DNA of 64,000 nt from Pseudanabaena sp. ABRG5-3. Its GTDB lineage: Bacteria; Cyanobacteriota; Cyanobacteriia; Pseudanabaenales; Pseudanabaenaceae. Below the pieces are notes generated by a model, which worked only from the letters and a program-made list of their open reading frames with translations, made no database searches and had not been told where the DNA came from. The stretch spans positions 3,408,048 to 3,472,047 of the forward strand of contig NZ_AP017560.1 of the NCBI RefSeq assembly GCF_003967015.1, read 5' to 3'. Below are positions 1 through 64,000 of the stretch, piece after piece. Positions within the stretch are counted from its first letter, which is position 1; each line of letters begins with the position of its first letter. The translations under genes and the position numbers were made by a program.

Positions 1-852
1 ATTAGAAATCGGATAGCGATCGCGAAATTCTTTGAGAGCTTCATAGGCAACATGGGCATTGGCATAACGCTGGCGAAAATCAAACCGCACCATCTGCGAG
101 AGAATATCTGCAAATTCGGGATAGACCTTCGGGGCATGTTGTCGCCACACAATTTCAAGATTGTCATCTTTTTCTAAATAGCTAGGCGGAATGCCTGTCA
201 GAGCTTGGATGCCAATCATACCAATCGCATAAAGATCGCTGGCAAACTTAGGTTCTCCATGCGCCTGCTCACTGGGCATATATCCGGGTGTGCCAATTCC
301 CACTGTGTAGGCAGCTTCCTCATGTCCATTCAAAACCATCGTTGGCGTAGCAATTTGCTTGACAACACCAAAATCAATTAAGAAAAGCTGTCCATCACGC
401 CGCCGAATAATATTTTCAGGTTTTATATCGCGATGAATTACATTGTGTTGATGTACAAAACTCAGCACTGTGAGCAAATTTTGCAATAGATCGACAACTG
501 CAAACTGCTCCCAAATTTTGCCTCGAATCAATTCATGGCTGAGGTCTTTGCCATCGATATATTCTTGAACTAGATAAAATTCTGATAATTCTTCAAAGTG
601 GGCAAATAGTTGGGGTATTTGCGGATGCGCTCCTAAACGGTAAAGCACCTGTGCTTCCGTTTCAAACAGCCGTCGTGAGAGCTGCAACAAACTTGAGTCT
701 GAATTGCGGGGACATAATCTTTTGATTACCCGTGATGGACGATCAGGTAGATGCAAATCCCGCGAGAGATAGGTCTCGCCAAAGCCACCACCACCTAACC
801 GTGTCATAACTTCGTAATGTCCGCCGACTAACTGCCCTGCTGTAAGACTCAT
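1..852 (-). CDS. Serine/threonine protein kinase (C-terminus cut by window edge)
   Basis: Eukaryotic-type (Hanks) Ser/Thr kinase, reading leftward and running off base 1, so only about 284 N-terminal residues are visible. The glycine-rich loop GGGGFGET lies at about residues 19-26. It is followed by the catalytic HRDIKPEN motif, DFG, and an activation segment ending in GTPGYMPSEQ. The ATG at 850-852 (MSLTAGQLVGG) fits the usual start of cyanobacterial Spk kinases, where the kinase domain sits at the N-terminus. The missing part may carry a C-terminal regulatory or membrane domain. Substrates cannot be inferred. A family-B palindrome separates it from murJ. Confidence 0.93.
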   Translation of the reverse strand, partial: MSLTAGQLVGGHYEVMTRLGGGGFGETYLSRDLHLPDRPSRVIKRLCPRNSDSSLLQLSRRLFETEAQVLYRLGAHPQIPQLFAHFEELSEFYLVQEYIDGKDLSHELIRGKIWEQFAVVDLLQNLLTVLSFVHQHNVIHRDIKPENIIRRRDGQLFLIDFGVVKQIATPTMVLNGHEEAAYTVGIGTPGYMPSEQAHGEPKFASDLYAIGMIGIQALTGIPPSYLEKDDNLEIVWRQHAPKVYPEFADILSQMVRFDFRQRYANAHVAYEALKEFRDRYPISN

Positions 853-894
853 AAGTTATTGAAGTTTTTCTGGGAATGTCTCAGATTTGCTAAT

Positions 895-1002
895 TATAGC
901 TATAGCCAGTAATGTTAGGACAAAAACAAAACCTAATCGAGAGTTGCGGCGCAAAGCGCCGCAACTCTCGATTAGGTTTTATGTCCTGAAGTAGGATAGC
1001 TA
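895..1002. repeat. Family-B palindromic repeat (copy B1)
   Basis: Near-perfect 25-bp arms at 928-952 and 956-980 with a 3-base loop. The core is GCGGCGC-AAA-GCGCCGC. The flanks are AGGAC (917-921) against GTCCT (983-987), with TAGCTAT-type ends at 895-907 and 996-1002. It fills the gap between the kinase start and the murJ stop. It could act as a murJ transcription terminator, but the extended ends resemble the other B copies, so it looks like a small dispersed element. Confidence 0.75.
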
Positions 1003-1010
1003 ATTTTCGT

Positions 1011-2720
1011 TTATCGGGAAAAGCGTCGTTTAATTTGATTGGTGAGAGCGCCGATTTCAGGGATTTTCATTTGTACCGCGATCGCCCCAAATATAGTTAG
1101 CCCGATGCCACTAGCGATCGCTAAACCACCGACCTCTGCACCAAATTTTGCCACCACACCGAAACTATCAAAGCTTTGGCTGAGTAAATGATAGATCCCC
1201 CAACTTGCACCACCTGCGATCGCACTAGCGATCGTTAGTCCCAAAATAGTCACACTCCAACTTTTTAGCGGCATTCCATTTAAACGGCGATCGAGTAAAT
1301 ACATCATCACAATCATTGAGATCAAGTTGACAAAAACCGTCGCTAGTACCAGCCCCGGAGCGCCAAATTTTTGGACAAGAAAGTAATCAAATAGTCCATT
1401 CAGGAAAATATTAACAATGCTAATTTTAAAAGGTGTATCGCCATCCCCTAAGGCATAAAACACCCGTACCAACACATCGCGTCCCAAATACACAAACATG
1501 CCTACAGAGTAAGCCATCAATACTAAAGCGGTTAACTGCGAAGCCTCATTATCAAAGGCATAGCGTTCATACACCACTTGAGAGATCGGCAAGGCTAGCG
1601 CTACCATCAAACCACTCAAGGGCAGCATCGTTAAAGCCGTAAGCATCAAGCCCTGACGGATACGCTGTTTCAGTTCATCCCAATTTTCGGGATCGGTTAG
1701 TTTCGATAAAACGGGAAACAACGGTACAAGAATCACATTCGACAAAATCCCTAATGGCGTTTGTACCAGCAACCCTGCATAGCCCATTGCTGAAACCGCC
1801 GCCGCCGCATTGGGAATAAAGGAAGCGAAAAATAAATCCGTCCAGACATTAATTTGCAACATCCCCGATGAAAAAGTAGCAGGAAGCATGATTTTCATCA
1901 CTTCTTTGACCTCAGGACGCTGAAAGTCAAACCTTAGCTTAAAGCCCCCCATACCCGATTTGATCTGCACAGGCAACTGCACTAGCCATTGCAGCACCGC
2001 TCCTGCCAATGTTGACCAAGCGAGGACTGCACCACCTAACATTGCATTTTCAGGCAGCAAGATTTTGTCGCCCAAAGTCCACACTAAGCCGCCGATGCCA
2101 ATTAGGACAGTCAAGCTAGAAAAGATCGGACTCACCGAAGGTAGCCAGTAAGTATCCGAGGCATTGAGCGCCCCAAAGCCAATGCCCACTAGTCCCGCTA
2201 AGACTGCCATCGGAGCCATGATCTGAAACTGCTGAATGGCAATGTCTTTAGTAATCTTGAGGTTCTGAATCGTTTCAAGGGAGATGCCCTTAGCTAGTAA
2301 ATCTGCCTCTGGTATAAATAAGCCGGGAGCGACTAGGTGCATTAATGGTTCAGCAAAAATCACCAAGGCGATCGTCACTAATAGCAAAAGGCCTGTAACG
2401 ATCGTGGTGATGCTGTCGATGATCGTGGCAACTTCGCGGCGATCGCGTTTTGCAAGGACACTGACGATCGCACTGTGAAAGGGACCGTTAATACCGCCGA
2501 GGAGAATTAATAAAAAACCAGGAATTACATAGGCAAAGTTATATGCACCATAGGCTGTGCCATTACCAAAAGCAGCAGCGATCGCCACTTGGCGCAGTAA
2601 CCCAAATATTTTGCTCAATAAGGTGGCAACTGCCACAATCGTCGCGATATTGAGAAGCGATCGCTTAGTGGATTGTGGTGGTTGAGGTTCGATGACGATA
2701 TCTTCTTCGTTGCCAGACAA
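1011..2720 (-). CDS. murJ: Lipid II flippase MurJ (MviN family)
   Basis: 569 residues, polytopic (about 14 hydrophobic segments), MviN/MurJ branch of the MOP exporter superfamily. It is expected to flip lipid II across the plasma membrane for peptidoglycan synthesis. The N-terminal region after a short polar tail reads SLLNIATIVAVATLLSKIFG, followed by GLLRQVAIAAAFG, the typical start of family members. The length matches cyanobacterial MurJ. It stands alone between a kinase and a repeat-filled spacer. The start at 2718-2720 gives a roughly 20-residue acidic cytoplasmic tail before the first helix. A start further downstream is possible but less natural. Confidence 0.93.
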   Translation of the reverse strand: MSGNEEDIVIEPQPPQSTKRSLLNIATIVAVATLLSKIFGLLRQVAIAAAFGNGTAYGAYNFAYVIPGFLLILLGGINGPFHSAIVSVLAKRDRREVATIIDSITTIVTGLLLLVTIALVIFAEPLMHLVAPGLFIPEADLLAKGISLETIQNLKITKDIAIQQFQIMAPMAVLAGLVGIGFGALNASDTYWLPSVSPIFSSLTVLIGIGGLVWTLGDKILLPENAMLGGAVLAWSTLAGAVLQWLVQLPVQIKSGMGGFKLRFDFQRPEVKEVMKIMLPATFSSGMLQINVWTDLFFASFIPNAAAAVSAMGYAGLLVQTPLGILSNVILVPLFPVLSKLTDPENWDELKQRIRQGLMLTALTMLPLSGLMVALALPISQVVYERYAFDNEASQLTALVLMAYSVGMFVYLGRDVLVRVFYALGDGDTPFKISIVNIFLNGLFDYFLVQKFGAPGLVLATVFVNLISMIVMMYLLDRRLNGMPLKSWSVTILGLTIASAIAGGASWGIYHLLSQSFDSFGVVAKFGAEVGGLAIASGIGLTIFGAIAVQMKIPEIGALTNQIKRRFSR

Positions 2721-2789
2721 AATTGGTGCTGCCCCTTACAATTTAGACTCTGAAAAATGTAACACCAAATCACATCGTTGTGGTAAACC

Positions 2790-2830
2790 AAATTTTTTGT
2801 GGCGAGGCAAAGCCTCGCCACAAAAAATTT
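2790..2830. repeat. Perfect palindrome, 19-bp arms
   Basis: Arms 2790-2808 and 2812-2830 around an AAA loop. The core reads GGCGAGGC-AAA-GCCTCGCC with A/T-rich feet, so it looks like a bidirectional intrinsic terminator. It resembles other repeat units in the window in having a GC core and AT-rich outer arms. Confidence 0.75.
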
Positions 2831-2852
2831 CCCCGCATGTCCCTAAGTACTG

Positions 2853-2889
2853 AAAGCTGTGGCGCACGCGCAGCGTGCGCCACAGCTTT
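2853..2889. repeat. Perfect palindrome, GGCGCACGC core
   Basis: Arms 2853-2869 and 2873-2889 (17 bp) with a GCA loop. The core GTGGCGCACGC/GCGTGCGCCAC is the same as in the family-A elements near 19.2, 26.2 and 39.2 kb. The outer family-A ends are not present here, so this is a core-only relative. Confidence 0.75.
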
Positions 2890-3053
2890 TTAAGCAGATA
2901 ACTATCTGCCGAGCATGAAAAAAGCACCGATTGCTAAATAATAGTTAGCTAGCGATCGGCGCTTTCGTAATGTTTACGATGCTCTACATAAAGAATTCAC
3001 AGTATTCATGAAATGCTTTAGGGCGCGCAAATCACCCCAAAGTAGTTCTATGA

Positions 3054-3488
<435 letters not shown>

Positions 3489-3532
3489 TTAATTTTGTAA
3501 TTTTGATATAGCAATACAAAAAAACAGACAAC

Positions 3533-3580
3533 AAAAGGCAAAAGAGAGTTGTGATATGTCACAACTCTCTTTTGCCTTTT
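3533..3580. terminator. Hairpin between the two ferredoxin genes
   Basis: 22-bp perfect arms (3533-3554, 3559-3580) around TATG, with A and T runs at the feet. It lies downstream of copy 2 on the minus strand and upstream of the copy 1 promoter, so a rho-independent terminator is the simplest reading. TATAGC (about 3508) and TAGCTA (about 3597) flank it, as in family-B units. Confidence 0.7.
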
Positions 3581-3639
3581 AGTTAGGTTATATTTAGCTA
3601 GCGATCGCAGCTTTAAAAATATTTATAACAAAGAAGCGA

Positions 3640-3939
3640 TTAGTAGAGAGCTTCTTCTTGGTGGGTCAAGACTTCGAGGTCAGACTGGGGATAGGTTACA
3701 CAGAGAAGAGCGTAACCAGCTTCGATTTGCTCATCATCCAAGAAAGATTGATCGCCCTGATCGATTTCACCCTTAACAATTTTACCTGCACAGGAAGAGC
3801 AAGCGCCAGCACGGCAAGAGTAAGGAAGATCAATTCCTTGAGCTTCGGCAACATCCAAGATGTACTCATCAGCAGGTACATCAATAGTTTGAGAGTTACC
3901 TTCGTTATCAATCAATTTTACTTTGTAGGTAGTAGCCAT
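3640..3939 (-). CDS. petF: [2Fe-2S] plant-type ferredoxin (copy 2)
   Basis: 99 residues starting at the ATG at 3937-3939 (MATTYKVKL). The [2Fe-2S] ligands are Cys42, Cys47, Cys50 and Cys80, in CRAGACSSC and LLC. It is strongly similar to copy 1 across the whole length, with most differences at the surface and C-terminus (QEEALY against KEEELY). This is consistent with tandem duplication and some functional divergence. Its leader shares the string TTAAAGATTGCAG with copy 1. Photosynthetic electron transfer is the expected role. Which copy is the major PetF cannot be read from sequence alone. Confidence 0.95.
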
Positions 3940-4329
3940 GAATGTAATAGACCTCTTAAAGATTGCAGTCAAATTAATAAACGTGGTCTTGAATTTGTAC
4001 CCAAGTATAGGCACTCAGCCAATTTCCGTTTATTTCCATCACCCACAAGGGCATAAAACGCATCATATCGTTCTTGGCATCCCAACGAACAATTAGCTTT
4101 TTATTTCTATCATTGGTTATAGGTGATAGTTATCGATCGCTTTTGATGGATTGTATTTAAGTGAATCCCCTTTCAGAAAAGACTTTTTGGCATTTAATCA
4201 GACCCAGAAAATAATGAGTTTTCGTTGATATTTTCTTTTTTTAAATAAGTTTTGTTTATCTTATCTGTAGATGTAATCACAGCATAGGTTTTGATATGAA
4301 AATTCAATCATTGATCAATGAGTTGATAA
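3940..4329. other. Ferredoxin promoter / intergenic region
   Basis: About 390 AT-rich bases upstream of ferredoxin copy 2 and downstream of glyS. No gene is visible. It holds the ferredoxin leader next to the ATG, and a small hairpin AGAAAATA/TATTTTCT (4206-4213, 4229-4236) followed by T-rich sequence on the plus strand. A promoter for copy 2 must lie here, but I cannot fix its -10/-35 with confidence. Confidence 0.5.
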
Positions 4330-4362
4330 ACAAAGAGAGGTCGCTAAGCGACCTCTCTTTGT
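4330..4362 (-). terminator. glyS terminator hairpin
   Basis: 15-bp arms (4330-4344, 4348-4362) with a TAA loop, overlapping the glyS stop codon by one base. The arms are GC-rich inside with A/T feet, typical of a rho-independent terminator. Confidence 0.75.
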
Positions 4363-6488
4363 TACTTAAGGATCGAGCTAAAGTTGGCTAGTTGACGACT
4401 GTAGTTACGGATAATGCCAAGAAGATTGAGGCGGTTTTGACGCACTTGAGGATCTTCTGCCATGACTAATACATCATCAAAGAACTTGGCTAGTACAGGT
4501 GCGATCGCCTTAATCCCTTCCATTAACTGCTCATCACTGGGTTGACTTGGCAAAGCAGCGATCGCCTGATAAAGTTCCTGTTCCGCAGCATCGGTCAAGG
4601 TAGCTGGATTAATTACCGACTTAACATCAACGGTGACGCTATCTAGATCACCCTGTACTGCAAGGCGAGAAGCTCTCACAATTGGTTCATAGATTGCACC
4701 AAGAGTGGCATCTTCGCGAGATTGTTGCAGGAAGTGAGCGCGTTCTTTGATGCGAGTGAGATTGCTCAAACCTTGTAGGGTATAGGCGAGATCATCAGTA
4801 CCCGTAACAGCATCCACAAGATCGTAATCAATCCCCTGCTCGGACAAAATCGTATCGCAGCGTTGCTTAAACCATTTGTAGAGATTTTCCAGCACAGTTT
4901 CCGCAGGTTTCGCCAGCAAATTCTTGTCAGCATAAATAGCGATCGCGGATTGCAGCAGTTTCGGCAAATCCAACGCAAATCCATTTTCCCATGCAATCTG
5001 CACAACACCAGTAGCCGCACGCCGCAGGGCAAAAGGATCTGACGAACCTGTAGGGATAATGCCCAAACCAAAAATACCGACAAGGCTATCGATACGATCA
5101 GCGATCGCTACAATCTTGCCCGTTAAAGAAGTGGGCAAGGCATCCCCTGCACCTTTGGGTTGATAATGCTCACGAATACCTGTAGCAACCGCAACGGGTT
5201 CCTTACTAGCGAGGGCATAGTAATAACCCATTTGACCTTGCAATTCAGGAAATTCCTTGACCATCTGCGTCACCAGATCGGCTTTAGCAAGTTGGGCGGT
5301 GCGATCAATTAGTACTAGCTCGGCTTCAGGGATTTCTAAATTCGTAATCGAGTTAGCGACTAATTTCGCGATCGCTCTGATTCTTTCCACCTTTTCAGCA
5401 ACCGATCCAAGTTGCGCTTGGAAAGTAACTTTTTCTAAAAGTGGTAAGAATGTTTCTAGATGTACAGCGCGATCGCTGTCGTAGAAAAATTTGCCATCGG
5501 AAAGACGCGCTCGAATTACCCGCCCATTACCTGCGGCAATCAACCGCGACTTGTCAGGATTACCATTGGAAATCGTAATAAAGCGCGGCAATAGTTGATC
5601 GGGATTGGTGGCGGAATGCACAGGGAAATAGCGCTGATGGCTAACCATTTCCGTTTTAATCACGGGCTGAGGCAACTCCAAAAACTCACGCTCAAACTCA
5701 CCGATAACTGCTGTCGGAAATTCCACTAAATAGGTGACTTCTTCGAGCAAATCATCAGGAATTTCTGCATTCCCATTAAATAGCTCCACAATGCTATTAA
5801 TTTGGGTGAGGATATGATGCTGACGTTCTTTGCCATCAACAATGACAAAGGCTTCGCGCAAAGTTGCTACATAGTCTTTGGCGGTGTCGATCACAACTGA
5901 GCGGGGATGTAAGACGCGATGCCCTTGACTCAGGCGATCGCTCTGCACATTTTCTAAAGTGATCGGCAAAATTTTAGAATTGAATAGGGCAACTAACCAA
6001 CGAATCGGACGGGGAAACTTGAGATCACCATTACCCCAACGCATCAAGCGCTTACCTTCAAGTCCTGTAATCCAAGATGGTGCTAGCTCTTGCAAAATAT
6101 CCGCAGTCTGACGACCAACAATTTGCTGATTAGCGAAAACAAATGCGCCTTTATCGGTCTCTTTAATAAAGATATCTTTTAGATCAATACCCTTAGACTT
6201 GGCAAAACCTAACAAAGCTTTAGTTGGTTCACCCTGTGGATCACCCTTCACAAAAGCGGAACCTACCGCAGGACCTTTTAGCTCAACACTGCGATCGCTT
6301 TGTTGCACAGGCAAGCCATCAATTAGCACGGCAAGACGACGGGGCGTACCATAGACACTGACCTTGCTCGTAGTTAGTTGGTGTTCATCTAAAATTTTAG
6401 GGATGCGCTCTTGCCATTGACGCAAAGCATCGACGATAAAACTAGCGGGTAATTCTTCAGTACCAACTTCTAACAGAAAACTTGCCAT
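4362..6488 (-). CDS. glyS: Glycyl-tRNA synthetase beta subunit
   Basis: Beta chain of the tetrameric (alpha2beta2) bacterial glycyl-tRNA synthetase, 708 residues from the ATG at 6486-6488. The start MASFLLEVGTEELPASF carries the conserved N-terminal VGTEELPA motif, so the 25-residue upstream extension of the open frame is rejected. The C-terminal part, with DDVLVMAEDPQVRQNRLNLL, is the anticodon-binding-like region of the family. The beta chain is needed for tRNA recognition. The alpha chain (glyQ) that makes the active site is not in this window, so the subunits are unlinked here, as is common in cyanobacteria. Confidence 0.95.
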   Translation of the reverse strand: MASFLLEVGTEELPASFIVDALRQWQERIPKILDEHQLTTSKVSVYGTPRRLAVLIDGLPVQQSDRSVELKGPAVGSAFVKGDPQGEPTKALLGFAKSKGIDLKDIFIKETDKGAFVFANQQIVGRQTADILQELAPSWITGLEGKRLMRWGNGDLKFPRPIRWLVALFNSKILPITLENVQSDRLSQGHRVLHPRSVVIDTAKDYVATLREAFVIVDGKERQHHILTQINSIVELFNGNAEIPDDLLEEVTYLVEFPTAVIGEFEREFLELPQPVIKTEMVSHQRYFPVHSATNPDQLLPRFITISNGNPDKSRLIAAGNGRVIRARLSDGKFFYDSDRAVHLETFLPLLEKVTFQAQLGSVAEKVERIRAIAKLVANSITNLEIPEAELVLIDRTAQLAKADLVTQMVKEFPELQGQMGYYYALASKEPVAVATGIREHYQPKGAGDALPTSLTGKIVAIADRIDSLVGIFGLGIIPTGSSDPFALRRAATGVVQIAWENGFALDLPKLLQSAIAIYADKNLLAKPAETVLENLYKWFKQRCDTILSEQGIDYDLVDAVTGTDDLAYTLQGLSNLTRIKERAHFLQQSREDATLGAIYEPIVRASRLAVQGDLDSVTVDVKSVINPATLTDAAEQELYQAIAALPSQPSDEQLMEGIKAIAPVLAKFFDDVLVMAEDPQVRQNRLNLLGIIRNYSRQLANFSSILK

Positions 6489-6637
6489 AACCACGAGTTG
6501 AGGGACAATCTTCAGTTTAGCGCCTTGACGCGCAATAAAGAAAGGGTAAGTCACTTGCAGCAAATACTCTGCATCTGACTAAAAATTAATTGGCTGCCCC
6601 CTAAAAATACTTAAAAAATACTTAGAAGATATAGCTA

Positions 6638-6690
6638 TAAAAGCCAAAAGAGGGTTGCGGGCTTTGCCCGCAACCCTCTTTTGGCTTTTA
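6638..6690. repeat. Long perfect palindrome upstream of ado
   Basis: 25-bp arms 6638-6662 and 6666-6690 with a TTT loop. TATAGCTA precedes the left arm and AATAGCTAGA follows about 30 bases after the right arm, matching the family-B pattern. It lies between the glyS start and the ado start, so it is not a terminator for either gene on its coding strand. This argues for a dispersed element. Confidence 0.7.
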
Positions 6691-6770
6691 ATTTTATTGC
6701 ACAGTGCCACTTAGCATAAAATAGCTAGAGATTAACTTTTATTGAGCAGGGATACTGAAAGAGGCAAAAC

Positions 6771-7478
6771 ATGGGGCAAACACTCGAAGCTGTAGCGATT
6801 ACTGATCAAATCAATTATCAGACTGAACAATATCGCGATGCCTACAGCCGAATCAATGCGATCGTCATTGAGGGCGAAGCTGAAGCATACAGCAACTATC
6901 TCCAACTAGCGGAGCTACTGCCCGAAGCTAAAAATGATCTGATTAAACTTGCCAAGATGGAGGAACGGCACAAGAAGGGATTTACTGCCTGCGGTAAAAA
7001 CCTTAACGTCACCCCAGACATGGACTTTGCTGAGAAATTCTTTGCCGAATTGCATAACAATTTCCAAAAAGCCTTTGCAACTAAAGACATTGTTACTTGC
7101 CTGTTGATCCAATCACTGATTATTGAGTGCTTTGCGATCGCTGCTTATAACATTTATATTCCCGTCGCCGATCCCTTCGCCCGCAAAATCACTGAGGGCG
7201 TAGTCAAAGATGAATATCTGCATCTTAACTTTGGCGAAGAATGGTTGCAAGAGCATTTTGAACAATCCAAAGCAAATTTAGAGCAAGCCAATCGTCAAAA
7301 CCTGCCGATCGTCTGGAAAATGCTCAACCAAGTTGAAACCGATGCCAAAGTCCTCGGTATGGAAAAGGAAGCTTTAGTAGAAGACTTCATGATCCAATAT
7401 GGAGAAAGTCTTGGCAAAATTGGCTTCAGCACCCGTGACATTATGAAGATGTCGGCAATGGGTTTGGTAGCTGCTTAA
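6771..7478 (+). CDS. ado: Aldehyde-deformylating oxygenase (alkane synthase)
   Basis: Ferritin-like di-iron enzyme that converts fatty aldehydes to alkanes plus formate, the last step of cyanobacterial hydrocarbon synthesis. 235 residues, close to the family's roughly 231. Iron ligands are recognisable in [10 protein letters not shown] (first Glu), MEERHKKGF (ExxH), the LIIECF helix, and [13 protein letters not shown] (ExxH). An AAAGAGG ribosome site lies before the ATG. The partner acyl-ACP reductase follows 76 bases downstream, separated by a small hairpin, so the two may be transcribed separately or by partial read-through. Together they make heptadecane-type products. Confidence 0.96.
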
Positions 7479-7483
7479 TCATC

Positions 7484-7512
7484 GTTTAAACGCGCCAATG
7501 GCGCGTTTAAAC
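7484..7512 (+). terminator. Hairpin between ado and aar
   Basis: 13-bp arms (7484-7496, 7500-7512) with an AAT loop and a GCGCC core, starting six bases after the ado stop. There is no clear T-run, so termination may be weak or the hairpin may protect the 3' end. Confidence 0.6.
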
Positions 7513-7554
7513 CAAAATATTTTCGTTGACAACTGTAACTGGTAACCGCAATCG

Positions 7555-8574
7555 ATGTTTGGTCTCATTGGGCATTTGACAAGTCTTGAACACGCTCAGT
7601 CTGTAGCAAGGGAATTAGGCTATCCCGAATATGCCGATCAAGGTTTGGAATTTTGGTGTAGCGCCCCACCCCAAATCGTCGATCGCATCAAAGTTACGAG
7701 TGCCACAGGTCAGCAGATCGAAGGGCTATATGTAGAATCATGTTTTTTACCTGAAATGTTGGCAGGTAGCAAGATTAAAACCGCTATTCGCAAAATCCTT
7801 AACGCGATGGCCCATGCACAGAAGCATGATATTGATATTACGGCTTTGGGGGGATTTTCCTCGATTATTTTCGAGAATTTTAACTTGAGCCAAATGTCGA
7901 GCGTGCGAAATATTCAGCTAGATTTTAATCGCTTCACCACAGGCAATACCCATACGGCTTATATTATTTGTCGCCAAATCGAAGAGGCTAGTCGTAAATT
8001 TGGGATTGACTTAGCCAAGGCTACAGTTACAGTTTGTGGAGCCACGGGTGATATCGGTAGCGCGGTATGTCGTTGGCTCGATGCCCGTACTAATATCAAA
8101 GATTTGTTGCTAGTTGCCCGCAATCAAGAACGTTTGCAGGAACTTCAAGCCCAACTCGGTCGCGGTAAAGTTCTGAGTATCGAAGAAGCCTTGCCCCAGT
8201 CCGACATTATCGTGTGGGTAGCAAGTATGGCAAAGGGCATGGTGATCGATTCCACCACCCTCAAGCGTCCCTGCATCCTCATCGATGGCGGCTATCCCAA
8301 AAATATGTCTACCCTTGTTCAAGAAGAAGGAATTCATGTGATCGATGGCGGCATCGTTGAGCATAGTCTCGATATTGATTGGAAGATCATGAAAATCGTG
8401 AATATGACCGCGCCTGCCCGTCAGCTTTTTGCCTGTTTTGCTGAGGCGATGCTCCTAGAGTTTGAAGGTTGGCATACCAATTTCTCATGGGGACGCAATC
8501 AAATCTCCATTGAGAATATGGACAAAATTGGTGCAGTTTCGATCAAGCACGGATTCAGACCGCTAATTAATTAA
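7555..8574 (+). CDS. aar: Long-chain acyl-ACP reductase
   Basis: NADPH-dependent reductase that turns acyl-ACP into the fatty aldehyde used by ado. 339 residues, matching the family. The Rossmann nucleotide site [17 protein letters not shown] is at about residues 160-176. The active cysteine that forms the acyl-enzyme is Cys294 in [13 protein letters not shown], the same position as in Synechococcus AAR. The ATG at 7555 has only a weak ribosome site (GGTAAC). In many cyanobacteria accA follows; here the next gene is gshB, behind a terminator. Confidence 0.96.
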
Positions 8575-8576
8575 GA

Positions 8577-8609
8577 ATATATAGGTGGCGCTTTGTGTCA
8601 CCTATATAT
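8577..8609 (+). terminator. aar terminator
   Basis: 11-bp perfect arms (ATATATAGGTG/CACCTATATAT) at 8577-8587 and 8599-8609, directly after the aar stop. The loop is GC-rich. Confidence 0.6.
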
Positions 8610-8697
8610 TTGAGATTTCATGCACTTGTGTAGGTGACGATCGCTATCTGTCACTATATTATGGCTAAAATAGCTAAGCATGAAATTGCTGTGAACA

Positions 8698-9657
8698 ATG
8701 AAACTTGCCTTTATTATCGATCCGATCGCTAGACTCGATCCCGCCCATGACACTAGTGTTGCGCTAATGGAAGCAGCTTGTCGCAAGGGCTATGAAGTAT
8801 TTATCACGGATATGAATACGCTTAGTGTTAGAGATGGCAAAGCATGGTCTTTTCTCCAAGCGACCAAAATTCATCCTGTTCCCCTTGTTAATGGAAAATG
8901 GCAAGTTCCCAATCCTTGGTATGAAGTTACAGAAGGCTCTTTTCAACCCTTAGAGAATATGCAGTTTGTGTGGATGCGTCCCGATCCACCTGTGACAACC
9001 GAATATCTCTATGCTACCTATATTCTCGATTATGTAGATCCTCTGAAGACTAAGGTTCTCAATTCCCCGCAAGGCATTCGTGCAGCAAATGAGAAGATGT
9101 ACGCTTTGCAGTTTACAGGCGCGATTCCCAAAACCATCGTCACTGCCGATAAAGGTACAATTATCGACTTTGTGAAAACAGAAGGAAAAGCCGTAATGAA
9201 ACCATTAGGTGGCAAAGGTGGTGAAGGAATTCTATTTTTAGAAACAGGCGATCGTAATATTAACTCACTAATCGAAATCAGTACCAATATTGGGAAAACG
9301 CCCGTAATGGTACAGGAATATCTACCTGATGCTCAATTAGGCGATAAGCGGATTATTCTCCTTGATGGCGAACCCATTGGCGCAGTGAATCGGGTTCCGA
9401 AATCAGGGGAATTTCGCGGCAATATGGCAGCAGGAGGTAGTGCTGTGCAAGTAGATATTACCGATCGCGAAAGAGAAATATGCCATCAACTTGCCCCCAC
9501 CCTCAAACGCGATGGCTTAATGTTTGTGGGTATTGATGTGATCGGCGGCTACTTGACGGAAGTGAATGTCACTAGTCCTACAGGTGTGCGCGAAATTGAT
9601 CGTCTCGATGGGGTATCTTTAGGCGATCGCGTGATGGATTGGTTAGCAGGTTTTTAG
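8698..9657 (+). CDS. gshB: Glutathione synthetase
   Basis: Joins gamma-glutamylcysteine and glycine using ATP, the second step of glutathione synthesis in the cytosol. 319 residues, typical of the prokaryotic GshB family. It starts MKLAFIIDPIARLDPAHDTS. The ATP-grasp region shows KPLGGKGGEGILFL, VQEYLPDAQLGDKRIILLDGEP and the metal-binding ITEVNVTSPTG-like segment (LTEVNVTSPTGVREI). The stop codon lies inside a 23-bp palindrome that looks like its terminator. Confidence 0.96.
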   Translation: MKLAFIIDPIARLDPAHDTSVALMEAACRKGYEVFITDMNTLSVRDGKAWSFLQATKIHPVPLVNGKWQVPNPWYEVTEGSFQPLENMQFVWMRPDPPVTTEYLYATYILDYVDPLKTKVLNSPQGIRAANEKMYALQFTGAIPKTIVTADKGTIIDFVKTEGKAVMKPLGGKGGEGILFLETGDRNINSLIEISTNIGKTPVMVQEYLPDAQLGDKRIILLDGEPIGAVNRVPKSGEFRGNMAAGGSAVQVDITDREREICHQLAPTLKRDGLMFVGIDVIGGYLTEVNVTSPTGVREIDRLDGVSLGDRVMDWLAGF

Positions 9658-9703
9658 TTAATTGATGCGTTATTGCAACGTAACGCATCAATTAACTAAA
9701 AAC
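9650..9703 (+). terminator. gshB terminator / palindrome covering the stop codon
   Basis: 23-bp perfect arms 9650-9672 and 9681-9703. The gshB TAG (9655-9657) is part of the left arm. The right arm would fall inside an upstream start of the next gene, which is one reason to reject that start. Confidence 0.7.
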
Positions 9704-9763
9704 CTAGCCCTCTTGACTAGAGTTAAAATAGGGTTAGAACATCTAGAAGAAAAATTTTTAGTT

Positions 9764-10744
9764 ATGTCGCTTTTGCCCATGAAAATTTTTAGCCCCAAAT
9801 TTATGAAAAAGATTAAAGATAACGTCAAAGTCTGGACGCGATCGCTGGTTGCAATATCCCTAGTTGCCATGACAATCTTTGGTAATGCCCACGAAGCTTT
9901 TGCTAAGCGTTCAGGTGGCAGAATTGGAGGTAGCTCTTTTAAATCTGCTCCTAGCCGCTCTGCCCCATCAAACCCTAGCTATAGTGGTAATAGCACTCCC
10001 TACTACAACAATGGTGGTGGTGGATTTTTCTTCTTACCTATGTTTTTTGGTGGTGGCATGGGTGGCGGCTTATTTACCCTATTACTGTTGGTAATTGTTG
10101 CAGGCGTGATCATGCAAGCATTTCGTGGTCGTGGTGATGGCGAAGGCATTACAGGCATGGACAGCAAAGTTAGCGTTGCCAAAATCCAAGTTGGTCTACT
10201 TGCCTCTGCGCGATCGCTCCAGCAAGAGCTAACCCGTTTGGCGCTAGAGTCTGACACCTCTTCCTCCGAAGGCTTGGCTGCCGTTACTCGCGAAACTGTC
10301 GTTTCCCTAATGCGTCATCCCGAATATTGGGTCTATGTCAGCAGTGCTAACGAAAACACGAAGTTTGCCCTAGCTGAACAAAAATTTAATAGCTTAGTCA
10401 TGTCTGAGCGTAGCAAGCTTAATGCTGAAACTTTAAGTAATGTCGGTGGGCGCGTGCTACAGGGCAAAACTGCGGCATCTTTACCTAGTGAGGGTAGTCT
10501 GAGCCTCGAAGATCCTAGCGAGTATATTGTAGTGACCATGCTATTAGCAGTCGCAGGTGATTCCCTCAGTAAGCTGCCCACCTTGAGATCTTCTGAAGAT
10601 TTACAAGCAGCTCTATCAGTGATTGGTTCTGTACCTGAAGATAATCTCTTAGCTGTAGAAATCCTATGGGAGCCTCAGTCGGAGAACTATACACTCACCA
10701 ATGATGAAGTTTTAACCGTATATCCAGATCTAGTGAGAATTTAA
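9764..10744 (+). CDS. DUF1517 membrane protein (FLAP1-like family)
   Basis: 326 residues from the ATG at 9764. The frame is open from 9662, but that extension overlaps the gshB terminator, so I prefer MSLLPMKIF. A basic stretch and hydrophobic segment (about residues 22-46, ending HEAFA) look like a signal peptide. A Ser/Gly/Pro/Tyr-rich linker follows, then a glycine-rich FFFLPMFFGGGMGGG membrane segment, and then a soluble C-terminal domain (about 130-326). This order is the DUF1517 family of cyanobacteria and plastids. The plant relative FLAP1 affects fluctuating-light acclimation and non-photochemical quenching. A thylakoid role is inference from that. Confidence 0.85.
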   Translation: MSLLPMKIFSPKFMKKIKDNVKVWTRSLVAISLVAMTIFGNAHEAFAKRSGGRIGGSSFKSAPSRSAPSNPSYSGNSTPYYNNGGGGFFFLPMFFGGGMGGGLFTLLLLVIVAGVIMQAFRGRGDGEGITGMDSKVSVAKIQVGLLASARSLQQELTRLALESDTSSSEGLAAVTRETVVSLMRHPEYWVYVSSANENTKFALAEQKFNSLVMSERSKLNAETLSNVGGRVLQGKTAASLPSEGSLSLEDPSEYIVVTMLLAVAGDSLSKLPTLRSSEDLQAALSVIGSVPEDNLLAVEILWEPQSENYTLTNDEVLTVYPDLVRI

Positions 10745-10791
10745 CTACCTGTAACCCAAAAGGACGGCGCGATCTCCTCTGGAATCTGGCC

Positions 10792-10816
10792 AAAGGCAGC
10801 GCTGAGCGCTGCCTTT
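10792..10816 (+). terminator. Terminator after the DUF1517 gene
   Basis: Near-perfect 12-bp arms AAAGGCAGCGCT/AGCGCTGCCTTT at 10792-10803 and 10805-10816, about 47 bases past the stop. Confidence 0.65.
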
Positions 10817-11048
10817 ACTGTGTAAACGATTTAAAATGATTTAAAAAGATTTACACAATCTAACCTAAAGTTGTAGCGTTAAGAGCTGATGTGTGGTATC
10901 ACTTACCAGTATTATTTTTTCTTATTTTTTTCGAGACAACTTTCAAGTATTCTGATTTGGCTAAGATAGCTATTCCAACAGCACTTTATTGAGTATGGCA
11001 GTTTTTGTGGTGAGTGCGTGTGAATAATGGAGTGAGTAAGGTCTGCAT
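10817..11048. other. Intergenic, probable promoter of the next gene
   Basis: AT-rich, no gene seen. It has a tandem GATTTAAAA/GATTTAAAAAG pair near 10828-10850 and a T-rich run near 10915-10930. No motif is specific enough to name a regulator. Confidence 0.4.
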
Positions 11049-12164
11049 ATGATGCAAAACACAGATAAAAATCAGTTTTATGTAACTCAAGACGTTGATG
11101 CCTATACAGACAACGTTGATCACTTAATGGATGATTTATTTGGGGAGGTGGAAAGTACTCTTCATGTTGATTATGCTAAAAAGCGATCGCAGGGATCTAA
11201 ATCCCAAAAAGTACAACCTAAAAAGTCAGCCCCCTATGCTTCTGTAACCTCTTCAAGCTCAGACATAGTTGCCATATCAAAATTTGAGCCAAATAGCCAC
11301 GACATATCCACCTCCAAAGACACCGTTAACATTACGAAGCTAAATCTTGCTGATATCTCCTTACCACCCATCTCTAAGCAAGATGTACTCTGGATTCAAC
11401 CCTACATTATGCGGAATCCAGAACCACCTTCCAATATTCCGCCTAGCCCCCCTGACCCCACAGTTCAAAAGTCAAGTTTACTAGATCGTATTTTATTAAT
11501 TCTTGCCTGTAGCTCTGCTCTACTCGCCGCAGTGATGTGGACAGTGAATCATGGCATTTGGCTAGGCAGACAATCAGTTAGCGTTGTCACTGCTAGTACG
11601 AAAAATACTCCTGACAATAAACCCTTTGCCGACGAAATTAAGCGAATGTTGTCAGATATCGTTGATAAAAATCGCGCGATCGCCGCTAATTCCAATGGCA
11701 ATATTGGCAGCAACCTTCCCCTGATGGCAGCTCCTTTAGCGGGTACAATGCCTCTACCGATTGGGACACCCTTGATGAACGGGACGCAGCAACCGATGTA
11801 TGTGCCTGTCTATCAACCACCGACACTCAATAATTCCAATAGTGGCAATCTGCCATCTCCTCTAGCACTACCACCTGTCACATCGAGCAACTCCGTTGAT
11901 GTGTCTAACTCTACATCCAATGCCAGACCCAACGTTGTATCTACTCAAGCGGCGGCTCCTGTGCCATCATATACATTAATTGGTGTGCTGGACTTAGGCG
12001 ATCGCTCGACAGCCATGTTTGATATGAACGGTTCAGTCCAGTCCATTGGACTAGGCAAGGTGATCGGCAATACAGGCTGGGTCTTAGCCCGTGTTAGTCA
12101 GCAAGAGATTGTTGCTAAACGGGGTAGAGAAACTAAAACCATATTTGTTGGACAGAAGTTCTAA
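11049..12164 (+). CDS. Bitopic protein with PilP/PulC-like C-terminal domain
   Basis: 371 residues. A disordered acidic then Ser/Pro-rich cytoplasmic part (1-150) is followed by one membrane helix (about 156-178, ILLILACSSALLAAVMWTV). Next comes a Ser/Asn/Pro-rich linker, then a compact C-terminal domain (about 305-371) with LIGVLDLGDRSTAMFDMNG, VQSIGLGKVIG and GWVLARVSQQEIVAKRG. That pattern is what PulC/PilP HR domains show, and those domains link inner and outer parts of secretion or pilus machines. The family assignment is inference from pattern only. The N-terminus also holds DHLMDDLFGE, which resembles the acidic motifs in the CheA at 50-56 kb. Confidence 0.6.
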   Translation: MMQNTDKNQFYVTQDVDAYTDNVDHLMDDLFGEVESTLHVDYAKKRSQGSKSQKVQPKKSAPYASVTSSSSDIVAISKFEPNSHDISTSKDTVNITKLNLADISLPPISKQDVLWIQPYIMRNPEPPSNIPPSPPDPTVQKSSLLDRILLILACSSALLAAVMWTVNHGIWLGRQSVSVVTASTKNTPDNKPFADEIKRMLSDIVDKNRAIAANSNGNIGSNLPLMAAPLAGTMPLPIGTPLMNGTQQPMYVPVYQPPTLNNSNSGNLPSPLALPPVTSSNSVDVSNSTSNARPNVVSTQAAAPVPSYTLIGVLDLGDRSTAMFDMNGSVQSIGLGKVIGNTGWVLARVSQQEIVAKRGRETKTIFVGQKF

Positions 12165-12198
12165 AAAGTCTCAAAAATCAACTAGCTAAGGAAAATAT

Positions 12199-12771
12199 AT
12201 GGGGTTACTAGAGGATATATCTCGCTTTTTAGAAACTCGTCTAGAGGAATTTATTCGCAATAACCCCCAAATCGAATTGCAAATCCTCGAAGATAAGTTA
12301 CGCCAGCAAGAAGAGGAAATTGCGAAATTAATTATTACTTCTAAACAAGAAGAAAAAAATCTACAGGATCGCATTCTGGAAATAGCCGAAGAGATCCGCG
12401 TCTGGCACGATCGCACTGTCAAGGCGGAATCCTTTGATCGTCCAGATTTAGCAAATCTAGCTAAAGAACGGGAAGCCGCCCTCTTGCGTCAAGGTAATCA
12501 AATCTGGGCGCAGATGGAACTAGTTAAAAAACGGGCGATCGATAGCCAATCCCTACAAGTCCAAATCCAAGAACGGCGTAAGGAGGTACAAGCCAAAATT
12601 GCAGAGGCTGCCAAAGCGGCTAAGGCAAAGTCTCCTGCTAGCACACCCTTAAACTGGGACAATCTCTACACGCCTCCCTTCCGCGATCCGAATGACAAGC
12701 TAGAAGAAACATTTCGACGTTGGGAGATGGATGAAGAGCTTGAGCGTCTCAAACGTAATTTGGGCAAGTAG
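12199..12771 (+). CDS. TIGR04376 family coiled-coil protein
   Basis: 190 residues, almost all helical. It starts MGLLEDISRFLETRLEEFIR and continues as a long heptad-rich coiled coil (about 25-150, rich in E, K, Q). A short Pro-rich segment (SPASTPLNWDNLYTPPF) and an acidic helical tail follow. The overall plan matches the cyanobacterial TIGR04376 family, which has no assigned function. It lies 34 bases after the PilP-like gene in the same direction, so the two may be co-transcribed. Confidence 0.75.
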   Translation: MGLLEDISRFLETRLEEFIRNNPQIELQILEDKLRQQEEEIAKLIITSKQEEKNLQDRILEIAEEIRVWHDRTVKAESFDRPDLANLAKEREAALLRQGNQIWAQMELVKKRAIDSQSLQVQIQERRKEVQAKIAEAAKAAKAKSPASTPLNWDNLYTPPFRDPNDKLEETFRRWEMDEELERLKRNLGK

Positions 12772-12852
12772 AGAATATTTGAGTAATTTATTTTGTTAAT
12801 AAGCAAATTTTACTAACAGTTATGTTATGATAGGAAAGCATCAAAAATGCAA

Positions 12853-12926
12853 CGGGATGTAGCGCAGCTTGGTAGCGCACCACTTTGGGGTAGTGGGGGT
12901 CTTGGGTTCAAATCCCAACATTCCGA
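12853..12926 (+). tRNA. trnP-GGG: tRNA-Pro (anticodon GGG)
   Basis: 74-nt cloverleaf. The acceptor stem is CGGGATG/CATTCCG with A as discriminator. The D stem is GCGC/GCGC, the anticodon stem CCACT/AGTGG, and the loop TTGGGGT gives GGG at 12887-12889. The T arm contains GGGTTCAAATCCC. CCA is not encoded, as usual in cyanobacteria. Confidence 0.95.
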
Positions 12927-13033
12927 TAACTGGTTAGCAAATCATGTAATTGATTAGCTCTATATTATCCATATCAGAGAGTAGACAGTTTCGCTAACTG
13001 ACTAACTCGCGTTTATGATATTACGAGAATTTT

Positions 13034-13738
13034 ATGGATTTAAAAGATGCCTTTGCTTTATTGCATCCTGCGATCGCAGTTGTCATTGTATTTCCCCTAA
13101 TTGGCATGGTCGTCAATCGCGCTATCCTTGTGCGTCAGCGTCGCCTCCTCACTAAAGCTGGCGAAAAGAGTAAAATCCCACCAATAGTTGGTTCTGAACA
13201 TGTAGAAACTGGACTATGGTTAAGTATTGCTGTTGTCGGCGTAGCACTAATAGGTTTGGCATTTGCCATTACCTCCAAAATGATTGCAAAAGATGTTTTA
13301 ACAACAGATCCATTGCGAGTGGTCTTTGTTGCCGTGATGTTTATCGTGACTACCGCATCAATGACATTTCTTTGTCGTAGCAAAGTGACTATTTGGAAAG
13401 TGGTCTTTGCGGTACTGACAAGTATGGGATTAATTGTGATTGGCTGTCAGCCAGAGGTTTATCGACTCGATCGCCAATGGTTTATTTCCCATTATTACTA
13501 TGGTGTTGCTTCGGCGATTTTGATGATCATTTCCGTTGCGATCGCCCAAGATATTTACAAAGACAAAAGTGATCGTTGGCGCACAGCCCATATCATTCTC
13601 AATTGTCTAGCTCTATTACTATTTCTAGGACAAGGAATTACAGGCGCAAGAGATTTATTAGATATTGCTCCCAGTTGGCAAGCATCGTACCTTGGCAAAT
13701 GTGACTTCACCAATAAAGCCTGTCCACAGATTAAATGA
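13034..13738 (+). CDS. DUF4079 integral membrane protein
   Basis: 234 residues with about six membrane segments. It begins MDLKDAFALLHPAIAVVIVFPLIG, which carries the LHP motif typical of DUF4079. Other helices include LWLSIAVVGVALIGLAFAI and a C-terminal HIILNCLALLLFLGQGITG-type segment that ends before a soluble tail with two cysteines (KCDFTNKACP). DUF4079 proteins are widespread in cyanobacteria and related to cytochrome b561-like folds, but function is unknown. It has its own terminator and lies downstream of tRNA-Pro. Confidence 0.8.
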   Translation: MDLKDAFALLHPAIAVVIVFPLIGMVVNRAILVRQRRLLTKAGEKSKIPPIVGSEHVETGLWLSIAVVGVALIGLAFAITSKMIAKDVLTTDPLRVVFVAVMFIVTTASMTFLCRSKVTIWKVVFAVLTSMGLIVIGCQPEVYRLDRQWFISHYYYGVASAILMIISVAIAQDIYKDKSDRWRTAHIILNCLALLLFLGQGITGARDLLDIAPSWQASYLGKCDFTNKACPQIK

Positions 13739-13748
13739 TTCTATTCAA

Positions 13749-13777
13749 CTAGTTGCGGGGCTTCGCGCCGCAACTAG
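13749..13777 (+). terminator. Terminator after the DUF4079 gene
   Basis: 10-bp arms CTAGTTGCGG/CCGCAACTAG (13749-13758, 13768-13777) followed by CCTTTTT, a good rho-independent shape. The GGCTTCGCG loop region is the same as in the family-B cores. Confidence 0.75.
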
Positions 13778-13922
13778 CCTTTTTAATGTAGGGAAGTTGG
13801 TGATCAATATCACTAGCCATCAATTTTGACATCACAGGAACAGGAACTAGCGATCGCTGTCTAAACACCTATAGAAATAGATACTTAAATCTATAGTCAA
13901 GTTCTTTTATCGCTTCAAATCC

Positions 13923-14177
13923 ATGATCCTCAATTCCTTAAATGATACTCGTTCCATAGAAGTCATTACCCTCGCTGGTCGAGAACAAGGGCTTGTTTTT
14001 TTAGGCAAAACTTTTGTAGCTGATCAATCCTATAGCAATCTTGATCAAGCGATCGCGGCTTCTAGAAAAGACCTCGATCTAGGCTTTGCCGTATTGATCA
14101 CTCCAGACGGAGAAATATTTCGAGTCTGGGTTTCAGTTCCTAATCAAATAATTTATCAATCTGCTCAAGCTGCTTAA
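13923..14177 (+). CDS. Small conserved-looking protein of unknown function
   Basis: 84 residues, soluble, no signal peptide. The sequence alternates hydrophobic strands and polar turns (IEVITLAGREQGLVFLGKTF, then AVLITPDGEIFRVWVSV), suggesting a small alpha/beta or all-beta domain. I do not recognise the family. Support as a gene comes from its normal codon use, including a GCGATCGCGG site, and from a clean spacer on each side. It converges on pdhB and shares a terminator region with it. Confidence 0.6.
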   Translation: MILNSLNDTRSIEVITLAGREQGLVFLGKTFVADQSYSNLDQAIAASRKDLDLGFAVLITPDGEIFRVWVSVPNQIIYQSAQAA

Positions 14178-14184
14178 TTTGCAT

Positions 14185-14226
14185 AAAAAAAGAAGACACA
14201 TCGCAACGCAACGTATCTTCTTTTTG
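14185..14226. terminator. Bidirectional terminator between convergent genes
   Basis: AAAAAAGAAGA (14185-14195) is complementary to TCTTCTTTTT (14217-14226), with a partly pairing GACACATCGC/GCAACGTATC interior. It is flanked by A and T runs and lies between the 84-residue gene and pdhB. Confidence 0.65.
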
Positions 14227-14240
14227 GCATAGGTAAGATC

Positions 14241-15215
14241 CTAAGCTAGTAACTTCTCAACTGCCGCAATTACATCTTCAGGTTGAGGAATTGTTAGGTT
14301 TTCCAATCCACCATTATAGGGAGTAGGTACATCCAAAGCGGCAAGACGCACAATCGGCGCGTCTAACTCATCAAAGTAATGGTCATTGATCGAAGCGATG
14401 ATTTCGGAACCGATACTGGCGCATCGCATTCCTTCTTCAACGATGACAATGCGATGGGTTTTCCGTAAGGAAGTGACGATAGTTTCCAGATCGAGAGGCT
14501 TCAAGGAAATCAAGTCAATTACTTCAGGATCGTAGCCCTTATCAACGAGAGTCTCAACGGCTTTGAGAACGTGATAGCGCATTCTCGAATAGGTGAGAAT
14601 CGTGACATCGCTACCTTCACGCACGATTTCCGCCTTATCTAGGGGCAGTAAATACTCCTCATCGGGAATATCTTCCTTGAGGTTATACAACAACACATGC
14701 TCGAAGAATAGAATCGGGTTATCGTTGCGAATTGCCGATTTTAGTAAACCTTTAGCATTGTAAGGCGTGGAACAAGCCACCATCTTAATCCCTGGTACTG
14801 CTTGGAAATATGTTTCAAGACGTTGGGAATGTTCTGCACCGAGGTTGCGACCGACACCACCAGGACCACGAATGACGATGGGGATTTTGAAGTTACCACC
14901 AGAGGTATAGCGCAGCATCCCTGCGTTGTTAGAAATTTGGTTAAAGGCGAGTAGCAAGAAGCCCATGTTCATGCCTTCAACGATGGGGCGCAAGCCTGTC
15001 ATCGCTGAGCCGATCGCTAAGCCTGTAAAACTGTTTTCAGCGATCGGGGTATCGAGTAGGCGCAAGTCACCGTATTTCTTGTAAAGGTCTTTGGTTACTT
15101 TGTAGGAGCCGCCATAATGCCCCACGTCTTCGCCTAGAACATAAACGGCTGGATCGCGCTCCATTTCCTCATCGATCGCCTCTCTGAGGGCGTTAAAAAA
15201 AGTAACCTCTGCCAT
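14241..15215 (-). CDS. pdhB: Pyruvate dehydrogenase E1 component, beta subunit
   Basis: 324 residues, the beta chain of the thiamine-diphosphate E1 that decarboxylates pyruvate to feed acetyl-CoA into lipid synthesis. The N-terminus reads [32 protein letters not shown], with [17 protein letters not shown] following. The C-terminal transketolase domain has [17 protein letters not shown] and [13 protein letters not shown]. All are family hallmarks. The alpha subunit and E2/E3 are elsewhere. This is the usual unlinked cyanobacterial arrangement. Confidence 0.95.
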
Positions 15216-15621
15216 ATTTATCTATTAATGTCTACATAGTTATTGGGGCTAACGCTCAATTATAACTTTACAAAGTGTAAATCTTGCACCAAAAAACTGA
15301 GCCTAAACATAATTCGGGTAAAGCTACTCTTGCCATGAGTAATGAGCAAATCACACAACATAGACGCACTTCTGGCGATCGCGCCTTTATCGGGAAATTT
15401 GCTCACCTTTAGCAAACTGTAAAATGTAGAAAAATCTAAAAATCAAATAAGTTTCGGTTAACAGGAAAAAAGTTATTGTGGGGAGAAAATGCTCCCACGG
15501 TCATAGCGATTGATGTTACCGAATCACAGGTTAAACAACAACTTAATCGGAAACTTGCGAGACAACGTATTGCGAATTGAGCATGTCAAGGGGACTACTA
15601 TGAATAGACACGAATTATATA
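15216..15621. other. Intergenic region between pdhB and crtQ
   Basis: About 400 bases holding the pdhB promoter and the crtQ 3' side. No convincing gene. Two tiny plus-strand frames exist, a 25-codon one (from the ATG at about 15335) and a 10-codon one with an AAGGGG ribosome-like site before the ATG near 15600. Neither has other support. Confidence 0.4.
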
Positions 15622-15652
15622 GAAACATGTGACGTTTTCCGTCACATGTTTC
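15622..15652 (-). terminator. crtQ terminator
   Basis: 13-bp perfect arms GAAACATGTGACG/CGTCACATGTTTC (15622-15634, 15640-15652), lying just past the crtQ stop. Confidence 0.65.
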
Positions 15653-15655
15653 TCA

Positions 15656-17059
15656 CTAAACCTTAGTAAGTTGTTTGCTCTTAATTACTTCTGCCGCGCA
15701 CATCCGACCCGATAGCGTTGCGCCTTCCATACTATCGATGTAGTCCTGCATCGTGTAACTACCTGCAAGGAAGAAGTTCTTCACAGGAGTTGCCTGATCG
15801 GGACGGAAGGGATCTTTGCCAGGGGCTTCACGATAGAGAGATTGAGCGAGTTTGACCACGCTCGACCAAATGACATTCAACTTATTGGAAGATGGGAAAA
15901 TCTGATGCACTTGGGCAATCATCTTCTCAACGATCGCTTCATTGCTGAGCTTAATGTAATCATCCGCAGGGGTAATTACTAACTGCAATAGAGAGCCTTC
16001 GCCTTCTTTGTAATAATCAGTGGGACTAGTAATCGCCAAATCTGCAAAGGTGGAGAAATCTACTTTCACCGCATAGAGCAGATTATCAATATCCGTTACC
16101 CAACCATCAAAGCGCAGTTGCACCGTAATGACAGGCACAGCATCGAGCTTATAGATATTGTCAAACTGCGACCATACTCGCCATTTCTCAGGAATAATTC
16201 GCTTTACTCCTGGAATATCCGTGGCACAAATATAAACATCAGCAGTGACGATTTCTTCGCCATCTTCTTTGCCGACAATTAAACCAGTGACGCGAGTATC
16301 TTCGCCTTCGCCTTCAAAGAGAACTTCGCGCACGCCACGACGCAAATGGAACTTACCGCCCTTAGATTCAATATGCTTGACGATGGGCTGATGTAGAAAC
16401 ACATCGGGAGAACCTTCGAGCATTCTCAAAATAGAAGCTTCGGTGCGGGATGCAAAGAATTGGAAGATGGTGAGCATACATCTTGCCGAAATATTTTCGC
16501 AGTCGATGAAACCTAAACCGTAGGCGATCGCATCCCACATCAGGTCAAGACTCGCTTGGGAGCCGCCCATGCCCAAAAACCAATCTTTGAAGCTAATGTT
16601 GTCAAGGGCGCGGATTTCTTTCATTGCGCCAACATGATCGACTAAGCCACGAATTAGGGGACTCCGTCCGATCGCGATCACATTTTGGATTTTGTCCTTA
16701 AGTGGTAATTGTCCTGTGGTTACAAAAGCCTTCAGACCATGAAAAGGTGCGCCACCAAAGTTACGAAAATCTAGGGCTGCCTGTGCGCCACCGGGATTAA
16801 CGAAAATATGTGTATGTTCCTTAAGGCGAAGATGCTCGAAGGCTCCCGTTTTTTTCATCAGGGCAAAGAGGTTGTAATAGCAGCCAAAAAATACATGCAA
16901 GCCCATCTCGATATGGTTGCCATCTTTGTCTAGCCAACTGCTGACCTTGCCTCCGACAAAGGGACGGGATTCAAAAAGTTCTACTTCATAGCCCTGCTCA
17001 CTGAGTTCTACGGCAGTACTCATACCAGCTAAGCCTGCACCAATAATCGCTGCTTTCAT
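15656..17059 (-). CDS. crtQ: Zeta-carotene desaturase
   Basis: 467-residue FAD-dependent desaturase that converts 9,9'-di-cis-zeta-carotene to prolycopene in the plant/cyanobacterial carotenoid route. The N-terminal dinucleotide site is [19 protein letters not shown] with [13 protein letters not shown] following. [19 protein letters not shown] and [12 protein letters not shown] separate it from the close paralogue phytoene desaturase (CrtP), which has ETGLHIFFGAYPN there. The C-terminal FAD motif [19 protein letters not shown] is present. The length matches cyanobacterial Zds. It is a single gene with its own terminator. Confidence 0.95.
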
Positions 17060-17306
17060 GTTTTGTTATGCTCGACCCTTACCGTCGTTATCTTGTAATA
17101 AATTTGCTTAACATATTGTAATCTTGTTTGGAGCCTCTCGTTGGAAATTTAGGTTGGAGGATTTTCATTTTACCTATGACAAAACAAAAAATCCTAAATC
17201 CTCCGTTATGCTTGATTTTCTCGTCACTTCGGGATCAATGTCGAGATCGGTTATAGTGATAGGCAAGTTACAAAGATTAATTTATCAAGAAACTGGAGAA
17301 GTATTA

Positions 17307-17816
17307 ATGACCATTTCGATGTATCAGGTTGCAGTTCCTTCCCTAGTGCGATCGCTCAATAATTTAGTCTCCATTCTCGAAAAGGGGGCAGCTCATGCGG
17401 AAGCAAAAAAAATTGATCCTGCGGTACTAATTGCCAGTCGATTGTATCCTGATATGTTCCCTCTCAGTCGCCAAGTGCAGATTGCTTCAGATATTGCTAG
17501 ACGGGGTGTTGCGAGATTGGTAGGTGTAGAAGCGCCAGCAATAGAAGATAAGGAAACTACATTTGCAGAATTAGGCGATCGCCTGAAAAATGTGGTCACT
17601 TTTATCGAGACTTTTACTCCTGAACAGATTGATGGTTCGGAAGAGAAGGTAATTACTTTACCCGTTGGCAAGGAGACAATGACTTTTACAGGACAAGACT
17701 ATTTGTTGTTTTTTATCTTGCCAAATGTCTATTTCCATGTGACGACTGCCTATGACATTCTTAGACATAACGGTGTGGAGTTAGGCAAGCGTGATTTCTT
17801 AGGCGCTCCTCAGTAA
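17307..17816 (+). CDS. DUF1993 (DinB-like) protein
   Basis: 169 residues from the ATG at 17307, which has CTGGAGAAG as ribosome site. The frame is open from 17124, but the 61 upstream codons look like non-coding leader with repeat sequence. MTISMYQVAVPSLVRSLNNL, an alpha-helical four-helix-bundle pattern, LYPDMFPLSRQVQIASD and the C-terminal YLLFFILPNVYFHVTTAYDILRHNGV are typical of DUF1993, a DinB-related family of unknown function found in many bacteria. The C-terminal RDFLGA is also typical. Imperfect inverted repeats lie on both sides of the gene. Confidence 0.85.
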   Translation: MTISMYQVAVPSLVRSLNNLVSILEKGAAHAEAKKIDPAVLIASRLYPDMFPLSRQVQIASDIARRGVARLVGVEAPAIEDKETTFAELGDRLKNVVTFIETFTPEQIDGSEEKVITLPVGKETMTFTGQDYLLFFILPNVYFHVTTAYDILRHNGVELGKRDFLGAPQ

Positions 17817-18062
17817 TTTTCCCCAACACAACGAAGATGATAGGTAGAGGTAGGGGTTTAGCATTTGTGTCCATATCTCTAAATGCTCCACTATGAGCTT
17901 CATCCACTAATGCTAAATCCTCTCCTCCATTAACCGAATAAATTATTCCTTTGACATTTCCTTTGAATGTGTGAAGTCTTGAGCAAAGCATTCCTAATCA
18001 TTCTGATCTCTACTCTAGACTAGTTTCCTTTTACGTAGCATCAGATCATAAAATAAATTTTC

Positions 18063-19025
18063 ATGAGTTTAAAGATAAGTTCTATAGAAAATAATATTAA
18101 CTTGATTGAAGTATCACCAGATCTTACCAAACCAGAACGTATTGATCGCTTTTTAGCACAACACACTGATCTATCACGATCGCGCATACAAGCCTTAATT
18201 GATGAGGGATATGTCACTGTTAATGATGTTACTTGTAACAACAAAAAAGACTTAATCAAAGCAGGCGATCGCATTCAGTTAATCACACCCGCCTCAACTC
18301 CACTAGATTTAATTGCTCAAGAGATTCCCTTAGATATTCTCTACGAAGACGAGCATTTGATTGTGATTAATAAACCTGCGGGACTGGTCGTACATCCTGC
18401 CGCTGGGCATAGCGATGGAACCTTAGTCAATGCTCTCTTAGCCCATTGTAAGGAACTATCAGGCATAAATGGAACTCAACGTCCGGGCATCGTACATCGT
18501 TTAGATAAAGACACAAGTGGCGTGATGGTGGTGGCGAAAAATGATCGCGCCCATCAGGATTTACAAGCCCAAATACAGGCGAAAACAGCGCGACGGGAAT
18601 ATTTAGGAATTGTGCGTGGGGTTCCGAAAGGTCAATCAGGGGGCGAATCAGGAGTAATTGATGTGGCGATCGCTAGACATCATAGCGATCGCAAAAAAAT
18701 GGCAGTAGTCGAAAATGGACGTAGAGCCGTTACCCATTGGCAAATTAAAGAACGCTTAGGCAATTACACTCTCATTAAATTTGATTTGGAAACGGGACGC
18801 ACCCATCAGATTCGAGTGCATTCGGCATATATGGGCTGGGCGATCGCAGGTGATCCTGTCTATGGAAATCCCAATAAAGAAGTCTCGCAATATCTGTCAG
18901 GTCAAGCCCTCCACGCATGGCGGCTGACCTTTACGCATCCAGTCTCAGGGGAACTCATTGAAAATATTGCGCCATTGCCCGAAGGCTTTGAGAAGCTATT
19001 GGCGGTTTTGCGACGGAAAAGATAA
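18063..19025 (+). CDS. RluD-family ribosomal pseudouridine synthase
   Basis: 320 residues. An N-terminal S4 RNA-binding domain (RIDRFLAQHTDLSRSRIQAL, about 22-41, through DRIQLI) is followed by the pseudouridine synthase domain. The catalytic motif is HRLDKDTSGVMVVAKN. Also present are VINKPAGLVVHPAAGH and ETGRTHQIRVH, all standard for RluA/C/D enzymes. S4 plus a roughly 320-residue length suggests RluD (23S helix 69), but RluC-type specificity cannot be excluded. The ATG at 18063 follows an AT-rich leader with a poor ribosome site. Confidence 0.92.
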   Translation: MSLKISSIENNINLIEVSPDLTKPERIDRFLAQHTDLSRSRIQALIDEGYVTVNDVTCNNKKDLIKAGDRIQLITPASTPLDLIAQEIPLDILYEDEHLIVINKPAGLVVHPAAGHSDGTLVNALLAHCKELSGINGTQRPGIVHRLDKDTSGVMVVAKNDRAHQDLQAQIQAKTARREYLGIVRGVPKGQSGGESGVIDVAIARHHSDRKKMAVVENGRRAVTHWQIKERLGNYTLIKFDLETGRTHQIRVHSAYMGWAIAGDPVYGNPNKEVSQYLSGQALHAWRLTFTHPVSGELIENIAPLPEGFEKLLAVLRRKR

Positions 19026-19062
19026 GTAATCAGGTGGTAAGCAGTCAAGCATAAGTAAACTT

Positions 19063-19117
19063 AAAACCCAGATTTTTGTAACGCCTGCTAAGCAGGCGTT
19101 ACAAAAATCTGGGTTTT
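19063..19117 (+). terminator. Long terminator-like palindrome after the pseudouridine synthase
   Basis: 26-bp perfect arms (19063-19088, 19092-19117) with a TAA loop; A-rich left foot and TTTTATTTAT right foot. It works as a terminator by shape, but its length and the AAAACCC/GGGTTTT feet match the dispersed palindromes. Confidence 0.7.
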
Positions 19118-19144
19118 ATTTATAACTAACGCGAGTTCGGGGTA

Positions 19145-19250
19145 ATAAGTAGGTGGGCGCAATTAAATATAAAACCCCAAAACCTGTGGCGCACGCTGCG
19201 CGTGCGCCACAGGTTTTGGCTCTGGTTTTTAATTATGCCCAGCTACTTAT
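19145..19250. repeat. Family-A MITE-like element (copy A1)
   Basis: About 106 bp with terminal inverted repeats ATAAGTAGGTGGGCGCAATT and AATTATGCCCAGCTACTTAT, and an inner palindrome CCTGTGGCGCACGC/GCGTGCGCCACAGG. It is nearly the same as the copies at 39196-39305 and 39582-39685. Its right end overlaps the rsmI stop codon (19247-19249). Confidence 0.85.
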
Positions 19251-20083
19251 AACGTCAGTGCTAACTGGTAAATTTGGCGACGAGGTAAATCGGCAAGTTC
19301 TGCCAATTGGCGGCTAGCATCCGATCGCGAAATGCCAGAATCAATTAAATTCTGTAACTCTTTTATAATTACCTCCTCCGTCCACACAGGCTTTTCACTA
19401 GGTTTCGCCCCCTCTAAAACTAATGTGAATTCTCCTTTGGGGGCATGATCTGTGAAATAGGCGATCGCCTCTTCGATGGAGCCGCGCCAAAATTCCTCAT
19501 GGAGTTTCGTTAATTCCCTCGCCACCGAGATGCGTCTTTCTTTGCCTAAACTCTCGGCTAAATCCTCAAGGGTGCGTAATAACCGATGTGGCGCTTCATA
19601 GAGAATCATCGTGCGGGTTTCTGATCGCAAAATTTCTAAGCGATCGCGCCGTTCCTTTTTATCTGTTGGCAAAAATCCATCAAAGCCAAAATACTGGGTC
19701 GCAAAACCCGAAGCCGTTAAAGCTGTAATTCCCGCCGTTACTACAGGAATTGGTACAACTCTTACTCCTGCGGCAATACAACCCTGTACTAGTTCCACTC
19801 CGGGATCAGAAATTGCGGGCATACCTGCATCGGTGACTAAGGCGATCGCCATGCCTTGCTGTAACTTCTCGACTAATTCAGGTACGCGCTTATGGGCATT
19901 ATGTTCGTGATAACTGGTTTGGGGAGTCTCAATCCCAAAATGATGTAGGAGCTTGCCCGTATGCCTTGTATCTTCAGCCGCAATTAAATCCACCTGTTTA
20001 AGCGTGGCGATCGCCCGAAAAGTCATATCCTCCAAATTACCAATCGGCGTTCCCACCAAATAGAGAATTCCTGAAGCTTCCAT
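19247..20083 (-). CDS. rsmI: 16S rRNA 2'-O-ribose C1402 methyltransferase
   Basis: 278 residues, tetrapyrrole-methylase fold. ILYLVGTPIGNLEDMTFRAI at the start, AAEDTRHTGKLLHHFGI, YHEHNAHKRVPELVEKL and ALVTDAGMPAISDPGVELV are all diagnostic of RsmI. It methylates the ribose of C1402 in the ribosomal decoding centre using SAM. The C-terminus (SRSDASRQLAELADLPRRQIYQLAL) fits the family. The last codon and TAA fall at the edge of repeat A1, so the present stop may come from the element. Confidence 0.95.
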   Translation of the reverse strand: MEASGILYLVGTPIGNLEDMTFRAIATLKQVDLIAAEDTRHTGKLLHHFGIETPQTSYHEHNAHKRVPELVEKLQQGMAIALVTDAGMPAISDPGVELVQGCIAAGVRVVPIPVVTAGITALTASGFATQYFGFDGFLPTDKKERRDRLEILRSETRTMILYEAPHRLLRTLEDLAESLGKERRISVARELTKLHEEFWRGSIEEAIAYFTDHAPKGEFTLVLEGAKPSEKPVWTEEVIIKELQNLIDSGISRSDASRQLAELADLPRRQIYQLALTL

Positions 20084-20108
20084 TAATTAATTAATATCCA
20101 TATATAGC

Positions 20109-20167
20109 AACCCAATATTTTTGTTAAAAGTGTGGCTCTGCCACACTTTTAACAAAAATATTGGGTT
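20109..20167. repeat. 28-bp perfect palindrome, family-B-like
   Basis: Arms 20109-20136 and 20140-20167, loop TCT, with TATATAGC before the left arm and GATCTAGC after the right arm. It lies between rsmI and the phasin-like gene. The right flank contains the CTA that is the minus-strand TAG of the phasin-like gene (20173-20175). Confidence 0.75.
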
Positions 20168-20172
20168 TTGAT

Positions 20173-20496
20173 CTAGCGCCACTGTTTATTTTCTAATTCG
20201 CGTACTTGACGCTCAAGGCGATCAATTCTTCCGCGCAATTCGTCCATTTCATTTTGACGCGGTACACCCAAATCCTGCATCACATTGCGAATTTGACGCT
20301 GAATTAAAGACTCTAAATTTCCCTGTTCCGACTTGAGGCGATCGGCAATATCATTGAACATCTCGGCAGCTTGCTCTGGATCGATCTTGCCATCTTTGAC
20401 CCAATCTTCGCTAGCGTCCTTGATTTTTTCCAGCACAATCGAAGTTGTACCCACTCCAAGCATTAATAACTGCTTCAGCAAATTATTGCTATCCAT
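20173..20496 (-). CDS. Phasin-like helical protein
   Basis: 107 residues. A short N-terminal amphipathic segment (NNLLKQLLMLGVGTTSIVLEK) is followed by a charged helical body and a C-terminal coiled coil (ELRGRIDRLERQVRELENKQ). This is the layout of the phasin-like / PHA-synthesis-regulator family common in cyanobacteria, also seen as short coiled-coil proteins in genomes without PHA synthase. No pha genes are in the window. The stop TAG lies next to a repeat end. Confidence 0.7.
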   Translation of the reverse strand: MDSNNLLKQLLMLGVGTTSIVLEKIKDASEDWVKDGKIDPEQAAEMFNDIADRLKSEQGNLESLIQRQIRNVMQDLGVPRQNEMDELRGRIDRLERQVRELENKQWR

Positions 20497-20545
20497 AACC
20501 CTATGCGATCCTCAAAGCCGATCTATAGCTCCATCATACTAAACA

Positions 20546-20579
20546 AAAGTAGGAGCAATTCATGAATTGCTCCTACTTT
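20546..20579. repeat. Small perfect palindrome
   Basis: 17-bp arms (20546-20562, 20563-20579) with no spacer (in practice a CATG loop), lying between two divergent genes. As it is upstream of both starts, it is not a terminator by position. It may be an operator-like site or a repeat unit. Confidence 0.6.
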
Positions 20580-20664
20580 CCCTTGGGTTACATCTTAAAT
20601 ACCTTAGTGGTTGCTATACTTTAAGCTGCTCTAACCTTGCAAAAAATTTTAGGTAAATTTATTT

Positions 20665-21147
20665 ATGATCCGTGCTGTAATTGAGACCGCTAAGGGAACC
20701 ATGCGTGCTGAACTTGATGACCAACATGCTCCCATCACTGTGAAAAATTTCGTAGACCTCGCCAAGCATGGTTTTTATGATGGGTTAACATTTCACCGTG
20801 TCGAACCAGGGTTTGTGATTCAAGGCGGCGATCCTCTTGGTAATGGTACTGGCGGATCAGGCGATCGCATTAAGCTCGAAATCTGGGCAGAAGGTGACAG
20901 TGAAGCAACTATTGGCAATGTTTTGGCTCGTGGTAAAAAGCCTGTGATTAAGCACAACAAAGCTGGCGTATTCTCTATGGCCCGTACTAATGACCCCAAC
21001 AGTGCCACCAGTCAATTCTTTGTGACCCTTGGCGACGCATCATTTTTAGATGGTCAATATGCTGCTTTTGGCTATACCGAAGATACGGAAGTTGCCCAAG
21101 CCATCCGTCGCGGCGACAAAATTATCTCAATCAAGATTGAAGATTAA
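20665..21147 (+). CDS. Cyclophilin-type peptidyl-prolyl cis-trans isomerase
   Basis: 160 residues, no signal peptide, so cytosolic. It accelerates proline isomerisation. Cyclophilin motifs: VKNFVDLAKHGFYDGLTFHR (active Arg in FHR), FVIQGGDPLGNGTGG, FSMARTNDPNSATSQFFVTL and the final loop FLDGQYAAFGY. The length is that of small bacterial PpiB proteins. It stands alone with a strong terminator. Confidence 0.93.
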   Translation: MIRAVIETAKGTMRAELDDQHAPITVKNFVDLAKHGFYDGLTFHRVEPGFVIQGGDPLGNGTGGSGDRIKLEIWAEGDSEATIGNVLARGKKPVIKHNKAGVFSMARTNDPNSATSQFFVTLGDASFLDGQYAAFGYTEDTEVAQAIRRGDKIISIKIED

Positions 21148-21150
21148 ATT

Positions 21151-21177
21151 AATAAAGGGGGCTAAGCCCCCTTTATT
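21151..21177 (+). terminator. Terminator of the cyclophilin gene
   Basis: 12-bp arms AATAAAGGGGGC/GCCCCCTTTATT (21151-21162, 21166-21177) with TAA loop and a T-rich 3' side (TTTATTGTTTT). Confidence 0.85.
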
Positions 21178-21188
21178 GTTTTATGAGA

Positions 21189-21380
21189 TTAGTAGTTGCT
21201 ATCGGCAACACAGATTCCCTGACATTTAATCCCATTGCTAGCAGTACGCAAACAATGCTGACAGAGAATTAACTCTTGTTTAAGCTCCGTCAGAGTTGGT
21301 GATGCTGTAGGCTCAGGTTTTGGAATAGACGTGATGGGATATGAAGTTTTTGATGAACTTAATTCAACATCTTGCGTCAT
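21189..21380 (-). CDS. Small Cys-rich protein, unknown
   Basis: 63 residues. The first half is Ser/Pro/Thr rich and likely disordered. The second half has an amphipathic helix (TLTELKQELI) and four cysteines in CQHCLRTASNGIKCQGICV, a CxxC-x9-CxxxC arrangement that could bind zinc or an Fe-S cluster. Family not recognised. It lies between the cyclophilin terminator and hmpF, in hmpF's direction but 80 bases downstream of it, so co-transcription is possible. Confidence 0.5.
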   Translation of the reverse strand: MTQDVELSSSKTSYPITSIPKPEPTASPTLTELKQELILCQHCLRTASNGIKCQGICVADSNY

Positions 21381-21459
21381 GTCGGCAATGATTTCTTAAA
21401 TATTTGATAGGTACTGAGAAAGTGCGATCGCCTAGAAGTTATCCAGAGCCATACAGGCT

Positions 21460-23148
21460 TTAGGAAGTCACTAAATTCTGGATAATAGATTGTAAATCAG
21501 CTAGAACCTGCGAAGAATTACTTCCATTAGAACCTGAGCTTAAATCCTGAACTGCTGATTCCAACTGTGGACGCAAAGTATCGACAATATCCTGTACAGG
21601 ACGTAACAATTGCTCTTGAGCAATAATTTGTCCTAGCAACTCAGCTACCGTTTTGATACGCTCTTGCTGTTGTAGTTCTGCTGTCCGAATAGCCTGCTCT
21701 TGTTGCAAATGCTCCTGAGTTTGCTTAGCCAGCATTTCCTGTTGCTGCTGTGTATAGTTTCTAACTGCCTCAATTTGACTTTCCATTTTCCGCAAATCTT
21801 GTTCCTGACGGTTTTTCTGAGATTCGATTTGGGATAACAGAGGCATCAAGCTTTTAACAGGACTTGCCTCGACGGTAATTCCTTTGCGACGATCTAGAAT
21901 TGCCTTTTGCTGATTTAGCAATGACAAACGTTCCTGCATACCACGTCTCATACCTGAAACGCTTTCCTCAAGGAGTTTATACTGCTCCTCTGCAAATTCT
22001 TTATTACTTTCTAATTCGATCCGTGCGAACTGATCAGCCGTTTCGACCTGACTTTGTAAATCAGCGATTTCTCCTTCCAGTCCAGCTAACTCATCCTCTT
22101 GAGCGCCGATGTAGTTAGTTAACTTATCGAAATCCGCTTGCAGAGCCTTAATGGTTGACTCTAGCTCTTCAATTGGCATGGACTGGAGTCGATGTTCTTC
22201 CTCTGGACTGAGAACTTCCATACTGCCAGGTCCACCAAATGCCTCGATCGCATTAGAGGTTTGTTCATATAGCTCTATTTGGGCATCAAGCTGCACCCTA
22301 GACATAGCCATATTGTTTTCTTGAAGCTTAAGAATGCCCCTTTGTGCCTTAAGCTCTGCCTGTGCATCCGCTAAAGCAACTTGAGTTTGCTGCCATTGGG
22401 CTTTACGTGCATTCAGATCTTCAGTAGATTTATTGAGAATACTCTTTTGATTTTCTGCTTCGTTTTTAAGGGCATCTAAATTTTGCCAAAATCCTGTAAG
22501 TACTTCCTGACGCTTATTGATTAGATCAAGAGCGCTATAAATCCGATCCCTTAGAGAATCTGGACTTGTGAAGCTAGATGATAATTGTCCTATTAGAGTT
22601 TTGAGGTGCTGTGCTTGCTCTGATGTAAGCGCAGATGCTTTGGCTTCAAACTGTCCCCGTTCGGCTTCAATACTTGCTCGTAATTGCTCAATTTCATTGC
22701 GTTCTTTAGCAAACTTTTCTTCTAGTTCTTCAATCTCTTGCCGTCTTGCATCGAGGTGTTCTAGCTCTATTTCCTTTTGTTCTAGTTCCTGCTCACGACG
22801 ATGTAACTCTTGGCTTTGAAAATTAAGAGATTGCTTCCACTGTTCAACTTCCTCTTCCGCAGATTTATACTTATCCTGCGATCGCGAATAGGCTTGGAGA
22901 ATATTGACAATCTTTTTAGAAGCATCTTGGATACTTTGTACTTGGTTACTGCCTGTAACTTCAGCAATGACCATCTGACCATCTTTAAAATCTTTGGCTT
23001 GGCTCGAATCTTGAACCTGCAAAACTTGCTCGTTCGTAATCGGCTGCCAAACATTTTCACCCGTATTACGTGCTAGTAGACGGACAGACGAGTTACCACC
23101 TAATCCAAAAGCTGCTTGAGTTTTTTGAAGTTCCGCTAAGTACTGCAC
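21460..23148 (-). CDS. hmpF: Pilus motility/taxis protein HmpF
   Basis: 562 residues. The N-terminal globular part (about 1-75) has YLAELQKTQAAFGLGGNSSV and VWQPITNEQV. A very long coiled coil (about 95-520) and a short C-terminal tail follow. This start and plan are those of HmpF, which in filamentous cyanobacteria focuses type IV pili at cell poles and is needed for hormogonium gliding and phototaxis. The rest of an Hmp/Pil set (CheA, PilJ, CheW, CheY) is about 28 kb away in this window, so the pathway is split here. It probably interacts with the pilus base. The promoter should lie within 23149-23425. Confidence 0.88.
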   Translation of the reverse strand: MQYLAELQKTQAAFGLGGNSSVRLLARNTGENVWQPITNEQVLQVQDSSQAKDFKDGQMVIAEVTGSNQVQSIQDASKKIVNILQAYSRSQDKYKSAEEEVEQWKQSLNFQSQELHRREQELEQKEIELEHLDARRQEIEELEEKFAKERNEIEQLRASIEAERGQFEAKASALTSEQAQHLKTLIGQLSSSFTSPDSLRDRIYSALDLINKRQEVLTGFWQNLDALKNEAENQKSILNKSTEDLNARKAQWQQTQVALADAQAELKAQRGILKLQENNMAMSRVQLDAQIELYEQTSNAIEAFGGPGSMEVLSPEEEHRLQSMPIEELESTIKALQADFDKLTNYIGAQEDELAGLEGEIADLQSQVETADQFARIELESNKEFAEEQYKLLEESVSGMRRGMQERLSLLNQQKAILDRRKGITVEASPVKSLMPLLSQIESQKNRQEQDLRKMESQIEAVRNYTQQQQEMLAKQTQEHLQQEQAIRTAELQQQERIKTVAELLGQIIAQEQLLRPVQDIVDTLRPQLESAVQDLSSGSNGSNSSQVLADLQSIIQNLVTS

Positions 23149-23425
23149 GCTGAATATACTCCTATTTTGCTGATGCTAACTTTCAGATTGACATGACGAA
23201 AGAGCAAAAACCCGTCATAGAAAATACAAAATAGTCTAGATCCTCATCTCATACTACCTAATTGCATGAGTTTTTTGGCGACATATTTGAAGACTTTTTG
23301 GAAATTCTTAGGTTATTGCATTCTGAAATCATGCTAAAAGCTACTGACTAAAAAACTGATACTAAAACTGTTATGGGGCATAGGTTTTCTTAACCTTAAA
23401 CTTGCTAGAGCAAACTGCCTAAAGC
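23149..23425. other. hmpF upstream region
   Basis: 277 bases, AT-rich, between the ABC permease stop and hmpF start. No gene. No clear hairpin. The likely promoter of hmpF. Confidence 0.4.
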
Positions 23426-24454
23426 TTATTGCCTAATGTTTTTGGGGTCAAGGGCATCACGCAAACTGTCTCCTAAGAGATTAAATGATAGCACCGTTAA
23501 CACAATCGCTAATGCAGGAGTCCACACTAGCCAAGGTTGGAGGATCACAATCGAAGCGTTAGTAGACAAAGATAGCATATTACCCCATGACGGATCGGGA
23601 GGTTGGATGCCTAGTCCGACAAGGCTTAGGACAGCTTCTACGACAATAAATCGGGGGATGTCGAGAGTTGCCGAAATAATAATGAAGGTGATTGTTTGAG
23701 GTAAAACATGGTTCACAATAATCCGCAATGGACTTGCGCCTGAGGCACGAGCCGCCAAAATAAAGGTTTGCTCTTTGATAGACAATACTTGTCCACGAAT
23801 GATTCTGGCTAGCCCAGCCCATGACACAAAGGAAATAATTGCAATAATTAACGCGAATCGTTGAGTATTACTGATTTGTGGCGGCAAAATTGCAGCTAAT
23901 GCTACTAATAAATAAATTGAGGGAACTGACATTAAAATCTCGACGAAACGCATCAAGACTACATCTAGCCAGCCGCCAATATAGCCAGAAATACCACCAA
24001 CAAGGCAACCGATCGTATAGGAGATAGTCGTACCGATAAAGCCTATCAAGAGACTAATTCTGCCGCCATGCAGTAAGCGAGTTAATTGATCCCGTCCTTG
24101 TTCATCGGTTCCTAACAGGTTCAGTTTTCCTTCACCAGTAGTACGAAATAAGTGCCCACCGTGGAAAATCTGAATCTGTGATGGTTTGCTATAGTCAACG
24201 ATCAAGGCGCGATCGCCTGTTTCGAGATCGACCTTACCTTGGGTGGTGGGATAGACATGTGCGCCAATATATTGACCTTGGCGATCGTGCCAATGTATTT
24301 GCGTGGGTGGGAGCAAAGGGGCATTTTTTGCCTGTTCGTTGACTCCGTAAGGCGTTACGAAATCAGCAAATAGAGCCGCCGCATAAAAAATAGTTAAAAT
24401 CGTGATCCCAATCCAAGCGAGAGGATTGGATCTGAGCCTTTTCCACCAGTTCAT
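23426..24454 (-). CDS. Opp/Dpp-type ABC transporter permease
   Basis: 342 residues, inner-membrane permease of the oligopeptide/dipeptide/nickel family (second, OppC-like permease). WKRLRSNPLAWIGITIL at the N-terminus and a long extracytoplasmic loop are present. LGTDEQGRDQLTRLLHGGRISL is the OppC signature, and the EAA-like loop is EQTFILAARASGASPLRIIVNHVLPQT. Five or six membrane segments. No ATPase, first permease or binding protein is adjacent, so substrate cannot be assigned. The ATG overlaps the stop of the small gene upstream by one base (24454), implying translational coupling. Confidence 0.9.
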   Translation of the reverse strand: MNWWKRLRSNPLAWIGITILTIFYAAALFADFVTPYGVNEQAKNAPLLPPTQIHWHDRQGQYIGAHVYPTTQGKVDLETGDRALIVDYSKPSQIQIFHGGHLFRTTGEGKLNLLGTDEQGRDQLTRLLHGGRISLLIGFIGTTISYTIGCLVGGISGYIGGWLDVVLMRFVEILMSVPSIYLLVALAAILPPQISNTQRFALIIAIISFVSWAGLARIIRGQVLSIKEQTFILAARASGASPLRIIVNHVLPQTITFIIISATLDIPRFIVVEAVLSLVGLGIQPPDPSWGNMLSLSTNASIVILQPWLVWTPALAIVLTVLSFNLLGDSLRDALDPKNIRQ

Positions 24455-24639
24455 TAAGAGCCTTTAAGTGCTTTGAAGAAATTTTTGCGATAGTTACCAT
24501 TCATGACAAATAGGACTGGCCAGAGTAAAGCAAGTCCAATCTGATTACCCGAAAAATCGGTGCGTTGAAAACCTTGCAAAAATTTCACAACGCCAAATAC
24601 ATAGGCGACTAGTACCAAAATTCCAATTAGCTGTGGCAT
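24454..24639 (-). CDS. Small two-helix membrane protein, unknown
   Basis: 61 residues. One N-terminal membrane helix (LIGILVLVAYVFGVVKFLQGF), a polar turn (QRTDFSGNQ), a second hydrophobic segment (IGLALLWPVLFVMNG) and a basic tail (NYRKNFFKALKGS). Its stop codon overlaps the ABC permease start by one base, so the two are almost certainly co-translated. Family not recognised; its conserved-looking turn and tight coupling support a real gene. It might assist the permease, but this is inference from position. Confidence 0.65.
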   Translation of the reverse strand: MPQLIGILVLVAYVFGVVKFLQGFQRTDFSGNQIGLALLWPVLFVMNGNYRKNFFKALKGS

Positions 24640-24782
24640 ATATCAATCTCCTGATGATTAACTATCTAATTTAGCATCAACAAATAGGCTCTAGCATTGG
24701 CATATAAATTTGAGAAGTTGATCTTAGCTTGTCTTCCAAAAAATGATTGACTATAGCCTTAGTCAGCAAGATTAGGAAATAA

Positions 24783-24811
24783 GAGTTGCGGCGCTTCGCG
24801 CCGCAACTCTA
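24783..24811. repeat. Family-B palindrome (copy B5)
   Basis: 13-bp arms AGAGTTGCGGCGC/GCGCCGCAACTCT around TTC. The left flank carries TATAGCC and GATTAGGA, as in copy B1. It ends 17 bases from the GIY-YIG stop and may serve as its terminator. Confidence 0.7.
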
Positions 24812-24827
24812 CTATTGGCAGCTTGAA

Positions 24828-25235
24828 TCATTGCATGAGTAGATACATAAAAGCTGCGATCGCTAATAATAGCAACAGGGCATAAATAATCACTCGCCCC
24901 CACACGGCTACAAATAGACATAGTAGATTCCAAAAAGTGACCCTAGCAGTACCATTCCACGCAGGACGCAATTTTGTGATTTCTGATTTCTCGTAGGAAG
25001 TAATTTGGCTAGCTGCTAAAACCTTGTAATGCAGTCTGCCAAATGGGTGCAGCAACTTAAATTGTTGGTAGCGATGATGGTTTGTCTTCCAACGATTGCG
25101 GAGATTTTTGGCTTTACCCACATACAGCACGATCCACAGCGCCGTAATGTAATAGACCCCTGCATCCTGCGGTAACTCTTTGAGTTTTTTAACGGGCTTT
25201 GATGGCAACCAAAAAATACGCATTCTTTCGAGCAT
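24828..25235 (-). CDS. GIY-YIG nuclease-fold protein with C-terminal membrane anchor
   Basis: 135 residues. The GIY-YIG domain (about 22-90) shows GVYYITALWIVLYVGKAKNL, RNRW with the catalytic Arg, and YEKSEITKLRPAWNG with the catalytic Glu and Asn. A membrane helix follows at about 107-133 (VIIYALLLLLAIAAFMYLLMQ). GIY-YIG domains cut DNA; small stand-alone cyanobacterial ones are usually annotated only by fold. The membrane tail is unusual. The ATG at 25233-25235 gives a basic leader (MLERMRIFWLPSK). Function unknown; a role at membrane-bound nucleic acid is speculation. Confidence 0.8.
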   Translation of the reverse strand: MLERMRIFWLPSKPVKKLKELPQDAGVYYITALWIVLYVGKAKNLRNRWKTNHHRYQQFKLLHPFGRLHYKVLAASQITSYEKSEITKLRPAWNGTARVTFWNLLCLFVAVWGRVIIYALLLLLAIAAFMYLLMQ

Positions 25236-25365
25236 AGGTAATTTCTTATCCTAGAGTCCTGATTCCCAGAAATTTTGTTACTTTTAGGTAATTTCACTCA
25301 GAGTTGAGCTATAAATAGATTGTTTTGCTTAAGTAATCTAAATCAACTAGTTAGGTTTTGCTTAT

Positions 25366-25500
25366 ATGTCAGATTTTAATCGCGGCATCATGAAATTTGA
25401 AAACGCTGATAGCCCTGTATCAATCGTGCTATCTAGCATTGTTGTCCTGAGTGCGATCGGTTTCCTGCTTTGGTGGGGTTTCCAGACTGCTTACGTCTAG
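25366..25500 (+). CDS. 44-residue single-helix membrane protein (candidate NdhP-like subunit)
   Basis: ATG at 25366, stop at 25498-25500. A polar N-terminus (MSDFNRGIMKFENADSPV) is followed by one membrane helix (about 19-40, SIVLSSIVVLSAIGFLLWWG) and a short tail FQTAYV. The size and shape are those of the tiny subunits of cyanobacterial NDH-1, photosystems or cytochrome b6f. NdhP is my best guess, from size and the LLWWGF helix end rather than a verified match. It has its own spacer on both sides and a strong terminator-like palindrome (25565-25617) downstream, which supports a real, separately transcribed gene. Confidence 0.6.
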   Translation: MSDFNRGIMKFENADSPVSIVLSSIVVLSAIGFLLWWGFQTAYV

Positions 25501-25564
25501 TATTTTGACGCTGAATTGTACATGTAATCTGTTATTCCTAAGGATTTTAGCTTTGCTAATCCCC

Positions 25565-25617
25565 TTAAGACATAAGAAAAGGCGACGCAATGCGTCGCCT
25601 TTTTTCTTATGTCTTAA
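25565..25617 (+). terminator. Terminator-like palindrome after the 44-residue gene
   Basis: About 25-bp arms from TTAAGACATAAGAAAAGGCG (25565 on) to the matching arm ending GTCTTAA at 25617, with a one-base T insertion. A GGCGACGCA/TGCGTCGCC core precedes TTTTTTC, a strong rho-independent shape. Confidence 0.75.
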
Positions 25618-25682
25618 ATTGTGTCCGTCGGAAACGGTAAGCTAAAACAGACTTCCTCAATAGCTAAAATTTAATCTAAAAA

Positions 25683-26171
25683 ATGACCGAAACTATTTCC
25701 CAAAATGAACAACTTGGAGCTGCGATCGGGACGATTCCCAGTGGCTTGTTTATTGTTACTTCGCAACAAAATGGCGCAACAGGCACTATGCTTGCTTCTT
25801 GGGTACAGCAAGCAGGCTTTAATCCGCCATCTGTAACTTTTGTGGTTGGTAAGGGTAGACCAATTGAGTCGTTCTTAACCGTGGGCAGCCCTGTAGTGAT
25901 TAATGTCGCTGAAAAGGGACAGGGAAAAATCATTGGACATTTTGCGAAAGGCTTTGCGCCCGATGTCGATCCTTTTGATGGTGTTGACACGGCAACTGCT
26001 CCGAGTGGTCAGCTTTATCTAACTGAGGCGATCGCTTATCTTGATGCAACCGTAACTAGTAGCCTCGATGCGGGTGACCATACGATTATCTTGGCAACAA
26101 TTAATGCAGGCGATCGCCTCCGTGAAGGTGAACCTGCTGTGCATACACGCAAAAATGGCTTCAAATATTAA
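25683..26171 (+). CDS. Stand-alone flavin reductase domain protein
   Basis: 162 residues, FMN-binding split-barrel flavin reductase domain. GTIPSGLFIVTSQQNGATGTMLASWVQQA and PPSVTFVVGKGRPIES closely resemble the C-terminal module of cyanobacterial flavodiiron proteins (Flv), as does the late HFAKGFAPDVDPFDGVDT. Here the module stands alone, with no metallo-lactamase or flavodoxin domain. It should bind FMN and transfer electrons from NAD(P)H; partner unknown. The last codons and the TAA (26169-26171) run into repeat A2, so the C-terminus may have been trimmed or set by the element. Confidence 0.85.
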   Translation: MTETISQNEQLGAAIGTIPSGLFIVTSQQNGATGTMLASWVQQAGFNPPSVTFVVGKGRPIESFLTVGSPVVINVAEKGQGKIIGHFAKGFAPDVDPFDGVDTATAPSGQLYLTEAIAYLDATVTSSLDAGDHTIILATINAGDRLREGEPAVHTRKNGFKY

Positions 26172-26243
26172 AACCAAAAACCTATGGCGCACGCGCAGCG
26201 TGCGCCATAGGGTTTTTGGTTTTAATTGCACCCAGCTACTTAT
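26171..26243. repeat. Family-A MITE-like element, left end missing (copy A2)
   Basis: Inner palindrome AAACCAAAAACC..GGCGCACGC/GCGTGCGCC..GGTTTTTGGTTT with one indel, then the right end AATTGCACCCAGCTACTTAT. The left terminal repeat is absent because the element begins at the stop codon of the flavin reductase gene. Confidence 0.75.
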
Positions 26244-26353
26244 GGGAGTCTTAATCTATTTAGATTATTTAAAAAAAGTAGTTGACATTAGTTGCAATGT
26301 TTGGCATATTAATAAAGCGCAAAACGCAAGGGAGCGCAAAAACAACACAAAAT

Positions 26354-26425
26354 GCGGGTGTGGCTCAGTGGTAGAGCATCTCCTTGCCAAGGAGAATGTC
26401 GTGGGTTCGAATCCCATCACCCGCT
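26354..26425 (+). tRNA. trnG-GCC: tRNA-Gly (anticodon GCC)
   Basis: 72-nt cloverleaf: acceptor GCGGGTG/CACCCGC, discriminator T, anticodon stem TCTCC/GGAGA with loop TTGCCAA giving GCC at 26386-26388, T arm with GGGTTCGAATCCC. CCA not encoded. Confidence 0.96.
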
Positions 26426-26433
26426 TATCAAAC

Positions 26434-26466
26434 AAAAAGAAGAGACGCATAGCGTCTCTTCTTTTT
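26434..26466 (+). terminator. Terminator of tRNA-Gly
   Basis: 15-bp perfect arms AAAAAGAAGAGACGC/GCGTCTCTTCTTTTT (26434-26448, 26452-26466), ATA loop and a T tail. Confidence 0.88.
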
Positions 26467-26507
26467 TAATTCGGCTATGATGACAAAATTATATTGAGAT
26501 CCCACCT

Positions 26508-27998
26508 ATGAAACTTGATGTAAAAGCTGATTCTGGATTGGACTTAAAATCTGATTGGAAATTTGATTTAAAAACTGCCCTATCTCATATTGATTTACCC
26601 CAAGCCGAATGGATTGGCTTACGTGAAGTTAAAGAGATTAACACCACCCGTTATGTGCGCGATCGCCTTCCTCAGTCCAATGGTCGCAGCTTATCTCATG
26701 GTGTGATGATCGAAGTATTAGTCGATGGTCAGTTTGGTTATGCTAGTACCAATCATCTTGATCTAGCCAATATCCAACTCACAGCCCAAAGAGCTTACCA
26801 ACAGGCAAAAACTGCGGCAAGGTGGGCAGTACACCGCTTCACAATTAATCAAAGACCCAAGGCAGTTGGACAATATTTTTCCCCTTTTCTCAAACCAGCA
26901 GATGCGATCGCTCCTAAGGAACTCAATGAATTATTAATTGAGATCTGTGACACCTTAAAGGTCTCCGATAAAATTGTCAAAACTAGTGCCTATGCCGTAA
27001 TTACTGAAATAGAGACCCAATTTATTAGTAGTAACGGTTCGGATATTTATCAAAAATTTTTAGTGGTTGCTACTGACTATGCGGCAACTGCCCAAGATGG
27101 GGCAATCATTCAGCGTCGTGGTGACAATGGACAACTAGCTCGGTGCAATCAAATCGGTATGGAAGTTTTTGACCGCAGTGCCATCTTGCAAAGAGCCAAA
27201 GTAGTTGGTGAGCAAGCCGTGGAACTACTCTCTGCTGCTGAATGCCCCACTGCAACTACATCGTTAGTGCTTGCGCCCGATCAAATGTTGTTGCAAATCC
27301 ATGAAAGCATCGGACATCCCCTCGAAGTCGATCGCATTCTCGGTGATGAACGTAATTACGCAGGGAGCAGTTTTGTCAAACTTGAAGACTTTGGCAAAAT
27401 GCAGTACGGCTCCTCGCTAATGAATGTCACCTTTGACCCTACGAATTCGGGTGAATTTGCTAGCTATGCCTTTGATGATGCAGGTATTCCTGCCACTAAG
27501 GAATATTTAATCAAAGAGGGAAAACTATTGCGGGGCTTAGGTAGTTCCGAAAGTCAAGTGCGATCAGGGCTTCAAGGCGTGGCTAATGCCAGAGCTACTT
27601 CATGGAATCGTCCAGTGATCGATCGCATGGCAAACATCAATCTCGAAGCAGGCGATCATTCCTTTGAATCAATCATTGCTGATATTGAACATGGCGTATA
27701 TATGGAGTCTAACCGCTCATGGTCAATCGATGACTATCGCAACAAGTTCCAATTTGGCTGTGAATATGCCAAACTCATCGAAAATGGCAAATTAACCAAA
27801 ACTCTCCGCAATCCTAACTATCGCGGTGTCACTAATCAATTTTGGAGTAGTCTCGCTAAAGTCGGTAGTCAACCTACCGTCGAAGCCTATGGTTCCCCCT
27901 TCTGTGGCAAAGGCGAGCCTAATCAAGTAATTCGCGTCGGACATGCATCCCCCGTCTGTTTATTTGAAAACATAGAAGTTTTCGGTGGTGCTGATTAA
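26508..27998 (+). CDS. tldD: TldD-family metalloprotease
   Basis: 496 residues. The zinc site HExxGH appears as IHESIGHPLEVDR with His265, Glu266 and the second His at about 270. Also typical are AGSSFVKLEDFGKMQYGSS, FDDAGIPATKEYLI and the C-terminal GVYMESNRSWSIDDYRNKF. TldD works with a PmbA/TldE partner to trim peptides (for example microcin or other modified peptides). The partner is not next to it here. The ATG is 42 bases past the tRNA-Gly terminator, so it has its own promoter. Confidence 0.93.
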   Translation: MKLDVKADSGLDLKSDWKFDLKTALSHIDLPQAEWIGLREVKEINTTRYVRDRLPQSNGRSLSHGVMIEVLVDGQFGYASTNHLDLANIQLTAQRAYQQAKTAARWAVHRFTINQRPKAVGQYFSPFLKPADAIAPKELNELLIEICDTLKVSDKIVKTSAYAVITEIETQFISSNGSDIYQKFLVVATDYAATAQDGAIIQRRGDNGQLARCNQIGMEVFDRSAILQRAKVVGEQAVELLSAAECPTATTSLVLAPDQMLLQIHESIGHPLEVDRILGDERNYAGSSFVKLEDFGKMQYGSSLMNVTFDPTNSGEFASYAFDDAGIPATKEYLIKEGKLLRGLGSSESQVRSGLQGVANARATSWNRPVIDRMANINLEAGDHSFESIIADIEHGVYMESNRSWSIDDYRNKFQFGCEYAKLIENGKLTKTLRNPNYRGVTNQFWSSLAKVGSQPTVEAYGSPFCGKGEPNQVIRVGHASPVCLFENIEVFGGAD

Positions 27999-28003
27999 AC
28001 AAA

Positions 28004-28022
28004 AAGGGCATAAACTGCCCTT
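28004..28022 (+). terminator. Weak tldD terminator
   Basis: AAGGGCA/TGCCCTT hairpin (28004-28010, 28016-28022) right after the tldD stop, followed by TCTTG and later CTTTTTATG. Confidence 0.5.
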
Positions 28023-28049
28023 CTTGTACCCTTTTTATGCTTTTTCTGC

Positions 28050-28205
28050 TTAATTTAAGCCTAATTGCTTCATTTCTTGTTCAAGGACATTTAGCAAGTT
28101 GGTGTCATTATTAGATCTTGCAACTTCCATACGGCGCTTAATGGAAGCTGATAGATTTGCTTTGTGATTAGCTGCTGCTTCTGCCTTTCTTTGACTAACA
28201 TTCAT
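28050..28205 (-). CDS. 51-residue charged protein, candidate PirA
   Basis: Reads MNVSQRKAEAAANHKANLSA and ends LEQEMKQLGLN, with stop TAA at 28050-28052. It is highly charged and helical, without membrane segment or cysteines. The length equals that of PirA (51 residues in Synechocystis), the small PII-binding regulator of arginine synthesis. The promoter side has a perfect NtcA-type site GTA-N8-TAC at 28272-28285. Both fit a nitrogen-responsive PII partner, but I cannot check the sequence match, so this is a candidate only. It converges with tldD. Confidence 0.55.
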   Translation of the reverse strand: MNVSQRKAEAAANHKANLSASIKRRMEVARSNNDTNLLNVLEQEMKQLGLN

Positions 28206-28271
28206 AGTGAATACCCTATTAAATCCCACGTATTATTTATATGCTTAACATAACATATAGATATGGGAATA

Positions 28272-28285
28272 GTATCATAAGCTAC
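28272..28285 (-). promoter_or_regulatory. NtcA-type binding site
   Basis: Perfect GTA-N8-TAC palindrome (on the plus strand GTATCATAAGCTAC). It lies 67 bases upstream of the candidate pirA ATG. On the minus strand it is followed 14 and 19 bases later by two TATGTT boxes (TAN3T). NtcA-activated promoters put the site 20-24 bases before the -10, so the second box fits almost exactly. Confidence 0.6.
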
Positions 28286-28366
28286 TAAAAGTTTTTTAAA
28301 TAAATGTAACAAAAAAGACTCTCTCATAGAGTCTTCCTGATTTTTCTGTATAGCTGCCGTCGCTTG

Positions 28367-28440
28367 TGTTAGGACAAAATCAAAACCCAAGAAGAGAATG
28401 GCGGCGCGAAGCGCCGCCATTCTCTTCTTGGGTTTATCAT
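28367..28440. repeat. Family-B palindrome (copy B2)
   Basis: 25-bp perfect arms 28383-28407 and 28411-28435 with GAA loop. Left flank TTAGGACAAAATC as in B1. The core GGCGGCGC-GAA-GCGCCGCC is the most regular of the family. Confidence 0.8.
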
Positions 28441-28441
28441 T

Positions 28442-28474
28442 ATTTATTTCCCCGCCTTCGGCGAGGAAATAAAT
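28442..28474. repeat. Second hairpin next to B2
   Basis: 15-bp arms with one mismatch (28442-28456, 28460-28474), TTC loop, core CGCC-TTC-GGCG. It directly follows B2 and lies 13 bases before the GH57 stop, so it is the probable GH57 terminator. Confidence 0.7.
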
Positions 28475-28486
28475 TTGCAATTGAGC

Positions 28487-30085
28487 CTAAGCTGCTGTCA
28501 GAGGACGATAGGTTCTGTAATTGATATCAGGGAAGATATTGTCCATATATTCCACCTTTTCAAGCCAGCCAGCATCAATTTTGCCAGCTTCAATATCTTC
28601 AAATAGTTTTTCCAAGCGCATTAAGTGCGATCGCGTTCTTCTAATGGCATAGGGAACCATTGTGCCAGTTCGCATAATGAATGCCCAGTCTGAGGATTGC
28701 GCCAAAAGCAGCTCTCTGGCGGCTTGATTGAGAGCCCGCCACTCCAACTCATCCGCAGGTTCACGGTAGGACAGATGAATCATCCGCTCAGCACCCTTAT
28801 GCAAATGCTGATATACCCAAGCATTGGTCTCATTGAGCCAATATTCATGGAAACCTTTGTAGCCCCAACTAGATTGAGCAGGACGCGATACCTGTTGAGT
28901 AGGATTGCCACGGAGATAATCGGCAAGATGGGTCATTTCATAGGTAGTTTGATCGTAATAGGACTTACGGATTAAGAAATCAATAAACCAAGGACCTTCA
29001 TACCACCAGTGACCAAATAACTCAGCATCATAGGGTGACACCACTAGTGGAGGGCGACCCATCATATTATGTAGATAACTAATTTGACTCTGGCGATTCT
29101 GCATGAAGTTTGTCGCATTTTCCGCCGCCTTTTCCTTTGCCCAATAAGGGTCATAAAGCTGCTTCGCATCTAAGCCAAAATCACGACCTGTAATGCGGTG
29201 ATATTTAATGCCTGTATTCTTACGCTGACCATTAGGCATGATAAACGGCTTAATATACTCATAATCTGCTTCCCAGCCCAAATCCTTGTAAAATTCTCGA
29301 TAAACAGGATCGCCAGGATAGCCCACCTTCGATGACCATACTTGCTGCGATGATTCATGGTCACGCGCAAAGGCGGCTACACCTGTTTCTGTGAACACAG
29401 GGGCATAGGTTCCAAATCTGGGGCGGGGCTGACCATACAAAATTCCATGTCCATCGGTGAGGAAATATCGCAAACCCACATCGGCAAGCATTCGCTCTAA
29501 ACCGTCGTAATAAGCGCATTCTGGCAACCAAATGCCATTGGGGGCGCGTCCAAATTCATTTGTATAATGCTCAACCGCAACTTCTAACTGTGCCCAGACT
29601 GCCTCTGGATACATTTTCATCAGTGGCAAATAGCCGTGAGTTGCGCCACAGGTGATGATCTCTAAATTGTTGGTGTCTTGAAATTGTTTGAAAGCAGTTA
29701 CGAGATCGCCACCGTATCTTTCCCAGATTTCGCGAACTTCGGCAAATTCTTTGACATAGTACTCAGCAAGATACTTAACATGACCGTTATGTTCATTGTG
29801 GATCACCTCAAGCTCAACTAGTTGTTGTAGTAGCGCAAGGTGCTTGTCATAACGTTCTTGGAGAAGTGGATCGCGCAACATAGACACCAATGGTGGTGTC
29901 ATACTCATGGTCATTTTGAAATTAATGCCATCTCGTCTGAGTCCCTCATAGACCTTAATTAGGGGAATATAAGTCTCAGTGATTGCCTCATACAGCCATT
30001 CTTCTTCAAGTACATAGTCACTTTCAGGGTGACGGACGTAAGGCAGGTGAGCGTGTAAGACCAGCGCGAGATATCCAATGCTCAT
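28487..30085 (-). CDS. GH57 1,4-alpha-glucan branching enzyme-like protein
   Basis: 532 residues, GH57 family with the DUF1957 C-terminal region. The start YLALVLHAHLPYVRHP carries the conserved HAHLPY motif. The nucleophile motif is GIWLPECAYYDGLE (Glu in PEC), and the second catalytic Asp is in YDAELFGHWWYEGP. WIDFLIR-type and SSWGYKGFHEYWLN sequences are also typical. GH57 branching enzymes introduce alpha-1,6 links into glycogen. Some members are only amylase-like, so function is inferred from family. A hairpin (30144-30169) lies in its leader. Confidence 0.88.
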   Translation of the reverse strand: MSIGYLALVLHAHLPYVRHPESDYVLEEEWLYEAITETYIPLIKVYEGLRRDGINFKMTMSMTPPLVSMLRDPLLQERYDKHLALLQQLVELEVIHNEHNGHVKYLAEYYVKEFAEVREIWERYGGDLVTAFKQFQDTNNLEIITCGATHGYLPLMKMYPEAVWAQLEVAVEHYTNEFGRAPNGIWLPECAYYDGLERMLADVGLRYFLTDGHGILYGQPRPRFGTYAPVFTETGVAAFARDHESSQQVWSSKVGYPGDPVYREFYKDLGWEADYEYIKPFIMPNGQRKNTGIKYHRITGRDFGLDAKQLYDPYWAKEKAAENATNFMQNRQSQISYLHNMMGRPPLVVSPYDAELFGHWWYEGPWFIDFLIRKSYYDQTTYEMTHLADYLRGNPTQQVSRPAQSSWGYKGFHEYWLNETNAWVYQHLHKGAERMIHLSYREPADELEWRALNQAARELLLAQSSDWAFIMRTGTMVPYAIRRTRSHLMRLEKLFEDIEAGKIDAGWLEKVEYMDNIFPDINYRTYRPLTAA

Positions 30086-30354
30086 AGATCTTCTTTTCCT
30101 AAAAAGTCCTTAATTTAGCCAATGATGCTTGAGATGATGGGGCTTAAAGTGTCACACATCACACTTTAAACTCTAGATAAATAGATTACCTAAAAGCTTT
30201 ATCCTGTGCAGCATAGAGAGACTTGTTGTACCTTAATGCTGCTGAAAGCGTCGAGCTTTGGCGATCCTAAAATAAATGTCGTTTCATTTCTTAATGCATT
30301 TTTAAAGTAATTTTAAGCTATTGCTGTACTTAGTATGATTCTGTATCGGCATTT

Positions 30355-30410
30355 ACCAGAAAATAAAGGTGACATGGTCAGTCAAAGTACTGAACCTATA
30401 ATTTTCTGGT
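30355..30410. other. Nested inverted repeat, candidate structured RNA
   Basis: Outer perfect 10-bp arms ACCAGAAAAT/ATTTTCTGGT (30355-30364, 30401-30410). Inside them is a shorter pair GGTCAGT/ACTGAACC with one bulge. Several pairs nest in one centre, as expected for a folded RNA or a complex operator. Confidence 0.4.
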
Positions 30411-30982
30411 TTTCGAGATCTTGTGATGTCTAAAAGCAGGGCGGTTAGTAAATTTTTTTATATAGATTGTTAAAAAAAGCTTACATAAAGAGGGGATGTA
30501 TATTTTTGTGAAAAGCAGAGTAAATAGGCGCAAGAAAGAGTAATTAAGAGATTGACTCTATAAATAACTGTAAAGTACTCTCTTGCTATGCTAGGAAATC
30601 AGAGATATCTTGGAATGGCAAATTAAGTAAAGTTACCTCCTAGCCTCAAAAGAATGATTTTCTAGATGTCTAGTTTTTAAGTAAAAACTATCTTTAGGCG
30701 GATATAATTCTGATTCTTATTTTTGGGGATTTTGAGAGATTATTTTACCGAATCGGTTGTTGACAAAACGCGCATTACATGCATTTGGGGTGGGAAAGGG
30801 TTTAGATGCACAATAATAGATTTTTTGTTGTTCACCATGAACTTGTTTTAAGGAAAAAATCAAGGTAACTTAATATCTGTAATTGCTCCTTACCGAATTA
30901 GTGATTTATGCCATTTGCATAAACACACTCATGTAGTTCGTCTTGTTCTCACACTTGATTTATTAGGAGCGAAGCTAGTTTA

Positions 30983-30989
30983 GAGGAGG
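30983..30989 (+). promoter_or_regulatory. Strong ribosome binding site for a TTG start
   Basis: GAGGAGG, 7 bases before the TTG at 30997. It decides in favour of that start, since no in-frame ATG is nearby. Confidence 0.75.
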
Positions 30990-30996
30990 CAGTTTT

Positions 30997-33558
30997 TTGA
31001 AAAAGATATCTTCCAAAGACGAGGATCTAACCACCAGTGTTTCCCTGGCATTGGGCGATAAGTTGTCCTCTTTGAAGGTACGTCGCTCGCTTGCAGCATT
31101 AGGTTTTGCCCTATCCGCAGGAACCGTGGGGGTATTGGTTAACCAACAATCGGCGAATAATAATCTCAAAGCTACACCCGTGGCAGCTTCGTCTCGTACT
31201 TTGACAGACGTGATGGCACAAAACCAAGATCGCAAGTATGAAATGGCACGCACGGCGATCGCTTCGGGGACATGGGACAATGCACAAGGAGTGATTGTGC
31301 ATGAAGTGCGTGAAGATGAAACTTTATGGAAGCTAACTCAGGTTTATCAAGTTGATGCGGCAGCGATCGCAGCTTCTAATGGCATCAGTGCAAATACTGA
31401 GTTGCAACCTGGGATGAAATTAATGATCCCACCTGTGAATGGTTTAGTTCACAAGGTAAAACCAGGGGATACTCTCGAAGCTATTTCTAGTTATTACAAC
31501 GTTCCTAAAAGCGAAATTATCAAGTTTACATCGCTAACTTCTGGGGATTTCTTAGCGATCGACCAACCTCTAGTTATTCCAGGCAACGTTGCATCCTTGA
31601 TGCAAGTCAAAGAAGCCCATGTTAAAAGGCAGCTAGTTGCTGAGAAAGAGCGCTTGATGCAGCGTTTGCAAGAGCTTGAAGGGAAGAAAGCAACCGCTAC
31701 GCTCGCTAGTACTAACTCCAAGGCTAATATTGCTGACAATGCGATCGCCAAACAGCCTAAGTACACTGCTTACAAGGTACAGAACGGTGACACCATCGAG
31801 ACAATTGCTCGCCGTTACGGTATTACTCAAAAGTCAATCATTGAGGCAAATAAACTAGAAAACCCTCAATGGTTAGAGCTTAATCAGGAATTAAAGCTTC
31901 CTCAAGAACGCAACTTACCGCAAGTCCAGACAGTTGCGGCTACTAATGAAAAGCCCTTTAAGCAAGTCCCATCACCTGTAAGTGATTTGTCGGCATCTGC
32001 AAATACTACCAGTACATCTTCGCCAAAAGAGGCTGCACAGGTACGGGTCGTGGCTGCAACTCCTATGGTATTGGCAAATAATTCAGCTAATACGGGTATT
32101 AAGGTGGCGGCGGCAAATCGTATTGCACCTTGGGATGGCTTGATGCAGCTTACAGGGACAGGTACTGCTAACCTCCCTAATTCTCCTGCTCAAGAACAAT
32201 CAGCTAGCATTCCAGCCAAGGCTACATCTATTCAACCAAATTTACCTGTAGCTGCCGAGCCTGCTCTTAAGGTTGCTGTATCTCTCTTTCCCTTTGCCCC
32301 TGACCAACTATTCAGCGAACTTAGTGGCAATGGTAACAAGAAAAATTCGGCGCTATCTCCAACGGCTCTCAATGTGCCAGCTCGCTCAATCGCTGCACCA
32401 TCAATTCCTGCGGCGAGTGCTACTGAACAGTACAGTTCTAGTCGCTCAATTCCTGTAGAAGCTAATTCTTCTCAACCTGTAGCTGAACCTAAAGTTCAGG
32501 TTCCCGCAAAGATTGCTACAGCGTTGTCAATTCCACAGATTCCTACTTCTTTGCTATCTGAGCAACGAGTCAGCTTGCGTAATGCCACACCTGCTGAAGC
32601 CCAAAATCAGCCAGCATCTGAGCCAAAAGCAAAGCCTGCGACCGTAGCCGCAATCTCATCTCCTAGCATTCCTGCTAACCGTGCGATCGAGCAGAATACT
32701 AACTCTAGTTCTCAGCCTGCTACTAACGTTTCTGCCCAACCCGCAGATGAGCCTAATGTCCAGATTCCTGCAAAGCTAGCTGCTAATCTAGCTCCTAAAG
32801 TACCTGCACCAGATTCAGTAGAGCAAACAACTGCTACAAACGGTAAGCCTAGTCAAGTTGCTTTATTGCCTGAGCCTGAGTCTAGAATGACTTCTCTAGA
32901 AGTTAAGCGCTTAGAGACTGAGGTGGAGCAGCTCAATGCCAAAGTGCGTGATGCTGAGATTAAAGAAGCTGCACGTAAAGCTGAAGAGGCTCGTAAACTA
33001 GAAGCTGCAAAGATTGCTGCCGCTAATTTAAATGCTTCCCCTAATCCCGATCGCAGTTTTGATGCTAGTCGTAGTGCGATCGCTAACCCTAGTGATCGTT
33101 CAGGAGTTACACCACAGTTGCCACAGTTGACTGCTAGTGCCTATCTGCCAGATGTCAATGATTATGGACTATCAACTGGATTTATTTGGCCAGCAGATGG
33201 TGTGTTCACCTCTGGTTTTGGTTGGAGATGGGGACGCATCCATGCGGGTATTGACATTGCCGCACCGATTGGTACTCCTATTTTGGCAGCAGCTTCTGGT
33301 GTTGTGGACTATGCAAGCTGGAACGATGGCGGCTATGGCAACATGATTGATATTCGTCATCCTGATGGCACAATCACCAGATATGCTCACATGAACGAAC
33401 TCTATGTCAAGGAAGGTCAAACCGTTAGCCAAGGTCAAACCATTGGTGCAATGGGTAGTACTGGATTTAGTACTGGTCCTCACCTCCACTTTGAGATTCG
33501 TCCTAATGGTGGTAGCGCGATCGATCCAATGGCATTTCTTGCTAGTGCTAAAAGATAG
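30997..33558 (+). CDS. LysM / M23 peptidoglycan endopeptidase
   Basis: 853 residues from a TTG start. There is a basic, then hydrophobic N-terminus (about 28-50) that looks like a membrane anchor. Three LysM modules follow (about 100-146, 150-197, 256-304, e.g. YKVQNGDTIETIARRYGIT). A long Ala/Pro/Ser/Gln-rich linker (about 305-630) has repeated SxPA...EQ patterns, then a short coiled coil (about 630-675). The zinc peptidase M23 domain lies at about 735-853, with HAGIDIAAP and HLHFEIRP. It should bind and cut peptidoglycan in the periplasm. It is typical of cell-division or septum-remodelling enzymes; the specific role is inferred. It has its own strong terminator. Confidence 0.9.
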   Translation: MKKISSKDEDLTTSVSLALGDKLSSLKVRRSLAALGFALSAGTVGVLVNQQSANNNLKATPVAASSRTLTDVMAQNQDRKYEMARTAIASGTWDNAQGVIVHEVREDETLWKLTQVYQVDAAAIAASNGISANTELQPGMKLMIPPVNGLVHKVKPGDTLEAISSYYNVPKSEIIKFTSLTSGDFLAIDQPLVIPGNVASLMQVKEAHVKRQLVAEKERLMQRLQELEGKKATATLASTNSKANIADNAIAKQPKYTAYKVQNGDTIETIARRYGITQKSIIEANKLENPQWLELNQELKLPQERNLPQVQTVAATNEKPFKQVPSPVSDLSASANTTSTSSPKEAAQVRVVAATPMVLANNSANTGIKVAAANRIAPWDGLMQLTGTGTANLPNSPAQEQSASIPAKATSIQPNLPVAAEPALKVAVSLFPFAPDQLFSELSGNGNKKNSALSPTALNVPARSIAAPSIPAASATEQYSSSRSIPVEANSSQPVAEPKVQVPAKIATALSIPQIPTSLLSEQRVSLRNATPAEAQNQPASEPKAKPATVAAISSPSIPANRAIEQNTNSSSQPATNVSAQPADEPNVQIPAKLAANLAPKVPAPDSVEQTTATNGKPSQVALLPEPESRMTSLEVKRLETEVEQLNAKVRDAEIKEAARKAEEARKLEAAKIAAANLNASPNPDRSFDASRSAIANPSDRSGVTPQLPQLTASAYLPDVNDYGLSTGFIWPADGVFTSGFGWRWGRIHAGIDIAAPIGTPILAAASGVVDYASWNDGGYGNMIDIRHPDGTITRYAHMNELYVKEGQTVSQGQTIGAMGSTGFSTGPHLHFEIRPNGGSAIDPMAFLASAKR

Positions 33559-33561
33559 AGA

Positions 33562-33610
33562 GCAATAAAAAACGCAGGTGGTGCATTGCACCACCTGCGT
33601 TTTTTATTGC
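33562..33610 (+). terminator. Terminator of the LysM/M23 gene
   Basis: 24-bp perfect arms (33562-33585, 33587-33610), a one-base centre (in practice CATTG loop) and T-run TTTTTT. A very strong intrinsic terminator. Confidence 0.88.
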
Positions 33611-33688
33611 TTGAGAAGCGTATAGGTCGAATGTTTTCTGCTACAGTTAGGAGAGCAAAAATTCTTCATAAATAAACGGAAAACGTTG

Positions 33689-34693
33689 ATGGCAACGGAC
33701 TTAGAGAGCTTAAAATCTCAATTGCAATCTCTGGCAGAACTAGCAACAAAATCAGTTGGGGATGTGCAAACTCCTGAAGAATTAGAACAGCTAAGGGTTG
33801 AGTACTTAGGAAAGAAGGGAACTCTTTCGCAAATTCTGGGAGCGATGGGTAAGTTATCGGCGGAGGAGCGTCCTCAGGTCGGAGCGATCGCCAATCAGGT
33901 TAAGCAAACATTACAAAATCAACTAGAAGAACGCAAAGTTGCGATTCAACAATCAGTAATTGCTAAGCGCTTAGAATCGGAAACCCTTGATGTAACTATG
34001 CCAGGGATCCTGCGATCGCATCAAGGCAGAATGCACCCCATTAACAGCACTATTGACAGAATGCTGGATATTCTTGTGGGCATGGGGTTCACAGTTGCTC
34101 AAGGGCCTGAAATTGAGACGGATTACTACAATTTTGAAGCGTTAAATACCCCTGCCGACCATCCTGCCCGTGACATGGCAGACACCCTCTACTTGAGTGA
34201 CGGCAAACTATTGCGATCGCAGACTTCCTCTGTGCAAATTCGTTATATGGAGGAAAATGAACCACCATTGCGAATTGCTTGCCCCGGTCGTGTGTATCGC
34301 AAAGATGATATTGATGCCACCCATTCTCCAATTTTTCACCAGATTGAGCTATTAGCTGTCGAGGAAGGACTCACCTTTGGTGATCTTAAGGGTACTGTGA
34401 AAACCTTCGTGGAAGAACTCCTCGGTGAATGTCCAATTCGATTTCGTCCTAGCTACTTTCCATTTACTGAGCCATCCGCCGAAGTTGATGTCATGTGGAA
34501 TGGTCGTTGGCTAGAACTTGGTGGTTGTGGTATGGTCGATCCTAATGTATTTAAAGCTGTTGGCTATGATCCTGAATTAGTTACAGGTTTTGCATGGGGA
34601 TTTGGTGTAGATCGAGTTGCCATGGTTTTACATAAAATTGATGATATTCGCCGCTTATTCACTAGTGATTTGCGGTTTCTGCGCCAGTTTTAA
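33689..34693 (+). CDS. pheS: Phenylalanyl-tRNA synthetase alpha subunit
   Basis: 334 residues from the ATG at 33689 (a TTG lies one codon upstream). Class II core: [71 protein letters not shown] and the C-terminal [20 protein letters not shown]. The N-terminal coiled coil (about 1-85) binds tRNA. It forms an alpha2beta2 enzyme with PheT, not encoded here. It lies in its own unit after a terminator. Confidence 0.96.
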
Positions 34694-34712
34694 CTATTTT
34701 TGAGAACACCAT

Positions 34713-36572
34713 ATGCAGAAAGTCTTCGCGTTCTTCCGAAGCCTAATTCAGGTTACTTCCTTTTGGCAAGAAAACCGCGTTTTTCTGCGAGAGTTCAAGT
34801 ATTTTGGGGATATAGCCGTTCTTGCGGTTATATTCTCTTTTTTAGGCGCAGTTTTTGAAGGGGCTGCTCTTGTTGTTATCAACTCATTTCTACAGGTTTT
34901 AACTAATCCAACCAATAGTTCGATCAATCTAGGATTTGACTGGCTAAATTTATGGGTGTTTAGCCCAACAACTAGTACAAACGATCGCATTGCCCGTCTA
35001 GGATTTTTAGTAATTCTCTTGGCTTGGATGCGATCGCTATTTGCCTACTTGGGGCCAGTATACGCCAAACTAACCGATGCTTCTTTTGCTGATCGAATGC
35101 GCAAGTCGATGTTTGAGCAGTTAATTAGCTTAAGTCTTAGCTATTATTCTCAAACTCGCTCAGGAGACTTAGTAAACTGCCTCAATAATGAGATTGCGAC
35201 GATCCAAAGAGGTTTTGGTGCGGTTTCTAACTTTGCGATTAGAGGCTCAACTCTGTTGGTTTATATCGCTGCCATGTTTTTAATCTCTTGGCAGTTATCG
35301 ATCGCTGCACTTGTGCTTTTTGGGATGCTATCCGTATTTATATCCAGTTTTGTGGTGCGGGTAAGAGAGGCTAGTTTCCCCGTGTCACAGGCGGGGGCTG
35401 ATTTTACTTCTAGTGGCATTGAATTAATTAGTGCAATGCGAACAATTCAAACCTCAGCTACCCAGAATTTTGAGAGAGTCCGTTTCTATAAGGTATCCGA
35501 AAGAGTTAAACAAGCCCTATTTCGACTGAATAAATCTGTCGATTTGATTCGTCCCCTTGCAGAAGCAATTTCTACCACAATTTTAATTTGCGTAATTGTA
35601 GCTGCTTTTTTTGCTTTTGTGAGTAGTGGTCAGCTACAAACAGCATCATTGCTAACTTTTATGTTCATTCTCTTTAGAATGATGCCTTTAGTTGAGCAAG
35701 TAAATGGATTGCGAGTGGAAATCGGCTCCTATGGTGGTTCCCTTGCTAGATTGAGAGCTGTTTTAAGTACAGAAGACAAAATTTATCTCAAAGATGGAGA
35801 ATTAGAATTTACTCATCTTAAGGATTCGATCGATTTTTGTGCTGTTGATTTTAGTTACAACTCCACTGACAAGCCTGTATTACATGACATTAATCTATCG
35901 ATCAAACAGGGAGAAACTACGGCTCTAGTAGGTAGTTCAGGGGCGGGGAAAACTACTTTAGCGGATTTAGTGCCAAGATTATACGATCCTACCAATGGTG
36001 CAATTTTTATTGATGGAATCGACTTAAAGGATCTGCAAATTAGTTCTTTACGCCGCAAAATGGCAATTGTGAGTCAAAATACTTTCATCTTCAATGCTTC
36101 TGTACGCTATAACATCGCCTATGGGTTAGACAACAGTAATATTAATGAAGAGTCATTGATAGATGCAGCCCGCCAAGCTAATGCCCTTGATTTTATTTTG
36201 GATATGCCACAGGGATTTGACACTGTACTTGGCGATCGCGGCGTGCGTCTATCTGGTGGTCAATGTCAAAGAATTGCGATCGCCAGAGCCTTACTCCGCA
36301 AACCTGATATCTTGATTTTGGATGAAGCGACAAGTGCACTTGATTCTGTGACGGAACGATTGATTCAAGAATCGCTGGATCGACTATCTAAAGGATGTAC
36401 TGTAATTGCGATCGCTCATCGCCTTTCGACGATCGCTAATGCGGATAAAGTGGTGGTTTTGGAACAGGGTAGGATCGTTGAGCAGGGTAAATATCAGGAA
36501 CTAATTGAGAGAAAGGGTGCTTTATGGAAATATCATCAGATGCAAAATTCTGGCTCTAATTTAAACGCATAA
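34713..36572 (+). CDS. ABC exporter (MsbA-type, half transporter)
   Basis: 619 residues: membrane domain of about six helices (1-335) fused to an ABC ATPase (about 370-610). Walker A GSSGAGKTTLADLVPR, Q loop VSQNTFIFNASV, signature LSGGQCQRIAIARALL, Walker B ILILDEATSALD and H-switch IAIAHRLS are all intact. It should function as a homodimer exporting lipid, glycolipid or peptide. The pheS stop is only 19 bases upstream and an ABC-2 permease follows, which fits polysaccharide or lipid export, but the substrate is unknown. Confidence 0.92.
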   Translation: MQKVFAFFRSLIQVTSFWQENRVFLREFKYFGDIAVLAVIFSFLGAVFEGAALVVINSFLQVLTNPTNSSINLGFDWLNLWVFSPTTSTNDRIARLGFLVILLAWMRSLFAYLGPVYAKLTDASFADRMRKSMFEQLISLSLSYYSQTRSGDLVNCLNNEIATIQRGFGAVSNFAIRGSTLLVYIAAMFLISWQLSIAALVLFGMLSVFISSFVVRVREASFPVSQAGADFTSSGIELISAMRTIQTSATQNFERVRFYKVSERVKQALFRLNKSVDLIRPLAEAISTTILICVIVAAFFAFVSSGQLQTASLLTFMFILFRMMPLVEQVNGLRVEIGSYGGSLARLRAVLSTEDKIYLKDGELEFTHLKDSIDFCAVDFSYNSTDKPVLHDINLSIKQGETTALVGSSGAGKTTLADLVPRLYDPTNGAIFIDGIDLKDLQISSLRRKMAIVSQNTFIFNASVRYNIAYGLDNSNINEESLIDAARQANALDFILDMPQGFDTVLGDRGVRLSGGQCQRIAIARALLRKPDILILDEATSALDSVTERLIQESLDRLSKGCTVIAIAHRLSTIANADKVVVLEQGRIVEQGKYQELIERKGALWKYHQMQNSGSNLNA

Positions 36573-36610
36573 ATTTCTAAAATTTCCAGTTGAACTTCAA
36601 ACCTAAAGCG

Positions 36611-37453
36611 ATGAATGAACCAAGTACTGCTTCACAGAAAGAGCTAATTATTGAGGCTGGCAGGACAGAAAGCCAGTATTGGAAGGATTTATGGCGCTAT
36701 CGAGAGTTGTTTTATTTTTTGGCTTGGCGAGATATCTTGGTGCGCTATAAACAAACAGCGATCGGCATTGTTTGGGCTTTGATTAGACCATTTTTGACGA
36801 TGGTTGTTTTTACAGTCGTCTTTGGTCAACTGGCGAAACTACCTTCTCATGGAGTTCCCTATCCTATCCTTGTTTTTGCGGGGATGTTACCTTGGCAATT
36901 CTTTTCTAATGCCTTAAGTGAATGTAGCAATAGCTTGATTGGGAATGCTAATTTGATTTCTAAAGTATATTTTCCCAGATTGATTGTGCCTACGAGTGCA
37001 GTTATCGTTAGTTTTGTGGACTTTCTCATTTCAGGGATAATTCTGTTGGGATTAATGGCATGGTACAACTTTGTTCCTGATTGGCGGATTTTGACCTTGC
37101 CAATTTTTATTTTGATTGCCTGTGCAGCTTCGATGGGCGTTGGTCTCTGGTTAGCGGCTTTGAATGTACAATATCGAGATTTTCGATTTGTGGTTCCTTT
37201 CATTATCCAATTTGGTCTATATATTTCTCCAGTCGGCTTTAGTAGCAGTATTGTGCCAGAGCAATGGCGTTTACTTTACTCATTAAATCCGATGGTAGGT
37301 GTGATTGATGGCTTCCGTTGGGCAATTCTGGGTGGGCAATCTACGATTTATCTATCAGGATTTCTCCTTTCCTTAACACTTGTCTTTCTGTTGCTTTGGA
37401 GTGGAATTTGGTACTTCAGAAAAATGGAAAAAACATTTGCTGATGTAATTTAA
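36611..37453 (+). CDS. ABC-2 type (Wzm-like) polysaccharide export permease
   Basis: 280 residues from the ATG at 36611. A TTG at 36590 in frame would add seven residues; neither has a clear ribosome site. It has six membrane segments. WRDILVRYKQTAIGIVWALI and the TVVFGQLAKLPSHGVPYPIL segment are classical of the ABC-2 permease of O-antigen/teichoic-acid exporters. The partner ATPase (Wzt-like) that normally follows is absent; a terminator and cobB on the other strand come instead. The MsbA-type exporter just upstream may share its operon. An ATPase must come from elsewhere. Confidence 0.85.
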   Translation: MNEPSTASQKELIIEAGRTESQYWKDLWRYRELFYFLAWRDILVRYKQTAIGIVWALIRPFLTMVVFTVVFGQLAKLPSHGVPYPILVFAGMLPWQFFSNALSECSNSLIGNANLISKVYFPRLIVPTSAVIVSFVDFLISGIILLGLMAWYNFVPDWRILTLPIFILIACAASMGVGLWLAALNVQYRDFRFVVPFIIQFGLYISPVGFSSSIVPEQWRLLYSLNPMVGVIDGFRWAILGGQSTIYLSGFLLSLTLVFLLLWSGIWYFRKMEKTFADVI

Positions 37454-37454
37454 T

Positions 37455-37483
37455 GTAAAGACAACGCAATGCGTTGTCTTTAC
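37455..37483 (+). terminator. Terminator after the ABC-2 permease
   Basis: 14-bp perfect arms GTAAAGACAACGCA/TGCGTTGTCTTTAC (37455-37468, 37470-37483), starting two bases after the stop. Confidence 0.75.
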
Positions 37484-37495
37484 TCTTATGGGCTT

Positions 37496-37572
37496 GTATG
37501 TTAGGACACGAAGCTCAAGCAAGGAGATGGTGGCGCGAAGCACCACCATCTCCTTGCTTGGTGATAGCTATA
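37496..37572. repeat. Family-B palindrome (copy B3) overlapping the cobB 3' end
   Basis: 17-bp arms 37516-37532 and 37544-37560 (CAAGCAAGGAGATGGTG and its complement), core GGCGC-GAA-GCACC with one changed base. Ends TTAGGACA (about 37501) and GATAGCTATA (about 37563-37572). The cobB reading frame passes through it and stops inside it. Confidence 0.8.
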
Positions 37573-38960
37573 CAATTCGCCAAAAATCTTTTTAAAAGAT
37601 GGGTTTGTGCGCCGAAATGGAGATGGGTATAGGAGGCATGAACTTGATACTTTTGCCAGCCTTCATTGGGATAATGCAAATGTGATTCATAACCTTGCAA
37701 AGCATATAAGGGGCGATCGCAGATTTCTGTTAAAGATGAGCGATGAAATTCGTGTCCCCAAAGGCGATCGCCTTTATTCATCAAAGGACTATCTTGGAGG
37801 GCGATCGCCTGTCGATAGCCGAGGGTCAAGCGCTTTCCCATTTTTGCTGCTGTTGGCAAAATATTCACCATTGGAAAAGATTGTTCTTGAAAATCAACAA
37901 TGCGATCGCATAGGTACATTAAGCCACCACATTCAGCATAGGTTGGTATTCCTGAAATAATTGCCTTGTGAACTGATGCTCTAGCATCTTTATTTTCTGC
38001 TAATTCCGCCGCAAATACTTCAGGAAATCCACCACCAAAGTATAAGCCTTGAACATTTTCGGGTAAAGCGCGATCACTAATGGGACTCCAAGGAACTAAG
38101 TCGGCTCCCATTTCTCGAAATAAATCAAGATTGTCGGCATAGTAAAAACTAAAGGCTTTGTCTTGGGCGATCGCAATCCGAATTTTGTCCTTACCCCCAA
38201 TTCCTTTCCCTATGGAAGAGGGAAGTAAGACTTGCTCCCCCTCTCTTGCAGGGATGGGGGCTGGGGGATGAGTTTTTTCCATTAAGGGCAATAACTTCTC
38301 CCAATCAAAGCAAGTTTCCCCTAGATGGGCTAAGCGCTCAATAATGCCATCGAGATCGGACATTTCCGCAGTGGGGACTAGTCCTAAATGGCGATCGGGT
38401 ATAGAGATATCATCTTGACGACGCAGCACTCCTAAAATTGGTAAATTTAAAGGCTCAAGGGCTTGGGTTAGGAGTTCTAAATGGCGATCGCTGCCAACGC
38501 GATTGAGAACTACACCTGCAATCTGAATGCGGGGATCGAAGGTGCGATATCCGTGGGCGATTGCCGCAATGGAGCGAGAAGTACTGGCACAGTTGAGAAT
38601 GAGAACTACTGGTGCATTTAGCAATCGGGCAATATGGGCGGTGCTGGCGGTATCATCATGTCCTGTCGCACCATCGAATAGACCCATCACTCCTTCAATA
38701 AGCGCATATTTTGTGGTTTGAGAATGTTTGGTAAAGCATGACTTTACATAGGATTCAGAAGTGAGGACGGGATCGAGGTTGCGACATGCTAATCCTGTAA
38801 TGTAGGAATGGAACATCGGATCGATGTAATCTGGTCCAACTTTAAAGGATTGTACTGGGCTTTGCTCAGATGGCGATCGCGCTTTCAGTGCTGCTAAGAG
38901 CGCCAAAGTTACTGTGGTTTTCCCCACCCCACTACGTTCACCTGCGATAATAATTGCCAT
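37515..38960 (-). CDS. cobB: Cobyrinate a,c-diamide synthase
   Basis: 481 residues, CbiA/CobB family. It amidates the a and c side chains of (hydrogeno)cobyrinate with glutamine and ATP in cobalamin synthesis. ATPase motif MAIIIAGERSGVGKTTVTLAL and VGPDYIDPMFH are at the start. The glutaminase part has YAECGGLMYLCD with the active Cys. Two oddities: an in-frame Pro/Gly/Glu insertion (about residues 228-260, THPPAPIPAREGEQVLL), derived from a dispersed repeat, and a C-terminal tail (ITKQGDGGASRHHLLA) encoded by palindrome B3. The latter is likely non-native. The tail and insertion are easy to check in related genomes. Confidence 0.93.
   Translation of the reverse strand: MAIIIAGERSGVGKTTVTLALLAALKARSPSEQSPVQSFKVGPDYIDPMFHSYITGLACRNLDPVLTSESYVKSCFTKHSQTTKYALIEGVMGLFDGATGHDDTASTAHIARLLNAPVVLILNCASTSRSIAAIAHGYRTFDPRIQIAGVVLNRVGSDRHLELLTQALEPLNLPILGVLRRQDDISIPDRHLGLVPTAEMSDLDGIIERLAHLGETCFDWEKLLPLMEKTHPPAPIPAREGEQVLLPSSIGKGIGGKDKIRIAIAQDKAFSFYYADNLDLFREMGADLVPWSPISDRALPENVQGLYFGGGFPEVFAAELAENKDARASVHKAIISGIPTYAECGGLMYLCDRIVDFQEQSFPMVNILPTAAKMGKRLTLGYRQAIALQDSPLMNKGDRLWGHEFHRSSLTEICDRPLYALQGYESHLHYPNEGWQKYQVHASYTHLHFGAQTHLLKRFLANCIAITKQGDGGASRHHLLA
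38190..38274. repeat. GC-rich dispersed repeat inserted in cobB
   Basis: Rich in CCCC/GGGG runs; shares the exact 16-mer GGGGCTGGGGGATGAG (38257-38272) with cobN (47158-47173). It encodes the low-complexity segment THPPAPIPAREGEQ in cobB. The cobB frame is kept. Confidence 0.75.
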
Positions 38961-39111
38961 GTTTGATTTCTATTGATGCCGCTACTGAGTTTCGGTATTT
39001 CTATTGTAGGACAACTACTTGGCTATAAAAATGTATTAAAAATCTGTGGTAAATACTGCACGTGTTCCACAAGTTTTGTTTTTATCGCAGTGAAAGTTTT
39101 GCTTAGGATAT

Positions 39112-39166
39112 AAAACCCAAATAAACAAAGACGATACTTCGCGCCGACTTTGTTTATTTGGGTTTT
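39112..39166. repeat. Family-B palindrome (copy B4)
   Basis: 19-bp perfect arms AAAACCCAAATAAACAAAG (39112-39130) and its complement (39148-39166), flanked by TTAGGATATA on the left and TTGTCCTAGCTAT on the right. The interior contains CTTCGCGCC, the family-B core in decayed form. Confidence 0.8.
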
Positions 39167-39195
39167 GATTTGTCCTAGCTATCTCTTTCATTGCT

Positions 39196-39305
39196 ATAAG
39201 TAGCTAGGCATAATATAAAACCAGAGCCAAAACCTGTGGCGCACGTGCAGCGTGCGCCACAGGTTTTGGCTCTGGTTTTATATTTAATTGCGCCCACTGA
39301 CTTAT
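39196..39305. repeat. Family-A MITE-like element (copy A3)
   Basis: 110 bp. Ends ATAAGTAGCTAGGCATAATA and AATTGCGCCCACTGACTTAT; inner palindrome built on AGAGCCAAAACCTGTGGCGC and its complement. The orientation is opposite to A4. Confidence 0.85.
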
Positions 39306-39581
39306 CTAGATTGATGATGGAAATAAAGATATTTTAACTTTAATTGTAATTGAAGTATTTATAGTTAAACATCATCATTTTTATGTTGTAAATATTTGCG
39401 ATTATTAATATTCCTGATATATACATGGATAAACGGTTAAAAATTATTCTTACAATGAAAATTTTTAACTAAATTGGTAATTATATAGTTAAATTGTTGT
39501 ACCTGAGAATTGATGATTAAGCACTGATAATAAGAGTAAATACTTATTTGAAACATGTTTTCATATAACTTTGCTCACACA

Positions 39582-39685
39582 TAAGTAGGTGGGCGCAATT
39601 AAATATAAAACCCAAAAACCTGTGGCGATCGCTGCGCGTGCGCCACAGGTTTTGGCTCTGGTTTTATATTATGCCTAGCTACTTA
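39582..39685. repeat. Family-A MITE-like element (copy A4)
   Basis: About 104 bp, opposite in orientation to A3. Left end TAAGTAGGTGGGCGCAATT, right end ATGCCTAGCTACTTA. The core has changed to GGCGATCGCTGCGCGTGCGCC, so the palindrome has drifted and gained a HIP1-like GCGATCGC-type string. Confidence 0.85.
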
Positions 39686-39739
39686 GCATTATTTATCTAA
39701 TTGCTGAAAAATTTTGAATATACGAATTAAGGGGAATAT

Positions 39740-41848
39740 ATGAAAATTAGTAAAAAAGTGGTATTGGGGTATATTTCTGTATCTGTATTGACTGGCATTT
39801 TAGGCTTTAGAGGTTATCAAAGCATCGAAGATGTAAGTAGAGATTTTAATATTGTCGTCACAAGAACTTTACCGATTACTACTGATCTCAAAGACCTTAA
39901 AATTCACTCCTCTAGAATAGTCTCATCAACAGCCGAGTATTTGACGATTTCTATCCGTTCTTCGGAACTAAAAAACTCTGTGGCAGTAATTAAAGCTTTA
40001 GAAGTCGAAGAAAAACTACTAAAAGAAGATGGGATTGAAAAATATGATCAAACCTTTGAGATTTACAAATCCCTATCGATAAACTTTACTCCTGAACAGA
40101 TGGAAAGCTTTAAAGCGATCGCAAATTCTGGCAAAAAATTAAAGAAATCTAGCTTAAAACTTATTTCTGCACAAAAAAAAGGTATTAGTCAGGATGAACT
40201 TTTTGATCTAAAAGAGCAACAGGAAAATATAGAGCAAGAATTGGAAGGGGAGATTAATCGCGCTCTCAAGCTTAAGGATGATAATCTAGATTCTATCCAA
40301 AACCACGTGTCTGACAAAATCTCCGAATCCAGTAAAATTGTACTTATTGGGTATATCAGTATCTTCTTCGGTTGCTTAGCACTTGGCATTTATCTTGCTA
40401 TCACCCTTGATAAAAGACTAACAGAATTAGTACAAGCAACTCAAAAGATTAGTGAAGGCTCATGGGATGTTTCACTTCCACCAATTGCGAATGATGAACT
40501 TGGTCAGCTTACTCAAAGCTTTAGAAGGATGACTACCCAACTACAAAACTCCTTTAATATTTTAGAAGAAAGGGTAGAAGAGCGTACTCAGCAATTGCAG
40601 ATAGAACGAAACAATCTCCAGAAACAACTACTACAGGAACAGATCGTATTACAAATTATTGAGCAGCTTCGTAAAACATTTCAGTTGAATTTTGAATCGG
40701 TTGTGGTTAATATTCGTGAGGCAATTCAATGCGATCGCGTAGCAATTTTACAACTCCAAGATAGTTCACAACCATCCCTAGTTGTCGATTCTATGGCTGA
40801 ATCTATGCGTAAACTGTCTACAGACAATTTGTTGCCACATCAACTTGATGCGATTGATTTCTCTCCTAAAGTACTAGAGCGATTACAGTCGGGAGGGCTT
40901 CAGATTGGCGAGAATATGAATGGACAAAACTCTAGTTATCTTTTGGTACCAGTTTTTATTGAGGAGCGTCTTTGGGGATTCTTAGCGACTTATTTCTATC
41001 AACAGTCACATATTTGGGAAGAGGGGGAGATATCAATTTTGAAACAAATAGCATCTCAGATGAGTATATCTCTTAAAAAACGGAATTTATTCTTAGAACT
41101 TTCAGTATCTAAGGAAAAGGCCGAAGCCGCTAATCGAGCAAAAAGTGAATTCCTTTCTATAATGAGTCATGAAATTCGTACTCCTATGAATGTAGTTATG
41201 GGTATGTCAGAGTTGTTACATTCGACTACCCTCAATCAAGAGCAGAAAGATTTTATAAAGGCAATTCAAGATGGAGGAAATACTCTCCTTGCTTTAATCG
41301 ATGACATTCTTGATTTCTCTCAAATTGAAGCGGATCGTATCGAACTGCAACCCGTAACATTTGAACTATCTGAATTCTTAAAGAATAGTATTGATATCCT
41401 CAAGTTTCGGGCTGAGCAGAAAAATCTGCAACTAGATATGGTTATCGATCCGATCTTACCGCCTGCTTATGTAGGTGATGCTCATCGTCTCAGACAGATT
41501 TTAATCAATCTATTAAGTAATGCAATCAAGTTTACTCAATATGGGAAAGTTGGCGTTACTGTAGATTTTGTAGAACGAGATGGAGATATTTATACGCTTC
41601 GTTTCAATGTTTCTGATACTGGAATCGGCATTTCTCCTGAACATTTAGACAAGCTATTTCAACCCTTTGTGCTGGTAGATTCTTCCTTAAGTAGAAGTTT
41701 TAGTGGTAGTGGCTTAGGGCTAGCGATTAGTAAACGGCTAACTGACAAAATGGGTGGGGAAATAACAGTAAAATCATTACTGGGGCAGGGATCAACTTTT
41801 TCTTTTACAGTGAAATTACCAGTTGCTCCATCGGTGCGATCGCTATAG
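39740..41848 (+). CDS. Membrane-bound sensor histidine kinase
   Basis: 702 residues. An N-terminal membrane helix (about 7-22) is followed by a helical extracytoplasmic four-helix-bundle-like sensor (about 25-195), a second helix (about 198-222) and HAMP (about 225-280). A GAF-like domain (about 310-455), HisKA with [14 protein letters not shown] (His477) and HATPase_c with [16 protein letters not shown] and GSGLGLAI follow. No receiver domain. Hence a partner regulator elsewhere must accept the phosphate. AAGGGG is the ribosome site just before the ATG. The kinase sits between cobB and cobN, and its 3' end is followed by a decayed cobN fragment. Confidence 0.93.
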
Positions 41849-41880
41849 GAGAATGTCAAGTAATGACCATGCCATAATAG

Positions 41881-42178
41881 TTTTGTTGATCAGCAACCTG
41901 CACCGATTGTGATCATTACTGCTGCTGATACGGATATCAAAACCCTTGCAGCCGCTACTGCCCAGTCACCTGAAAATTTTCCGCAGATTCGGGTAGTAAA
42001 TGTCTTGCAGTTGCAGCAACAAATTGCGATCAATACCTATGCCGAGGAGGTTTTGGTGATCGCTAAAGTAATGATTTTTAGATTGTTTGGAAAATGTTTT
42101 GGTTTTAGTTTTAGCGATCGCAAAGACAAAAAATTATTAAGGAATTGGGGGATACTCAATACTTACAGCAGACAATAA
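41881..42178 (+). pseudogene. cobN: Duplicated, decayed 5' fragment of cobN
   Basis: Bases 41881 to about 42090 align without gaps to 44767-44976 in cobN (offset 2886). By eye the first 160 bases are about 90% identical. The frame VDQQPAPIVIITAADTD is the same as cobN residues about 21-37. The match fades after AEEVL, and the frame continues into unrelated sequence to a stop at 42178. No ATG or ribosome site lies at its start, as the upstream part is missing. It starts about 30 bases after the kinase stop. A reading frame remains open, so it could yield a short peptide from the GTG at 41909, but this is doubtful. Confidence 0.85.
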
Positions 42179-42293
42179 ATAAAACATTTTGATATTAAGT
42201 AAGATGCGATCGCTTGCCACTAAATTAAGCAGTTTGCTCACTTCCCTATCAATAGAAAAATTTAACTAGTAAGTTTTTTGCAAGTATTGGATT

Positions 42294-44603
42294 ATGGAAA
42301 ACCTTGGTAGTCAGCATAACGAGTCTAATTTAGCCCAATGCCTTACTGACTATGCGGAGACTCTCAAAGGTTTGCCATCTCAATCCAAGTCATCTTCTCG
42401 GCAAGTTCTCAAAGTATTGCGATCGCGCGATCGCCTCCAAGATGCACTTTCCCAAGTTGCACAACTAGATGATGAGCAATTGATAACACTAGCTGAGCTA
42501 GATCTAGAACTGAAACAACGCTCAGACATTGTTTGCGCGGACAAAGAATTGCAACAAATGCGCCAAAGTTTGCTTCCACCAGAATCTGCTTGGTGGTGGT
42601 ATCTTGAACCAGCTACTGAAGATTCTAAATCTAAATCTTGGTTGGATCGATTTGATTGGGTATGGAATGTAGGTACAGTAGTTTGTCTGGTGGTTGCGAC
42701 ATCTTTTATTACCCAAACTGCGAAAGCTTTCTCCAATGAAGGTTTTGACTTTTTAGGTACTCTCAGTACAATCGGACAGGGTGCGGGTTTAGCTTTTGTG
42801 GCAGGGGGCGCACTTACTGATAAAGGCAAAAAAGCGGTTGAAAGTACTTTGATTAGTATGAAAGTCCCTGCTTCGCTTCATGCTGAAGCTACTTTTGGAG
42901 CGTCATTGTTGTTATTGGGGGCAGCCTACGGTATCCATCATAATTTGCCTAAAGTTGGGGATATTTACTTTGATCGGGCACAGCAGCATGAAAAAAATGG
43001 CGAGTGGTCACAAGCTGTGCAAAGTTATAAACGAGCTTTAAATTTTGCACAGGATGACTATAAATCACAAATTGCTATTGGGTTCCTGTATGAAAAGTTA
43101 GGCAACTTTGAGGAGGCTTTAAAAGTATACAAAAAAGGCTCTTTTTATGGAGTTCCCCAATTCCTAAATGCCCAAGCAAGGGTGATGCTTATGGCAGAGT
43201 TGCAAAAGAATAATTGGCAAGGTGGAATTGATGAGAAAGTAGTTCGTGAAGCTGAGGATTTATTAGCTCGTGCTGACAAAGCAATAACTAACCTCAGTCG
43301 CGAATCTAACGACTTTAGTCTAGACCCTAGATTATCCGCAGATATTGCGATTAATCGAGCCATTGTGATAATGGCACAGCTTAAATACGAAAAAAATATT
43401 AGGGAAGAGACACTACATTCATTCAATGCTATTGTCAATACTCTGATCTCGCTCGATAGTTTAATAGAAAAAGAGTCGGCAGGGCAGCAAAACCCTATAA
43501 CAGTTGCATCTACATTAGGAAAATCAAGAGCAAAATGCTATTACCAGCAAGCTTTTTTAATTGGTAGACTATCAGACTCACCAAAAGTAAATGGAACCGA
43601 TCCTTTGATAAACGATCAGAATATACTGGACGACTGTTGGTCTACACTAAGTTGGGGCACAAGTTTTTACATACCATCCGACGTAACTTTGTTCAAAAAT
43701 TATAAACTTCCAATATCGAATATAGATGTACATTCTGTGTCGGAGATTCGCAATATTAGCTCTTTTATGGGTCTGGTTTACTCTTACCGACGAAGCGAAG
43801 CAATATCTAAATATGGTAATAGAATAGTTCTAATTCAAGACTCTGAAACTTGGTTGGATTTGGCTAATCAGTTGACTCAGGTTATTCAAAATAAGTATGA
43901 TAAAGGTAAGCAGAAGTATGACCAAGACATTGTTTGGAGATTTTTACTGAATAAAAATGGAGAATTGATTGCATACTTTGCCTATGATGAGAAATCACGG
44001 GAACTGGCAAATTTTCAGCCTTTCATTAGAGAATTACTAGAGAAAAAAACAATTAATGCATTAGGTTCAGAATTGGCTCAAGGAGGCAAAATAGAATTTG
44101 TTGATTTTAAGGTTTTGATTTCTCCAGAGGGAAAAGTCAAACATATTCTCCCTTGGGCAATGGCATATCCAAGCAGTGATAAATATTTTGAGCAAATATG
44201 TAAGCAAGAAAATTGCAAAAATCTTATCCTTGAATCTCGTGTTAATTCAGTTTTTAAAGACTATGTAGCTGACCTTAATAATCCTTCAGAAATAGGGGTA
44301 CTACAGTCAATTTTACAGTTAAGCCAAAATTTTCTGAGTGCAAGAGATGATAAAGGTATTTATTATAAAGAACCTGCTATCTTTAAGCTAAAAGTCTCTG
44401 CTGATGGGCAAATCGTTAACTATGAGGCAATTAATCAAGAGGTAATACAAAGACTATGGAAAAAACTACCTTTAAGACTACTCAATGGTGATGACTTAAA
44501 AACACCTCAGTTTCCAGAGGTGGAAAAAGCACCCTATGCTTACTTCAAAATGGAAGTGAGAGGAGTCGAGATTAAATTTGCGCCTTGGTCAGCTCCAAAA
44601 TAG
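42294..44603 (+). CDS. Unrecognised membrane/TPR protein with internal C-terminal duplication
   Basis: 769 residues. A helical N-terminal region (about 1-95, charged, Leu-rich) ends in the motif PPESAWWWYLEP (about 97-108). Two or three membrane or hydrophobic segments follow (about 120-145, 155-180, 195-215), then TPR-like helices (about 220-300, EWSQAVQSYKRALNFAQ). A helical stretch with no family I know (about 300-540) is next. At the end are two similar alpha/beta-looking segments (about 547-625 and 697-769), each starting FLLNKNGELIAYF or FKLKVSADGQIVNY and ending in I(L/F)APW-like strands. The layout resembles anti-phage or signalling membrane scaffolds in a general way only. It sits between a decayed cobN fragment and cobN. 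Confidence 0.75.
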   Translation: MENLGSQHNESNLAQCLTDYAETLKGLPSQSKSSSRQVLKVLRSRDRLQDALSQVAQLDDEQLITLAELDLELKQRSDIVCADKELQQMRQSLLPPESAWWWYLEPATEDSKSKSWLDRFDWVWNVGTVVCLVVATSFITQTAKAFSNEGFDFLGTLSTIGQGAGLAFVAGGALTDKGKKAVESTLISMKVPASLHAEATFGASLLLLGAAYGIHHNLPKVGDIYFDRAQQHEKNGEWSQAVQSYKRALNFAQDDYKSQIAIGFLYEKLGNFEEALKVYKKGSFYGVPQFLNAQARVMLMAELQKNNWQGGIDEKVVREAEDLLARADKAITNLSRESNDFSLDPRLSADIAINRAIVIMAQLKYEKNIREETLHSFNAIVNTLISLDSLIEKESAGQQNPITVASTLGKSRAKCYYQQAFLIGRLSDSPKVNGTDPLINDQNILDDCWSTLSWGTSFYIPSDVTLFKNYKLPISNIDVHSVSEIRNISSFMGLVYSYRRSEAISKYGNRIVLIQDSETWLDLANQLTQVIQNKYDKGKQKYDQDIVWRFLLNKNGELIAYFAYDEKSRELANFQPFIRELLEKKTINALGSELAQGGKIEFVDFKVLISPEGKVKHILPWAMAYPSSDKYFEQICKQENCKNLILESRVNSVFKDYVADLNNPSEIGVLQSILQLSQNFLSARDDKGIYYKEPAIFKLKVSADGQIVNYEAINQEVIQRLWKKLPLRLLNGDDLKTPQFPEVEKAPYAYFKMEVRGVEIKFAPWSAPK

Positions 44604-44710
44604 TTACTTCTACTTAACTATTTACAGGATTGTCAAAAGAAATCACTAGATTCTATCTGCCTTTGCACTGTACGCTATATAGAGATACCTATCTTTAATC
44701 TAGCTAACTA

Positions 44711-47700
44711 ATGCACCGTATTGCCACTATTTCAGGAGGCTGGAACCAGTCCACCGACAGCGTTGTTTTTGTTGATCAGCAACCTGCACCGATTGTGATC
44801 ATCACGGCTGCGGATACGGATATCCAAACCCTTGCGGCGGCTACTGCTCAATTGCCTGAAGATTTTCCGCAAATTCGGGTGGTGAATGTCTTGCAGTTGC
44901 AGCAACAAATTGCGATCGATACCTATGCTGAAGAGGTGTTATCTTACGCAAAGGTCATTATCGTGCGGTTAATTGGTGGACAATCCTATTGGAGTTATGG
45001 ATTAGAAGTTGTTAAGGAAGTAGTAGCGAATACAGGCGCAGTTTTAATTGTTTTACCTGGGGATGAGCGTCCTGATCCAAATTTAACTAGTCATTCTACG
45101 ACGACGCTAACTCTGGTAAATCAGGCTTGGCAATATTTTATTGAAGCAGGAATTACGAACTATCATAATTTACTCAAATTTATTGCAACGGAATTTCTAG
45201 ATACTGAGATGGAATATCAACTTCCAGAACCAGTACCACGTATCGGAATTTATGGAGGTTCTCTTTCTGACGAAGAAAAAAATAATAACGGATTAGTCGC
45301 AATTATTTTTTATCGCGCCCATTACTTATCAGGTAATACGGCAGCGATCGCAGCTTTATGTAAATCTTTAGCCGAGCGTAATCTTACACCTATTCCCATC
45401 TATGTTTCATCCTTAAAAGAACCCGATGTACAAGCGGAATTAATTCGTTATTGCTTGCCTGAATCTGGGCAGAAAGCTGATGTGATTTTAAATACGACTA
45501 GCTTCTCTTTAGCGAGTCTCAAAACCGATACGCCGCAAGTCGATCTTTGGGAAGCTTTGAATGTGCCTGTGTTTCAGGTGATTTTTAGTGGTGGACTGAA
45601 GAAAACTTGGGCAAATGGTACACAGGGATTAAATCCTCGCGATATGGCGATGAATGTGGTATTGCCTGAAGTCGATGGCAGGATTATTACTAGGGCTGTT
45701 TCTTTTAAAGCGATGCAGGGGCAGAATCTTGCCTTGCAAACGGAAGTATTGACCTACGAGCCAGTGCGATCGCGGATTAATTTTGTGGCGGATCTGGCGG
45801 CGAAATGGATACAGCTAAAGCATACTGATGTGGGCGATCGCAAAATTGCGTTAATTCTCGCGAACTATCCTAACCGTGATGGTAGATTAGCGAATGGAGT
45901 TGGGTTAGATACGCCAGCCAGTTGTTTAGAGGTTCTTAAAGCTTTGCGAAGTTCAGGATATGACGTTGGTGAGATTCCTACAACTAGCGATGAATTGATG
46001 ACGTTGTTAACCACAGGTGTGACTAATGATCGTGAATCCTTTGGGGTACGTCAGGTTAATCAATCTTTAGCGTTAGAAGATTATCAAAACTATTTTCAGA
46101 ATTTGCCTGAGCCTGTCCAAAATGGAATTCAGACAAGATGGAATCAGCCAAAATGCGAAACGGAATTTGCGATCGCTGGTATGCAATTTGGCAATATTTT
46201 CGTTGGTATTCAGCCATCACGGGGCTATGACCTCGATCCTACTCTCAATTACCATGCGCCCGATTTAGAGCCGACCCATGACTATATGGCTTTCTATCAT
46301 TGGGTACGCGATAAATTTAACGCCCATGCGATCGCCCATATCGGCAAGCATGGCAATCTCGAATGGCTGCCCGGAAAAAGTGTGGCTCTATCAGAAAATT
46401 GCTATCCTGAAGCAGCTTTTGGGGCGATGCCGCATTTTTATCCTTTTATCGTCAATGATCCGGGGGAAGGCTCTCAAGCAAAAAGGCGATCGCAAGCCGT
46501 CATTCTCGACCATCTCACGCCGCCAATGACTCGTGCTGAGTTGTATGGTGGCTTACAGCAATTAGAAGGCTTAATCGATGAATATTACGAAGCGGAAACC
46601 CTTGATCCTTCAAGATTAAGCATGATTCGCGATCGCCTGCTCGAAACCATCAAGCAGGAAAATCTCTACCATGATTTAGGGATTTCCCTAGATCGTTTAG
46701 AGGATTCGCTAAATACGATTCTCACGACAGCCGATGGTTATCTCTGCGAAATTAAGGAGGCACAAATTCGCGATGGTTTGCATATTTTCGGGCAATGTCC
46801 AGAGGGGCGACAGTTAAGGGATTTGGTAGTAGCGATCGCCCGCAATCCGACGGCTAATCGTGTGGGTTTAACTAGAGCGATCGCACAGGATTGGGGTTTA
46901 GATTTCGATCCCTTGACTGCAAATTTAGGTGAATTGCTTTCGCTAAGTTCCCATCCACGCTTAGTAAATTGCCGAATTATTGGCGATGCGGTGGAGGTTA
47001 TAGAAGAATATGCGGCAGAGTTGGTGGATGCCCTCTCCCCTAGCCCTTCTCCCAATGGGGGAGAGGGGGACAAGATTATCCTCACCCCTAGTCCCTCTCC
47101 CGCAGGAGAGGGGGACAAGAAGATTAATCTTGCTCCCCTTCTCCCCTCATGGGAGAAGGGGCTGGGGGATGAGGGTCTGGCGATCCAATCTGAACTAACA
47201 TGGATTCGCGATCGCCTTTTACCATCTCTCTACAAAACCAATCAAGAAATTACTAATCTTCTACATGGACTCAATGGCGAATATGTGCCTAGTGGAGCTT
47301 CGGGTGCGCCAACGCGAGGCAGACCTGAAGTATTGCCTACAGGACGCAATTTCTATTCTGTCGATATTCGAGCCGTGCCAACGGAAACTGCTTGGGATAT
47401 TGGGCGCAAGGCGGCGGATGTGCTGATTGAAACCTACACTCAAGAGCATGGTGAATATCCGCAAACCTTGGGACTATCGATTTGGGGAACTTCCACAATG
47501 CGAACAGGCGGCGATGACCTTGCTGAAGCTCTTGCTTTATTAGGAGTACAACCTGTTTGGGATGGCGTATCACGTCGTGTGGTGGACTTTGAGATTCTGC
47601 CATTATCGATTCTCGGTCGTCCCCGTGTGGATGTAACTTTGCGAATTTCGGGATTCTTTAGGGACGCATTTCCCAATCTCATTGACTTGTTTGATAGTGC

Positions 47701-48553
47701 GGTCAATGCAGTGGCAAATTTGGATGAACCTAATGACCAAAACCCTCTCGCAGCTAAGGTCAAACAAGAATCTGCATACTGGCAAAAAGAAGGACTAACC
47801 TTAGAACAAGCCCAAGAGCGATCGCGTTATCGGGTGTTTGGCTCGAAACCAAGTGCCTATGGTGCAGGTTTACAGGGCTTAATCGAGTCGCAAAACTGGG
47901 AAAGTGAGCATGATTTAGCTAGAGCCTATATCAATTGGAGTGCCTACGCTTACACCAGTAAGTCCGAGGGGAAATCTGCGCCTGAAGCCTTTAATCAACG
48001 GCTTGGTAATATGCAAATTGTCCTGCAAAATCAAGACAATCGCGAGCATGACATTCTCGATTCCGATGATTATTATCAGTTTCAAGGCGGGATGACGGCA
48101 GCAATCAAATCCATATCTGGCGATGCTCCAGAGATCTACTTTGGAGATAATTCACGGATGGCTCAGCCCAAGGTTCGCAAATTGAGTGAAGAAATTGCAA
48201 GGGTCTATCGTTCCCGTGTTGTTAATCCCAAATGGATTGCAGGGGCGATGCGTCACGGTTACAAAGGCGCGTTCGAGATGTCGGCAACTCTTGATTATCT
48301 GTTTGCCTATGATGCAACGACTAACTGCGTTTCGGACTTCATGTATGAAGGTGTAGCCGAAGCTTATATTTTTAATCCTGAAGTCCAGAGTTTTATTAAA
48401 CAGAGTAATCCTTGGGCTTTGCGAGATATGAGTGAGCGTTTGCTAGAAGCAAATCAGCGTGGGATGTGGCAAGATGTCTCTGCTGATATGCTCGATCAGT
48501 TAAAGGCGATCGCTAATGATGCCGAAGGAGCAATTGAGTCTCAAAATGTTTAA
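44711..48553 (+). CDS. cobN: Cobaltochelatase subunit CobN
   Basis: 1280 residues, large subunit of the ATP-dependent chelatase that inserts cobalt into hydrogenobyrinate diamide (aerobic cobalamin pathway), related to the magnesium chelatase ChlH. The ATG is at 44711. Visible family sequence: MAFYHWVRDKFNAHAIAHIGKHGNLEWLPGKS, and NGEYVPSGASGAPTRGRPEVLPTGRNFYSVD near residue 855. It carries an in-frame low-complexity insertion (about residues 773-820, SPSPSPNGGEGDK) from a dispersed GC-rich repeat. The TGA-free frame through it shows selection. CobS/CobT-like partners are not in the window; in cyanobacteria ChlD/ChlI may serve. Confidence 0.95.
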   Translation: MHRIATISGGWNQSTDSVVFVDQQPAPIVIITAADTDIQTLAAATAQLPEDFPQIRVVNVLQLQQQIAIDTYAEEVLSYAKVIIVRLIGGQSYWSYGLEVVKEVVANTGAVLIVLPGDERPDPNLTSHSTTTLTLVNQAWQYFIEAGITNYHNLLKFIATEFLDTEMEYQLPEPVPRIGIYGGSLSDEEKNNNGLVAIIFYRAHYLSGNTAAIAALCKSLAERNLTPIPIYVSSLKEPDVQAELIRYCLPESGQKADVILNTTSFSLASLKTDTPQVDLWEALNVPVFQVIFSGGLKKTWANGTQGLNPRDMAMNVVLPEVDGRIITRAVSFKAMQGQNLALQTEVLTYEPVRSRINFVADLAAKWIQLKHTDVGDRKIALILANYPNRDGRLANGVGLDTPASCLEVLKALRSSGYDVGEIPTTSDELMTLLTTGVTNDRESFGVRQVNQSLALEDYQNYFQNLPEPVQNGIQTRWNQPKCETEFAIAGMQFGNIFVGIQPSRGYDLDPTLNYHAPDLEPTHDYMAFYHWVRDKFNAHAIAHIGKHGNLEWLPGKSVALSENCYPEAAFGAMPHFYPFIVNDPGEGSQAKRRSQAVILDHLTPPMTRAELYGGLQQLEGLIDEYYEAETLDPSRLSMIRDRLLETIKQENLYHDLGISLDRLEDSLNTILTTADGYLCEIKEAQIRDGLHIFGQCPEGRQLRDLVVAIARNPTANRVGLTRAIAQDWGLDFDPLTANLGELLSLSSHPRLVNCRIIGDAVEVIEEYAAELVDALSPSPSPNGGEGDKIILTPSPSPAGEGDKKINLAPLLPSWEKGLGDEGLAIQSELTWIRDRLLPSLYKTNQEITNLLHGLNGEYVPSGASGAPTRGRPEVLPTGRNFYSVDIRAVPTETAWDIGRKAADVLIETYTQEHGEYPQTLGLSIWGTSTMRTGGDDLAEALALLGVQPVWDGVSRRVVDFEILPLSILGRPRVDVTLRISGFFRDAFPNLIDLFDSAVNAVANLDEPNDQNPLAAKVKQESAYWQKEGLTLEQAQERSRYRVFGSKPSAYGAGLQGLIESQNWESEHDLARAYINWSAYAYTSKSEGKSAPEAFNQRLGNMQIVLQNQDNREHDILDSDDYYQFQGGMTAAIKSISGDAPEIYFGDNSRMAQPKVRKLSEEIARVYRSRVVNPKWIAGAMRHGYKGAFEMSATLDYLFAYDATTNCVSDFMYEGVAEAYIFNPEVQSFIKQSNPWALRDMSERLLEANQRGMWQDVSADMLDQLKAIANDAEGAIESQNV
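47028..47175. repeat. GC-rich dispersed repeat inserted in cobN
   Basis: Three to four tandem CCCTCTCCC/GGGAGAGGGGG-type units with inverted partners; ends with GGGGCTGGGGGATGAG, shared with cobB (38257-38272). It is a known style of cyanobacterial repeat; here the reading frame is kept. Confidence 0.8.
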
Positions 48554-48594
48554 ATATTGGCATTTAAATATTGGCGTTAAAATATTGGCTAAAT
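48553..48594. repeat. 14-bp tandem repeat, three copies, between convergent genes
   Basis: AATATTGGC occurs at 48553-48561, 48567-48575 and 48581-48589, exactly 14 bases apart. The array runs from the cobN stop (48551-48553) across the recN stop (48589-48591). No hairpin terminator is seen. Confidence 0.75.
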
Positions 48595-50418
48595 ACTAGC
48601 TTTAATTGTGGCAGCCTGTTCAAGCAATGACTCAGCAAAGGCGATCGCTTGACTCAAGGCGCTATCTATCTCATTCTTCGGTTCACTTTTTGCTTTTACC
48701 TTTTTGCTTTTACCTTGAGATTTACCTTGAGATTGATCTTGCTCAAAGCTTTTGCCTGAAGCGATTTGTGCTAACTCTTGCTTGCGTTCCTCTATTTCCA
48801 AGAGACGAATCTGGACTTGGGTGCGATCGCCAATTACGTCCTTACTGACATGAAAATGTCGATCCGCGATCGCCGCAATTAGGGGTTGGTGAGTGACACA
48901 GAGAATTTGTGAACTGCGGCTAAGTTGCCAAAGTTGGGTAGCGATCGCTTGAGCAACACGACCTGACACACCCGCATCAATTTCATCAAATACCATCGTG
49001 CCAACATGGGCATGACTCATTTCTACATCGATAGTTTGATTGATTTCCTGAGTTTTTTGTTTAACAAAGCAGGTTTTCAACGCTAACAAAAATCGACTCA
49101 TTTCTCCACCCGATGCTGTTTCTGCGAGCGGTTGCAAGGGTTCGCCGAGGTTGGGGCTAAACTCAAACACAATGCGATCGCTACCTAAAGCTGTGGGTTC
49201 CATTGGATAAATGCCAACTTGAAAGCGCACTCTCTCCATCGCCAGCATTTTGAGAGCTTCGATTTGGGCTTGTTCTAAGGTGATCGCTGTCTGTCGCCGC
49301 AGTTCTGTGAGCTTTTTACAAGCCTTGAATAACGCCTGTAAATCCGCCTCTGCTTTGCGTTCTAGGTCTTCAATGGAAATACTTTGATCGGTAAGTTCTG
49401 CGAGTTCATTTTGCAACTTTTCAGTATAGGCGATCGCTTCAGGTAATGTGCCATATTTGCGGCAGATTTGCTTGATTTGATTAATTCTTTGCTCAATGGA
49501 TTCTAATTGCTCAGGCTCAGATTCAAGGCGATTGGCATAGTTATTAATTTGCCGTCCTGCCTCTTCTACTTGGGCAAGAGCGCTTGCCACTAGTTCCAAA
49601 ATTCCTTCTGCCTCGCGGTCTAGTTCTACCATTGCCGTGAGAATGGACTCCGCCTGTCCTAACAAATCTGCACAGGCGTTACCACTATCATTCTGATAAA
49701 GTGCCTCGTATACTGCATAGCCTTGTTTCTGCAATTCCACACTATGGGCAAGGCGATTGCGATCGCTTTCTAAATTTTCTAATTCATCGGGATCGTCAAG
49801 ATTAGCCGCTTCAAGCTCTTTGAGTTGGTAGCGCAACATATCTAGATGCTGCAACCGATTCCGTTCATTTTGCTGACGATCAAATAAAGCCCTACGCGAT
49901 CGCTCCTTGATTTCAAATAATTTCGCGACCTTCTGCCGTTGCAAGGATAGAGATTGATTGAAAGCTTGATCGCCAAAACTATCTAGCCATTCCCTCTGTT
50001 GAGCAGCTTGACTGAGTAAAATTGTCTGACCTTGAGCTGTTATTTCGACTAGGCGATCGCGTAGTTCCTGAATTTGCTGCTTATTCACCACTACCCCATT
50101 CACACGGGTACGATTGCTCCGAGCCGTAATTTCGCGGCTACAAATTAGAATGTCAGCATCAAGGGCATCAATTTCTTGTACTTCCAACCATTGGGCGATC
50201 GCCTGATTCGTTGAAAATGTTGCCTCGATATTGGCACGATCAGTACCAGTTCGGAGCATTCTCGCCGAAACTTTGCCCCCTAATGCTGCATCGAGGGCAT
50301 CTAGCACAATTGACTTCCCTGCCCCAGTTTCGCCTGTGAGAATATTTAGCCCTGCATAAAGCTCCAGTTCTAAGCGATCGATTAGGGCAAAATTTTCAAT
50401 TTTAAGACTCAGCAGCAT
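48589..50418 (-). CDS. recN: DNA repair protein RecN
   Basis: 609 residues, SMC-like ATPase that acts at double-strand breaks. Walker A GLNILTGETGAGKSIVLDAL, a long coiled coil (about 155-380), ABC signature ETASGGEMSRFLLALK and Walker B TMVFDEIDAGVSGRVAQAI. The C-terminal part holds an extra Gln/Ser/Lys-rich insertion (QSQGKSQGKSKKVKAKSEP, about 567-585), which is not in typical RecN and looks like low-complexity expansion. It converges with cobN with only 35 bases between stops. Confidence 0.94.
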   Translation of the reverse strand: MLLSLKIENFALIDRLELELYAGLNILTGETGAGKSIVLDALDAALGGKVSARMLRTGTDRANIEATFSTNQAIAQWLEVQEIDALDADILICSREITARSNRTRVNGVVVNKQQIQELRDRLVEITAQGQTILLSQAAQQREWLDSFGDQAFNQSLSLQRQKVAKLFEIKERSRRALFDRQQNERNRLQHLDMLRYQLKELEAANLDDPDELENLESDRNRLAHSVELQKQGYAVYEALYQNDSGNACADLLGQAESILTAMVELDREAEGILELVASALAQVEEAGRQINNYANRLESEPEQLESIEQRINQIKQICRKYGTLPEAIAYTEKLQNELAELTDQSISIEDLERKAEADLQALFKACKKLTELRRQTAITLEQAQIEALKMLAMERVRFQVGIYPMEPTALGSDRIVFEFSPNLGEPLQPLAETASGGEMSRFLLALKTCFVKQKTQEINQTIDVEMSHAHVGTMVFDEIDAGVSGRVAQAIATQLWQLSRSSQILCVTHQPLIAAIADRHFHVSKDVIGDRTQVQIRLLEIEERKQELAQIASGKSFEQDQSQGKSQGKSKKVKAKSEPKNEIDSALSQAIAFAESLLEQAATIKASI

Positions 50419-50464
50419 AGTTTATTTCTTGATTCCAAAATGTGCAAATCACATTTTGGAATGT

Positions 50465-53400
50465 TTAGATCGGCAGAGTTTCTCCATTTAAGAGGCGCTT
50501 TGAGGCACTCAACAATTCTTCTTCGAGATAGGGCTTAGTGAAGTAGCCTTTTGCTCCAAGTTGAATTGCTGTTTGACGATGGCGATCGGCTCCACGGGAG
50601 GTTAACATCGCGACAGGAATATCCTTAAGTCGAGAATCTTTTTGCAATCTGGATAGTAGATCCAATCCATCCATCCGTGGCATTTCAATATCGCAGAAGA
50701 TCATGTCACAGGGCAGACCTGCACGCAATTTTTCCCATGCGTCCTGACCATCCTTTGCCTGCTCGACACGATAGCCAACTTTGGCAAAGGTTAGCGACAA
50801 TAGCTCGCGGACGGTAATTGAGTCGTCCACAATTAGTACCGTTGGATCGACGGCTACATCTTCTTCGATCGTTGGCTGGATTGTGATGCCCGAAGCAGAA
50901 GGACGGAGTCTGCCACTAGCAATGTCAAATAGTTCCAAAACGTTAGCGATCGCCATCACTCGACCATCCCCTAACACCGTTGCGCCTGCAATCCCCGCAG
51001 GCTGAGGAATCGGTCCCTCTAACTGTTTAATTACGATTTCGTATTCACCAAGGAACTGATCCACCTGTAATGCTAGATAGCTTGTGTCATTACGGAGAAT
51101 AATGATGCAAAGCTCGTCATTATCTTGTTTGCCGTAGATATTACTGCGGCTAAGATGGCGGCTGTAGGAAAGCAAATTCGATAGATGCTGGAATGGTAAA
51201 ACTGTATCGCGCCAAGGTAGGCATGGTTGACCTTTCTCATTGAGTACAATTTGGCTTTGGGGAACTTCTACCATGTCCTCGAAACCATCTACAGGGAAGG
51301 CAATTCTTGCGCGATCGCTAATGCAGAACATCGCCTTAGAAATACTGAGGGTCAATGGTAAGCGAATTGTAAAGGTTGTACCCTTGCCAACTACCGACTC
51401 CACAATAATTACACCACGAATGTCATCTAGACAGGTTTTGACCACATCGAGACCAACGCCACGACCTTTAAATTCATCGGCTTGGGCAGCAGTACTAAAG
51501 CCAGCTTCAAATAGTAAGGCATAAACCTCAGTATCATTGAGGCGATCGACTTCTGATTGGGAACGGATACCCTTAGCCACGGCACTCTTCTTCACCTTGT
51601 CGGTACTAATCCCCGCACCATCATCACTAATCGAAATTACCGTTTGGTTACCTTGGTGATAGGCTCTGACTGTGAGTTTGCCAGTTGCAGACTTACCCGC
51701 AGCTTGACGAGTAACAGGATCTTCTAAGCCGTGATCGATCGCATTATTAACAAGGTGAGTAAGTGGATCGGTAAGAGATTCCAAAATTGCCTTATCGATC
51801 AAGGTCTCACGTCCATAGATTTCCAATTCCGCCTGCTTGCCAGTCTTGAGTGCGCGATCGCGAATACCTCTAGGCAAGCGATCGGCAATCTGGGCAAAGG
51901 GAACCATGCGTGATTGTTTCAAATCATCCTGAACTTGAGTCGTAATCGTGCCTAACTGACGAGTTACCTGATCAGTCTCACCAACCACAAACTCAATGTC
52001 AGAAGCAGACTCACGCACTCTGACAATTAGCTCAATAATTTCCTGTGATAGAACGTGGAAAGTGTTGTAACGGTCAAATTCAATGCCTTCAAAATCGCTA
52101 CTGACATTACTACTCGAAGTTGCTCCATCGGTAGAACTGGAATAGCCAGCATCAAAACTACTATAGGAACGTCCACGACCTGCGGTTAATGATGCTTCTA
52201 ACAAGGAACGATCATACTGATCACGCATCCTTTGAGACACATCGCTGAGCAGTTGTACTTGATGCAATAGATTTGTAATAAACTGCTGTAATCGTTCCTG
52301 CTCCTGCTCTAACAAGTTCCGATTAACTACGAGTTCCCCAACTAGGTTATTCAAACTATCAAGATACTTAACATCTACCCGCATGGTTGAATCCGTCAAC
52401 CTTTGCTTGCGTGGAGCTGCGGGAGGACGTGTGGGTGTTTTGGTCTTGATAGGCCCGACATCTTTAGCAAATGCCGATTGCAGCATATTTTCCAACTCAT
52501 CAAAGTCATCAGTTGGCTTGTTGTTGGCAATTGCAGTAAGAGTGTCACCTTCATCTTTGGTTGCTGTCGCAGTCTTGGCTGTTATATCAAAGCTACCACT
52601 ATCACCTAATAAAGCTTCTAATTCATCAAAGTTCATGTCATCGGCATCGCTAGACTGATGACCATTGCTCTGATTAAGATCTGTCAATTGGCTGGTAAAT
52701 TCTCCATTAGCCGACTCATTTGACTCATTTGGTAAATTACTAGAATTACCAATCATTGCTTCTAAATCATCAAAGTCAAAGTTGTCATCGATACCATTTA
52801 GCTCTTCTGATGGTGATTGATTGTCAATTGCTAAGCTTTGGTTTTCAAAATCTTCCGCCATCGGTATATCAGACATATCAGAGACCTCTAAACCAGCACC
52901 ATTTAGATCCGTTAACTCGTTAAATTCTCCGAAGTCCAAAGCTTCATTAGCTTCATTGACACTAAAGTCATCATTATTAATTAATGATGTTGATGAATTG
53001 AGGTCAGTATTGTCTAAATCATCGTCAGCTTGAAAAAAATCTACCAAACTATCAATAGTACTACTAGCTGTAATATCTTCCTCTGGAACATCAAAATCTA
53101 GATCATCTTGAACGGTTGTTAGAGCATCATCTATGGATGTTTGAGTCTGAGATACTAAACTATTAACTGCATTTGCCAAATTATTATTTTCTAAATCACC
53201 TAGTCCATCGAAATTGATGTCATTCTCTTGGTGCAGATCTTGACTAGGCGATCGCATTTCTTGAAAGTCAAAATCATCTCCAAAAGTATTGATGTCATTC
53301 TCTAGTATCGTCAGATCATCTTCCTTGGCATTAGTAAATAAATTGACTAAATTGTCGTCATTGCCTGAGGAGCTAGTTTGATCAATTTGAAACTCATCCT

Positions 53401-56400
53401 CTATCTCTTCTAGGGAATTAGAGTCTTTATCTAGATCAATAAATTCCGCATTAATTGCTGAATCTAAATTAGATTCCAAAGAAGATATAGAGTCATTCAA
53501 TTCGTCTTCTACATCAACGATATTCTGCTCATCACTAGTACTTAAATCACTCCAGTTATCATCAATGGAATCTTCTGCTAAGTTCTCAGGAGATTCCGAA
53601 GTAGCAAAGAAATCAGCTAATTCATTTATATTGTCTAGACCTTGTGAAAATTCCTCACCGTTTTCATCGATATTAGCGCTGTTATCTGTGTCTGCATCTT
53701 CTCCATCAAAGAAATCACCAAATCCATCTAGTTCGTCAAGATTACTTGCTTCATTGTTACTAAGACTAGGTACAAGATCTGGTTCTGCCACGTCACCAAA
53801 GAAGTCACCTAACTCATCAGTATTCTGAAGATTGGAGATCGATTCATCACTATCCGTAGCAGCAGGTTTAGTCTCAGCAGATTCTACTTCATTACTAAAG
53901 AAATCATCTAACTCATCAGCGATACTAATTGTTGGATCAATACCATCTTCATCAAAATCCGCGAAATTATAGGTTAAATCATCGGTTGTACTAATTACTT
54001 CCGCATGATCACTATTTTCAACCTCTAGGGAATCAGCAAACAAACCATCGACATCATCATTACCATTGACTGCATCAGCATCTATGAACTCATCAAAGCT
54101 TGGCTCAAAGTTGTCTGAAGTAGGAAAACTTAAATCTTCATTTAAGTCAGCATCACTATTGCTAGAAATTGGGTGATTTGCCAATTCGTCAATATTATCT
54201 AGATTCTCTAAGAAGTTTTGCTCATCATTACTATGATCTGTTGGCGCGGCAATTTCTTCTTCAAATTCATCATTATCGAAACCTAGCTCATCAAATATAT
54301 TTAAGCCTGATGTATCACTAGTATCAAAATCGTCACTGCTCAATATTATTGGAGAGTTATTGTCTATATCAATTTCCTCAGAAAATTCCTTGGGAAAGAT
54401 ATCTTCATCAGACTTGCTAACGTCACTGTCTGTGATATTTGCTGGCGTATCTAGAAAATCCATATCAAGATTGTCACTGATCGCAAAGGGATCTTCTAGT
54501 AATGCCATGCTTTCTTCAGAAAGAGTTAAGGCAAATGGCTCATTAGGCTCTTCGATTTCATGGAAATCGTTAGAGCTTAGGTTGGATATTTCATTTTCTT
54601 GTCTTTCTAGCTCAGCAAAGTATTCTTCACTAGAGAGCGAGTCAAAATCACCCTGAGATGTGAGTAAATCTTCCCCTATTGGCTGGGCAGCAAGTTGATC
54701 TAACCCTTCAGTAAAATCGATGTCATCAACATTTATATTATGACTCTCACTCTCACTAATTTGATCAATGATCTCAATACCTAGATCAAAATCATCAAAA
54801 CCCTGATCTATAGAATCATCGACAATTAATTCTTTGTCTAATTCGTCGTCAATTAGTGCATCCAAACCTACTGGATCATGCTCAGTCTCCAATTGAGAAT
54901 TAGAACTTACAGTAATATTAATATCGTCTGGGAACAAGTTCTGATCATCTAGCTCCTCTGGGAATAAGCCTTGAGAAGATTCACCGGTTGCAGTTAAGTT
55001 ATCTATTGTTTCATCGGCAGAAAAATCTCCAAACAATTGAGCAATACTAGATTCTTCTAGTCCCAAATCAGTGGAATCACCACTTTTAAGGTTGGCTGAA
55101 GTGTTTTCGAGTAGATCGGCAAACTCATCGTGATTATTATTTGTGGTTTGTTCAGAGCCATGATTAGAGATATTAGTTTCGTTAGACTCGATATCTTCCC
55201 AAGCGGAGTCGAAATCAATATCATCGTTCTCAAATAGAACTGCTAAGGATTTTAATTCTGATGCTCCAACCTTAGGCCCGTCAATATGTTGATTTTCAGT
55301 GATTTCATATTCACTATCCATCCAATCCATTTGATCGATTTGCTCTTGGGGAAGTTCTAATAAATCGAATTCTTCTTCATTGCTGTAGTTAGCAATGTCA
55401 TCAGAATCGGCAAATAGATCAACAATATCGGCACTGGAGGCTTGTTGCTCCATTGGCTCAATTAGATTTAAATCTTTGGATCCCTCACTTTCTGCAACTT
55501 GGAAATCTTCGATAAATGCCTCATCATCGTTGATATTGCCAGATGCGGTAGTGAAAATTGTACTAACCTCATCATCTTCTGAATCAGAAAATCGATAGGG
55601 TAATAAGTTTTGAATTTGAGATGATATGGAAATCTCAGCTTCACGCTTTGCCAAAACTAGATCTTGCGCGTCTTTTAATTCTCTAATTAAAATAGGTGCA
55701 AGGGTTCGATAGGAGTTAGTAGGCTGAGCGATCGCATTTTTGATTTGGGTAGAGAGATTAGTCCAATTTCTCAAGTCAAAGTTATTGCCTGTCTCTTGAA
55801 AGTAATTGCAAATCTCCTGTAACTGCGATCGGCTTTCTGGAGAATCTCCGCTACGAAATAATTGCAGCATATCTCGCATTTTAGCCGTAACTTCTTCTTG
55901 AAATATTGACTCTAAAGAAGCAAGGGATTTGGGCTTTTCCGCAATGCTTGTAGATTGACTAGAGACCTGCGCCGTTGACTGAGCATTGCTACTAGACACT
56001 AATTGATTGAGATAGGATTCTAATTCTGCAAAAACTGGCTTAACACGATTATTCGTCTCGATAGTTAACTCATCGGATACCCTAAACCCATTTTGGAGTT
56101 CATCTAACAACTCTGCTAGAGGGTCAAACCCAGCTAAAAGTAAGCTTTTTAAACGTTCATCAACTTTTATTTGAGGATTCTCTTTGAGGATCTTGAAAAA
56201 ATCCTCCAATCGGTGCGCGACATGCTGGATACTGCCCACGCCAAGCATTGCAGCTCCCCCTTTTATCGAATGAGCCGCACGAAAAAGCTCATTAATTGAT
56301 TCAGGTTCATCCAATATATCTTGCAAGTTTAATACCCCTTGCTCAATTGTCTGAAGATGTTCACGGGCTTCTTCAATGAAGTAACCCATGATACGCTGCT

Positions 56401-56419
56401 GTTGTTGTTCCGAGTTCAT
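50465..56419 (-). CDS. CheA-type hybrid histidine kinase with a giant acidic linker (HmpE/PilL type)
   Basis: 1984 residues. Hpt domain (about 1-110; phospho-His50 in FRAAHSIKGGA), a helical region (about 160-290), a very acidic disordered linker (about 300-1330), then P3/HATPase (about 1340-1680; NLVGELVVNRN, LVNNAIDHG, GRGVGLDVVK). A CheW domain (about 1690-1830) and a receiver (about 1855-1975; CDIEMPRMDG, FTKPY) complete it. It is the kinase of a pilus-based taxis system, acting with PilJ, CheW and the CheY-like regulator in the same operon. The linker repeats a short D-E-L-x-x-F/L-F motif about 20 times. P2 docking is probably replaced by this linker. Confidence 0.92.
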   Translation of the reverse strand: MNSEQQQQRIMGYFIEEAREHLQTIEQGVLNLQDILDEPESINELFRAAHSIKGGAAMLGVGSIQHVAHRLEDFFKILKENPQIKVDERLKSLLLAGFDPLAELLDELQNGFRVSDELTIETNNRVKPVFAELESYLNQLVSSSNAQSTAQVSSQSTSIAEKPKSLASLESIFQEEVTAKMRDMLQLFRSGDSPESRSQLQEICNYFQETGNNFDLRNWTNLSTQIKNAIAQPTNSYRTLAPILIRELKDAQDLVLAKREAEISISSQIQNLLPYRFSDSEDDEVSTIFTTASGNINDDEAFIEDFQVAESEGSKDLNLIEPMEQQASSADIVDLFADSDDIANYSNEEEFDLLELPQEQIDQMDWMDSEYEITENQHIDGPKVGASELKSLAVLFENDDIDFDSAWEDIESNETNISNHGSEQTTNNNHDEFADLLENTSANLKSGDSTDLGLEESSIAQLFGDFSADETIDNLTATGESSQGLFPEELDDQNLFPDDINITVSSNSQLETEHDPVGLDALIDDELDKELIVDDSIDQGFDDFDLGIEIIDQISESESHNINVDDIDFTEGLDQLAAQPIGEDLLTSQGDFDSLSSEEYFAELERQENEISNLSSNDFHEIEEPNEPFALTLSEESMALLEDPFAISDNLDMDFLDTPANITDSDVSKSDEDIFPKEFSEEIDIDNNSPIILSSDDFDTSDTSGLNIFDELGFDNDEFEEEIAAPTDHSNDEQNFLENLDNIDELANHPISSNSDADLNEDLSFPTSDNFEPSFDEFIDADAVNGNDDVDGLFADSLEVENSDHAEVISTTDDLTYNFADFDEDGIDPTISIADELDDFFSNEVESAETKPAATDSDESISNLQNTDELGDFFGDVAEPDLVPSLSNNEASNLDELDGFGDFFDGEDADTDNSANIDENGEEFSQGLDNINELADFFATSESPENLAEDSIDDNWSDLSTSDEQNIVDVEDELNDSISSLESNLDSAINAEFIDLDKDSNSLEEIEDEFQIDQTSSSGNDDNLVNLFTNAKEDDLTILENDINTFGDDFDFQEMRSPSQDLHQENDINFDGLGDLENNNLANAVNSLVSQTQTSIDDALTTVQDDLDFDVPEEDITASSTIDSLVDFFQADDDLDNTDLNSSTSLINNDDFSVNEANEALDFGEFNELTDLNGAGLEVSDMSDIPMAEDFENQSLAIDNQSPSEELNGIDDNFDFDDLEAMIGNSSNLPNESNESANGEFTSQLTDLNQSNGHQSSDADDMNFDELEALLGDSGSFDITAKTATATKDEGDTLTAIANNKPTDDFDELENMLQSAFAKDVGPIKTKTPTRPPAAPRKQRLTDSTMRVDVKYLDSLNNLVGELVVNRNLLEQEQERLQQFITNLLHQVQLLSDVSQRMRDQYDRSLLEASLTAGRGRSYSSFDAGYSSSTDGATSSSNVSSDFEGIEFDRYNTFHVLSQEIIELIVRVRESASDIEFVVGETDQVTRQLGTITTQVQDDLKQSRMVPFAQIADRLPRGIRDRALKTGKQAELEIYGRETLIDKAILESLTDPLTHLVNNAIDHGLEDPVTRQAAGKSATGKLTVRAYHQGNQTVISISDDGAGISTDKVKKSAVAKGIRSQSEVDRLNDTEVYALLFEAGFSTAAQADEFKGRGVGLDVVKTCLDDIRGVIIVESVVGKGTTFTIRLPLTLSISKAMFCISDRARIAFPVDGFEDMVEVPQSQIVLNEKGQPCLPWRDTVLPFQHLSNLLSYSRHLSRSNIYGKQDNDELCIIILRNDTSYLALQVDQFLGEYEIVIKQLEGPIPQPAGIAGATVLGDGRVMAIANVLELFDIASGRLRPSASGITIQPTIEEDVAVDPTVLIVDDSITVRELLSLTFAKVGYRVEQAKDGQDAWEKLRAGLPCDMIFCDIEMPRMDGLDLLSRLQKDSRLKDIPVAMLTSRGADRHRQTAIQLGAKGYFTKPYLEEELLSASKRLLNGETLPI

Positions 56420-56471
56420 GACAGAATCCTCTCAAAAATTAGGGTATGAGTAGCTAGCTAGAGGTAAAGTA

Positions 56472-58817
56472 CTAACGACCTCCCGTTGTTTTATCGCCTG
56501 AGTCAACGCGGAATCTTTCTACAGAATCCTGTAGACTACGGGCAACACCTACAAGGTTTTGTAGTGAAGCTGATACTCGTTGTGATTCTTGGGATGTTTC
56601 TTGGGCGGTTAACTCAACGGATTGCATAACCTGTGACACGGTGCGTGAAGTCTCGGTTTGTTTGACAGTATCTTCAGTAATGGATAGGACTAAAGTTTCA
56701 ATGCGATGGGACACTTGAATAATGTCGGTTAGGGACTGACGGGCTTGTTCAGCACGTTTAGTACCATCAATAACCTGTTGTGTGCCGACTTCCATCGCTT
56801 GTTGCACATTACTAGTTTCACTCTGAATTTGCAATACGATTTGTTCGATTTCCTTCGATGCTTTGGCGGCGCGATCGGCGAGCTGGCGAACTTCGTCGGC
56901 AACGATCGCAAAACCACGTCCTGCATCACCCGCTCTAGCGGCTTCAATACTGGCGTTAAGTGCAAGTAAGTTAGTACGGGAAGCAATCTGGGAAATTAAA
57001 CCAACGATCTTAGAAATTTCTTGGGACGACTCACCCAGTCGTTTTACCTTACGAGTAGTTTCCGCAACCGTTTCACGAATATCGAGAATACCAGCCACGG
57101 TACGTTCTACGGCTTCACCACCCTTGATCGCAGTTTCCGATGCAAGTTTTGCCACCTGATCCGCTTCACGGGCGCTTTCAGCTACACGCTGAATCGATTC
57201 CGTCATCATTTGCACTGAATTTAATGTAACGCTTAATTCTTCGGCTTGGCGTAATGCGTCTGATGACAAGCTGCGGGCAAATGCTTCATTTTCGCGAGAG
57301 CTTTCGTTTACCTGACGGGCTGCGATTTTTACTTGGTTAACAATTTCGCGCAGGTTTTGAATGGTGAGGTTAAAGGAGTCAGCAACTGCACCAAGGACAT
57401 CGGCTGTTACCTCTGCCTGTACTGTTAAGTCACCACGCGCCGCACCTTCTACGTCATCCAGTAGGCGAATCACCTGACGTTGGAGGTCTTCTTTAGCTTG
57501 TTCCTGTTCAGCAGCTTTGCGTTGGGCTTCATTGGTATTCGACACAATTGACTGAATCATGTGGTTAAAGCTTGCGGCTAACCTACCAAAATCATCTTCG
57601 CTATAGACAGCAGCGCGGGGAGTCATATCACCACGAATTACGGACTCAAATTGAGATTGTAAGTTTTCGGTCGATTGCTCAATCAGTTTAGAGGAGCGCT
57701 TGCCTAAGGCCCAAGCCATTGAGCCACTAGCGAGCGCTGCCGCCCCTGCCATCATCCAACCTGTATTTCTTACCTGTTCACGTGTTGAATTATCTTTGAT
57801 CGAGCCGATCGCAAAGTTTGTTACCACACCTGCGGCTACCATTGCCACCACACCTGATGCGATCGCGGTAATTAGGGTCTTGGTTTTGAGGGGCATGTTA
57901 TCAAAAGGAGAAAATAAGCCCCCCTGTTCCGATGCCTCAGCTACGACCTCAGCACTTCCTCGTTTTGTACCTACAGGTGAATTAATCGCGCCTAGACCAA
58001 ATAGCTCTGCCTCATTGCCAGCCTGATTAAATCTTCCTGCTGTCATGTCCGTGCCAACTACTGCGGTAGTATTACTGGCACGGACTGAAGTTGCAAAATC
58101 TTGACTGCCAAACTCGGAAAGCGATCGATCCGCAGCCATTTGCGTTGCATCAGAATCACCAAAGGAGTTAGAGAAAGATGATTCACTAATGTCATCAAAA
58201 TCGTCAAATTCATCCATGAAGACAACATCAGTGTCTGAATTCATCCCAGAGGTTCCAGTTTTGTAATTAGAATTAAAGCTAGAAACGCCAGTTACTTGCG
58301 TTTCGGCATTATAGCTGTAATTACCAGATCCATTCATCGAAACATCGGAATTAAAATCTTCAAAATCAAAATTGTTGGCGCTATGGCTCTGTCCACCACT
58401 ATCGTCTGGAGTCCAAGCTCCTTGCATGTATGTTGATGCATTGTAGCTATTGTCATCTTCGTAAGCATATTGCTTATTTCTAAACTCGTCTGCTGATGAG
58501 CTAACCATATCCCCCAAGTTGTCGTTGTAGCCATCATCGAGATCTAATCTTTCTTTAGCCGCCGCAATCCCACTATGAGCATATTCAAGAATTGAGGTGT
58601 CATCGGTTAGATGCAGAACCTTTTCATATTCACCGATTGAATCCTGATAGCGTTCTAGGGCAAGATTAATATGGGCATGAAGTAACCGATACATAGGCTC
58701 GCTAGGGCAGACTTGTACAAGCTCCTGTGTCAATTTGGCAGCTTGATTGTAGTCTCCCTGCATGTAGGCTAAGGAAGCCTTTTCGTATTCTTTTTGGTGT
58801 TGTGTACTAGATGCCAT
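56472..58817 (-). CDS. PilJ-type methyl-accepting chemotaxis protein with TPR N-terminus (HmpD)
   Basis: 781 residues. A soluble N-terminus with TPR-like helices (about 1-85), then an acidic Ser/Asn/Phe/Asp-rich stretch (about 100-290, with [11 protein letters not shown] and [10 protein letters not shown]). Two membrane helices lie close together (about 310-335 and 348-368), followed by HAMP (about 370-425 and a second-like repeat to about 490). The signalling domain (about 500-770) has [20 protein letters not shown] as hairpin tip. It lacks a real periplasmic sensor. Hence input must come from the cytoplasm or membrane. It probably clusters with the CheA above at cell poles. Confidence 0.9.
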
Positions 58818-58877
58818 GTGCCTTCTCCTAAAAACCCTAAAATCTCTACCATTTGCCCGAAACTATCTTGAAATCAT

Positions 58878-59429
58878 CTATGATGCCCACCGTGCTGATC
58901 GCAAAATATTGACTTGATCTAGCAACTTTAGAGGCTCACTGCCTTCCATTATCCATTCACCTTTGATAAATGGAGCCATACTGTCAGCGCTATTTCTAGA
59001 AACGGTTAACTGTGAAGGATCAAGCCAAGCCATAACACCAATTTGTTCTACTGCCAAACCCAACATCATGCCTTGATCCTCGATCGCAATGATGGAAATT
59101 TCAGCGCGATCAGTATTGACGGGAGGTACTTCTCCCAAAAACTGACCAAGATCGCCTACCCAAACTACTCTACCCCGAATATTAACTGTACCTAGCAGTA
59201 AGGGTGAGACATTGGGCATGGGGTTGATCCGATCTGGAGCATATTCTAATACCTGACTAACTCCAATTGCAGGCAAGGCAAATTCAATCCCAGAAGCTAC
59301 AAAAAATCTTAAATGCAGCTCACCTTCTGGTGCTTCGATGCCTTGGTCAAAGTCAGTTGCCTGATCTTGTCCGATGCCGGGGAAGAAATCTTGGTTTCCT
59401 ACCATAATTTGGGAAGCTCTACCTTGCAA
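58878..59429 (-). CDS. CheW-like adaptor (HmpC / PilI type)
   Basis: 183 residues. CheW domain (about 35-165) with FFVASGIEFALPAIGVSQVL, LLLGTVNIRGRVVWVGDLG and a C-terminal helix. CheW bridges the receptor and the kinase P5 domain. A short N-terminal tail contains GNQDFFPGIGQDQATDFD, again an acidic aromatic motif. The gene lies between pilJ and the CheY-like gene, all in one direction. Confidence 0.9.
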   Translation of the reverse strand: MQGRASQIMVGNQDFFPGIGQDQATDFDQGIEAPEGELHLRFFVASGIEFALPAIGVSQVLEYAPDRINPMPNVSPLLLGTVNIRGRVVWVGDLGQFLGEVPPVNTDRAEISIIAIEDQGMMLGLAVEQIGVMAWLDPSQLTVSRNSADSMAPFIKGEWIMEGSEPLKLLDQVNILRSARWAS

Positions 59430-59557
59430 AATTGCAACTTTTGATGTCCTGAATTTTATAAGTTTTAAGCTTTAGAAAATCTTAAAATATTGATGTTAAC
59501 GAACTGACCTTGAATAATCAAGAATTGTTCATGGTTTTCGTGATCACCTTGAAATCC

Positions 59558-59926
59558 TTAAGCTTTTCTAAGTAACTGTTTGACAGTACCAACTAACTCT
59601 TGTGGCTGAAATGGTTTAGCAATATAGGCATCAGCACCTTGCTTCATTCCCCAGTAGCGATCAAATTCTTCACCTTTAGACGAACACATTACAACAGGAA
59701 CGCGCTCGGTTTTGGGATCAGTTTTAATGCGACGGCATAGTTCATAGCCATTCATGCGAGGCATGACAATGTCCATAACTACGATATCTGGGCAACTGCT
59801 TTGCATTTGCTCTAGGGCTTCTATGCCGTCACCTGCTGTTTTGACGATCAAACCACTACCTTTAAGTAAGTCTTCAATCATTTCTCTCTGTGTGACACTA
59901 TCTTCAACCACCAGAACTGTACTCAT
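59558..59926 (-). CDS. CheY-like response regulator (HmpB / PilH type)
   Basis: 122 residues, one receiver domain. The acidic pocket is VVEDS (Asp9 region), the phospho-Asp is in IVVMDIVMPRMNG (about Asp52), and the Lys is in YIAKPF. It has no output domain, so acts by protein contact, as PilH/PilG do in type IV pilus taxis. It is the first gene of the operon PilH-CheW-PilJ-CheA. The second CheY/PatA-like gene (hmpA/pilG) often found upstream is not here; a YifB gene follows instead. Confidence 0.93.
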   Translation of the reverse strand: MSTVLVVEDSVTQREMIEDLLKGSGLIVKTAGDGIEALEQMQSSCPDIVVMDIVMPRMNGYELCRRIKTDPKTERVPVVMCSSKGEEFDRYWGMKQGADAYIAKPFQPQELVGTVKQLLRKA

Positions 59927-60175
59927 ACATGAATGCCCCGATAGGATTCTTCCATTAGCAACTCACTCAACAACATAATTAGTTCGTCTTAATGTTAGGC
60001 AGCAAGAAAATGTACCTACCATAACTTCTAGATTACTATTTATTTAAGTTAACGCTTGCGGTTAACGTTGATCTTGTTTATTACACTATTCATATTTTAG
60101 TCTTATTTAATAAAGAGAATTAGTTTAGAGCTAAAAGTCAAGACACAAAATAGCATGTATGGGGCTATTTTTTAT
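59927..60175. other. Taxis operon promoter region
   Basis: 249 bases upstream of the CheY-like gene, no gene, AT-rich. It should hold the promoter of the pilH-cheW-pilJ-cheA operon. No named site is clear. Confidence 0.45.
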
Positions 60176-61699
60176 TTAAGTAGCACGATCTAATGTGCGA
60201 TATTGCACTGCTTCTGCGACATGCACGACTTGAATGTCTTCGGTGCTAGCTAAATCTGCGATCGTGCGCGATACTTTGAGAATGCGATCAGTGGCACGAG
60301 CAGACAAACCTAAACGCTTAATTGCCGCTTCTAAAAGATCTCGCGATGGATCGTCTAATTTACACCATTGGCGTAAATGCCTAGATTGCATCTGAGCATT
60401 ACAGTTAACCCTCGCCTCATTTTGAAATCGGGTTTGTTGGATTTTGCGAGATGCCTGTACTCTTTTTTTGACTGAACTAGAGTCTTCTCCCTCAGTCGAT
60501 CGCGTCATTTCATCGGGCTTTAAGCGAGCGACAGTTACTTGGAGGTCAATGCGATCCATTAATGGTCCAGATAGCTTTGCCCAATATTGCTCTCGCTGGC
60601 GCGGTGTGCAGGTGCAGGGCTGGACAGCATCGCCATAGTAGCCACATTGGCAGGGGTTCGTAGATGCGACGAGGGTAAACTGTGCTGGAAAGGTAACAGA
60701 TTGACGGGTGCGGGAAATGCTCACAAATCCATCTTCGAGGGGTTGGCGCAAAAATTCCAATACGTCCCTTTTAAACTCAGTCAGCTCATCCAGAAAAAGC
60801 ACACCATTTGTTGCAAGTGTTATTTCTCCTGGACGAGGGAAGCTGCCACCACCTACGAGTGAGGGTCCTGAGGCAGAATGGTGGGGACTGCGAAAGGGGC
60901 GATCGCTAACTAAGCCCTTACCTTTTAATAAGCCTGCGACTGAATGGATTCTAGTTACTTCTAGAGCCTCGTCAAAGTTCATGTTGGGCAAAATACTGGG
61001 TAAGCGCCTTGCTAAGAGGGTTTTACCAGAACCGGGGGGGCCTACAAAAATCAGGTTGTGTCCACCTGCGGCAGCGATTTCTAGGGCGCGGCGAGCATGT
61101 TGTTGACCTTTGACATCTTTTAGATCTAACTTAAAGTCGCTGTCATGCCATTTCATTTCAGGGTTTGCGACTATGGGTTGATATTTTTCGGGATGCGCCA
61201 GAAAATCACCAACCTCAGTAATACTTTGCAATCCATACACTGCTAAATCTTTGACAAGTGCTGCTTCTTGGGCGTTTTCCTTAGGCACAACGATCCCAAT
61301 CATGCCTAATCGCTTAGCAGCCGCAGCGATCGGTAGTACGCCTGACACAGGTCTTAGGGACCCATCAAGGGAAACTTCACCTAAGAATAAATGATCACCT
61401 AATAACTGTGGCTCAACTTGCTCGGAGGCAGCCAGAATACCAATGCTAATGGGTAAATCGAAAATTGGTCCCTCTTTGCGGAGATCGGCAGGGGTGAGAT
61501 TAATCACGATTTTTCGCATCGGGAAAGCATACCCTGCGTTTTTGATGGCAGCTTTTACCCGTTCGCGGCTTTCTTGCACTGCAGTATCAGGCAATCCTAC
61601 TAGAGTGATTCCGGGTAGTCCTCCCGATACATCTACTTCTACCCCTACCTGAATCGCATCGATGCCTAAAATTGTGGCACTCCAAACCCTTGCTAGCAC
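60176..61699 (-). CDS. comM: YifB/ComM Mg-chelatase-like AAA ATPase
   Basis: 507 residues. Start MLARVWSATILGIDAIQVGV, LPGITLVGLPDTAVQESRERV and ERVKAAI are family marks. Walker A GPPGSGKTLLARRLPSILP, Walker B GVLFLDELTEF and SRTRQSVTFPAQFTLVAS are present. C-terminal CQCGYYGD and the zinc-like cysteines are standard. ComM acts as a branch-migration helicase in natural transformation, promoting integration of incoming DNA. This fits the pilus-rich neighbourhood, though proximity to the taxis operon may be coincidental. Confidence 0.93.
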   Translation of the reverse strand: MLARVWSATILGIDAIQVGVEVDVSGGLPGITLVGLPDTAVQESRERVKAAIKNAGYAFPMRKIVINLTPADLRKEGPIFDLPISIGILAASEQVEPQLLGDHLFLGEVSLDGSLRPVSGVLPIAAAAKRLGMIGIVVPKENAQEAALVKDLAVYGLQSITEVGDFLAHPEKYQPIVANPEMKWHDSDFKLDLKDVKGQQHARRALEIAAAGGHNLIFVGPPGSGKTLLARRLPSILPNMNFDEALEVTRIHSVAGLLKGKGLVSDRPFRSPHHSASGPSLVGGGSFPRPGEITLATNGVLFLDELTEFKRDVLEFLRQPLEDGFVSISRTRQSVTFPAQFTLVASTNPCQCGYYGDAVQPCTCTPRQREQYWAKLSGPLMDRIDLQVTVARLKPDEMTRSTEGEDSSSVKKRVQASRKIQQTRFQNEARVNCNAQMQSRHLRQWCKLDDPSRDLLEAAIKRLGLSARATDRILKVSRTIADLASTEDIQVVHVAEAVQYRTLDRAT

Positions 61700-62103
61700 G
61701 TTGTCCTATAAAACTAATCTTTATAAAATATTATTGATTTAGCGTAACATACAGAGCTTTGTACCGCTAGTAACCCCCTATCATTCCTGACTTTATTCAC
61801 CGTATAAACTGTGATAACTAGCTTAGCGAGCGAAATTAAAAAACAGAGGAATTTTTGAGGGTGTGGCAAAGCCACACCCTCAAAAATTCCTTCAAACTTG
61901 AACTGGTTGTAATACAAACCTAGCCATTAGAACTAGTAAAAATGGCTGGAATAAATATTGGCAACAATCATAATTTATTCAAATTTATTCAATATTGTAG
62001 TTGGACATATTTTTAGATTTGGCTAAAACTAAGTACTAGTAATACGTACTAATACCTAATCTAAACCGTTAGCAACAACTTATAAATAATAATATGTGCT
62101 CAA
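61700..62103. other. Intergenic stretch with one palindrome
   Basis: 404 bases, AT-rich, no gene. Contains the palindrome 61848-61890 and the comM promoter. Confidence 0.5.
61848..61890. repeat. 20-bp perfect palindrome
   Basis: Arms 61848-61867 and 61871-61890 around AAA, core GTGTGGC/GCCACAC. Same architecture as the other spacer palindromes. Confidence 0.7.
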
Positions 62104-62388
62104 TTAATATTCTGAAAAGCTAAGCGATCGCATGGCAATCTCCTGCATTTCTGGCATTTCTGCATGATGGCTAATTGCCAGAGTGTCATGGAGCGCGTCA
62201 TGTAAAAGTGAGCTAAATTCATCAGTAGGTTGCCAAGATGGCTCAAAAGGATGAGCTGCTAAACTACATGCTTCCCATGTAGCACTGACGGGAACAGCTA
62301 ATCTGCCACAAAAACCACCCCTTCTTCCTTCAGGATTGTAATGCTGACACAATTTACAAGCTGTAATGGAGTTACCTGAAGAGTCCAT
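62104..62388 (-). CDS. Small Cys-rich protein, unknown
   Basis: 94 residues. Cysteines: CKLCQHYNPEGRRGGFCG (CxxC-x12-C) and CSLAAHPFEPSW, a likely zinc or Fe-S knuckle. The C-terminal half is helical (HDALHDTLAISHHAEMPEMQ). Similar short proteins occur in cyanobacteria without assigned function. It is isolated, with about 400 and 650 bases of non-coding DNA on its sides. Confidence 0.55.
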   Translation of the reverse strand: MDSSGNSITACKLCQHYNPEGRRGGFCGRLAVPVSATWEACSLAAHPFEPSWQPTDEFSSLLHDALHDTLAISHHAEMPEMQEIAMRSLSFSEY

Positions 62389-62753
62389 ATATCTTATTTG
62401 GCTTTGCCAAAATTACTAAAAGCAATTTATTAATTACTTCAATTATCAAGGGTAGCTTTTTGAAGTAAATTAGCTTATACATTAAGCAGAGAAAGAGTTA
62501 TAGCGATCCCGAATAAAATATTAACTTAATAATGTCTTAACTGATTCCTGTAATGCTTCTATGACAATCTTCTTGGAGATTTTTGTAATTAAAAGTATAG
62601 AAATCAATTATTAAGAAAATATATAGATATTTTTTGTGGATGATTTCACTGAGTATTTCTACTTTAAATCATAAAAAATATAGCAATATGATTACTTAAA
62701 GTAAAAATCCTATACCACTCCAGCACATTCTTTAACGTCAGTTCGACAAAAGG

Positions 62754-62794
62754 GCAAAATGGTAAGAATCGCAAAGCGATTCTTACCATTTTGC
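62754..62794. repeat. 19-bp perfect palindrome
   Basis: Arms 62754-62772 and 62776-62794, AAA loop, core AATCGC-AAA-GCGATT. Confidence 0.7.
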
Positions 62795-62827
62795 GCCATT
62801 TGATCTGTGCAAAGCACGGTTCATACT

Positions 62828-62861
62828 AATTCACGAAAGTGTTGTCACACTTTCGTGAATT
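62828..62861. repeat. 15-bp perfect palindrome
   Basis: Arms AATTCACGAAAGTGT / ACACTTTCGTGAATT, 62828-62842 and 62847-62861, loop TGTC. Confidence 0.65.
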
Positions 62862-62886
62862 GAAAACCAAACCCAGTGAGGGTTTT

Positions 62887-62921
62887 CAAAACTAAAAATG
62901 GCACAGCCATTTTTAGTTTTG
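62887..62921. repeat. 16-bp perfect palindrome
   Basis: Arms CAAAACTAAAAATGGC / GCCATTTTTAGTTTTG, 62887-62902 and 62906-62921, loop ACA. Confidence 0.65.
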
Positions 62922-62961
62922 GTGTCAATATCGAAATCACATTTCTTTGGAACACGCAGAA

Positions 62962-63024
62962 AAATAATGAAGAGATTGTTTGTGGCGCGGCTTAGCCGCG
63001 CCACAAACAATCTCTTCATTATTT
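62962..63024. terminator. Terminator of the HD gene, 30-bp perfect palindrome
   Basis: Arms 62962-62991 and 62995-63024, loop TTA, core GTGGCGCGGC/GCCGCGCCAC. At 18 bases from the HD-domain stop codon it is its likely terminator, but it is the longest of the chain and has the same GC-core/AT-arm form. Confidence 0.7.
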
Positions 63025-63041
63025 GAATACTATTTAAGTAG

Positions 63042-64000
63042 CTATTTCAAGGCGATCGTTTTGGGAATAGTATTTTGCTCTGCTAAGGTATCTAGACCCT
63101 TTGGTGTACAGAGATGCTCAGGTAAAGCTGAGCCAGAAGGATCAAGTTTTTCGGCTAGATGTGGATATTTAATTCTGCCGTGATTACGCTCTTGCCAAAC
63201 TTTAATAAATACAGGGGCAATGCGGTCTAAGTCTTCCCACGTTAACGAACAATCTTGGAGTTGTCCATCATCCCATCTTGCTTTAAAAATTTGCATGAGT
63301 AAGTTCTTAGCTGCTTCTAAGGTAGTTTCCGTACCAAGCGATCGCAAAGCAGCTTCACAGGCATCCGCCAACATCACAATGCCCGTCTCGCGAGATTGAG
63401 GAATGGGGCCCGCATAGCGAAATTCTGACTCAATTACATAGTCTGATCGATTCTTGGCTTGACAATAGAAGTAGGAAATAGTGATTGTGCCTTGATGTTC
63501 TGGAATAAAAGCTTGAAGCATTTCAGGAAGGTGATGTTTTTGAGCTAGTTTGATGCCGCCAGAAACATGATCCTTGACAATTTTGGCGCTGAGCCAAGGG
63601 TCATTCAGGATGTCATGGGGATTGGTTTGCCCCATTTGATTTTCAATGAAATATTCAGGTTTGAGGGTTTTACCAATATCGTGATAGAGAGTGCCTGTTC
63701 TTACTAAAGTGGTGTCAGCTCCTAGTTCGCGAGCAGCAGCTTCAGCGAGATTTGCCACAAATAAAGTATGCTGAAAAGTGCCGGGGGTTTCGGTAACTAA
63801 ACGCCTTAATAGGGGGCGATCAAGGTTTGCAAGCTCTGCCAGTCGGAAGGGAGTTAGGGCATAGGAAATATGCTCTAGGTAAGGAATTGCTCCAAGTGCG
63901 ACGATTGCGGAAATCATGCCACCAGAGGCATATTTAAGGGCTGTAAGTAGGATTAGTATCGGTGGGGTTGTGCCGCCAATGAGGGTGATCGCGATATATA
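63042..64000 (-). CDS. 7TM-HD domain phosphohydrolase (5' part beyond window)
   Basis: C-terminal part; the frame is open from the stop at 63042 to base 64000 and continues outside. The visible start-like ATG at 63917 is internal, since the frame continues with hydrophobic residues (GGTTPPILILLTALKYASGG). HD domain: FQHTLFVANLAEAAARELG, YHDIGK, PHDIL, ending NHGRIKYP. This is the layout of 7TMR-HDED/PgpH proteins, c-di-AMP phosphodiesterases in several phyla. Here it probably tunes c-di-AMP in the cytoplasm. Confidence in the PgpH identity is lower as the N-terminus is not seen. Confidence 0.85.
   Translation of the reverse strand, partial: YIAITLIGGTTPPILILLTALKYASGGMISAIVALGAIPYLEHISYALTPFRLAELANLDRPLLRRLVTETPGTFQHTLFVANLAEAAARELGADTTLVRTGTLYHDIGKTLKPEYFIENQMGQTNPHDILNDPWLSAKIVKDHVSGGIKLAQKHHLPEMLQAFIPEHQGTITISYFYCQAKNRSDYVIESEFRYAGPIPQSRETGIVMLADACEAALRSLGTETTLEAAKNLLMQIFKARWDDGQLQDCSLTWEDLDRIAPVFIKVWQERNHGRIKYPHLAEKLDPSGSALPEHLCTPKGLDTLAEQNTIPKTIALK

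Follow-up and report, generated by a model that had tools for sequence, protein, structure and literature searches.

Why should cobN, which encodes one of the subunits of the B12 cobaltochelatase, be preceded by a second and decayed copy of its own 5′ end, with an unrelated gene lying between the two? The question arises from 64,000 nucleotides of the genome of Pseudanabaena sp. ABRG5-3 – the whole stretch is here called the window, its genome G000, and other genomes carry G-numbers. A preliminary description had reported a gap-free duplicate at an offset of 2886, and the duplicate is real: a repeat search of the window aligned 41881-42090 with 44767-44976 over 210 nt, at that spacing, without gaps and at 83% identity. 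That the copies are homologous, far above chance, is evident from a search of the whole 5.66-Mb genome, in which the upstream copy (the stump) matched the cobN 5′ region at 90% over 174 nt (E 1.8e-61); this search gave no third copy. The reading frame of the stump matches the CobN model TIGR02257 in register (E 1.4e-11, profile positions 29-96). The place originally assigned to the stump was right, with its limits now redrawn: cobN can be recognised from about 41877 onwards, and the likeness has faded by about 42090.

The order of elements at the locus is stump, cassette-body tail, attC site, passenger gene, leader and cobN (Table 1). The passenger, a single 769-codon open reading frame (g769), is indeed the one complete gene between the copies, as first described, and no tie to cobalamin was found. 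The complete cobN makes the cobaltochelatase subunit and the stump is dead. Other full-size matches to cobN in the whole-genome search of G000 are only 28-34% identical and lie in a frame of 1337 residues, which we take to be the H subunit of Mg-chelatase. Within cobN, at 47028-47167 of the window, there are CCCTCTCCC..GGGAGAGGG-type repeats, in frame and covering approximately residues 774-826; similar stretches occur in unrelated open reading frames of other genomes, and CobN ranges in length from 1263 to 1333 residues across the genus.

Table 1. Features of the cobB-cobN interval (window coordinates, except the last row, which refers to locus L054 of the comparison set).
Feature	Position	Strand	Remarks
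cobB	37515..38960	-	NF002204, 571.7 bits; native left neighbour of cobN
Second insertion	38975..41876	.	G000 only; palindromic repeats and histidine kinase
Histidine kinase	39740-41848	+	kinase domains
cobN stump	41877..42090 (end approximate)	+	decayed copy, cobN codon ~19 to ~93
Cassette-body tail remnant	42111..42149	+	matches conserved segment preceding attC sites in the G014 array
Degenerate integron attC site	42150..42237	+	covariance model, 29.4 bits, E 0.0009
g769 passenger gene	42294..44603	+	complete 769-codon ORF; TPR; predicted hydrophobic segments
New cobN leader	44604..44710	+	unlike the cobB-cobN spacer
Intact cobN	44711..48553	+	TIGR02257, 1677.9 bits (cut-off 822); sole copy in G000
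G029/G032 identity block	L054 10270-11150	cobN-forward orientation	compared with L055

A critical issue is what the locus looked like beforehand. Our samples comprised 38 genomes of the family and 386 drawn across the phylum; we mapped cobN in the family genomes and read the neighbourhood of the gene in 25 of them. The arrangement to look for, according to the preliminary description, was a cobN adjacent to cobB and lacking both stump and passenger gene, and precisely this is present in four genomes (G008, G015, G011 and G018), where cobB and an intact cobN are adjacent in back-to-back orientation, separated by 25-42 bp. Filled sites are equally clear. In G029 and G032 cobB lies 25 bp from the stump, across the same 25-bp spacer as in G008, and the stump retains its ATG, starting exactly where cobN starts in the empty sites; likeness to cobN fades some 93-107 codons in, and is followed by g769, about 110 bp of leader and a complete cobN. 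On the left, then, spacer and first codons agree between the filled sites and G008; on the right the flank of the insert is cobN itself, and the genes beyond it vary between genomes. Because the G029 and G032 stumps begin at the empty-site start, the stump is the native start of cobN, and g769 together with a second cobN start was inserted after it. The original suggestion of insertion or recombination at the cobN start is thus supported and can be made more precise: the native 5′ end is the stump, and the insert presumably supplied the 5′ part of the intact gene.

Two further genomes carry a scar. In G013 and G014 twelve cobN codons are fused to 27 bp of junction DNA, 25 of them identical to G029 (E 2e-6); G013 and G014 excepted, cobN-derived sequence beside cobB was not found in the other members of the genus. 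In a tree of rpoB the five genomes G000, G029, G032, G013 and G014 form one clade (support 100/99), and a single insertion in its ancestor, unevenly decayed thereafter, explains all five. The same combination of stump and gene was looked for in deeply diverged cyanobacteria, where it would have spoken against insertion, and was not found: among the 38 family and 386 phylum genomes g769 adjoins cobN in G000, G029 and G032 only. Across the genus the upstream neighbour of cobN may be cobB, a putative FAD-dependent dehydrogenase, a Uma2-like, AraC-like or photolyase-like gene, a transposase or g769; the genes downstream differ likewise (loci L054-L075).

The stumps themselves record what followed. 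Derived substitutions common to all three (cobN nt 228-262) indicate that they are orthologous. That of G000 is without its first ~18 codons, start included, and the cobB-cobN spacer is also missing; given the ATG retained in G029 and G032, this loss is secondary. The G032 stump has a TAG at codon 77, and codons 71-93 of the G029 stump show 14 amino-acid against 4 silent changes. Lost start, stop codon and the many amino-acid changes past codon 70 together show relaxed constraint. Codons 1-70 are another matter: compared with most intact cobN genes the G029 stump has 0-1 amino-acid and mostly 10-15 silent differences in this part, and the G032 stump 1-3 amino-acid differences. Such preservation could stem from recombination, from a donor-derived 3′ part or from selection. 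Between G029 and G032 a block of 96-100% identity runs from the 5′ end of cobB to the start of g769, against ~89% outside it, and this points to, without proving, a recent homologous exchange that would account for the preservation. We rejected functional constraint as the chief reason why stump and attC are 97% identical between these genomes, because the block also takes in the 5′ end of cobB and the start of g769, in the manner of a recombination tract. Gene conversion between the G000 stump and its own cobN is not demanded by the site patterns; in G029 a run of 67 bp free of differences between stump and own cobN (nt 145-211) hints at such conversion.

In G000 a further ~2.9 kb, carrying a histidine kinase and palindromic repeats, separates cobB from the stump. 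The kinase had been regarded as one of the passengers, and inserted it was, though in a separate event confined to the G000 lineage; its gene ends 32 bp before 41881. Since the insertion is missing from G029 and G032, the cobB-cobN interval – once contiguous, as proposed at the outset and as the four empty sites confirm – has received passengers at least twice. Within the family the closest relative of the kinase is 44% identical (G025). Between cobB and the kinase lies an inverted pair of 71-nt palindrome-bearing repeats (39197-39267 and 39615-39685, 96% complementary), and related palindromes with AAAACC..GGTTTT ends are found upstream of cobN in other genomes.

An element of the junction that the preliminary description did not include emerged when the piece between stump and g769 was used as a DNA query. 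It matches a family of ~120 bp repeats, many copies of which occupy a 37-kb stretch of G014. The repeats terminate at AATTAAGCCGTTA, beyond which the sequence varies by copy; their conserved core starts GCATAAC and its bottom strand folds at -27 kcal/mol. An intI gene (464 bits) adjoins the array, pointing away from it, and 28 pattern-found sites delimit cassettes of 129 bp to ~6 kb. The array is a chromosomal integron. Its region (L187-L189, G014:C1:3496434-3534883) holds intI and some 30 attC sites on the opposite strand, and many of its cassettes have a body of a mere 129 bp, repeating one segment. Integrons are already known in Cyanobacteria (PMC2426708, PMC9668308), and attC-like sites occurred in all 26 genomes of the genus.

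We built a covariance model on attC sites from G014, G021, G017, G012 and G027 and from the integron of G000, with no site from the cobN locus included. Its best match in the window is the junction site (Table 1), and the orthologous sites in G032 and G029 score 35.5 and 32.0 bits. The core boxes in the window are degenerate (GTTTGCT and GGATACT against GTTRRRY and its complement), and the likeness to G014 extends to the ~40 bp ahead of the site, which match the segment lying before the attC sites there. Judged by sequence, the identification of the junction site as a relic integron attC, homologous to those of the G014 array, is well supported. At the loci of G000, G029 and G032 the model found no attC between g769 and cobN. 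Each of these genomes has intI elsewhere; that of G000 is 1.59 Mb from the locus.

Among the 38 family and 386 phylum genomes the passenger is present at full length in G000, G029 (87% identity), G032 (77%) and, outside the family, in G172 alone (45%), where cobN is not in the vicinity; genes related to its first ~300 residues are scattered across cyanobacteria. A scan of named genomes gave only distant Phormidium relatives, and a scan of plasmids one distant relative in Nostoc. Against solved structures g769 matches in sequence over its TPR repeats only, and a structure model (mean pLDDT 43.6) was too poor for use. From its sequence features our guess is that g769 might be a membrane-bound TPR adaptor. 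A role as a defence or phage protein was considered and dropped, there being no PADLOC or PHROGs match. Nor does g769 look like a cassette gene, which would be an open reading frame with an attC of its own behind it, similarly oriented: it lacks this layout, and among 38 loci of relatives an attC lies nearby just once, in the opposite direction. A distant member of the g769 family in G010 (L037 1387-2760) has a well-formed attC ~200 bp off, at 2961-3047, pointing the other way.

The leader that follows g769 (~110 bp) is unlike the cobB-cobN spacer. Many cobN copies unlinked to cobB share a leader of ~45 bp with a TATAAT box; homology of the new leader with the leaders of unlinked cobN genes was not significant against shuffles, one pair excepted. 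Rfam gave no match to a cobalamin riboswitch at cobN, and a promoter scan of the insert returned sites no more numerous than in shuffles. Two of three early diagnostic sites, and a leader that is not cobB-linked, would make the donor cobN one of the type unlinked to cobB.

How the insert arrived is the central question, and we infer both the arrangement of the donor and the mode of recombination. The probable answer is a one-ended insertion, in which homologous recombination made one join and illegitimate recombination the other. In the ancestor of the five genomes cobB and cobN would have stood back to back, and donor DNA in the order cassette tail with attC, g769, leader, cobN would have recombined with the locus. 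The right join would have been made by homologous recombination within cobN and the left, illegitimately, within the cobN 5′ part at about codon 90-107. The native start would thus have become a stump next to cobB, and the complete cobN would have gained a passenger and different upstream DNA. At the left junction cobN is joined to unrelated DNA, and the right junction falls inside cobN, where it could be placed only with the donor at hand. Two routes, both described for incoming linear DNA (PMC3240628), would lead to this one product: a linear fragment may undergo homology-facilitated illegitimate recombination, or it may first be ligated to a circle, which then integrates by a single crossover. 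The kinase entered later, between cobB and the stump in the G000 lineage, and G013 and G014 would have lost most of the stump, the attC and g769 by deletion, their cobN now being elsewhere. Donors with another context are plausible because cobN has many different neighbours in the genus; the donor itself is hypothetical, as attC-g769-cobN without a stump was found in none of the 38 family or 386 phylum-sample genomes, an absence that in a sample is weak evidence. Against a one-ended insertion we count the fact that codons 1-70 of the stumps in G029 and G032 are nearly free of amino-acid changes, unexpected in a long-dead copy, as well as the degenerate attC boxes and the non-significant likeness of the leader to those of unlinked cobN genes.

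The preserved codons also prompt the idea that the stump is retained for a function, whether to encode a short N-terminal CobN peptide or to act as a regulatory leader. We think this most improbable: the start is lost in G000, the G032 frame is interrupted at codon 77, G013 and G014 are down to 12 codons, and the recent G029-G032 exchange block can account for the preservation. Partial tandem duplications are common, and a duplication in place would dispense with a donor altogether: from cobB-g769-cobN, a tandem copy of g769 and the cobN start would arise and the first g769 then be deleted. That deletion, however, must restore exactly what G008 has, a 25-bp spacer and the context of the cobN start, the attC is left unexplained, and cobB-g769-cobN without a stump was seen in no genome examined; this history is very unlikely. 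Some genomic islands displace the 5′ end of their target gene and supply a replacement, and the locus resembles them in this respect. An integrative element targeting the cobN 5′ end, with g769 as cargo, is nevertheless scarcely credible for an insert that consists of one gene without a recombinase and is known at one site in one clade.

The relic attC and the intI genes of G000, G029 and G032 invite a different proposal: that the integrase IntI joined an attC to a secondary, attG-like site in cobN, and that g769 arrived on cassette DNA in this way. Entry of cassettes into genomes at attG sites is known (Loot et al. 2024, to the extent that the work is related in PMC11023631). An inserted cassette, however, would read g769 then attC, and here the attC precedes g769; a second attC between g769 and cobN was not found; the join to cobN lies ~50-70 bp ahead of the attC and not at its core; insertion at attG would not duplicate the cobN start; and the G000 intI is distant. 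We consider this unlikely. Slightly less so, and still doubtful, is the notion that integron activity outside an array helped to move and re-wire cobN, a core metabolic gene, an attC-bearing cassette fragment having been joined to it by IntI or at an attC-promoted break; if true, cobN would owe to this both its passenger gene and its new upstream DNA.

The finding, then, is real and largely explained, and its kind – partial gene duplication from a one-ended insertion – is known. What lifts it above the ordinary is that the joint holds a relic attC, that sister genomes bear a scar and that cobN itself wanders. Empty sites, filled sites, a half-erased scar and a second insertion make this an unusually readable natural example of one-ended insertion, in a genus where cobN repeatedly swaps its neighbours and upstream region. 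With integron-derived DNA at the joint, a seeding role of cassette DNA in cyanobacterial events of this sort also becomes testable.

The locus can be set beside three known systems. It shares with the recombination studied in PMC3240628 one homologous and one illegitimate end, and a doubled part of the target gene with new DNA between the copies; it differs in that those events come from selection experiments, whereas here the event is read from genomes, with no donor known and the two routes indistinguishable. The likeness to attG cassette insertion, so far as the citing account of Loot et al. 2024 in PMC11023631 conveys it, lies in attC-bearing DNA outside an array, and the difference in order and joints, with g769 after the attC. 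What the junction has in common with the chromosomal integron of G014 is a homolog of its attC sites, together with one of the segment that leads into them; unlike that array it holds one degenerate site with decayed boxes and no second attC, lies 1.59 Mb from the intI of its own genome, and is not a working cassette.
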